Assembly (NCBI GenBank): GCA_944358865.1
Contig: CALVRV010000013.1
Coordinates: 1 to 38,049, forward strand
Direction of reading: 5' to 3'
Source: an uncultured Bacilli bacterium
Lineage (GTDB): Bacteria; Bacillota_I; Bacilli_A; RFN20; CAG-826
DNA length: 38,049 nucleotides
Made by a program: the position numbers and the translations under genes. Shown one piece after another: positions 1-38,049 of the stretch (positions are counted from its first letter, which is position 1; the number at the start of each line of letters is the position of its first letter). Under the pieces are notes generated by a model. It saw only the letters and a list, made by a program, of their open reading frames with translations. It was not told the origin of the DNA and ran no database searches.

Positions 1-91
1 ATTGGATAACTTAATTATAAGCGAGGACTATTTTTTATGCTTTAATTTAGTCTCACATCATTTGAATTAGTACAAAAATAGAGGAAATATT

Positions 92-171
92 ATGTCTGAA
101 TAAGAAAAATTACCGATGAAGATAAATTATTTTGGGAAAAAGAAAAAGACAAATATTTTAAAACTAAATAA
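92..171 (+). pseudogene. Possible remnant of a small gene
   Basis: A good ribosome binding site (GAGGA at 81-85) precedes an ATG at 92, but the reading frame stops at the fourth codon (TAA at 101-103). In another frame, from about 104 to a TAA at 169-171, the translation has protein-like character (ITDEDKLFWEKEKDKYF and a short Lys/Thr end). This looks like a small gene broken by a stop and a frameshift. It could also be chance in AT-rich DNA, because the piece is short and no family can be recognised. No clear gene or RNA was seen in 1-90. Confidence 0.2.
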
Positions 172-177
172 AAATAA

Positions 178-468
178 TTATTTATTATTTTCTATGATAC
201 ATTTACGAATGTATTCAATTAAATCTTCAAAATCAATTTTGTGCAATTCGTTTGTAACTTCGTTTACAAAATATGCTTTTGATGTTTTTCTTCCTACTAA
301 ATAATCTAATGAAACATTAAAATAATCGGCAATAGCGATAAGTTGATTAATATTAGGTGAATATAATCCATTTTCCCAATTTAATATTGTTTGAGCGCTG
401 ACGCCAAGAATTTTGCCTAATTGGCCTTGTGTAATTTCTTTTCTTTGTCTTAATTCTTTAATTTTCAT
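178..468 (-). CDS. XRE-family helix-turn-helix transcriptional regulator
   Basis: This 96-residue protein starts at the methionine of MKIKELRQRKEITQ. An upstream in-frame ATG at 570 would add 34 hydrophobic, low-complexity residues that do not fit the family, so I reject it. Residues 1-60 form a classic Cro/C1 (HTH_3) domain: ITQGQLGKILGVSAQTILNWE, then NINQLIAIADYFNVSLDYLVG. The short charged C-terminal tail (about 35 residues) carries no recognisable ligand or protease domain. The gene is divergent from the ECF sigma operon. A 9-bp inverted repeat lies just upstream of its start and could be an autoregulatory operator. No Shine-Dalgarno is visible. Family assignment is firm; target genes are unknown. 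Confidence 0.9.
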   Translation of the reverse strand: MKIKELRQRKEITQGQLGKILGVSAQTILNWENGLYSPNINQLIAIADYFNVSLDYLVGRKTSKAYFVNEVTNELHKIDFEDLIEYIRKCIIENNK

Positions 469-489
469 AACTATTTTATTATCAATGAA

Positions 490-519
490 AACTTGATTAT
501 TTATTTTAAAAATCAAGTT
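490..519. promoter_or_regulatory. Inverted repeat upstream of the XRE gene, possible operator
   Basis: AACTTGATT (490-498) and AATCAAGTT (511-519) are perfect 9-bp inverted arms separated by 12 bp. They sit 22-51 bp upstream of the XRE start codon in the divergent gap before the sigma gene. XRE regulators often bind inverted repeats near their own promoter, so autoregulation is a reasonable guess. No protein-binding evidence can be seen from sequence alone. Confidence 0.4.
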
Positions 520-604
520 AACCTTGAATATTAGTAAAAAAATAAAGAAAAAATTAATCGATACTAACATATTATTTATGATAAAATTTCAAAGTAAAAA
601 AATT

Positions 605-647
605 TTCCAATAAATATGCTTTCTAAATTGTTAATAAGGTGAAAAGG
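605..647 (+). promoter_or_regulatory. Putative ECF-sigma autoregulated promoter, copy 1
   Basis: TTCCAATAAA (605-614), a 13-bp spacer, TTGTT (628-632) and AGGTGAAAAGG (637-647) lead directly into the sigma gene. The same elements with identical spacing occur at 2261-2303 before the lipoprotein gene. The element is unlike the TATAAT/TAAAAT -10 boxes used elsewhere in this window, which fits recognition by an alternative sigma factor. AGGTG at 637-641 probably doubles as the Shine-Dalgarno for the ATG at 649. The function is inferred from the duplication and the context. Confidence 0.55.
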
Positions 648-648
648 T

Positions 649-1173
649 ATGCAAGAAAAACAAAGACTTCAAATTTTGTTAAAAAGACTTAAACAAGAAG
701 ACATGTCAGCGTTTGATGAGTTTTACCTTTTAAGCAAAAAGCCTGTCTATTTTGCTATTTATGTCATCTTTAAAGATGATCATATCGCACAAGATCTATC
801 TCAAGAAGTGTATTTAGATTTTTTGAATTATAAATCTAAATTAAAAGATGACATTGACATCATTGCCTATTTAGTTACATCTGCAAAAAATAAGGCTATT
901 AATTACTACAATAAAGTAAAGTATGAAGAAAACTTTAAATTTAAATTTATTAATGAATCATATTCAAAAGATGAAATGATTGAAAGTGATTTAATTGATA
1001 AAGTTAAAGACATTCTTGATGAAAAGGAATTCATGGTATTTACTTTAAAAGTTCTTGGTGATTATACCTTTAAGGAAATATCTAAATTAAAGGATATTCC
1101 AATTGGAACTTTGACATGGCTTTATAGCCAGGCAAAAGAAAAACTACAATTAAAGTTAGGAGGGTATTTATAA
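649..1173 (+). CDS. ECF-type RNA polymerase sigma factor
   Basis: A 174-residue sigma-70 family protein of the extracytoplasmic-function type. Region 2 is visible at about residues 20-65 (SAFDEFYLLSKKPVYFAIYV, then DDHIAQDLSQEVYLDFL). Region 4 is at about 124-170 (LDEKEFMVFTLKVLGDYTF, then the helix-turn-helix KEISKLKDIPIGTLTWLYS). There is no region 1 or 3, and the length is typical for ECF factors. Its TAA stop shares its last base with the ATG of the downstream membrane protein (TAATG), so translation is coupled, as is usual for a sigma factor and its anti-sigma factor. The shared promoter motif in front of it suggests autoregulation. Its ECF subgroup is unknown. Confidence 0.93.
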   Translation: MQEKQRLQILLKRLKQEDMSAFDEFYLLSKKPVYFAIYVIFKDDHIAQDLSQEVYLDFLNYKSKLKDDIDIIAYLVTSAKNKAINYYNKVKYEENFKFKFINESYSKDEMIESDLIDKVKDILDEKEFMVFTLKVLGDYTFKEISKLKDIPIGTLTWLYSQAKEKLQLKLGGYL

Positions 1174-2255
1174 TGGATGAGAAAAAAATTCGACAAGATT
1201 TACTAAATAGTATCGACGCTAATAAGATCGATAATATTAGTTCTGCAATTTTGCAAAAATATCAATTACAAAAAGAAAACGAAAAGAAAAAAATTCCATG
1301 GTATAAAAGCAAAATATTATATTTTGTTGGCTCTCCTTTATTATGCGCTGGTGTAGCGCTTGCAATTATTTTGCCTTTGACTACAAAAGACAGCAATGGT
1401 TCAAGTAATCCTTTGTTACCTCCAGGTGATTATATTCCAGGTGAAATTAAAGGAAAACATAATGAAGTAGCTTTTTCTGTTTTAAGTGCAGCAAATATTT
1501 TAACAAATAGTACTGCAGCCTCTCCTATGTTAAAACAAAGAATTAGTCAAAATGATTTTGAAGAAGCTATGACTTCTTTAAATCCATATATGACTACTAG
1601 TGAAGTTGTATTAACTAATGGTTTACAAATTGAACAAACAATTTTCGAAAGCGATGATCCTAATTATGAATTTAAGATGATTATTAAAGACAATAATAAT
1701 GATATTGATTTTTATTATAACGAATATGATAAAGATGGTACTTTAGATCATTTTGATGATGATGACGATGATGAAATAGAAGAAGAATATCATATTAAAG
1801 GCATTTTTGTTATCGATGGTACAACCTACAATGTTACTGGAGACAAAGAATTAGAAAACGAAACTGATGAAAGTGAATATGAATTAACTTTACAAGTTGA
1901 TTTAAATAGCAATAGCAAACTTATCATCGAACAACAAATTGAAACTGAAAATAATGAAGAAGAACAAAGTTTTGTATATACATTGATTGAAAATAATCGC
2001 CAATCATTTTCTGTTGAGCTTTCTTTTGAACAAGAAGTAAATAAAAATATGGTCGCTGAAATTAGTATTGAAAAACAAGGCCATGAAGCAGAATATGTTA
2101 TTTTTAAATCAAATGATTCTAATTATGATTTTAAATTAAATTATGAAATAAACGATGAAGAAGGTAATATTAATGTTTCAATTATAAATGATGGCGCAGA
2201 CTATCGATACGAAGAAACAAGACAAAATTTTTATATCGAATTACCAAGAAATTAA
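1173..2255 (+). CDS. Membrane anti-sigma factor with large acidic ectodomain
   Basis: A 360-residue single-pass membrane protein. Residues 1-46 are a charged cytoplasmic segment, residues 47-70 are one transmembrane helix (ILYFVGSPLLCAGVALAIIL), and the rest is predicted to be outside the cell. Position, topology and 1-bp overlap with the ECF sigma gene indicate an anti-sigma factor; no zinc-binding HxxxCxxC motif is seen in the N-terminus. The ectodomain carries a run of six Asp followed by EIEEEYHIKGIFVIDGTTY, then beta-rich, Glu-rich sequence. From about residue 96 it resembles the lipoprotein encoded next (shared AFxxxxxAxxL, MTxSEVV, YYNE, acidic run, EEEYxIxGxxxID, KELE/D). The signal sensed and the proteolytic release step are unknown. 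Confidence 0.75.
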   Translation: MDEKKIRQDLLNSIDANKIDNISSAILQKYQLQKENEKKKIPWYKSKILYFVGSPLLCAGVALAIILPLTTKDSNGSSNPLLPPGDYIPGEIKGKHNEVAFSVLSAANILTNSTAASPMLKQRISQNDFEEAMTSLNPYMTTSEVVLTNGLQIEQTIFESDDPNYEFKMIIKDNNNDIDFYYNEYDKDGTLDHFDDDDDDEIEEEYHIKGIFVIDGTTYNVTGDKELENETDESEYELTLQVDLNSNSKLIIEQQIETENNEEEQSFVYTLIENNRQSFSVELSFEQEVNKNMVAEISIEKQGHEAEYVIFKSNDSNYDFKLNYEINDEEGNINVSIINDGADYRYEETRQNFYIELPRN

Positions 2256-2260
2256 AAAAA

Positions 2261-2303
2261 TTCCAATAAAATTCATTTTTCATTTGTTGAATAGGTGAAA
2301 AGG
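2261..2303 (+). promoter_or_regulatory. Putative ECF-sigma dependent promoter, copy 2
   Basis: TTCCAATAAA (2261-2270), 13 bp, TTGTT (2284-2288) and AGGTGAAAAGG (2293-2303) repeat the arrangement found before the sigma gene at exactly the same spacing. The spacer between the blocks has diverged while the blocks are identical, which suggests selection on the elements. It would give the lipoprotein gene its own sigma-responsive transcription in addition to read-through from the operon. Confidence 0.55.
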
Positions 2304-2315
2304 AGAAAATGAAAA

Positions 2316-3200
2316 ATGAAAAAAACATTAAAAATCTTACTTCCAGTTCTTACAATCGGCATGTTAACTGGCTGCCAAATTTCCGCTAACAATTCTAGTC
2401 AAAACGGAGGCACCACTAATAACGGTAGCAATCCTTCAGCACAAAGCGAACAAGTATACGCTTTTGAAGCAATTACCAGTGCAGGTCTATTACATTCCTT
2501 AAATAATAATCAGGATGTTCTAGCAGTTAAAAAAGCAAAAGCTGATGAAACATTAGTGAGTCAAATAAAAGATTATCTTCCTAGTGTTGAAGCAGCATTA
2601 ACTAATCAAAGTTTAATGACTTCAAGTGAAGTTGTTGCATCAGATCGAAATGAATATGCAACAAAAGTAATTATTACTTATACTGACATCGCATTTGTAA
2701 ATCAAACTATGACGATGTATTATAATGAAACCGCTATACCTGATGATGATTTCGACGATGATTGGGATGATCAATTTGAAGAAGAATATGTGATTGATGG
2801 ACTTATCATTATTGATGACGTAGAATATCAAATGTTTGGTAAAAAAGAATTAGATCAAGATGAATATGAAGTATCATTTACTTATCAAATTGATGAAAAT
2901 AATTACATTAAAGTCGAACAAGAAATAGAAAATGATGAAAGTGAATTCAACTATACAGTTATTCAAAACCGTCGCAAAGTATATGAATATAGTTTAGAAG
3001 TAGAAGATAATAGTGTTGAATTAGAAGTAAAAGACCGTAATCTAGGTGTCGAAAAGATGGAATTTGAATTCCTAAAACGTGATAATAGAACATATATTAT
3101 TGCTGAAGTACGACAAAATGGTGTCTCAAGCGAAATCGTTTTTGAAAAAGTTGTTGATGAATTAAATAATATAACTTATAACGTAATTTCTAATCGATAA
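2316..3200 (+). CDS. Lipoprotein paralogous to the anti-sigma ectodomain
   Basis: A 294-residue lipoprotein: signal peptide with a textbook lipobox LTGC (lipid-modified Cys20), then a Ser/Asn/Gly-rich linker to about residue 45. The mature domain matches the ectodomain of the preceding anti-sigma factor: AFEAITSAGLL, MTSSEVV, YYNE, the acidic loop DDDFDDDWDDQFEEEY, VIDGLIIIDDVEY, KELD and a beta-rich tail. I know of no named function for this domain; the acidic loops could bind a cation. Start: ATG at 2316 has GGAG upstream at 2302-2305; an in-frame alternative is not needed because the signal peptide begins MKKTLK. It is the last gene of the module and is followed by a strong terminator. Roles as ligand, decoy or envelope-protective protein are all speculative. 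Confidence 0.8.
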   Translation: MKKTLKILLPVLTIGMLTGCQISANNSSQNGGTTNNGSNPSAQSEQVYAFEAITSAGLLHSLNNNQDVLAVKKAKADETLVSQIKDYLPSVEAALTNQSLMTSSEVVASDRNEYATKVIITYTDIAFVNQTMTMYYNETAIPDDDFDDDWDDQFEEEYVIDGLIIIDDVEYQMFGKKELDQDEYEVSFTYQIDENNYIKVEQEIENDESEFNYTVIQNRRKVYEYSLEVEDNSVELEVKDRNLGVEKMEFEFLKRDNRTYIIAEVRQNGVSSEIVFEKVVDELNNITYNVISNR

Positions 3201-3219
3201 AAAAATAATCAAACAAAGC

Positions 3220-3245
3220 AAGTGGCTAGCGATAGCCACTTTTTT
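3220..3245 (+). terminator. Intrinsic terminator of the ECF module
   Basis: AAGTGGCTA (3220-3228) and TAGCCACTT (3233-3241) form a perfect 9-bp stem with a GCGA tetraloop, followed by a T run through 3245. It lies 20 bp after the lipoprotein stop codon. It is one of only two clear intrinsic terminators in the window. Confidence 0.93.
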
Positions 3246-3275
3246 AATGGTTTTGATTTTTGATAATTTAACTTA

Positions 3276-3336
3276 TTGCATTAATTATAATTTTTTATCA
3301 TAATAATAAAAGTTTAGTTTATTAAACTAAGGAGAG
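3276..3336 (+). promoter_or_regulatory. Promoter with overlapping palindrome before the GNAT gene
   Basis: TTGCAT (3276-3281) and CATAAT (3299-3304) are spaced 17 bp and fit a sigma-A promoter with transcription starting near 3311. A perfect palindrome, TTAGTTTA-T-TAAACTAA (3314-3330), sits immediately downstream and touches the Shine-Dalgarno AGGAGAG (3330-3336). This is the position expected of a repressor operator; it could alternatively form a small hairpin in the mRNA leader that masks the ribosome binding site. A second possible -10, TATAAT, lies at 3286-3291. Confidence 0.45.
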
Positions 3337-3345
3337 AGAAAAAAG

Positions 3346-3903
3346 ATGTTTGAAATAGTTGATGAAACGGAATTATTCAAAAGACATCCGAATTTAAATA
3401 AATTACAGTTAGCGCACTTCTTAAATGATTGCTTCAAGATGGTAAAAAAAGACTTATTGAGCAAAAAATTAGCAGATGTTTATTCAAGTGATGATTATCC
3501 GAATGTTGAAATCCACTTAAATGACATTAATAATGGTATGTTATTTGCTTTATATCGCGATGGTTTAATTGGGGCAATTAGTTATTCAAAAGGAAATATT
3601 AAAGATGATTTTGGTTTAAGAAATGATCAAGAATATGATGATTTTATGACTAAAATAAATGTCGATAAAACTAATTATTGTACTTTGCATCGATTATTTG
3701 TTATACCAGAATATCAAGGGCAGGGGGTTGGTAAAGCTTTAATTAAAGAAGCTGAATCCAGGTTTAAAAATACAACAATTTTATTTTTAGTTTCGCCATT
3801 TAATATTCCTGCAATTAACATGTATGAAAAATTGGATTATCAAAATTTAGGCTCTTATCCATTTGCTTTTGGTAATTTTGTTGTCTTTAAAAAAGAAAAT
3901 TGA
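3346..3903 (+). CDS. GNAT-family N-acetyltransferase
   Basis: A 185-residue acetyl-CoA-dependent acetyltransferase. The acetyl-CoA pyrophosphate-binding motif A is clear: LHRLFVIPEYQGQGVGKALI with Q124-G-Q-G-V-G129. Later strands (NTTILFLVSPFNIPAINMYE, KLDYQ) match motif B of the Acetyltransf_1 fold. The N-terminal 60 residues are less typical and probably shape the acceptor site. A strong Shine-Dalgarno (AGGAGAG) precedes the start. It is transcribed alone from its own promoter; the following gene has a separate promoter. The substrate cannot be predicted: small amine, antibiotic and protein N-termini are all possible. Confidence 0.88.
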   Translation: MFEIVDETELFKRHPNLNKLQLAHFLNDCFKMVKKDLLSKKLADVYSSDDYPNVEIHLNDINNGMLFALYRDGLIGAISYSKGNIKDDFGLRNDQEYDDFMTKINVDKTNYCTLHRLFVIPEYQGQGVGKALIKEAESRFKNTTILFLVSPFNIPAINMYEKLDYQNLGSYPFAFGNFVVFKKEN

Positions 3904-3905
3904 TT

Positions 3906-3914
3906 TGTTAAAAT
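3906..3914 (+). promoter_or_regulatory. Extended -10 promoter of the nucleotidase gene, leaderless
   Basis: TG-T-TAAAAT (3906-3914) is an extended -10 element ending 7 nt before the ATG at 3922, with no Shine-Dalgarno between them. Transcription would begin at or very near the A of the start codon. It begins only 3 bp after the GNAT stop codon. Confidence 0.55.
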
Positions 3915-3921
3915 ACTAATT

Positions 3922-5526
3922 ATGAAAAAGAATATACTTATTTTTACTGCATTAGCAGCTTTGCTTTGTTCGTCTTGTGCGACTGTTACTACTTCATCTA
4001 GTTCTAGTTTTTCATCTTCAAGTGATGATTTAACTACAACTACATCTAGTACCACTTCATCAACTAGTACGACAACAAGCTATCCTACTTCAATAAGTGT
4101 TGATTCTAATCCAAATACATTAGATTTTTACGCTATAAATGATTTTCATGGTCATCTTCAAGAAAATATTAATAATTATGAGCCCGGTTTAGCGAGAATT
4201 AAAACTTATTTAAATTATGAAAAACAAAAAAATCCAGATGGTTTTGTTTTCTTAAGCAGCGGGGATACATTTCAAGAAACTTATGATTCTTCAATTAATA
4301 AAGGTGAAGTTATGGCTAAAGCTTTGCCTTTAATGGAATGTGAAACGATGACTTTAGGTAATCATGAATTCGATTGGGGAATTGATATTATAAAAAGAAA
4401 TGCCGAATTTGCAGGGTCTTGTACATTTTTAGCAGCGAATTTGTATTATTATGATGAAGAAAATAAACAAGTATTAGACTTTGCTAGCGATATTGTTAAA
4501 GAATATAAAATAATTGAACGTGGCGATTTTAAAATCGGTATTATTGGTATTATCGGACAAGGACAAATTACTTCTATTACTTCCTCTATTTGGGAAGGAT
4601 TAACCTTTTTAGAACCTACAGAAATTGTTAAATCATTATCTGACGAATTAAAAGGTGAATTAGGATGTGATGTAGTCGTTGTTAGTGCGCATGCTGGTTT
4701 TGGTGATTTAGGATATACTTTTGCTAATCAAGTTACATCTATATCTCCTGTTACTAATAAAAGATATATTGATGCATGTTTTACAGCGCATTCCCATGGC
4801 TTTGATGATAAATATGTTAATAACGTCCCATTTTTACAAAGTGGAAGTAAGGGTCAATATATTTCCCATATTAAATTAGAAGTTAAAGATGATGGCAGTG
4901 TAACAAGACTATACGCTCAAAGTGAACCTATCATGATGGATTTACCTCAAGATTATGAAATTCAATCTTATTTAGATTCTTATTTTGATGAAGCTTTCTA
5001 TCAAGAAAAAGATGAAATAGTTGGCACTATTGAAGGCGCAAGTTATCTATCTAGATCTTTAGCGGGTAACTTACTCGCGTATACAACGTATGATTTATTA
5101 GAAGATGAAAATATTGAAGTTGATGTCGTTATGAATAATGGCGGAAGAAATTCTATTAATCTTTTTGATAATGGTGGAATTTCTTTAGGGTTAATTTATG
5201 ATGCTTTACCATTTTTAAATACAACGTATGTTTCAAGTGTTAAGGGCAGTGAAATTATGTATGAAATAAATTATGGTAACACTTATTATGCACCAAATTT
5301 AACTCAAATTGATCCAAATAAATATTACACACTTGCGTGTATTGATTATTTATTACTACATAAAGATGTTGATAGAGAATATGATTATTTTCCAACATAT
5401 GATGGAAATTATTCACATATAATTACCGATTATTCTTATGAAATTGTTTATGACTATTTTAAAGAAAATAAGACAATTTCAATATCTACTTTAAATAATG
5501 ATGCTGGATTTAGTAATCTAGACTAA
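3922..5526 (+). CDS. 5'-nucleotidase-like metallophosphoesterase lipoprotein
   Basis: A 534-residue surface protein of the 5'-nucleotidase / UshA / 2',3'-cyclic-nucleotide phosphodiesterase family. A signal peptide ends at a probable lipobox with Cys19 (CSSC), followed by a Ser/Thr-rich stalk to about residue 58. The metallophosphoesterase domain shows all expected metal ligands: NDFHGH (D74, H76), SGDTF (D115), GNHEFDWG (N147, H148), HAG (H257) and HSHGF (H290, H292). The C-terminal half (about 345-534) matches the 5_nucleotid_C substrate-binding domain (NNGGRNSI, YDALPFLNT). It likely strips phosphate from external nucleotides for nucleoside uptake, which would suit the nearby uridine kinase. 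Its stop overlaps the convergent udk stop by 4 bp. Confidence 0.9.
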   Translation: MKKNILIFTALAALLCSSCATVTTSSSSSFSSSSDDLTTTTSSTTSSTSTTTSYPTSISVDSNPNTLDFYAINDFHGHLQENINNYEPGLARIKTYLNYEKQKNPDGFVFLSSGDTFQETYDSSINKGEVMAKALPLMECETMTLGNHEFDWGIDIIKRNAEFAGSCTFLAANLYYYDEENKQVLDFASDIVKEYKIIERGDFKIGIIGIIGQGQITSITSSIWEGLTFLEPTEIVKSLSDELKGELGCDVVVVSAHAGFGDLGYTFANQVTSISPVTNKRYIDACFTAHSHGFDDKYVNNVPFLQSGSKGQYISHIKLEVKDDGSVTRLYAQSEPIMMDLPQDYEIQSYLDSYFDEAFYQEKDEIVGTIEGASYLSRSLAGNLLAYTTYDLLEDENIEVDVVMNNGGRNSINLFDNGGISLGLIYDALPFLNTTYVSSVKGSEIMYEINYGNTYYAPNLTQIDPNKYYTLACIDYLLLHKDVDREYDYFPTYDGNYSHIITDYSYEIVYDYFKENKTISISTLNNDAGFSNLD

Positions 5527-6146
5527 GATTTATTTAATAAATTGTTTATATTATTTATGATGGTGTTGACTTTATCTAAATCAAGACCATCATTTTTATT
5601 ATTAACAAAAATATAATCAGCGTTTAACTTACTCTTTTCAATATATAAATCGTGCATCGGCTTAACGGTATCATAAAATTGTTTTAAAACACTTTCTTTT
5701 GTTCTTCCTCTTAAGACGATATCGCGATTAATACGTCGATTTAATCTAACATCCTCATCAGCGTCGACATATATTTTATAATCTGCAATTTCTAATAATT
5801 GTGGAAAATATAAAGCGAAAATACCATCGATTAATAATATTTGATTATATTTAATTTTAATTGTTTCATTGCTTCTTAAATGTAGTTTAAAATCGTATGT
5901 AGGAATAATAATATCATTTCCATTTTTATATTCATTTATTTTTTCTAATAGCAAAGATACTTCATAAGCATTAGGATCATCATAGTTGAGTTTACATCTT
6001 TGTTCAAAACTTAAATGTGAGTTGTTTTTGTAAAAGTTATCAATATTAATTAACGAAGCATTATTTATCATTTTTAAAATTGTATCGCAAAGTAAAGTTT
6101 TGCCACTGGCAGAACCTCCACCAATAAGAACAATTAAAGGCTTCAT
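5523..6146 (-). CDS. udk: Uridine kinase
   Basis: A 207-residue cytoplasmic P-loop kinase that phosphorylates uridine (and usually cytidine) with ATP or GTP in pyrimidine salvage. The Walker A motif is GGSASGKT at residues 10-17. Family signatures follow: INIDNFYKN, NYDDPNAYE, IPTYDFKLHLR, LLIDGIFALYFPQL, then KIYVDADEDVRLNRRINRD with the Arg-rich lid and GRT. Length is normal. It is the last gene of the minus-strand operon and overlaps the pepT stop by 4 bp (translation coupling). The stop codon TAG overlaps the convergent nucleotidase stop. Confidence 0.95.
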   Translation of the reverse strand: MKPLIVLIGGGSASGKTLLCDTILKMINNASLINIDNFYKNNSHLSFEQRCKLNYDDPNAYEVSLLLEKINEYKNGNDIIIPTYDFKLHLRSNETIKIKYNQILLIDGIFALYFPQLLEIADYKIYVDADEDVRLNRRINRDIVLRGRTKESVLKQFYDTVKPMHDLYIEKSKLNADYIFVNNKNDGLDLDKVNTIINNINNLLNKS

Positions 6147-7354
6147 ACTTTAACAACCTCCTTTAATATTTCAATAAGCATATTATGTTCGCGAACATTT
6201 AAAAATTCTAAAACACCATGATGGTTGTATGATCCTGTACCAAGATTGGGAGTAGGGCAACCTTTAAAAGAAAAAGTCGCTCCATCAGTGCCACCTCGAA
6301 TGGGAATGAATTTATATGGAATATTTAAATTATTGTAAGCTTTTATAATTTTATCTAACACGCTTTTATTTTGATTAATAATTTCGGCCATATTTTTATA
6401 TTGATATTTAATATTTAAATCCACATGAGATTTATTATATTTTTCTTCAACTATTTCTTTTGCTTTAACAAATTGATTTATTTTTTCTTCCAATTTTTCT
6501 TTATCAAAGTCTCTAACAATATAATTCATTGTTGTTAAAGATTCTTCACCATTAATGCTGTTTAAATGGTGAAATCCTTGATAATCTTGGGTTTTTGCAG
6601 GGATTTCATCAGGATTTAAAAGGTTATCAAATTCATTAGCTAATAAAATTGAATTAATCATTTTGCCTTTTGCTTCACCTGGATGAATATTAAAACCACT
6701 TATTTTTACAATAACACTAGCGGCATTAAAGTTTTCATAACTAATTCCATAAGGAGTATCGCCATCAATCGTATAAGCATAATTTGCTTTAAAAATTTTA
6801 TTATCAAAATGATCTGCGCCTCTTCCTATTTCTTCATCACAAGTAAATAAAATTGATATAGGAACATGTTTAAAATCTTTGTTAGTAGCGATATATCTTA
6901 TTAAATTCATAATAATAGAAATACCAGCTTTATCATCCGCGCCTAACAATGTTGTTCCATCGGTAGTTATTAAAGTATCACCAATAAAATCATTTAAAAT
7001 ATGGAAATCGTTTTTAGATAAAATAACATTATTTTTTAAAATGATATCTTGTCCAGAATAATTATTAATGATGTTAGGTTTAACATCTTTTCCTGATACT
7101 TCTAAAGCGGTATCCATATGGGCATTAAAACCGATAGTGTCATAACCTTTTTCACCTTCAATAAATAAGTGGACTTGACCAAATTCATCAATATAAGCAT
7201 TATTAAAACCTAACTTTTTTATATCATTAAGTATTTCTTTAGCAAGATTAAGTTGTTTAGCGCTGCTAGGAGAAGTTAAACTTGTATCATCACTTTGTGT
7301 ATCTATTTGGACATATTTTAAAAAATAATCTAATTTATTTAAATCATTATCCAT
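6143..7354 (-). CDS. pepT: Peptidase T (tripeptide aminopeptidase)
   Basis: A cytoplasmic M20B zinc metallopeptidase that removes N-terminal residues from tripeptides. Visible ligands and catalytic residues: AHMDT (H79, D81), LGADDKAG (D140), the general base in CDEEIGRGAD (E174/E175), the dimerisation-domain HPG, and RGGTDGA plus NHHG near the end. I choose the ATG at 7354 (403 residues) because AAGG lies 9-12 nt upstream of it. The in-frame ATG at 7363 has that AAGG directly adjacent, so it would lack a usable ribosome binding site. It overlaps the end of the ThyX-like gene by 8 bp. Its presence in a nucleotide operon looks like convenience grouping. Confidence 0.95.
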   Translation of the reverse strand: MDNDLNKLDYFLKYVQIDTQSDDTSLTSPSSAKQLNLAKEILNDIKKLGFNNAYIDEFGQVHLFIEGEKGYDTIGFNAHMDTALEVSGKDVKPNIINNYSGQDIILKNNVILSKNDFHILNDFIGDTLITTDGTTLLGADDKAGISIIMNLIRYIATNKDFKHVPISILFTCDEEIGRGADHFDNKIFKANYAYTIDGDTPYGISYENFNAASVIVKISGFNIHPGEAKGKMINSILLANEFDNLLNPDEIPAKTQDYQGFHHLNSINGEESLTTMNYIVRDFDKEKLEEKINQFVKAKEIVEEKYNKSHVDLNIKYQYKNMAEIINQNKSVLDKIIKAYNNLNIPYKFIPIRGGTDGATFSFKGCPTPNLGTGSYNHHGVLEFLNVREHNMLIEILKEVVKV

Positions 7355-7970
7355 TTTTGTCATCCTTATTTAAATTTAATATTTTATCTACGCCAGTAAG
7401 TTCAAAAAAGTAGGGCAATTGTTCGCACCATTTACAAAAAACATGCCATTCTTTTAATTTATGGAATCTTCTTTGTAAATACATAGTTTTAAGTTGTTGA
7501 TAATTAGTAGTCATTGTCGCACCTAAACAAAATCCACATGGTAGTGACGCGACAATCTTTCTCCAAAGTACAACTTTATTTGGATCATCATTATTTAATT
7601 TTAAATATTCATCAATAAGACTTTTAACAATTTCAATAACCCTTTCATCAGTGTCTTCAACACATTGATTTTTGACATCAAATTTTAATAAACAATGCAT
7701 AGTGGATTGGCTTGAAACATAATCAAACCAATGATATCTTTGTGCTTGTTTCCAAAAATATAATGGAGCGGTCAAATCCATTTGAACAATTATTCCTTTT
7801 AAAAAATTATCATGTCCTTGTCCATTTAAGGTTTGTCCTAATTTAAATGCACGATTAAAATCTTTTTCATTGACATCATTACGATCAAATATTGTTCGCA
7901 TTGGATTCCCAGATGCTTTAATTGATTTTTCTATTCCATAGACTTCAGTATTTTCAATTTTAAATTCCAT
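7347..7970 (-). CDS. Divergent ThyX-like (FAD-dependent thymidylate synthase family) protein
   Basis: A 207-residue protein resembling a family found in Firmicutes and their phages that is sometimes labelled FAD-dependent thymidylate synthase. Two segments align by eye with ThyX. Residues 69-92 (APLYFWKQAQRYHWFDY, then SSQSTMH) lie where ThyX has its RHR-x7-S signature. Residues 141-186 (ASLPCGFCLGATMTTNYQQL, then an Arg/His/Trp-rich helix) match the ThyX segment of the type LLPxxxxTxxxxTxNxxEL. The canonical RHR is not preserved. Its operon places it between FolD, which makes methylene-THF, and after dCMP deaminase, which makes dUMP: exactly the two ThyX substrates. I infer a role in dTMP synthesis or a related uridylate reaction, but catalysis is unproven. 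Confidence 0.6.
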   Translation of the reverse strand: MEFKIENTEVYGIEKSIKASGNPMRTIFDRNDVNEKDFNRAFKLGQTLNGQGHDNFLKGIIVQMDLTAPLYFWKQAQRYHWFDYVSSQSTMHCLLKFDVKNQCVEDTDERVIEIVKSLIDEYLKLNNDDPNKVVLWRKIVASLPCGFCLGATMTTNYQQLKTMYLQRRFHKLKEWHVFCKWCEQLPYFFELTGVDKILNLNKDDKNG

Positions 7971-7974
7971 TTTT

Positions 7975-8769
7975 TTAATTTTCTCCTTTACAAATTTGAA
8001 TTAAATTTTCATATAAAGCAAGACGAGTCAATAATCCAACACCACCAGGGACAGGAGTTTGTAAGGCGACTGGTAAATCTTTTAATGCATCACCTTTTAA
8101 TCCGTTTTCGCTTCGATTAATACCAACATCTACAACAACTGCATCTTTTTTATAAGAAAAACGATTATCTAAAAAGCTTTCTTTTCCAATTGCTATAACA
8201 ATAATATCAGCATGACTAATATAAAACTTCATATCTTCAAATGTTGTTTTTGAATGTAAAATTGTCGTATTACAATTTTCTTTTAATAACAATTTAGCCA
8301 TTGGTTTACCAACAATATTACTTCTACCAATTACAACTGCATTTTTAGATGATAGTGTTATATTTTCGTGTTTAAGGTAATTTATAATTCCCTGTGGAGT
8401 GCATGGATTTAATTTACTTAATGGGTGAAAACCATCTACATCTTTTAAAGGTGAAATGGCTAATTTTATTTTTTCTTCATCAATATGTTTACCTAATGGA
8501 AGTTGAACAATAATCCCATCAATTGATTCATCATCATTATATTGTTTTATAATATCTAATAAATCGTTTTGACTAATATTTTTATCTAATTGTAGCAATT
8601 TAGCATCTATATCTAATTCTTTTGCATCTTTTAATTTACCTTTGATATATGCTTTGCTTGCTTCATCCTCATTAGCGTTAATAATAATTAAAGAAGGTTT
8701 TCTTTTTAATGATAAAACTATATTTTTTAATTCTTGTTTTCTTTTTAAAACATATTCTTTGATAGTCAT
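7975..8769 (-). CDS. folD: Bifunctional methylene-THF dehydrogenase / methenyl-THF cyclohydrolase
   Basis: A 264-residue cytoplasmic enzyme that interconverts 5,10-methylene-THF and 10-formyl-THF. The catalytic Tyr/Lys motif is present as ASKAYIKGK (Y and K four residues apart). DGIIVQLPLG, KDVDGFHP, CTPQGI, the Rossmann nucleotide-binding motif VIGRSNIVGKP and the C-terminal TPVPGGVGLLT are all diagnostic. It is slightly shorter than the usual 280-290 residues, mainly at the N-terminus. It sits 1 bp after dCMP deaminase and 4 bp before the ThyX-like gene, so the operon couples one-carbon supply to thymidylate synthesis. Confidence 0.97.
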   Translation of the reverse strand: MTIKEYVLKRKQELKNIVLSLKRKPSLIIINANEDEASKAYIKGKLKDAKELDIDAKLLQLDKNISQNDLLDIIKQYNDDESIDGIIVQLPLGKHIDEEKIKLAISPLKDVDGFHPLSKLNPCTPQGIINYLKHENITLSSKNAVVIGRSNIVGKPMAKLLLKENCNTTILHSKTTFEDMKFYISHADIIVIAIGKESFLDNRFSYKKDAVVVDVGINRSENGLKGDALKDLPVALQTPVPGGVGLLTRLALYENLIQICKGEN

Positions 8770-8770
8770 T

Positions 8771-9244
8771 TTATTTAATCTCTATTTTTATATCTTTTCC
8801 TTGATATTTTCTTAATTTGATACCTGCAAGTTCTAACATCTTTTTAGAAGCTTGTGTCGTAATTTGATTTTCATATTTATTGTCTAAATAAACAACTTCT
8901 TTAATTCCAACTTGAATTATTGCTTTAGCGCATTCGTTACAAGGAAATAAAGTCACATATAAAATACAATTTTTCAAAGCAGAACCATTTCTAGTATTTA
9001 ATATTGCGTTAAATTCAGCGTGGCAAACATACAAATATTTACTATCTAATCCTTCTCCTTTGTTCCACGATAAATTTTCTTCATCAATATGTCTTGGCAT
9101 GCCATTATAACCAATTGAGACAACTTTATTATCTTCATCGACAATGCACGCACCGACTTTAGTGTTTGGATCTTTACTTCTTAAAGAACTTAAAAGGGCT
9201 ATGCCCATAAAATATTCATCCCAGTTTATATTATTCGTTTTCAT
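8771..9244 (-). CDS. dCMP deaminase (ComEB type)
   Basis: A 157-residue zinc deaminase that converts dCMP to dUMP, the precursor of dTMP. The catalytic zinc site is complete: CHAEFNAI (H75, E77) and LFPCNECAK (C102, C105). The N-terminal WDEYFMGIALL and GYNGMPR segments are typical of the dCMP deaminase / ComEB family as distinct from cytidine deaminase. It is the first gene of the five-gene minus-strand operon (deaminase, folD, ThyX-like, pepT, udk). No Shine-Dalgarno precedes it; an extended -10 ends 7 nt from the ATG, so the mRNA is probably leaderless. Confidence 0.93.
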   Translation of the reverse strand: MKTNNINWDEYFMGIALLSSLRSKDPNTKVGACIVDEDNKVVSIGYNGMPRHIDEENLSWNKGEGLDSKYLYVCHAEFNAILNTRNGSALKNCILYVTLFPCNECAKAIIQVGIKEVVYLDNKYENQITTQASKKMLELAGIKLRKYQGKDIKIEIK

Positions 9245-9251
9245 ATTTTTT

Positions 9252-9260
9252 ATTTTAGCA
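9252..9260 (-). promoter_or_regulatory. Extended -10 promoter of the dCMP deaminase operon, leaderless
   Basis: Read on the minus strand, TG-C-TAAAAT (9260 down to 9252) is an extended -10 element that ends 7 nt before the ATG at 9244. No ribosome binding site fits between them. The element arrangement matches those before nrdG, addB and the nucleotidase gene. Confidence 0.6.
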
Positions 9261-9285
9261 AAAATAATATTATAAATATATATTT

Positions 9286-9301
9286 AATTAATAAATTAAT
9301 T
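9286..9301. promoter_or_regulatory. AATTAAT-N2-ATTAATT palindrome between the deaminase operon and nrdG
   Basis: AATTAAT-AA-ATTAATT is a perfect palindrome (extended to 20 bp at 9284-9303) in the middle of the divergent control region. The same 16-bp core occurs at 13351-13366 upstream of nrdD. It is centred about 50 bp upstream of the deaminase start and about 60 bp upstream of the nrdG start. It does not match the known NrdR box (ACACWATATATWGTGT-like), although the 16-bp length is the same. I infer an operator for a regulator of dNTP genes. Confidence 0.45.
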
Positions 9302-9338
9302 AATTTTTATTTATTAGATAGATATTTAACATAGAAAG

Positions 9339-9347
9339 TGTCATAAT
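9339..9347 (+). promoter_or_regulatory. Extended -10 promoter of nrdG, leaderless
   Basis: TG-T-CATAAT (9339-9347) ends 6 nt before the nrdG ATG at 9354, and there is no Shine-Dalgarno. Transcription should start at the A of the ATG. Confidence 0.6.
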
Positions 9348-9353
9348 TATTTT

Positions 9354-10043
9354 ATGGATTTTGTTGGTATTGAAAAACTTTCATTAGTTGATTATGATGG
9401 CAAAATATCTTGCATTTTATTTGCTAAAGGTTGCAATTTTTTATGTCCGTTTTGTCATAACAGCGAATTAGTCTTAGGAAAGATTAATTCCTTCATACCA
9501 TTTGAAGATATATTAAATTATTTAAAATCAAGAAAAAATGTTTTAGACGCTGTTGTAATAAGTGGTGGAGAACCAACTTTAATGGATGACTTAAAAGATA
9601 AAATTATTCAAATTAAAAAGCTTGGTTTTTTAATTAAACTTGATACAAATGGAACAAGATTTGAAGTTTTACAAGACCTAATTAATTCTAATTTAGTTGA
9701 TTATGTCGCTATGGATGTAAAAAATGATTTAAATTCTTATCAATTGACAATTAATAAAAATGATTTTGATTTAACTGATGTTATTAAAAGTATCAATCTA
9801 TTATTAGAAAATAGAGTCGATTATGAATTTCGCACTACTTTAGTTAAAGAATTCCATAATGAAGAATCTATTATTAATATGGCAAAAATGCTAAAAGGCG
9901 CTAAAAGGTTATATTTACAAAAATTTATATCAAGTGAAAATTGTTTTAATAAAAATCTTCATCCTATAGAAAAAGAAGTATCTTTACATTATGTAAAAAT
10001 ACTTTCAGATTATATTGATCAAGTTGAATTAAGAGGTTATTGA
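9354..10043 (+). CDS. nrdG: Anaerobic RNR activating radical-SAM protein (NrdG type)
   Basis: A 229-residue radical SAM enzyme that installs the glycyl radical on NrdD using a [4Fe-4S] cluster and S-adenosylmethionine. The cluster motif CxxxCxxC is C27-N-F-L-C31-P-F-C34, and the SAM-binding GGE motif is VISGGEPTL. The N-terminal MDFVGIEKLSLVDYDGKISC pattern is that of the NrdG2-type activases often paired with redoxin-fused NrdD. It is transcribed divergently from the deaminase operon, and its stop overlaps the convergent trxB-like stop by 7 bp. NrdD itself lies on the opposite strand 0.9 kb downstream. A role activating another glycyl-radical enzyme is possible but less likely here. Confidence 0.88.
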   Translation: MDFVGIEKLSLVDYDGKISCILFAKGCNFLCPFCHNSELVLGKINSFIPFEDILNYLKSRKNVLDAVVISGGEPTLMDDLKDKIIQIKKLGFLIKLDTNGTRFEVLQDLINSNLVDYVAMDVKNDLNSYQLTINKNDFDLTDVIKSINLLLENRVDYEFRTTLVKEFHNEESIINMAKMLKGAKRLYLQKFISSENCFNKNLHPIEKEVSLHYVKILSDYIDQVELRGY

Positions 10044-10945
10044 TTTAAATATTTAACTGCATTTATCGCACTAATAGAGCCTTCACTACAGGCATTTATT
10101 ACTTGGCGAATATCTTTTTTAATTGTATCACCACAAGCAAAGACACCTTTTAAAGAAGTCTCCATATTATTATTTGTTAAAATATAACCTTGATCTAATT
10201 TAATTATATTTTCAAACCTTTTGTTATCTGAAATTTGACCAATTGCAATAAAGACATTATTTGTATTTATTTTAATAATTTCACCAGTTTTAGTATTTTT
10301 AAAAACTAAACCTTGTAAATTATTTTCACCTATATATTCAATTAAAGACATATTATAATTTATAAATATTTTTTCACTATTGAGTACTTTATTTTGCAAT
10401 ATTTCATCACCAAATAAATGATCAAATAGGCAATACATATTAACTTTTGGACAATAGCTTTCTAACATTAAGGCATATTGTAAAGCACTATTAGCGTCAC
10501 CAATAATATTTACTTCTTCGCCTTTATAAAATGGACCATCACATGTCGCACAATATGAAATGCCATGACCAATTAATTTTTCCTCATTTGGCAAATTTAA
10601 AGTTCTATGCTTAACTCCATTAGCAATAATAACTGCACCAGCTTCATATTGTTTAAAATTAGTTTTAATAAGAAATTTCTTTTCTTCTAATTTAACAATT
10701 TCTAAAACTTCATCAAGTTCAAAATCTACACCTAAATTATTAATTTGACTAAACAAATTATCAGCAAATTCTAATCCAGATATTTTTTCAATACTAGGAT
10801 AATTTTCTAAGCGTGGTGAAGTAGCGATTTGCCCACCAAAAGATTCTTTTTCGATTATTAATACTTTTTTATTTTCTCTTAAAGCGTATAAAGCAGCACT
10901 CATCCCTGACGGGCCGCCACCAACGATTACAATATCATATCTCAT
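10037..10945 (-). CDS. Thioredoxin-reductase-like flavoprotein with altered NADPH site
   Basis: A 302-residue FAD disulfide reductase of the TrxB fold. The FAD-binding GGGPSG is at residues 8-13, the redox-active CATC at C132-C135, and the second FAD motif at GVFACGD. The NADPH half is unusual. The Rossmann motif reads GDANSA (149-154) where GGGDSA/GGGNSA is expected. The HRRxxFR segment that binds the NADPH 2'-phosphate is replaced by YCLFDHLFG (171-179) with no arginines. This resembles pyridine-nucleotide-independent relatives such as the clostridial ferredoxin-dependent thioredoxin reductases. Its ATG overlaps the nrdD stop by one base (TAATG), so it is coupled to NrdD and probably reduces its glutaredoxin-like domain and/or thioredoxin. 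Confidence 0.88.
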   Translation of the reverse strand: MRYDIVIVGGGPSGMSAALYALRENKKVLIIEKESFGGQIATSPRLENYPSIEKISGLEFADNLFSQINNLGVDFELDEVLEIVKLEEKKFLIKTNFKQYEAGAVIIANGVKHRTLNLPNEEKLIGHGISYCATCDGPFYKGEEVNIIGDANSALQYALMLESYCPKVNMYCLFDHLFGDEILQNKVLNSEKIFINYNMSLIEYIGENNLQGLVFKNTKTGEIIKINTNNVFIAIGQISDNKRFENIIKLDQGYILTNNNMETSLKGVFACGDTIKKDIRQVINACSEGSISAINAVKYLNQ

Positions 10946-13323
10946 TAGGCTTGAGCCTCGATAAATCCTTTGATCTTGCTTGCATTATCATAAAGTTGAT
11001 AATGTTGTCCATCTGGAATTAATAATGTTGGTGCTTTTCTAATATCATATTTTAAGGCTAAAAGTTTTCCTTGTTCATCTTCAACATTAATTAATTGATA
11101 TTTGATATTAGCTTTATCTAATAACATTTTAGCTAATTTACAATTTGGACAAGTAGAAGTTGTAAATAACATTGGTATTTGGATATCGTTAGTTTCTTTT
11201 GTTAAAACGACATCATCAATTCCATTTTCTTTTAAACTATGTGTAAGATGTGAATGTTCTAAATCGTAAGTTTTTCTATTTTTAAATTCTTCAGCCTTAC
11301 CATCATTCCAGTTTTGAACAGGACGATAATATCCGGTAATTCTTGAATAAACCTCAGTTTTTTGATGGCATATTGGACATTCATATTCCTCACCATTTAT
11401 ATAACCATGATCTCGACAAACAGAGTAGGTAGGTGAAATTGTATAATATGGAAGATGATAATTTTCTGCGATTTTTCTAACTAAATTCATACAAGATTTC
11501 CATGATGGAAGTTTTTGTCCTAAGAAAGCATGGAAAACAGTGCCAGATGTATATAATGTTTGAAGTTCATCTTGAATATCTAAAGCTTTAAAAATATCAT
11601 CAGTGTATCCGACTGGCAAATGGCTAGAATTTGTATAATAAGGTGTCTTATTATCTTCACTTGCAGTAATAATATCTGGATATCTTTCTTTATCGTGCTT
11701 TGCTAGACGATACGCAGTTGATTCAGCTGGAGTAGCCTCTAAATTATATAAATCACCATATAATTCTTGATAATCAGATAGTCTAGTACGCATATGATTT
11801 AAGACTTCTTTTGTAAATTTTATCGCTTCTGGATTAGTTAAATCTTTTTTAATCCAACGAGCATTAAGACAAGCTTCGTTCATACCTACTAAACCAATAG
11901 TAGAGAAGTGGTTATTAAATGTGCCTAAATATCGTTTTGTATATGGATATAATCCAGCTTCTAGTAATGCAGTAACTGTATTTCTTTTAACTTTTAAACT
12001 TCGTGCAGAAATATCCATAATCTTATCTAATCGATGATAAAAATCTTGTTCATCAGTGCTTAGATAAGCAATACGAGGCATATTAATTGTAACTACACCA
12101 ATAGATCCAGTTGATTCTCCACTTCCAAAGAATCCGCCAGATTTCTTTCTTAATTCTCTTAAATCTAATCTTAAACGACAGCACATACTTCTAACATCAC
12201 TTGGTTCCATATCGCTGTTAACATAGTTACTAAAATATGGGGTACCATATTTAGCAGCCATTTCAAATAATAATTTATTATTTTCTGTTTCAGACCAGTC
12301 AAATGTACGTGTAATAGAATAGGTTGGAATTGGATATTGGAAACCACGACCATTTGCGTCTCCTTCAATCATAATTTCAATAAAGGCTTTATTGATCATT
12401 GCCATTTCTTTTACACAATCTTTATATTTAAAGTCTAATTCTTTGCCACCAACAATAGCGTTTAATTCTGCCATATCATTTGGAACAACCCAGTCAAGAG
12501 TAATGTTAGTAAATGGTGCTTGAGTACCCCAACGTGAAGGAGTGTTGACACCAAAAATAAATGATTGTATGCATTGTTTAACTTCTTTATAAGTTAAATT
12601 GTCTACTTTAACAAATGGCGCGAGATAAGTATCAAAACTTGAAAAAGCTTGAGCACCAGCCCATTCATTTTGCATAATACCTAAAAAGTTGACCATTTGG
12701 TTACATAAAGTCGATAAATGGCTAGCAGGGGCAGAAGTAATTTTTCCACTTACTCCTCCTAAACCTTCTTTAATTAATTGTTTTAAAGACCAACCTGCAC
12801 AATAACCAGTTAACATTGATAAATCATGAATATGAATATCAGCATTACGGTGAGCATTAGCTATTTCTTGATCATATATTTCACTTAACCAATAATTAGC
12901 GGTAACTGCACCAGAATTAGATAAAATTAATCCACCAACTGAATATGTGACAGTGGAATTTTCTTTTACACGCCAGTCATTTATTTTTAAATAATTATCA
13001 ACGATATTTTTATAATCAATATTTGTTGATTTAATTTGTCTTAAATTTTCATGCTGTTTTCTATAGATAATGTATGAACGTGCGACATCAATATAACCAG
13101 CTTGAATTAATACTACTTCAACACTATCTTGGATATCTTCAACGTCAACAATATCATTTTTAACTTTGCTATTAAAATCAGCAGTAACACGAAGCGCTAG
13201 CATATTAATAATATCTTGATTGTAATATTTGTGTTCTGCTAAAAAAGCTTTTTCTATTGCACTTTGAATTTTTCCAATTGAGAATTCTTTTACTGATCCA
13301 TCTCTTTTTCTTACTTGTAACAT
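10945..13323 (-). CDS. nrdD: Anaerobic ribonucleoside-triphosphate reductase with C-terminal glutaredoxin-like domain
   Basis: A 792-residue class III ribonucleotide reductase that makes dNTPs from NTPs without oxygen. An N-terminal ATP-cone (about 1-95; LQVRKRDGSVKEF) provides allosteric control. The catalytic domain contains the active-site pair MCCR (C381-C382). A metal-binding CRDHGY...CPIC knuckle lies before the glycyl-radical loop RITGYYRP (radical Gly664) and QNWNDGK. Residues ~712-792 form an extra redoxin domain with CPNC (C725, C728) and the cis-Pro segment KAPTLLIP. Class III enzymes with thiol reductants instead of formate are known, and this fusion suggests that type. GGAGGG gives a strong Shine-Dalgarno. 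A palindrome shared with the nrdG/deaminase region lies upstream. Confidence 0.95.
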   Translation of the reverse strand: MLQVRKRDGSVKEFSIGKIQSAIEKAFLAEHKYYNQDIINMLALRVTADFNSKVKNDIVDVEDIQDSVEVVLIQAGYIDVARSYIIYRKQHENLRQIKSTNIDYKNIVDNYLKINDWRVKENSTVTYSVGGLILSNSGAVTANYWLSEIYDQEIANAHRNADIHIHDLSMLTGYCAGWSLKQLIKEGLGGVSGKITSAPASHLSTLCNQMVNFLGIMQNEWAGAQAFSSFDTYLAPFVKVDNLTYKEVKQCIQSFIFGVNTPSRWGTQAPFTNITLDWVVPNDMAELNAIVGGKELDFKYKDCVKEMAMINKAFIEIMIEGDANGRGFQYPIPTYSITRTFDWSETENNKLLFEMAAKYGTPYFSNYVNSDMEPSDVRSMCCRLRLDLRELRKKSGGFFGSGESTGSIGVVTINMPRIAYLSTDEQDFYHRLDKIMDISARSLKVKRNTVTALLEAGLYPYTKRYLGTFNNHFSTIGLVGMNEACLNARWIKKDLTNPEAIKFTKEVLNHMRTRLSDYQELYGDLYNLEATPAESTAYRLAKHDKERYPDIITASEDNKTPYYTNSSHLPVGYTDDIFKALDIQDELQTLYTSGTVFHAFLGQKLPSWKSCMNLVRKIAENYHLPYYTISPTYSVCRDHGYINGEEYECPICHQKTEVYSRITGYYRPVQNWNDGKAEEFKNRKTYDLEHSHLTHSLKENGIDDVVLTKETNDIQIPMLFTTSTCPNCKLAKMLLDKANIKYQLINVEDEQGKLLALKYDIRKAPTLLIPDGQHYQLYDNASKIKGFIEAQA

Positions 13324-13350
13324 ATTTTTCCCTCCATTATTGTATAAAAA

Positions 13351-13366
13351 AATTAATCAATTAATT
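13351..13366. promoter_or_regulatory. AATTAAT-N2-ATTAATT palindrome upstream of nrdD
   Basis: AATTAAT-CA-ATTAATT has perfect arms (10 bp when extended to 13348-13369), 28-43 bp upstream of the nrdD start. On the minus strand a plausible -10, TACAAT (13344 to 13339), places the palindrome over the -35 region, so bound protein would repress. The core is the same as at 9286-9301. Confidence 0.45.
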
Positions 13367-13570
13367 TTTAAACAACTTTTTTATTTTATTAAACTCGCTT
13401 TTCTTATAGCGGTTTCGTCTTTTATAGTAAACTTTTTATTTTAGAAATAAAACAAAAAAATATTAAAAATTACTAAATTTTATACAGTGTAAAAAAGTTG
13501 AAAATTTTTACTATACAAATAATATTATTTATGCTCTATAAAAAATAGTAAAAAATTGTTAAAATTAGTG

Positions 13571-13576
13571 TAAAAT
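13571..13576 (+). promoter_or_regulatory. -10 element of the GH2 gene, leaderless
   Basis: TAAAAT (13571-13576) ends 7 nt before the ATG at 13584 with no ribosome binding site. The 260-bp gap upstream (13324-13583), divergent from nrdD, has no gene. It contains perfect inverted copies of TATAGTAAA (13423-13431 and, inverted, 13507-13515) and a partial third copy near 13545, which could be binding sites. Confidence 0.4.
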
Positions 13577-13583
13577 TAGTAGT

Positions 13584-15359
13584 ATGAAAATTGATGTGAG
13601 AAAAACTTTGCCTTTACAAGAATATCCAAGAATGCAATTTAAAAGGGATTCATATTTAAATTTAAATGGTAAATGGCAATACGCTTTTAAAAAAAGTGAA
13701 GCTTTTTTAGAAAAAATGGATGGATATATTCTTGTTCCATATTCGCCAGAATCTTCTCGAAGTTTTGTTAATCGTCAATTAAAAAAAGACGAATTTTTAC
13801 ACTATAGAAAATATTTCGTCTTACCACAAGGTTTTAATAAAGGACGTATTATTTTAAATATAGGAGCAATTGATCAAAGAAGTAAAATTTATATTAATAA
13901 ACAACTAGCGTTTCAATCTTCTTTTGGATATTTACCTATAAGTGTTGATATTACACCTTATCTTAAATTAGATGGAGATAATGAAATATATATTATTGTT
14001 TATGATGACGCTGATAGTGAGATATATGCTCGTGGCAAACAAAGATATAAAAGAGGTGGAATTTGGTATACTGCAATAAGTGGTATATATCAAAGCGTTT
14101 GGTTAGAAAGTGTTCCTGTTTCTTATTTAAAAAATATTAAAATAACTCCTAATTATGATAAAAAAAGTGTGACGTTTGAATTTACAACATTTAATAATTT
14201 AACTGACATCAATATTAAAATATATGAAGAAGAAAAACTAAAAGGCAATATTGTTTCAAAAAGTGGTGAAGCACTGACATTTAATTTTAATAGTTTTATT
14301 CCTTGGACAGTTGATAATCCTTTTTTATATAAATTAATAATTACGTATAAAAATGATTCTATAACTTCATATTTTGCGATGAGAAAATTTTCTTATCAAG
14401 ATTTTCAAGGTTATAAATTATTTACTCTTAATAATGAACCAATTTTAATGCAAGGAGTTCTAGACCAAGGCTATTATTATCCTGGAATATATACTCCTAA
14501 AAAAGTTGAAGATTATATACGAGATATAAAACTAGCAAAAGATCTTGGATTTAATATGTTAAGAATGCATGCAAGAATTGAATCTGATTTATTTTATTAT
14601 TATTGTGATAAATTAGGTATGATTGTCTGGCAAGATATGGTAAATGGAGGCGCCAAATACAAAAAAAGATATATTTATCTCGCGCCATTTATTAATTTTA
14701 ATATTAATGATACAACCTCTTTATCACTTGGAAGAAATAGTGAAAAATCACGTTTACAATTTCAACTAGAAATGCAAAATACTATCAAACATTTATATAA
14801 TCATCCATGTATTTCCACTTGGACTTTGTTTAATGAAGGGTGGGGACAATTTTGTGCAAATGACAATACTTCTTTACTTAGAAAATATGATCCAACAAGA
14901 TTAATTGATTCTACCAGTGGATGGTTTGATCAAAATTGTGGCGATTGTAATTCTAAACATATTTATTTTAAGACCATATCTTTAAAAAACGATAATAAAA
15001 GAGTTTTAGTTCTTTCTGAATTTGGCGGATATTCTTTAAAAATTAAAGGACATTTTGCATTTAAAAGAAGCTTTGGCTATAAATTGATGGTTGATAGTAA
15101 TGAATTAACAGAATCAATTTATAATCTTTTATTGACTGAAGTAAATAACGCAATTCAAAAACATGGTTTATCAGCTTATGTATACACTCAATTAAGTGAT
15201 GTTGAAGATGAAGTTAATGGATTTATTACTTACGATCGACAAGTTATTAAAGTAGACATAAACAAAATTAAATCTGCCAATGATGAATTAAAAAAGACTT
15301 TTTCTAAATTTGTTTTATCAAAAATTAATCTTGACAATAAGTGGGGGGATTATTTTTAA
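13584..15359 (+). CDS. Glycoside hydrolase family 2 protein (beta-galactosidase/beta-glucuronidase type)
   Basis: A 591-residue GH2 enzyme: N-terminal jelly-roll sugar-binding domain (about 1-175, LNGKWQYAF, VPYSPES), an immunoglobulin-like domain (about 180-280), then a TIM barrel. The acid/base is E418 in the diagnostic FNEGWGQF and the nucleophile is E479 in LSEFGGYS. No signal peptide is present, so it acts in the cytoplasm on imported glycosides. The convergent neighbour is an MFS carrier that may supply the substrate; the two genes overlap by 35 bp at their 3' ends. The protein is shorter than large LacZ enzymes and lacks their C-terminal domains. Substrate (beta-galactoside, beta-glucuronide or beta-mannoside) is not determined. 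Confidence 0.9.
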   Translation: MKIDVRKTLPLQEYPRMQFKRDSYLNLNGKWQYAFKKSEAFLEKMDGYILVPYSPESSRSFVNRQLKKDEFLHYRKYFVLPQGFNKGRIILNIGAIDQRSKIYINKQLAFQSSFGYLPISVDITPYLKLDGDNEIYIIVYDDADSEIYARGKQRYKRGGIWYTAISGIYQSVWLESVPVSYLKNIKITPNYDKKSVTFEFTTFNNLTDINIKIYEEEKLKGNIVSKSGEALTFNFNSFIPWTVDNPFLYKLIITYKNDSITSYFAMRKFSYQDFQGYKLFTLNNEPILMQGVLDQGYYYPGIYTPKKVEDYIRDIKLAKDLGFNMLRMHARIESDLFYYYCDKLGMIVWQDMVNGGAKYKKRYIYLAPFINFNINDTTSLSLGRNSEKSRLQFQLEMQNTIKHLYNHPCISTWTLFNEGWGQFCANDNTSLLRKYDPTRLIDSTSGWFDQNCGDCNSKHIYFKTISLKNDNKRVLVLSEFGGYSLKIKGHFAFKRSFGYKLMVDSNELTESIYNLLLTEVNNAIQKHGLSAYVYTQLSDVEDEVNGFITYDRQVIKVDINKIKSANDELKKTFSKFVLSKINLDNKWGDYF

Positions 15360-16749
15360 ATTCCCTTTGAATTAAAATAATTGGTATAAAAGTTAAAACT
15401 GCAATTCCACTTGCTACAATAAATAGCCAGTGATTTGGAGCGTAGCCAGTAATCGTGCCAGTTACATATTCTAATTCGATTGGAGTGCCTAAATTTTCAA
15501 CAATTATATTACCAATTAATGTTCCTAAAAACATTGGAATACAAACATAAAATATCATTCTGACCCCTTCAAATTGGCTTCTCATATCCTCAGGATATAA
15601 GTTTTTAATAAGAACCATTAATGCTTGATATAAACACATATAGCCGATTCCGACAAAGAAAATTCCTACTAAAATTACAATTACTTCACCTAGATAACTT
15701 ACACCAGCAAGAGAGCCAAAAAATAATATTAATAAACCTATAATATTACTAGCCACTGAAATATATAAAATTGGAACAAATTTTTGTTTGTTTAAAAATT
15801 TACCACTTAGAATAACAAGTGGTACACCTAATAATAATCCAATTGCTAAAAAAGCACCTGCAATTGTTTCACTAGCGTCAGTGTTTCCAAAAATAGAAGT
15901 GGATAACCAATCAACAGTGACCTTTGATGGACCATACATAAAATAATTTAAGATATGTGGAAAATAAATATTAAAAGATATAAAAAACACCATAAATGTG
16001 AGCAAAACATATAGCAAAAGTCGGTTATTTTTTAATAATTTGAAATTAAATGGTTTTGCCAAAGATTTAGAAAATTTTTCATCTTTACGTGGTTTTAATC
16101 CTTCTTTTTCTTTTGTTAGGAAAAACGATACAACCCCAATAGCGATAATAACTAAACCTGAAATTAAAAACATCATGAAATAGTCTAAAGTATAACCATT
16201 GACAACAAAATTAGAAAATCCAGAAACAATCGCACCAAATAATAAAGATCCAACAATTGTTGCAATAACAGGTTGAACTGCTAATACAGTGCCTAATGAG
16301 CCACGATTATTAGGATTTGTCATATCAGTTGTCCATGTTGAGAAACCGCAATCATTTCCCGTTGAACCAAAAAATGACATAACTGCATCAGCAATAATAA
16401 CTAATACTGCCGCACCAGTGACGCCAAGAACGCCGACACTAAATTGAGTTAAACCAAAAATAATAGTGGAAATGCCCCACATGACATAACCAATTAAAAT
16501 AAATATTCTTCTTTTTCCGATTCGATCAGAAAATGTTCCCATTAAAAATGTCGCAAAAGTTGATACAATCGCGCTTATTGATACCATCCAAGTAATAATG
16601 CTTGGATCTGGTGCTATCTTATCGTAAACAAATGTATTAAACCATGAATTTTCAATGTTCCACACTAATTGTCCAGCTAAGCCAGCAATCCAAATTACAA
16701 GCCAAAATTTCCAACCAAGTTTACCTTTTTTAATTTCTGTTTGTTCCAT
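15325..16749 (-). CDS. MFS transporter, probable sugar or glycoside importer
   Basis: A 474-residue protein with about 12 transmembrane helices and a central cytoplasmic loop (KEKEGLKPRKDEKFSKSLAK). The major-facilitator loop 2-3 signature is GTFSDRIGKRR. The segment FSTWTTDMTNPNNRGSLGTV between helices 4 and 5 is like that of uncharacterised Firmicutes carriers found beside glycosidases. AAGGAGAT is a good Shine-Dalgarno. The pairing with the GH2 gene suggests glycoside uptake, but the two genes are on opposite strands and the substrate is a guess. Confidence 0.85.
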   Translation of the reverse strand: MEQTEIKKGKLGWKFWLVIWIAGLAGQLVWNIENSWFNTFVYDKIAPDPSIITWMVSISAIVSTFATFLMGTFSDRIGKRRIFILIGYVMWGISTIIFGLTQFSVGVLGVTGAAVLVIIADAVMSFFGSTGNDCGFSTWTTDMTNPNNRGSLGTVLAVQPVIATIVGSLLFGAIVSGFSNFVVNGYTLDYFMMFLISGLVIIAIGVVSFFLTKEKEGLKPRKDEKFSKSLAKPFNFKLLKNNRLLLYVLLTFMVFFISFNIYFPHILNYFMYGPSKVTVDWLSTSIFGNTDASETIAGAFLAIGLLLGVPLVILSGKFLNKQKFVPILYISVASNIIGLLILFFGSLAGVSYLGEVIVILVGIFFVGIGYMCLYQALMVLIKNLYPEDMRSQFEGVRMIFYVCIPMFLGTLIGNIIVENLGTPIELEYVTGTITGYAPNHWLFIVASGIAVLTFIPIILIQREFKNNPPTYCQD

Positions 16750-16827
16750 TTAAAATTATCTCCTTATTAATATATTATACAATTTTCTTAATTATTTTGA
16801 CTATTTTGTGTAAAATAATATTTAGAT

Positions 16828-17499
16828 ATGTTTATTACAGGATGTGTTTTTCTTGGAATATTTGCTCTTTTTAGTGGGACACATTTATTTTTTTGTTATG
16901 TTGAAAATGAAAAATTAAGGAAAATAACAAAAACATTTTGTTTGGCTTTATTAAGTATCGCTAGTTTTTTCTTTTTATATGACCATCCTTTTATTTATCT
17001 AGGTGCGTTAATGGGAATGATAGGAGATTATTTCTTATTAAAGAAAAATCACTTAGTCGCATTTGTTTTAGGTGTATTGTTCTTTTTTATAGGTCATTTA
17101 TTTTATTTAAATGAGATGGTTAATTTATTTAATTGGCCTAATTTTGCATATCCTATTTTTTATGGTTGCCTTATTTTGTTTTTAATTGTATTTGCCTTAA
17201 TATTTTATCCAAAAACAAAATTACTTGCTGGTAAAGTTGCTTTACTTGGCAATGCTTATTATGGTTTGATGATAGTTAATTTTATTATTAGTTTAACTTT
17301 GATTGGATTAAGTAATTTTAAAGTTGAGATGATTATAATTGCATTAGGATATATTTTATTTATGTTTAGCGATTCATTTTTACTTTATACATCTTATGTT
17401 AAAGATGTTAAAAGAAGAGACTTTTACATTATGCTAACATATTTATTAGGACAACTATTTATTGTTATTTCTCTTGTTTTTGTTGGTCTAGGTATTTAA
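16828..17499 (+). CDS. YhhN family membrane protein (lysoplasmalogenase-like)
   Basis: A 223-residue integral membrane protein with about eight helices. Signature segments of the YhhN/TMEM86 family are visible: TKTFCLALLSIASF, GMIGDYFLL with its conserved Asp, FFIGHLFYL, and FMFSDSFLLY near the end. Eukaryotic and some bacterial members hydrolyse the vinyl-ether bond of lysoplasmalogens; anaerobic bacteria often contain plasmalogens, so a lipid role is reasonable. There is no Shine-Dalgarno; TAATAT at 16816-16821 lies 6 nt from the ATG, implying a leaderless or very short-leader mRNA. It is divergent from the MFS gene. Confidence 0.8.
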   Translation: MFITGCVFLGIFALFSGTHLFFCYVENEKLRKITKTFCLALLSIASFFFLYDHPFIYLGALMGMIGDYFLLKKNHLVAFVLGVLFFFIGHLFYLNEMVNLFNWPNFAYPIFYGCLILFLIVFALIFYPKTKLLAGKVALLGNAYYGLMIVNFIISLTLIGLSNFKVEMIIIALGYILFMFSDSFLLYTSYVKDVKRRDFYIMLTYLLGQLFIVISLVFVGLGI

Positions 17500-17502
17500 T
17501 AT
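17474..17502 (+). promoter_or_regulatory. Promoter of the zinc-ribbon membrane protein gene, leaderless
   Basis: TTGTTT (17474-17479), a 17-bp spacer and TAATAT (17497-17502) form a recognisable sigma-A promoter inside the end of the YhhN gene. The -10 ends 6 nt before the ATG at 17509, and the YhhN TAA stop lies within it. Confidence 0.5.
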
Positions 17503-17508
17503 ATTCTC

Positions 17509-18567
17509 ATGGAATGTAAAGGTTATTGTAATTATTGCAAAACAAAAAACGATTTTGAAAAAGTCTTTTTAATAGACACTAATGATAAATATTGCTATTG
17601 TCCAAATTGTGATAAAAAGATATTAACTAAAGATGCAAAAGATGCTTTTGATCATAAAATAAGAGGTTTATTAAGAAGAGCCACCTTTACTTTAAATATA
17701 AAATCAAGTTATCTTGATGCATATCAAAAATTTGGCTATGTTTTAAATTTTGATGAAGGAAATTGTCTAGCCATCTGTGGAAGAATGGAATCTTTATTAA
17801 TGTGTTCTACGCTTCGCGATGTACGTTTTGATGATGTTAAAATATTGCTAGATATTGCTTTAAAAACTTCTTTAAAAAAGGTAAAAAATTATCATTGTTT
17901 TTATAATTTTTATATCAAAACTACTAATATTTTAGATAAATATATGTTAGCAATTAAAAAGAATTTGACGATTAAAAATTATTTTTATGATTTAGATTGT
18001 TTAAAATTATATTACACTAGAGGAATTGAAATATTAGATATTTATAAAATGATTTTAAAAGGTTTTTTAAATTTTAAAGAGCATGAATTACTTCAAGAAA
18101 AAGTTAATCAAGTCGTAGATAATTTTGAAAAATTTATTGAACAAAAAATCAATATTCTTCAACAGCCATATTCCACTGTTGATGGTCTTACTTATACGTT
18201 AGGGAAGAAATTTTCTATTAACGACTTAAATTTAAAATGTGATGGTATTAAAGTTAATACAAAATTAGGAAAATATAAAAAATACACTCTTGATGGTGCA
18301 AATAATACAAAAGTTATTAAAGATAAAGTATTTGCTTCCAATAAATTAAGATATACATATTTTATTTTATCGTTAGTAGGGGTTTTTAGTTTTATTATTG
18401 TTGGACTTACAAGTTTTATATTATCTTTTATTTTTAATGAATATTTTCCATTATTATTAAGTATTGGAATCGTCTTAATTTTATTAGGATTAGGATGTAT
18501 AGTGATTAGATTATTAATTAAAAAGCAAATAAAAAAACGTGTTTTAAAAAGCTTTAATACTAATTAA
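17509..18567 (+). CDS. Unrecognised protein: N-terminal zinc ribbon, C-terminal membrane hairpin
   Basis: I do not recognise this 352-residue protein. Residues 3-34 have two CxxC pairs (C7-NY-C10 and C31-PN-C34) that look like a zinc ribbon. Residues ~45-225 are mainly helical, rich in Lys, Tyr and Phe, with extra cysteines (for example in NCLAICGRMESLLMCS) and no catalytic signature. Residues ~228-278 look more beta-like. Two transmembrane helices follow at about 283-309 and 314-335, then a basic tail (KKQIKKRVLKSF) that should be cytoplasmic. The bulk of the protein is therefore probably cytoplasmic and anchored by its C-terminus. Its 3' end overlaps the convergent rdgB gene by 24 bp. Confidence 0.75.
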   Translation: MECKGYCNYCKTKNDFEKVFLIDTNDKYCYCPNCDKKILTKDAKDAFDHKIRGLLRRATFTLNIKSSYLDAYQKFGYVLNFDEGNCLAICGRMESLLMCSTLRDVRFDDVKILLDIALKTSLKKVKNYHCFYNFYIKTTNILDKYMLAIKKNLTIKNYFYDLDCLKLYYTRGIEILDIYKMILKGFLNFKEHELLQEKVNQVVDNFEKFIEQKINILQQPYSTVDGLTYTLGKKFSINDLNLKCDGIKVNTKLGKYKKYTLDGANNTKVIKDKVFASNKLRYTYFILSLVGVFSFIIVGLTSFILSFIFNEYFPLLLSIGIVLILLGLGCIVIRLLIKKQIKKRVLKSFNTN

Positions 18568-19146
18568 ATATTTTATCATCTCCATAAGAGCGTTATGACG
18601 ATGTGATATGTTATTTTTTTCATCTTTTGATAATTTATCAAATGTTATGTCATATTGATCTGGAACAAAAATTGGATCATAACCAAACGCATCTTTATTA
18701 ATTTTACTAGGTAACACATCAATTATTTTGCCATTACATTGGCCATAAAAAGCTAAATCTTTATTATTAAAATTAACTAATGATAAGTGACAAACAAAAC
18801 GTGCGCTTCGATCTTTATTATCTAATAATTTAAAAATATTTTGAAAGGCCTCATAGTATGATCCACATTCTTTTGCATATCTTGCACTTTTTAAGCCCGG
18901 CATATTATTTAAAGATAAAATTTCTAAACCAGAATCATCGCTTATAATAGGAAGATTTGCTAATTTTTGATACGACCTAGCTTTTTTAAAAGCGTTTTCT
19001 ATATATGTAGCGCCATCTTCTTTAACATCAATTTCATCAATATTTAAATCTAATAAAGAATATATTTTGATTGGATAATTTTTTAATATTAATTTTACTT
19101 CATCTATTTTGTGCTGATTTTTAGTAGCAAATAATATTTCTATCAT
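18544..19146 (-). CDS. rdgB: XTP/dITP pyrophosphatase (Ham1/RdgB)
   Basis: A 200-residue house-cleaning enzyme that hydrolyses dITP and XTP to monophosphates, keeping deaminated purines out of DNA. Diagnostic segments: FATKNQHKIDEV at the N-terminus, ISDDSGLEI with the metal-binding Asp residues, MPGLKSARYA, DAFGYDPIFVP, and NNISHRHNAL. Length is normal. A good Shine-Dalgarno (GGAG) precedes the ATG. The gene is downstream of tRNA-Gly, separated by a terminator. It overlaps the convergent zinc-ribbon gene by 24 bp. Confidence 0.95.
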   Translation of the reverse strand: MIEILFATKNQHKIDEVKLILKNYPIKIYSLLDLNIDEIDVKEDGATYIENAFKKARSYQKLANLPIISDDSGLEILSLNNMPGLKSARYAKECGSYYEAFQNIFKLLDNKDRSARFVCHLSLVNFNNKDLAFYGQCNGKIIDVLPSKINKDAFGYDPIFVPDQYDITFDKLSKDEKNNISHRHNALMEMIKYLISIKAF

Positions 19147-19207
19147 ATATTTAAATCTCCTTTTTTTAAAAAATATCCTAATTTTGCATGGTTTTTAATC
19201 ATAAAAT

Positions 19208-19231
19208 AAAAAAATATGGTATTAAACCATA
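19208..19231 (-). terminator. Intrinsic terminator after tRNA-Gly
   Basis: On the minus strand TATGGT and ACCATA form a 6-bp stem with a 5-nt loop, followed by seven T (complement of the A run 19208-19214). It begins 11 nt past the tRNA 3' end and separates it from rdgB. Confidence 0.8.
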
Positions 19232-19242
19232 ATATTTTCATT

Positions 19243-19316
19243 TGGAGCAGGTGACGAGAATCGAACTCGCGTAAATAGCTTGGAAGGCTAATGTTCTACC
19301 ATTGAACTACACCTGC
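19243..19316 (-). tRNA. tRNA-Gly (anticodon TCC)
   Basis: The minus strand folds as a 74-nt tRNA with CCA encoded. Acceptor arms GCAGGTG and CACCTGC pair perfectly (7 bp), with discriminator T and CCA. The D arm is GTTC-loop-GAAC. The anticodon loop is CTTCCAA giving anticodon TCC (glycine, reading GGA/GGG). The T arm is GCGAG-TTCGATT-CTCGT. The anticodon stem TTAGC/GCTAT closes with one T-T mismatch at its outer end. It has its own promoter (19335-19363) and terminator (19208-19231). Confidence 0.95.
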
Positions 19317-19319
19317 ATC

Positions 19320-19383
19320 AAACGTGCAATAAATATATTAACTATATTTTAAATTTATAGCAAGATATTTTTCATGCACGTTT
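19320..19383. repeat. Inverted repeat flanking the tRNA-Gly promoter
   Basis: AAACGTGCA (19320-19328) and TGCACGTTT (19375-19383) are perfect 9-bp inverted arms 46 bp apart, and similarity continues imperfectly inward. One arm lies just upstream of the tRNA gene at the expected transcription start, the other just after the trxA stop codon. The loop is too long for a normal terminator. Confidence 0.6.
19335..19363 (-). promoter_or_regulatory. Sigma-A promoter of tRNA-Gly
   Basis: Minus strand: TTGCTA (19363 to 19358), 17-bp spacer, TAATAT (19340 to 19335). Transcription should start near 19328, giving a leader of about 12 nt before the tRNA 5' end at 19316. Confidence 0.65.
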
Positions 19384-19387
19384 AAAA

Positions 19388-19696
19388 TTATTCATTAACG
19401 AATTTAATTAATTGTCCTTCAGGCATATAGCCAGTTGCTCTTTTAATGGCTTTGCCATCTTTAAATAAAACTAATGTAGGAATTACTTGGATGGCAAATT
19501 TTCTTGCAATCTCATTTGCGTTATCAACATCAACTTTAATAATTGAAGCATTTAATTTGTTTTCTTCATCAAGTTTTTCTAAGACTGGTGAAAGCATACG
19601 ACATGGTCCACACCAAGTAGCGAAAAAATCAACTAAGACATAAGAAGAAGCAGTTTCTTTTTCGAATTCCTTTAAATTTGTAATATGTTTAATCAT
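19388..19696 (-). CDS. trxA: Thioredoxin
   Basis: A 102-residue thioredoxin, a general dithiol reductant of the cytoplasm. The active site is WCGPC with C29 and C32, and the cis-Pro is in IQVIPTLVLF. Length and spacing are standard. GGAGG is a strong Shine-Dalgarno. An extended -10 on the minus strand, TG-T-TAAAAT (19724 to 19716), gives a leader of roughly 13 nt. Its likely reductase is the TrxB-like protein at 10037-10945, which may not use NADPH. Confidence 0.97.
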   Translation of the reverse strand: MIKHITNLKEFEKETASSYVLVDFFATWCGPCRMLSPVLEKLDEENKLNASIIKVDVDNANEIARKFAIQVIPTLVLFKDGKAIKRATGYMPEGQLIKFVNE

Positions 19697-19715
19697 TTAT
19701 CGTACCTCCAATTGT

Positions 19716-19724
19716 ATTTTAACA
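19716..19724 (-). promoter_or_regulatory. Extended -10 promoter of trxA
   Basis: Minus strand TG-T-TAAAAT ends 19 nt before the trxA ATG. Unlike the leaderless genes in this window, the spacing leaves room for the GGAGG ribosome binding site. Confidence 0.5.
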
Positions 19725-19754
19725 ATATTATCTCAATTTAAAAAATATTATGCT

Positions 19755-20642
19755 TTAAAAAATAAATATCAAAGCAAAGATTAAATATAAAATTATTAGA
19801 TGCGCAGGGTAATATGAATATGTTATAACACGGACAATCTTATTATCATAACCACGTTTTCCATTATAAAATAAAATAAATAAGACACTAAAAATAGCGA
19901 ATAACTGGCCACCTTCATCCCAAAAGACAAAACTATTATCAATGTATATGATTGAATAATAAGCAAGGTTTATTAATATTATAAAAATTGAAGATATTAA
20001 ATTTAAATAAAAACGATATTTTGCTGACTCATCAAAAAATTTGTAATTTAAACCATTAAATTCAAATAGTAATGGTAATATTTTATATGATAAATAAATT
20101 CCTAAAGTAAACGCGATTGCTAAAATATCATATTGTCCTCTTAAATAATAAGGAAGCCAATAAATTTCCATATTATATTTATATTCTAAACCATTTACTA
20201 CAAAACATAATAAACCATAAATTATTGGCAAAGCTCCTAATATTTTTATATATTTTTTATTACTTTGAAAAAGTTTAATCATAACCGCACTTGCTATTAA
20301 AGTAAGAAAAATATTACCTTGCTTAAATCTTAACGATGAATCAATTACGCTATTTAAATAAAGCATTTCAACAATAAATTGAAATATTAAAATTAATAAG
20401 GCAACAATACCAAGCCTAATTAAATATTTCTTAAAATTTTTTGTTTTTAAACTTCCTTCAACAATTAATAAACAAAATAAGGGTAAAGATAATCTTCCTA
20501 TTATGCGAAATACATAACCTGTTAAGTTCATTACTTGATTTTCAAAAGAAAAAGACATCAAAAGAAAGCCTAAATGATCAAAAGTCATTGTTATGATGGC
20601 AATTATTTTTAATGTGAAATTAGATAAAAATAATTTTTTCAT
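19755..20642 (-). CDS. TraX family membrane protein
   Basis: A 295-residue integral membrane protein with about eight to nine helices. The TraX family pattern is clear: LKIIAIITMTFDHLGFLL at the N-terminus, then FRIIGRLSLPLFCLLIVEG, and YSYYPAHLIILYL near the C-terminus. The plasmid prototype TraX acetylates pilin. Chromosomal members in gut Firmicutes are common and are thought to be acyltransferase-like, acting on unknown envelope targets; no conjugation genes are present here. It lies 3 bp after the CPBP protease stop with no Shine-Dalgarno, so it is probably translationally coupled to it. Confidence 0.82.
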   Translation of the reverse strand: MKKLFLSNFTLKIIAIITMTFDHLGFLLMSFSFENQVMNLTGYVFRIIGRLSLPLFCLLIVEGSLKTKNFKKYLIRLGIVALLILIFQFIVEMLYLNSVIDSSLRFKQGNIFLTLIASAVMIKLFQSNKKYIKILGALPIIYGLLCFVVNGLEYKYNMEIYWLPYYLRGQYDILAIAFTLGIYLSYKILPLLFEFNGLNYKFFDESAKYRFYLNLISSIFIILINLAYYSIIYIDNSFVFWDEGGQLFAIFSVLFILFYNGKRGYDNKIVRVITYSYYPAHLIILYLIFALIFIF

Positions 20643-20645
20643 AGT

Positions 20646-21515
20646 TTAGTTTTGTAACATAAATACAGAAATCAATGAAACAACATTATTTAAGATATGG
20701 GCAATACTTGAACCGGCAAAAGAATAATTTTCATAAACATATGATAAGATTAAGCCACTAATAATATAATTTGGTAAATTCACTAGTTCGTTAACCATAT
20801 CACTACTAGTAAAATTAAAATGAATAAATCCAAATATGACACCAGTTATTAAATACGCTAGCCAACGTTTATTTAAGCGATATACGCTATTAAATAATCC
20901 AACTCGATAGATAAATTCTTCAACAATAGGACCAATAATCGCGAATACTAAAAAGCTTAAAAAAGGAAAATCTTTAGTAATAGCAACAATTGAATTTTGA
21001 TTGTCATTGCTTGAAAAATCATAAAAAGTAGAAATTATAGTAGTGTATAAAACAGAGGCACCTAATAAACACAAAAATCCAACGACACCACCAAATATAT
21101 TTTTAAGTTTTGTATAATCTTTTAATAAATCTTTTAAATATGGTAAGGCAATTACAACAACATAAATTAAAGTGACTAAATAAGTTAACCCATTAATTAA
21201 CATTAAATATTTTGGTAAAGACAATTCCTCTGTTACCAAAATTAGGGCATCTTCTAAAGCATATCCTGAATTAATAAACAATGATGTAAAATAAGTCGTT
21301 AAAATTAAAGATAGAATAACGCTTAATATTTGAATTAATAAATAACCACCGACACACAATAATAATTGTCTAAGCAATGATAGCCAATCCATATTTCTTG
21401 TGAAGTTATAATTAGGCCTTTGATCATTTAAATTATGACACTTAGGACATCTTAAGGCATATACATCATGTTTTTGATTACAATTATTGCAAACAACATC
21501 TTGTTTTAATTTCAT
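20646..21515 (-). CDS. CPBP intramembrane metalloprotease with N-terminal zinc ribbon
   Basis: A 289-residue membrane protein. The first ~35 residues carry a zinc ribbon (CNNC, then CPKC), followed by about seven to eight transmembrane helices. The CPBP/Abi protease motifs are present: EEFIYRVGLFN (EExxxR), FGFIHFNF with its conserved His, and SSIAHILNN. Such proteins cleave or process membrane peptides, and some act in bacteriocin immunity or maturation. I choose the ATG at 21515 (MKLKQDVVCNNC) over the in-frame ATG at 21533: TATAAT lies exactly 6 nt before it, which would place the upstream ATG outside the transcript. It forms a two-gene unit with the TraX-like gene. Confidence 0.85.
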   Translation of the reverse strand: MKLKQDVVCNNCNQKHDVYALRCPKCHNLNDQRPNYNFTRNMDWLSLLRQLLLCVGGYLLIQILSVILSLILTTYFTSLFINSGYALEDALILVTEELSLPKYLMLINGLTYLVTLIYVVVIALPYLKDLLKDYTKLKNIFGGVVGFLCLLGASVLYTTIISTFYDFSSNDNQNSIVAITKDFPFLSFLVFAIIGPIVEEFIYRVGLFNSVYRLNKRWLAYLITGVIFGFIHFNFTSSDMVNELVNLPNYIISGLILSYVYENYSFAGSSIAHILNNVVSLISVFMLQN

Positions 21516-21521
21516 GGGAAT

Positions 21522-21527
21522 ATTATA
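21522..21527 (-). promoter_or_regulatory. -10 element of the CPBP gene, leaderless
   Basis: Minus-strand TATAAT (21527 to 21522) is a consensus -10 that ends 6 nt before the ATG at 21515. There is no Shine-Dalgarno. Confidence 0.55.
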
Positions 21528-21605
21528 AACCATAAAGAGGTAAAATACATATTTTAAGTTGTAAAATTTCGCTATTTAATTTATATTAAATAAGTAGAAA
21601 ATTGT

Positions 21606-24600
21606 ATGAATATTTTTTTAAATAACGTTTTAATTGATGCTTCGACAGTTGATATGATTAATCAAATTATTAATGGTGTATCAATTGGTATTTTTGTTTT
21701 GCTAATAGTTGGATTAGTTTTATCTATTGTTGTTGGCTTTTTTAAAGGCATTTTTTCTACATCATTTCGCTTGTTATTTATTTTAGGATTAGCTATTATT
21801 GCTTTTGCTTTTTTACCGATGCTAATTCAATCAATTTATGATTTAGATTTATCGATGTTTTTTAGCGGTTATCTAAATTTAAGTTTTGATAATGGCGCAG
21901 TAGTTTCAATTGAAATTACTTCTTTAAAAGAGACTTTTTCTAATTTAGTTGCAGTAATTTTGCAGCAAGTAGTCGGTTTTAATGGATCTAGTAGTGAACT
22001 AGCTATGGCTGCTTTATCAATTGCAGAAATGTTTATTGCTTATGCAGTTATTTTAATAGAAGGATTTGTTATTGGTGTATTTGGAAATCTAATTGGAATT
22101 ATTGCATATCAATTAATTTTTAAAAGATTCTTTGCAAAAATGGCACGAAAAACCGCAAAATTGCGTGTTGTTTCACTTTTTGTTGAAGCCGTTAATTATG
22201 TATTGTGTTGCTGTTTATTTTTATTTCCGCTTACTTCAATGGTAAATATTGCTAATCAAGCTTGGCAAAAATATTCACCTACTAGTGATGATGAAACAGT
22301 AACGATGATTTCTTCGTTTATGGATACTTATAATAATTCGATTTTGGCGCAATCACTTTTTAATTGGTCAACAAATAACGAAGGATTAACTATTGATAGC
22401 CAAATGCTTTCTTCATTACTACAAACAACGATTGGCGATGGCCAACAATCCGTTGTTCAAACTTTAAATAACCTCGCTAATTTAGGAGGCTCAATTATTG
22501 ATGGCTTTACCTTTGAAGGTGGAAACGTTTCTATTAATTATTCCTATTTTATTAGTGAATCCACTTTAACGACTTTATTTGAACAATTAAATTCTTCTAA
22601 CATATTTACATATGTGTTACCACTTTGTTTAGAAATCGCTATTAACAGTGAATTGTTAGGACAATATGTTGACACCTCTTTAATTGATATCGAAGATGAT
22701 GAATGGATAAACGAAATTAATAATTTAGAACAAATGGTTATTGATATCGCTAATAGCGGTGTTGCTAATATGTTCTTTGATGAAGAAAATAATATAATCG
22801 AACCTAGCAATATTGAAATTCAAGAAATATTAAATAAGGTGCTATCAAATGATGCATATACTTATATTAAAAGTGTCTTTAAACGTATTGATAATTCTAA
22901 ACTTCTTTCTCGCGCAATTCCTGCTGCAATTAGTTATTTAGGTGAATCAAATGAACAAATTAGTGATATTTTGCCATCTTCTTGGGCAGAATTAAATTCT
23001 ATTTCTTGGGGAGAAGAACTTTCTATTGTTTATGATAGTTTATATCGTTTAAATCAAGCTGACAGCGATATTTTAAAAATATTTTTAGAATATAGTGATA
23101 CTTCTAATCCAAAAATTAAAAAAAGTTCGTCGACAGGAAACGAATTAATGGATGTTATTGTTAAAAATGCATCCGCGATTAAGACCATATTAATTGGTGA
23201 ATTTGATGAAGATGGAAATTTATTATATTGTGATGAATATGGCATAACTAAGGTTTATGAAAATAATAACCAAATAAACAATCGCCATTATACTCTTTTT
23301 GACACTAATTTATTTAAATATATGGCTCGACCATTATTTGAAATGCTTACTTCTTTATTAGAATCTCAATTAAATGGACAGGCAAATGTTGATGATTTAG
23401 TAAGAAGCATCGATGAATTGTTAAGTGGAGAAGATTTTAGAAAAAAACTTAAAGAAGAATTTAATGCAATTATTGTTATTTTTGAAAAAATAAGTCAAAG
23501 CCAAGATATTCTTGAATTAATTTCTTCCTTAAATGAAGGTTCAACAATTGATAGCGATCAATTATTAAAAAATAAAAATTTAATTTTAGATTTGCAAGAC
23601 ATTCTTCCACTTATTGATAATTCAAAGTTATTAACAAGTGTTATTCATCCTGTACTTGATGATTTTTTGTCTGATAATGGTGAAGTTGGTAACGCTCTTG
23701 CCACAATCGGATTAAGTGTTGATGATTTAAATTTAGATATTGATAATTTAGGTCAAGAATTTGCTAATTTATTAAATGTTTATTCTAGTATTGATTTATT
23801 AAATTCTATTACAAATGAAAATATGTCTAACAATGAAAGAATTTCAAACATTACTGAAAATTATGTCGGAATTGCTAATTTGTTAGATACTATATTTGAA
23901 TCTGAAATAATTAACCCTAAAGAAGAATTTTATGATGGTGATTTTAATAATAATTATTTTACTTTATTAAATTTCTTATTTGAATCTAGCAACAATGGTG
24001 AAGCTTTAATTGAAGGATTTGAATTTAAAGAAGATGTTGTAGGATTAAAACCAACAAGTAATGGTGCAGGTAGTCATAACTGGGCTAATACAAGACATGA
24101 TGGACAATATCAACTTGATATGTATGGAAGACCTATTTTAGATGGGGAAAATGGCTATATTGCTTTAGTTTTAGCTTCTTTAGGAACTAAGAGCAACGAT
24201 GTTAATTCTCCTTATTATCAACAAAATTTATTTGATGCGATTTTAGGTAGCGATGAATCTGAAATTAGTAATGTCATTGGTTATTTAGAAAGTGATTTTA
24301 AAATTTCTCGTTTATTTAAAGCCGTCGATGATTCTAGTGTGTTTAGTGCCTCGTTTGGTCAATTTTTAGATACGACTTTAGATGATCCTAATATTGGTAT
24401 TATTGATGAAGATGCTTATCAATCTTTTACTTTAGTTTCTGATTGGACTAAGGAAGGTGAAAATTTTGCTAAAATTTGTAATTCTATTAAAGAAGTAGGC
24501 ATCTCTTTAAATGATTTTGATATTACTAATGTAAACAATATTCCTGCTTTAAATGTTTTGTTACATTCTTTATCTAATTCTAAACTTTTTGGTGGTGATA

Positions 24601-27600
24601 TTACTTATAATTTTAATTCTTTCTTATATCAAAAATTATCGACTTCATTAAATGGTGATATGGATTTATTAAGTGATCCTAGTTTACCAAATGAAGAAAA
24701 AACTTATATAAAAGCAATGAATGATTTTGATGTATATATTAATGATGAAGGTACTTATTTATCTAACGCTGATAAAAATGAATGGTGCAGTGATGATTGG
24801 ATGTTGAAATATTCTTCTTTAACTGGGGATGAATTAATTAACGCTAGTGAAAATCAAGACTTTTATAATGAAGACATTATTTCTAAAGTTTGTAGCTTTT
24901 TAAATGAAATGAATATTGCTATTGATGAAGCAAATCAAGAAAGCCAAGAAGAAATTAACGATATTGGTCAAGCTCTAACAAGTGGAAATATACCAAGTGA
25001 AAATTTAGAATCGATGCTACTTATTTTAAATGATGTCAAGTGTTTAAGAATGCCACTTTACCATGTTTATGTCATGATAAGGAATAATTTAAATAGTGAT
25101 AATATTGGTTTTGATTTAAGTTCAATGAACGCTGAATATATCCAAGAAGATACGACTTCAGTTGATGAAAGAGCTAGTGAAATTTCTTATTTGGTTGATA
25201 TTTATGATTCGATGATGCAAATTAAAAATGATATTGGTGATACTTCAAATATTGATTTAGATTATTTCATCAATAATAAAGATAATCTTGTTATTTTAGA
25301 CAAGACTTTGGTTAATTTAAATTCTAGTTATGTTTTCCATCGTTCTGGACCAAGTCAATATGTTGTAAATGTCTCTACTTTAAGTTCTTTCCAAACTATT
25401 GTTAAAAATTTATTTAATAATGATGGATTAGAAGAATTTCAATCGATTTATTATTCTTCTAACTTAGCTAGTAAAGATCAAAACGGCTTGTTTGATTATA
25501 CAAATTATGATGAAAAAATAGATTATAATTTACTTGATATATTCTCATATAACAGTCAAGATTTTACTAATCAAGAAAACGAATGTCATCGCATTATAGA
25601 AATTATTTCAAGCCTTATTGGTGGATATAAAGGATTTGATGATATTTATAATAATGGTGTAAGTGAAAATCAACCTACATATTTAGGTTTACTTTTAGAT
25701 GGAAATAATCAATTGATTGATTTTAGTCAAATTGAAATTGATTCTTTAAATGTTGATGCTTTAAAAGAAAGTATTTATGCGATTAATGATTCTGATTTAC
25801 TTTATGATTGTGTTCCAAATTTATTATCTTATCTTTTTGATAATTTTAATCAATCAAATCAAGATGAAAATAGATTAACTTCATCTATTGAAGATGCTTT
25901 AAATGACGCTAATCCGTTCTATGTATATCATATAGATGGAAAAACAAATTATGAAAATCGTTATCCTAAACTAGATGAAACTTCTCGACAAGATTATAAC
26001 GAAATTGATAATTTATGTGATCTTTTGTCTAATGCTCAAAAAATTTATTCAAATATAGAAAATCAAACAAGTGATTCTGATTTACTTTATAGCATTAAAG
26101 ATGATAAAAATTTAGTTTTATTTGACGACATAATGATTAATTTAAATACGTCATTTATTTTCCATCGTGGTGGACCAATAAACGCTGATAATTATACTAC
26201 TTTCCAACATATGATTAGTGAGGTACTTTCAGTAGAACAAATTGGTAATATTTATTATAGTAATGACGTTAATAGTAAAGATCAAATTGATGATTATTTA
26301 ATTGAAAATGGTAATTATTCTTCTTTAGATGAAAAGATTAAATATAATGTTAACAATTTATTCTCTTATCGTGGATATAGTGATAGTCAGCAAGATGAAA
26401 TTAATCATATTTTTGAGATTTTATCATCTTTATTAGGATCTTATAAAAATATTGGCGAAGCTTATATTGGAGAAGATGGTGAAGTCATACCTCCTGCTAT
26501 TAACGAAAGATATATTGGATTACTTTTAAATGAAAATGGCGATGTAATTGATTTTAGCAAAATTCAATTAGAAACAATTAATACTTATGCATTTAATGAA
26601 ACTTTAGATGTCATCAATGATTCAGAATTACTTTATGATTGTGTTCCTAATATTATTTCTTATTTCTTTGATAATATTGAAACATCATCTACAACCGCTA
26701 GAAGTATCGAAAGCATAATTAAAGACACTATTGATATGTCTAATCCTTATTATGTTTATTATGTTGATGGTGTTACCAATTATAATCGCCATTACGAAGA
26801 AAAAAGCGATATTAATGAGATTGATAATTTATGTATCCTATTAGAAAATATAAAAACATTATTAAATTCTAACGCTGATGTTACAAGTGAAAACATTTTA
26901 AGTGTTATGCAAAATAATAAAAATCTTAAGACGTTTAATGATATTTTAATTGATTTAAATTCCTCTTATATTTTCCATCGTGGCGGACCAAAAAAAATTC
27001 CAAGAAAAGATAAAACTACATTTATGTCAATTATTGAATCAATAATAGATAATGAAAGCATTTCCCAATTCTATTATAGTGAGGATGTAAGAAGTAAAGA
27101 CCAAAGCGAACAATTTAAAAATATTTATTCAAATAAAGATGAAAAAATATCTTATAATTTAAATTTGATTTTCCCATATGATAGTCAAGATTTTTCTTCA
27201 CAAGTTGATAATATTCATAATTTTATAAATATCATTTCTAGCTTTGTTGGTGGATATAAAGATATTTATGATTTACAACTAGATAGTGAAGGGGTCGCTA
27301 CTGATGGTGAATCATATATTGGTTTATTTGTTGATGAAAACAATCAATTATTAGATTTTAATAACATCAAATTAAATCAAATTGATGGTGACGCTTTATA
27401 TGAAAGTTTAACTGAAATTAATAATTCTGACTTATTATATGATGTTGCACCAAATATGCTTGCAAAATTATTTAAGGACATTGGTGAGCAAAGTGATGCC
27501 AGTGATGATATTACAGAAATGTTTGAAGGTGCCTTGAAAAACGCTAATCCATATTATATTTATTATTTAGAGGGTTCTACTCCTAATTATAATATTCGTT

Positions 27601-29537
27601 ATGCAAAAGAAGAAGAAACATCAAGAAAAGATTATTCAGAATTAACATTTCTATGTGATATCGTTGATAATTTTGAACGATTATATAATCAAAACCAAGA
27701 TGTAAATCTCATTCAAATATTTAATTTAAGTAGTGAAAGATTAAATGAAGTTTTATCAACTTTTAAAAGTGTTTTATCAAATATGGAGCAATCTTATATT
27801 TTCCATCGTGGCAATATTATGAATATGTGTTCTCAAGAAATTATTAATCGGTCAGAAGATCAATATTCAACATTTGAATATAGTGTTAACTTTATTTATA
27901 AAAATTTAGGCGCATATGATTTAGTTTATTCTGATGACAACCCATATGATTCAGAAAATTCAATTTACTACCATGATGGTGAAAGTAAAATTAGATATAA
28001 CATCTACTGTTTGACTGCTTTAACAAAAGAAAACGAAGGAAAAGATAATGTTTCAAGTTCTGATTATTCTTCCCAATATTGGCAAGAAGAAATTGCATCT
28101 TTAATTAATTTTATTAAGAGTGCAAAAACTGTTATTAGTGAAAATGATGAAAGTATGAACAATTTTAATAATTTTACTCCTTCTTTAGATGATCCAAATT
28201 TATCACCTGATAATTTAACTAATTTATTATTTGATTTGAATCGTTGTAATATCATTTGTGACATCTTACCAAATTATCTTAATGAATTCTTAGATAATAT
28301 TAGATTTAATGAATTCACTAATTATACTTATAATAATGTTTCAAATAACTATGCGACAATTTATTTTGGTCAAAAACAACAAGAGATGTATGCAAGTGAA
28401 GAAAAGGGTATTTCATTAATTAATACATTATTAGAAAATTTTGCTGTCTATGATAGCAATAATAACTTCGATCATTACATTAATTTAAATGAAGAAAACA
28501 ATAATTCAAACTTCTTTGAAAACTATATTAATTCTGGAAAATCCACTGCAAATATCCTTGATTTTATTGAAAATTCAATTATTTATAGCGGACAATTTAA
28601 TGTTAATTTAGATAATAATTTATCTGGTGTTGATGCCTTATTTATTTATAATATTTTTGATGACGCTAACATGGGTCGATTTATTTATGGTGGTAGCGAA
28701 GATGAAAAGATTTTACTTTTAAATCGTTTCTTAAATGATGAAGAATTTGAATATGATCCTAATATAGAAGGCAAAGCATTTGATACTATTTTTGCAAATG
28801 TTGTTAAATTATTTGATAATCTTGATTCTAATTTTGCTACTGATGATATTGATCAAGTTAGAAATGCGAAAGATAGTATTGTTAGATCAATTGTTGCTTT
28901 AACAAAAGAAGTTAATTCTAGTGCTACCGGTGATGATATTTATCTTGGTAATGATTATGAACATCGAGCATATATTTCTAGTGAAATTCTTGCTTCCTTA
29001 TTAGATGAAATCGTCACTAATGAAATTAACAATATTTCTACTACTTTATTAGAAGAAAATATTCGTCCATTACGTAAATTAGAAGAAAATAATTCTAGTG
29101 TATCTTATGATTATGAATTAGTTAATACAGATAGTTATAATTTACTCAATATCTATGAAGCACATGGCTTAGATGGAATTTTATCTTTATATCAAGGAAG
29201 CGATACTGATTATTTATATTATCTTGCTAATCCTGATTTAATTAGTTCGACTTCTAATAAATTAGAAAGTATTGATTATGGTAATTCTTATTTTGCTAGT
29301 GTTATTTATTCTTCTCGTTTGCATAACATTTTCAATTCAATTTTTGACGCTGTACGTCAAGCGGGTCAATTTAGTAATATTGATGAACCTGAAATTGTTA
29401 TTGATGATATCAATGACTTATTCATTTATGGTCAAGATGGCTATATTGGATTTATAGATTATTCTAATTCAATTTTTGAATTTATAAAGCATAATCAAAG
29501 CATAGTTGATATAATTTTAAGTGGTTATGGAAATTGA
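21606..29537 (+). CDS. Giant membrane-anchored repeat protein (2,643 residues)
   Basis: A single uninterrupted reading frame of nearly 8 kb. Residues 1-220 hold four predicted membrane segments (about 22-50, 54-76, 142-172 and 192-215), arranged like a CvpA domain, including the typical VVGFFKGIFSTSFRLLF segment; this resemblance is by eye. The remaining ~2,400 residues are hydrophilic, Asn/Asp/Ser-rich and lack further membrane helices, so they form one domain on one side of the membrane. A motif of the type (L/I)NxSxLLxxxxPxxLxxLF recurs about 13 times (near residues 329, 430, 672, 909, 991, 1239, 1394, 1514, 1671, 1785, 1939, 2061, 2212). In the middle it becomes four ~273-residue repeats marked by SYIFHRGGP. 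No LPxTG or C-terminal anchor is seen. I do not recognise a described function; a surface adhesin or envelope-spanning fibre is a guess. Confidence 0.85.
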   Translation: MNIFLNNVLIDASTVDMINQIINGVSIGIFVLLIVGLVLSIVVGFFKGIFSTSFRLLFILGLAIIAFAFLPMLIQSIYDLDLSMFFSGYLNLSFDNGAVVSIEITSLKETFSNLVAVILQQVVGFNGSSSELAMAALSIAEMFIAYAVILIEGFVIGVFGNLIGIIAYQLIFKRFFAKMARKTAKLRVVSLFVEAVNYVLCCCLFLFPLTSMVNIANQAWQKYSPTSDDETVTMISSFMDTYNNSILAQSLFNWSTNNEGLTIDSQMLSSLLQTTIGDGQQSVVQTLNNLANLGGSIIDGFTFEGGNVSINYSYFISESTLTTLFEQLNSSNIFTYVLPLCLEIAINSELLGQYVDTSLIDIEDDEWINEINNLEQMVIDIANSGVANMFFDEENNIIEPSNIEIQEILNKVLSNDAYTYIKSVFKRIDNSKLLSRAIPAAISYLGESNEQISDILPSSWAELNSISWGEELSIVYDSLYRLNQADSDILKIFLEYSDTSNPKIKKSSSTGNELMDVIVKNASAIKTILIGEFDEDGNLLYCDEYGITKVYENNNQINNRHYTLFDTNLFKYMARPLFEMLTSLLESQLNGQANVDDLVRSIDELLSGEDFRKKLKEEFNAIIVIFEKISQSQDILELISSLNEGSTIDSDQLLKNKNLILDLQDILPLIDNSKLLTSVIHPVLDDFLSDNGEVGNALATIGLSVDDLNLDIDNLGQEFANLLNVYSSIDLLNSITNENMSNNERISNITENYVGIANLLDTIFESEIINPKEEFYDGDFNNNYFTLLNFLFESSNNGEALIEGFEFKEDVVGLKPTSNGAGSHNWANTRHDGQYQLDMYGRPILDGENGYIALVLASLGTKSNDVNSPYYQQNLFDAILGSDESEISNVIGYLESDFKISRLFKAVDDSSVFSASFGQFLDTTLDDPNIGIIDEDAYQSFTLVSDWTKEGENFAKICNSIKEVGISLNDFDITNVNNIPALNVLLHSLSNSKLFGGDITYNFNSFLYQKLSTSLNGDMDLLSDPSLPNEEKTYIKAMNDFDVYINDEGTYLSNADKNEWCSDDWMLKYSSLTGDELINASENQDFYNEDIISKVCSFLNEMNIAIDEANQESQEEINDIGQALTSGNIPSENLESMLLILNDVKCLRMPLYHVYVMIRNNLNSDNIGFDLSSMNAEYIQEDTTSVDERASEISYLVDIYDSMMQIKNDIGDTSNIDLDYFINNKDNLVILDKTLVNLNSSYVFHRSGPSQYVVNVSTLSSFQTIVKNLFNNDGLEEFQSIYYSSNLASKDQNGLFDYTNYDEKIDYNLLDIFSYNSQDFTNQENECHRIIEIISSLIGGYKGFDDIYNNGVSENQPTYLGLLLDGNNQLIDFSQIEIDSLNVDALKESIYAINDSDLLYDCVPNLLSYLFDNFNQSNQDENRLTSSIEDALNDANPFYVYHIDGKTNYENRYPKLDETSRQDYNEIDNLCDLLSNAQKIYSNIENQTSDSDLLYSIKDDKNLVLFDDIMINLNTSFIFHRGGPINADNYTTFQHMISEVLSVEQIGNIYYSNDVNSKDQIDDYLIENGNYSSLDEKIKYNVNNLFSYRGYSDSQQDEINHIFEILSSLLGSYKNIGEAYIGEDGEVIPPAINERYIGLLLNENGDVIDFSKIQLETINTYAFNETLDVINDSELLYDCVPNIISYFFDNIETSSTTARSIESIIKDTIDMSNPYYVYYVDGVTNYNRHYEEKSDINEIDNLCILLENIKTLLNSNADVTSENILSVMQNNKNLKTFNDILIDLNSSYIFHRGGPKKIPRKDKTTFMSIIESIIDNESISQFYYSEDVRSKDQSEQFKNIYSNKDEKISYNLNLIFPYDSQDFSSQVDNIHNFINIISSFVGGYKDIYDLQLDSEGVATDGESYIGLFVDENNQLLDFNNIKLNQIDGDALYESLTEINNSDLLYDVAPNMLAKLFKDIGEQSDASDDITEMFEGALKNANPYYIYYLEGSTPNYNIRYAKEEETSRKDYSELTFLCDIVDNFERLYNQNQDVNLIQIFNLSSERLNEVLSTFKSVLSNMEQSYIFHRGNIMNMCSQEIINRSEDQYSTFEYSVNFIYKNLGAYDLVYSDDNPYDSENSIYYHDGESKIRYNIYCLTALTKENEGKDNVSSSDYSSQYWQEEIASLINFIKSAKTVISENDESMNNFNNFTPSLDDPNLSPDNLTNLLFDLNRCNIICDILPNYLNEFLDNIRFNEFTNYTYNNVSNNYATIYFGQKQQEMYASEEKGISLINTLLENFAVYDSNNNFDHYINLNEENNNSNFFENYINSGKSTANILDFIENSIIYSGQFNVNLDNNLSGVDALFIYNIFDDANMGRFIYGGSEDEKILLLNRFLNDEEFEYDPNIEGKAFDTIFANVVKLFDNLDSNFATDDIDQVRNAKDSIVRSIVALTKEVNSSATGDDIYLGNDYEHRAYISSEILASLLDEIVTNEINNISTTLLEENIRPLRKLEENNSSVSYDYELVNTDSYNLLNIYEAHGLDGILSLYQGSDTDYLYYLANPDLISSTSNKLESIDYGNSYFASVIYSSRLHNIFNSIFDAVRQAGQFSNIDEPEIVIDDINDLFIYGQDGYIGFIDYSNSIFEFIKHNQSIVDIILSGYGN
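25320..28300 (+). repeat. Four ~820-bp protein-coding repeats in the giant gene
   Basis: Units begin near 25320, 26145, 26958 and 27786 (periods 275, 271 and 276 codons). Each starts with NxSYIFHRGGP-like sequence. Units 1-3 then have IYYSxDVxSKDQ, DEKIxYNL, a Ser-Gln-Asp or similar turn, IISSxxGGYK, YIGLLLD and INDSDLLYDCVPN, ending in NPYYVYYVDGxTNY and the ETSRxDY turn. Unit 4 is diverged and lacks SKDQ. The units have drifted at the DNA level, so the duplication is not recent. Confidence 0.85.
29507..29515 (+). promoter_or_regulatory. Extended -10 promoter inside the giant gene's 3' end
   Basis: TG-A-TATAAT (29507-29515) is a perfect extended -10. It ends 5 nt before a GTG (29521) and 11 nt before the ATG (29527) of the YigZ-type gene, so the downstream metabolic genes can be transcribed independently of the giant gene. 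Confidence 0.55.
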
Positions 29538-29904
29538 TAAAACCTATGAATTTACTTTTGTAGAAAATAAATCAAAATTTATATCTTTACTTATTCCTTT
29601 AACATCAAAAGAGGAATATAAAGACAAATTATTAGAAGTTAAAAAAATATATCCAAACGCGACACATTATTGCTACGCTTTTAATTTTAAAGGATACGCT
29701 AAAGCAAGCGATGATAATGAGCCCAAAGGAACAGCGGGAAAACCAATTTTAAGAGTTTTGCAATTAAAAAACATTGATAATGGATTACTAGTGGTTATAA
29801 GATATTTTGGAGGAATAAAATTAGGTGCTTCCAAATTATTAAGAACTTATGTTAAAGCTTCTAGTGAAGTTATTAATTTAATATCTAAAGAAAGAGGTGA
29901 ATAA
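29527..29904 (+). CDS. YigZ/IMPACT family protein, N-terminal domain only
   Basis: About 125 residues matching the UPF0029 (Impact N-terminal) domain: FVENKSKFISLLIPLTSKEE, NATHYCYAFNF, the signature ASDDNEPKGTAGKPIL, and VVIRYFGGIKLGASKLLRTY. Bacterial YigZ proteins are usually about 200 residues with a second, ferredoxin-like domain, which is absent here. The family is linked to regulation of translation or stress responses, but bacterial function is not settled. I prefer ATG 29527; a GTG at 29521 in the same frame is possible, because it lies at the expected transcription start. The start overlaps the giant gene's end by 11 bp. Confidence 0.88.
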   Translation: MEIDKTYEFTFVENKSKFISLLIPLTSKEEYKDKLLEVKKIYPNATHYCYAFNFKGYAKASDDNEPKGTAGKPILRVLQLKNIDNGLLVVIRYFGGIKLGASKLLRTYVKASSEVINLISKERGE

Positions 29905-29906
29905 AT

Positions 29907-31169
29907 ATGTCTGAATACGAAAATCGTCGTAAAAAATTATTTGAATTATTACCAGAAGGATCTTTGCTCTTACTCCATAGCGGTGTTAGTAAAATATCTA
30001 GCGAAGATGAAAATTTTCCTTTTGTTGTAAATAATAATTTCTTTTATTTAACAAATATTAGACAAGAAAATTCTTTATTATTTCTTGTTAAACAAATTAG
30101 CGAAGAAAAAACTTATTTATTTATTGATGAATATAGTCCAGAAAAAGAAAAATGGACTGGGAAAAGATTATCTATTGAACAAGCTAGCACTTATAGCGAT
30201 ATTAAAAATGTTTTAACAAATAACGTCTTAGATTCTAAAATTGATCTTGCCCTAAAAGAAGGATCGACTCATTTTGGTAAAATCAAATATGTTTATTTAG
30301 ATTTATCTAATGAATTAAAAGTAGGGGATGATTTATTTATAAGAGATTATCAAAGTCGTCTTTTATCATTGTATCCTAATATTCAAATCATGGATATACG
30401 CCCACTTATCACTCCACTTAGAATGGTAAAATCAAATTTTGAAATTGAGCAATTAAAAAAAGCTATTAATTTGACTCAGCACGGCATTAATCAAATATTA
30501 ATGTATATGAAACCAAATAAATTTGAATATCAACTCGCTAATATATTTTATTGTTATGGTATTGAATCTTCTCGAGCACCTTTATCTTTTCAAACAATTA
30601 TTGCCTCTGGAAAAAATGCGACATGTCTTCATTATCCTACTCAAGATGCAAGAATTAAGGAAAATGAATTAATTTTATTTGATTTAGGATATAAATATGA
30701 TGGATACTGCGCGGATATATCTCGTACATATCCTGTCAGCGGTAAATTTACTGATTTACAAAGAATTATTTATCAAACAGTTTTGTACGCTAATAAAATG
30801 GTTATTGAATATGCTAAAGAAGGCGTAACTATTAAAGAATTAAATGATAAAGTCATAGATTATTATAAACAAGAATTACCACGACTAGGGCTTATTGATA
30901 AAGATGAAGATGTTAGAAAATATTATTGGCATAATGTCAGCCATCATATCGGTTTAGATACCCATGATGTCTCTGATAGAAATAAACCTTTACAAGCAGG
31001 AAACATTATCAGTGATGAACCTGGATTATATTTTGAAAAATATGGTATAGGTGTTCGCATTGAAGATGATATTTTAATTACTAAGGATGGGTGTGAAGTT
31101 TTATCTAGATCTATTCCAAAAGAAGTTTTTGAAATTGAAGAACTTGTAAAACAATGTCAAAATAAATAA
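29907..31169 (+). CDS. Xaa-Pro aminopeptidase (M24B)
   Basis: A 420-residue cytoplasmic metallopeptidase that removes an N-terminal residue preceding proline. The N-terminal domain (about 1-170) is the AMP_N fold (FFYLTNIRQENSLLF). The catalytic pita-bread domain shows the M24 metal ligands: LFDLGYKYDGYCADISRTYP (both Asp), HHIGLDTHD (His), DEPGLYF (Glu) and GVRIEDD (Glu). AGAGGTG is a good Shine-Dalgarno, and the gap after the YigZ-type gene is 2 bp, so they form one operon. Together with peptidase T it supports peptide scavenging. Confidence 0.93.
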   Translation: MSEYENRRKKLFELLPEGSLLLLHSGVSKISSEDENFPFVVNNNFFYLTNIRQENSLLFLVKQISEEKTYLFIDEYSPEKEKWTGKRLSIEQASTYSDIKNVLTNNVLDSKIDLALKEGSTHFGKIKYVYLDLSNELKVGDDLFIRDYQSRLLSLYPNIQIMDIRPLITPLRMVKSNFEIEQLKKAINLTQHGINQILMYMKPNKFEYQLANIFYCYGIESSRAPLSFQTIIASGKNATCLHYPTQDARIKENELILFDLGYKYDGYCADISRTYPVSGKFTDLQRIIYQTVLYANKMVIEYAKEGVTIKELNDKVIDYYKQELPRLGLIDKDEDVRKYYWHNVSHHIGLDTHDVSDRNKPLQAGNIISDEPGLYFEKYGIGVRIEDDILITKDGCEVLSRSIPKEVFEIEELVKQCQNK

Positions 31170-31170
31170 T

Positions 31171-32652
31171 ATGAAGAAATATATTTTATCAATTGATCAA
31201 GGAACAACAAGTACTAGGGCAATTATTTTTGATCGAAGTTCAATCGCTCTTTTTATGGCGCAAAGAGAGGTAAAATGTTATTACCCAAAACCTGGTTGGG
31301 TCGAAAGTGATGCCTTAGAAATTTGGGTTAGTGTTATTGATGTAATTAATGAAGTATTAGTTAAAGCAAATTTAACTATGAAAGATATCGATTCAATTGG
31401 TATTACTAATCAAAGAGAGACTGTTGTTGTCTGGGATAAAAAAAGCGGATTACCAGTTTATCATGCCATTATTTGGCAATCACGACAATCTAAATATATT
31501 TGTGATTCTTTAGAAGATAAAAAACAATTTATTCATCAAAAAACAGGATTATTAATAAATCCTTATTTTAGTGCGAGTAAAATTCGTTTTATTCTTGATA
31601 ATATCGAAAACGGACAACAAAGAGCAGAAAATAACGAACTAATGGTCGGCACAATTGATACATGGATAATGTATAAAATGAGCCATGGTAATATTTACGC
31701 AACAGATGTAACAAATGCTTCAAGAACTCTTCTTTATAACATCTTTGACCATTGTTGGGATGAAGAACTTTGTAAATTATTTAATATTCCGATTAGCATG
31801 CTTTGTAAAGTTAATCCTTCTTCTTATAAATATGGAAGAGCTTCATTTTTTTCTAATGATGTCTATATTTGTGGAGTAGCTGGTGATCAGCAAGCCGCGT
31901 TATTTGGACAAACATGTTTTAGTAAAGGTGAATTTAAAAATACATATGGGACAGGTTGTTTTATGCTAACAAATATTGGTAATAAACCTTTACTATCACA
32001 AAAAGGACTTTTAACCACTATTGCTTGGCAAATTGGTGATGAATTTACTTACGCTTTAGAAGGGTCAATATTTATTGGCGGGGCTCTTGTCCAGTGGCTA
32101 AGAGATGAAATGAATTTGATTTCAAGCGCTGCCGAAAGTGAAGAATTTGCAAACAAGTGTCAAGATAGTAACGGAGTATATATTGTTCCTGCTTTTGTTG
32201 GATTAGGAGCACCATATTGGCAAGACGATGCTAAAGGGGCTGTTTTTGGTTTAACAAGAGGAACAAATAAATATCAATTTGTTAAAGCTTGTTTAGAAGC
32301 TATTGCCTATCAATGTAAAGATGTTATTGATGTCATAAAAAAAGAAGCCAATATTGATATTAAATCTTTAAAAGTTGATGGCGGGGCGACAAACAATAAT
32401 TATCTTATGCAATTTCAAAGTGATATTTTACACACTAATATTATTTTACCTAAATGTGTTGAAACGACTGCATTAGGAGTTTCTTATCTAAGTGGACTTG
32501 CTTCTAGTTATTATAAATCACTACAAGATATTAATTCTTGTTACTGCAAAAATAAAGAATTTCATCCTCAAATGTCAATTAAAAAAGCTAAATCAATTTA
32601 TCGTGGGTGGAAAAGGGCCGTTAGGGCAACAATAACTTTTAAAAGCAAATAG
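31171..32652 (+). CDS. glpK: Glycerol kinase
   Basis: A 493-residue FGGY kinase that makes sn-glycerol-3-phosphate from glycerol and ATP, feeding membrane lipid synthesis or glycolysis. Diagnostic segments are SIDQGTTSTRAIIFD (phosphate 1 motif), GITNQRETVVVWD, the glycerol-binding WQSRQ, GDQQAALFGQ, YGTGCFML, PAFVGLGAPYWQ and VDGGATNNNYLMQFQSDIL. It follows the peptidase by 1 bp with no Shine-Dalgarno, so it is probably translated by coupling. No glpF or glpD is adjacent. I see no convincing phosphorylatable His region to predict PTS control. Confidence 0.95.
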   Translation: MKKYILSIDQGTTSTRAIIFDRSSIALFMAQREVKCYYPKPGWVESDALEIWVSVIDVINEVLVKANLTMKDIDSIGITNQRETVVVWDKKSGLPVYHAIIWQSRQSKYICDSLEDKKQFIHQKTGLLINPYFSASKIRFILDNIENGQQRAENNELMVGTIDTWIMYKMSHGNIYATDVTNASRTLLYNIFDHCWDEELCKLFNIPISMLCKVNPSSYKYGRASFFSNDVYICGVAGDQQAALFGQTCFSKGEFKNTYGTGCFMLTNIGNKPLLSQKGLLTTIAWQIGDEFTYALEGSIFIGGALVQWLRDEMNLISSAAESEEFANKCQDSNGVYIVPAFVGLGAPYWQDDAKGAVFGLTRGTNKYQFVKACLEAIAYQCKDVIDVIKKEANIDIKSLKVDGGATNNNYLMQFQSDILHTNIILPKCVETTALGVSYLSGLASSYYKSLQDINSCYCKNKEFHPQMSIKKAKSIYRGWKRAVRATITFKSK

Positions 32653-32655
32653 CTA

Positions 32656-32664
32656 TGTTATAAT
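32656..32664 (+). promoter_or_regulatory. Extended -10 promoter of addBA, leaderless
   Basis: TG-T-TATAAT (32656-32664) is a consensus extended -10. It lies 6 nt before the addB ATG at 32671, in the 18-bp gap after glpK, with no ribosome binding site. Confidence 0.65.
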
Positions 32665-32670
32665 TTAAGC

Positions 32671-34908
32671 ATGGCTAAAATAATCATTGCACCTAATAAT
32701 TTTAAAAAAGAATTAATAAAGAAATATCGTAAAGATAATCCTTTTTTTGATATTTATATATATAGTAAAGAAGAATTAATTGACCTTATTTATCCTTTTT
32801 TAAAAAAGGAAAGTGTCTACTTATTAATAAAAGAATTTAATTTATCTTATAAAAGCGCTTTAAAATATTGTTATTTTTTAAGATTTGTTGATGATACAAA
32901 CAAAGGATTAATTAAAGAATTAAAACCTTTTTATGAGTATTCAAAAAAGGAAAATTGTTTTCTTTATGATGAATATGCAAAAAATATTGTTGTTAAGAAA
33001 AGTGTTGATGTTTTTGGATATTATAAAGAAGATTATTTACTAGAAAAAATATTTAAAACACTGCAAATTACACCTAATTTTCATGATTTTAATATAAATT
33101 TAGATTCTAATAAAGTGCATATCTATGACACTATTGAAGAAGAAGTACATCATCTTTTTATTAAAATTTTAGATCTTATTAATGATAATGTAGATATTAA
33201 TGATATTTACATTTATGGCTATAATAAAGATTATGAATTTTATTTTGATTATTATTCAAAATTATATGGTATAAATTTTAATAATCTTCCTTTAAATAAA
33301 TTTAAACAACTTAATTTTGTTAAAACTTTTTTAAAAGATTTTCAAAATGGTTTATCTCTTGATGATTGTTTTAATAATTTATCAAATAATAATATTAGCC
33401 AAGATATTTTTGAAAAATTTCAAGAGATTATTTTAACTAATCATTATGATGATTTAAATTTAAATCAGCAATTAGATGTTTTTAATAATGTTTTAAACGT
33501 TGAAGTTGAGGTTAATAAATTTGATAATGCTGTAACAATTTTAAATAATGTTTCTAACTTTAATAATAAGCATGTTTTCTGTATTGGATTTAATCAAAAT
33601 AACTATCCAAAAATTGTCTTTGATAATGATCTTATCTTTGATAGCGATAAAGAAATTTTATCATTACTAACAAGCAAACAAGAAAATATTATTAATCGTA
33701 AATCATTACTTGAATTTCTTTCTAGTAACAATTATTTTTATTATTCATTTTCAAGCAAGAGCTATTTAGATAATTATTATTTATCTTTTTTAGCTTCTGC
33801 TTACAATTTTAAATTAATTAAACAAAACGAATTAAGTTATGATTATAGTAATCTTGCTTCATTAAACAGTGTTTGTAAAATTGAAGATTTACACTATAAA
33901 TTTAATAAAGATGATTTTTATTTAAATTCTTATCGTCAAACACTAAATTATAAATATAATTCATATGATAATAGCTTTAAAAAATTTTCACTTTTTGATA
34001 AGGATTATTTATTAAAATATTCTTATAGCAGTCTAAATAAATATGCCTTATGTCCTTTTTCTTACTATGTTGATGAAGTTTTAAAATTACAAGTAGGCGA
34101 TCCTTCATTTTACGCGACAATCGGTTCTTTTGTTCACTCTATTTATGAGATAGGTCTAAGATATAATTTAACTTTTGATGATGCTTATCAAAGATGTTTA
34201 AATAACGGACAATTTAATTTTGATATAAAAGAAAAATTTATCTTAAGTGGATTATTTCAAAGAATCAAAGATATTTATAATTTTAATCAAGAACAATTAT
34301 TAAAAATTAATAATCATGAAATCTTTTTAGAAAAATGGTTCACTTATCAATTAAATCAACATTCGATCATTAATGGCAAAATAGATAAAATTATTGTTGT
34401 TGATAATCAATATTATTTTATAGTTGATTATAAAACTGGTTCAAAGTCGTATAAAGAAGGGCTTTATAAATATGGCATTGATTTACAATTGCCTGTCTAT
34501 AGTTTATTAACTTATCAAGATGTTTTATTTAAAGACGTATCTTTAGCAGGTATTTATTATCAAGAAATATTTAATGATATTAAAGATAATGATACCAAAA
34601 ATTTTAAATTAAGTGGTTTATCTTTAAATAATTCTTCTTATTGGAATTTAATTGACGCTGATAATTATATTAAAAATCATAAAAAAAATTCATGCAGTGA
34701 AAATAAATTCATCGATAATATTAATTTAACCAAAGAAAAATATCTTAATTTTGATGATAAAATAAGGAACAATATTTTTGATATTTATCCTATTTTATCT
34801 AATAAAAATAAAGAAAGCATAGATGCTTGTACGTATTGTAAAAATAAAGATATTTGTTTTGTTAAATATCAGCAAAAACGTATTGTCGCTAATGAAAGCG
34901 AGGAATAA
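32671..34908 (+). CDS. addB: AddB-type subunit of the AddAB helicase-nuclease (compact)
   Basis: A 745-residue protein; most AddB proteins are about 1,100-1,200 residues, so this is a reduced form. The N-terminal ~440 residues are an inactivated helicase-like part without a Walker A motif. The C-terminal PD-(D/E)XK nuclease is intact: D572 in NGKIDKII, and D586-Y-K588 in FIVDYKTGS. Four cysteines, C461 (ALCPF) and C720, C723, C729 (CTYCKNKDIC), form the iron-sulphur 'staple' typical of AddB. With AddA it resects double-strand breaks and prepares ends for RecA. It is 3 bp upstream of addA. Confidence in the role comes from the nuclease, the cluster and the pairing with addA, less from the N-terminus. 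Confidence 0.88.
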   Translation: MAKIIIAPNNFKKELIKKYRKDNPFFDIYIYSKEELIDLIYPFLKKESVYLLIKEFNLSYKSALKYCYFLRFVDDTNKGLIKELKPFYEYSKKENCFLYDEYAKNIVVKKSVDVFGYYKEDYLLEKIFKTLQITPNFHDFNINLDSNKVHIYDTIEEEVHHLFIKILDLINDNVDINDIYIYGYNKDYEFYFDYYSKLYGINFNNLPLNKFKQLNFVKTFLKDFQNGLSLDDCFNNLSNNNISQDIFEKFQEIILTNHYDDLNLNQQLDVFNNVLNVEVEVNKFDNAVTILNNVSNFNNKHVFCIGFNQNNYPKIVFDNDLIFDSDKEILSLLTSKQENIINRKSLLEFLSSNNYFYYSFSSKSYLDNYYLSFLASAYNFKLIKQNELSYDYSNLASLNSVCKIEDLHYKFNKDDFYLNSYRQTLNYKYNSYDNSFKKFSLFDKDYLLKYSYSSLNKYALCPFSYYVDEVLKLQVGDPSFYATIGSFVHSIYEIGLRYNLTFDDAYQRCLNNGQFNFDIKEKFILSGLFQRIKDIYNFNQEQLLKINNHEIFLEKWFTYQLNQHSIINGKIDKIIVVDNQYYFIVDYKTGSKSYKEGLYKYGIDLQLPVYSLLTYQDVLFKDVSLAGIYYQEIFNDIKDNDTKNFKLSGLSLNNSSYWNLIDADNYIKNHKKNSCSENKFIDNINLTKEKYLNFDDKIRNNIFDIYPILSNKNKESIDACTYCKNKDICFVKYQQKRIVANESEE

Positions 34909-34911
34909 TTT

Positions 34912-37900
34912 ATGGGCCGCACTCCATCTAAAGAACAACAACTTGCTATTGATTCATATAATGAAAATGCTTTAGTTAATGCAGGTGCAGGATCTGGGAA
35001 AACCTGGGTTTTAGGCAACCACGTTTTACATTTAATGAAACAATATAATTTAAAAATATCTGATTTTTTAATCATGACATTTACAAACGCTGCCGCAAAT
35101 GAAATGAAAACACGTATAAAAGAATATATTTTAAAAGATCAAGATTTAAAACAATATTCCGATGAAGTAGATTTTGCTCATATTCAAACATTTGATGCTT
35201 TTAATCTTTTCCTAGTTAAAAAATATCATAAATATATTGGAGTAAGTGATGATATTTCAATAGGTGATGGCGCGATTTTTTCTATACAAAAACATCATTA
35301 TATCAGTGAAATTTTAGATGGCTTTTATAATAATGATAATCAAATATTACATGAACTTATCAATACTTTTTGTAGTAGAGACGATTATCCTATTTATAAT
35401 TTAATTTATCGAATTATTGATCTTTATGATAAATCAATTCCTAAGATAGACTTTTTTAAACAACTATTAGAGGAACCTTATTCTTCTTTAAAAATTAAAA
35501 ATTATTTTAATAATTACCATCAAATTGTTTTTGATACGTATTTTAAAATGATTGATAAATTAGAGAGTGTTGAATCATCATATTCAGATTATTATGTTTG
35601 TGTCAAAGCTTCACTTCCAAAATATGTTAATAATGATTTTGTATCATTTTGTGATGCATTTAATAATTTTCGTATTCCACCTTTAAATAGAAAACCTATT
35701 AATAAATATCTTAAAGATGAATATATAAAAGAAGTTCATAGTCAAATCAAATATTATAAAGAAAAAGTAGATGGTTTATTAAATGATCTTACTATTGATG
35801 AAGAAACAAATTTAAAAATAATTAAAAATAATCAACGATATTTAAAATTTTTAATTGATATAGCAAAAGAAGTAATTTTACGTTTAGACAATTTTAAAAA
35901 AGAAAATAATATTTATGATTTTGGTGATGTTAGCAAATTAGCGCTTAAACTTTTAGATAATAAAGAAGTTTTAACAATGGTTAAAAAAGAATTTAAATAT
36001 ATTATGGTGGATGAATATCAAGACACAAATGATATTCAAGAAGAATTTATTAAAAAACTTGAAAACAATAATGTATTTATGGTTGGCGATGTTAAACAAT
36101 CTATATATCGATTTAGAAACGCTAATTGTGAAATATTTTTAGATAAATACAATTTATATTCTTCTAATAAAGATGCAGGTCACGCGATAGATATGACTTT
36201 AAATTTCCGTTCCAGACCACAAATTATTGAAGATATAAATAATATGTTTTCTAAATTGATGAAAAAAGGAGAAAATTTAATTGATTATAGCAAAGGGCAT
36301 TATGCAAAAAGTGGATTAAGAGATTATAAATCATTTGCTATGGATGGCTATAATTATGGTGTCAGCGCTATTGTTTATGATAATGATGCTCATAAAGATA
36401 AAGAATATCAAGCTAAATTAATTGCTCATGATATCAAAAATAAAATTGCCGATAAAATACTTGTCTATAATCATAATGGTGGTGGATATAGATTTGTAAA
36501 ATATTCAGATTTTGCAATTATTTGTGAAACGACTACTGATTTTGATGTTATTGAAAAAGTTTTTAATGAATATAAAATCCCTCTTTTTACTGTCAGCGAC
36601 ACAAACATCATGGATTATGATATTAGTCTTATTATTAAAAATTTATTAATAATGGTAGAATTACTAGTTAAAAATAATGTTTTAAATAGTAACTTTAAAC
36701 ATAGTTTTGCTAGTATTGCTCGTTCTTTTTTATATTCTTATGATGATGAAAAAATATATAATTTATTAAAAGATACATCTTATTTAAAAGATGAAATAGT
36801 GTTAAATTTAAGAAAAATTGCTAATAATATCTTATCCTATTCTTTAAAATCACTTTTAAAAGAAATAATATTTACAACTGGCTTACTAGATAAAATCATT
36901 ACTATTGGTAATTATCATAGTGTTCATCTTGTTATTAATTCGTTATTAAATAAAGTCGATAGTTTAGATGAAATCGGTTATGACCTTGATAAATTAATTA
37001 TCTTTTTTGATGAATTAGATGAAAATGATATTGATTTTAAAGGCAATTCTTTTAATGAAAATTCTGATGTTGTCACTTTAATTAATACGCATAAATCTAA
37101 AGGCCTTGAATATACGATATGTTATTATCCATTTTTAAATAAAAGATTTAATTTCCCACTTAATCAAAAAAGTGTCGATATAAGTGTAGATTTTGGTTTG
37201 GTCACCAATAATTATTTAAATCTTTATCCATATAATGACAAAACTATCCTTCTTAATTTATATAAAATGAATGAAAAATCATTAGAAATTGATGAAAAAT
37301 TACGTTTATTATATGTCGCTTTAACAAGAGCAAAAGAAATGGCAATTTTAATTTTGCCTTCTGATAATAATAAATTTATTGACAGTGTTAAATCATGTAA
37401 TAATTTTGCTGATATGATTAATAAATTTACTTTAGATGACATTAAACAGATTCATTTTGATAATGTTGATGATATTGAACTTAAAGATGAAATTATTGAT
37501 GGAGATAAAGAGTTTAAATTAATTAATCCTAAAAAGATTTTTTCTAATAAAATAAATGAAACTAGGGCAAGCAAAAAATTAAAAGACAGCGTCAGCGAGG
37601 AAAAACTTTTATTAGGAGATAAACTTCATCACATTTTACAAAATACTGATTTTGTTAGCAAAGATACATCTTTTGTTACAAATGAAAACCATAAAAGACT
37701 TATCGATAATGTTTTAAAAAATGATATATTCAATAATCTAGACAATGCGACAATTTTAAAAGAATTTCCATTTAACGATGAAATAAATCATTTAAATGGT
37801 ATTATCGATTGCTTAATTTTAAAAGATGATGAAGTAATAATTATTGATTACAAAACTAAACAAATTGATGATGAATTGTATAATAAACAACTAAATAGTT

Positions 37901-37992
37901 ATGGAAATTACATTAAGCAATTGACTAATAAAAATATTAAATTATACTTGTTAAGCATCATCGATAATAAATTAAAAGAGACTAACTATTAA
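34912..37992 (+). CDS. addA: ATP-dependent helicase-nuclease subunit AddA
   Basis: A 1,026-residue UvrD/SF1A helicase with a C-terminal nuclease; slightly shorter than the usual ~1,200. Helicase motifs in order: Walker A NAGAGSGKT (about 23-31), motif Ia TFTNAAANEMK, motif II VDEYQDT (D367, E368), motif III GDVKQSIYRFR, motif IV LNFRSRPQI, motif V INTHKSKGLEY and motif VI LLYVALTRAKE. The nuclease domain has LHHIL, D966 (GIIDCL) and D979-Y-K981 (IIDYKTK). AGGA gives a Shine-Dalgarno. It is cotranscribed with addB. Downstream (37993-38049) only a weak possible hairpin, AAGAAT/ATTCTT at 38001-38025, is seen. Confidence 0.96.
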   Translation: MGRTPSKEQQLAIDSYNENALVNAGAGSGKTWVLGNHVLHLMKQYNLKISDFLIMTFTNAAANEMKTRIKEYILKDQDLKQYSDEVDFAHIQTFDAFNLFLVKKYHKYIGVSDDISIGDGAIFSIQKHHYISEILDGFYNNDNQILHELINTFCSRDDYPIYNLIYRIIDLYDKSIPKIDFFKQLLEEPYSSLKIKNYFNNYHQIVFDTYFKMIDKLESVESSYSDYYVCVKASLPKYVNNDFVSFCDAFNNFRIPPLNRKPINKYLKDEYIKEVHSQIKYYKEKVDGLLNDLTIDEETNLKIIKNNQRYLKFLIDIAKEVILRLDNFKKENNIYDFGDVSKLALKLLDNKEVLTMVKKEFKYIMVDEYQDTNDIQEEFIKKLENNNVFMVGDVKQSIYRFRNANCEIFLDKYNLYSSNKDAGHAIDMTLNFRSRPQIIEDINNMFSKLMKKGENLIDYSKGHYAKSGLRDYKSFAMDGYNYGVSAIVYDNDAHKDKEYQAKLIAHDIKNKIADKILVYNHNGGGYRFVKYSDFAIICETTTDFDVIEKVFNEYKIPLFTVSDTNIMDYDISLIIKNLLIMVELLVKNNVLNSNFKHSFASIARSFLYSYDDEKIYNLLKDTSYLKDEIVLNLRKIANNILSYSLKSLLKEIIFTTGLLDKIITIGNYHSVHLVINSLLNKVDSLDEIGYDLDKLIIFFDELDENDIDFKGNSFNENSDVVTLINTHKSKGLEYTICYYPFLNKRFNFPLNQKSVDISVDFGLVTNNYLNLYPYNDKTILLNLYKMNEKSLEIDEKLRLLYVALTRAKEMAILILPSDNNKFIDSVKSCNNFADMINKFTLDDIKQIHFDNVDDIELKDEIIDGDKEFKLINPKKIFSNKINETRASKKLKDSVSEEKLLLGDKLHHILQNTDFVSKDTSFVTNENHKRLIDNVLKNDIFNNLDNATILKEFPFNDEINHLNGIIDCLILKDDEVIIIDYKTKQIDDELYNKQLNSYGNYIKQLTNKNIKLYLLSIIDNKLKETNY

Positions 37993-38049
37993 AAAACAAT
38001 AAGAATTTTAAAAAAGTTTATTCTTTAAAAAATCAGAGCATTCTGAAAA

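Follow-up and report, generated by a model that had tools for sequence, protein, structure and literature searches.

In an uncultured Bacilli bacterium we identified a three-gene module that encodes an ECF sigma factor, a membrane anti-sigma factor and a secreted lipoprotein, in which the lipoprotein is a paralogue of the anti-sigma ectodomain and is also the main predicted target of the sigma factor. The module appears to be an ECF sigma/anti-sigma system, a known kind, whose sensor family is unannotated and whose target is unusual. We give about an even chance to the reading that this system has as its main target a membrane-anchored copy of its own receptor, which would capture the same, probably cationic, ligand and thereby exert negative feedback. 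We read the linkage of the genes directly from the sequence; the ligand and the sign of the feedback are inferred. The module lies in a window of 38,049 nucleotides (the whole stretch of DNA that was analysed, contig CALVRV010000013.1) that belongs to a genome of 1.19 Mb in 39 contigs, estimated as 97.7% complete.

The features of the module are collected in Table 1. The sigma factor has sigma2 and sigma4 regions, scores above cut-off with the ECF model and is encoded next to a partner with a single transmembrane segment and an N-terminal cytoplasmic segment, which places the pair among ECF systems. In this partner, a cytoplasmic tail of about 47 residues is followed by one hydrophobic transmembrane segment (about residues 48-72) and by an ectodomain from about residue 90; the anti-sigma family as a whole has one transmembrane segment that starts near residue 52. 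From its position and architecture, the partner is the putative inhibitor of the sigma factor. The hairpin and T-run downstream of the lipoprotein gene are likely the intrinsic terminator of the module. A single-sequence search found no further copy of the sensor domain in the window's genome, in which an M50 site-2 protease gene is present. Three other loci were noted. A divergent Cro/CI-type HTH regulator is encoded upstream of the sigma gene (window positions 178-570), and a similar small HTH ORF is found there in genomes G001 and G004. Beyond the terminator lies a gene for a 5'-nucleotidase-like metallophosphoesterase lipoprotein with a Ser/Thr-rich linker (3922-5526), which is near the module in G003 and G004 as well. 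Elsewhere in the same genome (contig C18, L247:1441-3439), a second ECF sigma/membrane anti-sigma pair has an ectodomain with Big_3 Ig-like domains that looks unrelated.

Table 1. Features of the module in the window and in locus L271 of genome G364 (very probably Acholeplasma laidlawii PG-8A).
Feature	Position	Strand	Basis or remark
Predicted sigma/anti-sigma operon promoter, ECF type, CCAATAA-N15-TGTTAATA	605..638	+	Exact own-genome match 607-636; motif family 5' of sigma
ECF sigma factor, 174 aa	649..1173	+	TIGR02937 (53.1 bits, cut-off 42.9) and Sigma70_r4_2 above cut-off; Sigma70_r2 below its own cut-off
Putative membrane anti-sigma factor, 360 aa	1173..2255	+	ORF shares 1 nt with the sigma stop
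Sensor ectodomain, about residues 96-355 of the anti-sigma factor	1458..2237	+	Lipoprotein paralogue by BLASTP, profile-profile comparison and model
Predicted lipoprotein gene promoter, ECF type, CCAATAA-N15-TGTTGAATA	2261..2296	+	Exact match 2262-2293
Secreted lipoprotein, 294 aa, lipobox MLTGC, Cys20	2316..3200	+	ORF; starts 60 nt past the anti-sigma gene
Hairpin and T-run, likely terminator, AGTGGCTA-GCGA-TAGCCACT-TTTTT	3221..3245	+	Read from sequence
L271 candidate promoter, TTACCAATAAAA...CGTATATA			5' of lipoprotein
L271 lipoprotein	3522-4487		Order lipoprotein-sigma-anti-sigma
L271 sigma factor	4533-5057		
L271 anti-sigma factor	5038-6174		

Several sequence comparisons show that the anti-sigma ectodomain and the lipoprotein are paralogues, which agrees with the shared domain that a preliminary description of this DNA had proposed. 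Pairwise BLASTP aligned the two proteins with 32% identity over 193 residues (E=6e-15), and a profile-profile comparison of 15 anti-sigmas with 17 lipoproteins covered the entire ectodomain with a probability of 99.9 (E=9.4e-33). Their Smith-Waterman local score of 250 lay 19 SD above the mean of shuffled sequences (60, SD 10; maximum 94 in 1000) and exceeded that of shuffles that keep the local composition (mean 80, maximum 133). When acidic runs were masked, the score was 174 versus a shuffle maximum of 79. Composition as the source of the similarity was thus ruled out by shuffling and masking. Moreover, AlphaFold2 models of both proteins (mean pLDDT 66 and 71, about 80 in the strands) consist of two helices and then 13-14 antiparallel strands in the same order, with 83% agreement of secondary structure at aligned positions versus 42% (maximum 61%) in shifted controls, so that the difference in fold that the preliminary description had named as refuting its proposal was not seen. 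One of the motifs offered for the similarity, MTxSEVV, was found to be out of register: the anti-sigma MTTSEVV faces LPSVEAA in the lipoprotein, and the lipoprotein MTSSEVV aligns in BLASTP with the anti-sigma stretch around IEQTIFE. Judged by this alignment, the resemblance is a coincidence of words.

Neither the sensor nor the lipoprotein reached the cut-off of any Pfam or NCBIfam family, and a sequence search of the PDB gave no convincing match to either. The HxxxCxxC motif of zinc-binding (ZAS) anti-sigmas was present in the cytoplasmic part of 0 of 62 anti-sigmas. Assignment to a known fold was rejected, as Foldseek matches to porins, ORD barrels, OspA and lipovitellin had E values of 0.03 or worse and high rmsd. 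The best structural match listed, to an ORD barrel (Z 9.4, rmsd 4.2 Å, 183 aligned residues), was tied with many unrelated barrels, and the LolA-like half-barrel of the RseB type was absent among the Foldseek and VIA matches listed. We read these matches as a generic antiparallel meander.

The preliminary description had made its proposal depend on the lipoprotein being conserved next to the sigma/anti-sigma pair, and the trio proved to be widely kept. In an order-level survey of 78 loci centred on the top-scoring lipoprotein and anti-sigma matches, the three genes lay together on the same strand in 62. The sigma and anti-sigma ORFs mostly overlap in these trios, the lipoprotein gene follows 32-250 nt further in most of them, and a lipobox is present in all 62 lipoproteins. 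Some of the other 16 loci are cut by contig ends, some are lone lipoproteins (as in families f5 and f8) and some have the anti-sigma gene a few kb away. At the class level, the trio was found in 17 of 20 loci, in families f12, f16, f19, f23, f27 and f28, with L282 assigned by position only. This linkage spans nine families and occurs in two gene orders, sigma-anti-sigma-lipoprotein and lipoprotein-sigma-anti-sigma, which argues that the adjacency is not merely a relic of one tandem duplication. Variants of the arrangement were also observed. Two tandem family lipoproteins precede one sigma/anti-sigma pair in G502 (L270:4456-6581). Clostridia MAGs carry lone family lipoproteins (L123:4634-5566 and L124:2010-2954), with no sigma or anti-sigma match on the stretch read.

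Promoter patterns predict that the sigma factor controls its own operon and the lipoprotein gene. A motif composed of CCAAYAA, 15 bases and YGT(A/T)TT or TGTT is located 5' of the sigma and lipoprotein genes and not of the anti-sigma gene; in a first count it preceded 49 of 62 sigma genes, 49 of 62 lipoprotein genes and 2 of 62 anti-sigma genes, compared with averages of 3 to 5 in shuffles. In genera g17 and g24, TGTAATAA with CGTTTRG is largely used instead at both sites, and when both motif types were counted the numbers rose to 58/62 for sigma, which by sequence indicates autoregulation, and 60/62 for the lipoprotein (anti-sigma, 2/62). The spacing is 15 in most promoters. The -10 CGT is as in canonical ECF promoters, whereas the -35 is CCAATAA here and AAC there (PMC8103513). 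The two promoters vary together: the -35 class was identical between them in 56 of the 56 genomes that have both, and the -10 similarity within genomes was 0.84 versus 0.60 in permuted pairs (0 of 5000 permutations as high), statistics that are not a count of independent events since related genomes have promoters in common. In loci with the order lipoprotein-sigma-anti-sigma, the motif was located, where seen, 5' of the lipoprotein gene at the head of the operon and not 5' of sigma.

In most of 16 genomes, exact promoter searches returned 2-4 sites, predominantly those of sigma and the lipoprotein, compared with 0-2 per genome for controls; as all regulon searches used promoter patterns, weaker sites would be missed. 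In the window's own genus, the exact full pattern recovered the lipoprotein promoter in 4 of 4 genomes, its one other match being the sigma promoter of G003; 2262-2293 is the sole exact whole-pattern match in the window's genome. A version of this pattern that allowed one mismatch was too loose and was discarded. This distribution predicts the lipoprotein as a direct sigma target nearly wherever the module was read, as the preliminary description had supposed, and the visible regulon is small. An extra exact match in G171 (L196) has no convincing target directly downstream. In G023 (contig C8, near 116024), the exact module promoter precedes the gene for another lipoprotein (L188:1547-2494) with an RsgI_M domain (PF23750, E=4e-20). 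This domain type is known from anti-sigma factors, and the gene may be a third target.

We found that the residues common to both paralogues are mostly acidic. Among the columns filled in both families, those kept across 62 anti-sigmas and 67 lipoproteins comprise one Gly, two Tyr and seven acidic positions (anti-sigma/lipoprotein numbering: E228/D180, E235/E183, E237/E185, Q255/E203, E257/E205, E264/E208 and E286/E230), with Glu in 99-100% of sequences at E257/E205 and E264/E208. The set is located in the strand region, partly at alternate residues, so that on sequence grounds the seven side chains plausibly lie on a common face, and it is mostly retained in class-level members. Together with the mean net charges of the two domain families (-38 and -37), it suggests that the ligand is a cation or otherwise cationic, or that calcium has a structural role; the acidic residues could alternatively be structural or bind calcium as part of the fold. 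The preliminary description had taken Asp-rich loops as a hint that the signal is a cation or a cationic peptide. An acidic set is indeed conserved in both paralogues, but it lies outside the Asp loop, which is weakly kept: among lipoproteins and anti-sigmas, 21% and 3% have a run of at least four Asp, and 80% and 44% have an acid-rich loop (6 of 12 residues), respectively. At L043, the sole pair that lacks a lipoprotein, YFKAKDRHFE replaces the GYEEEQEEYE of the window and most of the acidic set is gone; in this one case, absence of the lipoprotein appears to be coupled with loss of the set.

In a FastTree phylogeny with long branches, anti-sigma ectodomains were separate from lipoproteins, with two label changes, and the lipoprotein from the same genome was usually not the closest to its anti-sigma (median rank 16). 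Recent tandem duplication in each genome, or concerted evolution, was ruled out for most genomes by these separate old groups. The exception is G042, where the anti-sigma ectodomain (L045:7031-8140) is nested among lipoproteins with local support of 100 and is encoded beside its own lipoprotein. The sensor domain therefore seems replaceable by a lipoprotein-type domain, which fits a common ligand, in one case.

In ECF systems, a membrane partner holds the sigma factor and is removed by regulated proteolysis. Our proposed mechanism builds on this scheme. As long as no signal is present, the sigma factor would be held by the short tail that the anti-sigma factor extends into the cytoplasm. A ligand, most likely a cation, cationic peptide or polyamine at the membrane surface, would bind to the acidic strand face of the ectodomain and trigger proteolysis of the anti-sigma factor, for which the M50 site-2 protease is a candidate, and the freed sigma factor would transcribe its own operon and the lipoprotein gene. 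The lipoprotein, present on the membrane in higher copy, would then capture the same ligand, protect the cell and lower the signal.

The lipoprotein might instead be an effector with an envelope job of its own, such as repair, nutrient or ion binding or a surface shield, with the sensor registering the same substrate and no measurable damping of the signal. Orphan lipoproteins in other families and in Clostridia and the position of the lipoprotein gene at the head of the operon in the alternative gene order speak for this, as does a resemblance to RsgI, whose sensor modules recognise polysaccharides whose degradation the sigma factor controls (PMC12203970). However, strict pairing and a very small visible regulon suggest a closed loop, and we regard this reading as rather unlikely. 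We also think it improbable that the lipoprotein associates directly with the sensor through their common domain (by strand pairing, for instance) and acts as a co-inhibitor or shield that the signal displaces in the manner of CpxP. The presence of the same domain in both partners, the standing of the lipoprotein as the main visible sigma target and the replacement of the sensor by a lipoprotein-type copy in G042 would all fit, and in cells free of stress CpxP is bound to CpxA and switches off the response (PMC4160245). Yet both domains are so strongly acidic that direct pairing is disfavoured without a bridging cation, and lipoproteins that occur without a sigma/anti-sigma pair argue that the lipoprotein binds something by itself. 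Positive feedback, in which the lipoprotein concentrates the ligand or delivers it to the sensor, is very doubtful: the two proteins have the same domain at the same membrane surface and nothing in the sequence speaks against it, but autoregulation of sigma is already a positive feedback. Adding another positive arm would call for a further brake, and no candidate for one can be recognised in the vicinity. That the two genes are neighbouring duplicates with no functional connection fits their separate old groups (with one exception) and the low rank of own-genome pairs, yet is scarcely credible given that the linkage is kept in two gene orders and nine families, that the promoters co-vary, that near-invariant acidic positions are common to both proteins and that loss is coupled.

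Under the receptor/decoy reading that we prefer, the module would be a stress-type switch in genome-reduced and wall-less relatives of Bacillus that controls little but itself and a lipoprotein that duplicates its sensor. This design suggests a loop that limits itself by sensing and mopping up its ligand; we found no earlier description of one. The broader proposal, which we put at a little under an even chance, is that of an undescribed class-wide Bacilli ECF family, including wall-less Acholeplasma, that responds to cationic surface stress through a new acidic beta-meander sensor that is part of a receptor/decoy loop. Cause and effect are easy to test in very small regulons, and here a single main output appears to replicate the input device. 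Should the loop work as proposed, it would be a natural receptor/decoy circuit with a sensor family for which no annotated relative was found. The module apparently occurs in A. laidlawii, a culturable, wall-less organism whose transcription start sites have been mapped (PMC5138195), which makes the central predictions directly testable.

A literature search, largely of open-access papers, found no description of this trio. The earlier statement that no named system has this design thus holds for this sensor family within the scope searched and is too strong for the general idea, which has analogues in BlaR1, RsgI and CpxP. BlaR1 is likewise a membrane sensor homologous to secreted proteins, as its extracellular sensor domain is homologous to class D beta-lactamases that bind the same ligand (PMC5957439). 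It differs in acting through BlaI and its own metalloprotease domain rather than an ECF sigma factor and in its penicillin-binding fold, and no sequence relation to the module was found. In the SigI/RsgI systems of Clostridium thermocellum, a membrane anti-sigma factor also carries an extracellular sensor module, which recognises the substrate of the regulated proteins, and proteolysis proceeds through RseP and ClpXP (PMC12203970). The regulon is large there, whereas here it apparently includes little beyond one lipoprotein, and the window anti-sigma and its relatives had no match to the RsgI_M/SEAL central domain and no carbohydrate-binding domain. In the SigV/RsiV pair, RsiV has a similarly short cytoplasmic tail and a single transmembrane segment (residues 37-59), and its ectodomain binds a cationic protein, lysozyme, with activation by regulated proteolysis (PMC4183432). 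In contrast to RsiV, none of 15 anti-sigmas of the module had a Pfam match to DUF4163 or DUF3298. CpxP is itself a target of the Cpx response and is not known to duplicate the sensor domain of CpxA. It is a periplasmic accessory protein that feeds back on CpxA by direct binding (PMC4160245), in a two-component system rather than a sigma/anti-sigma pair.
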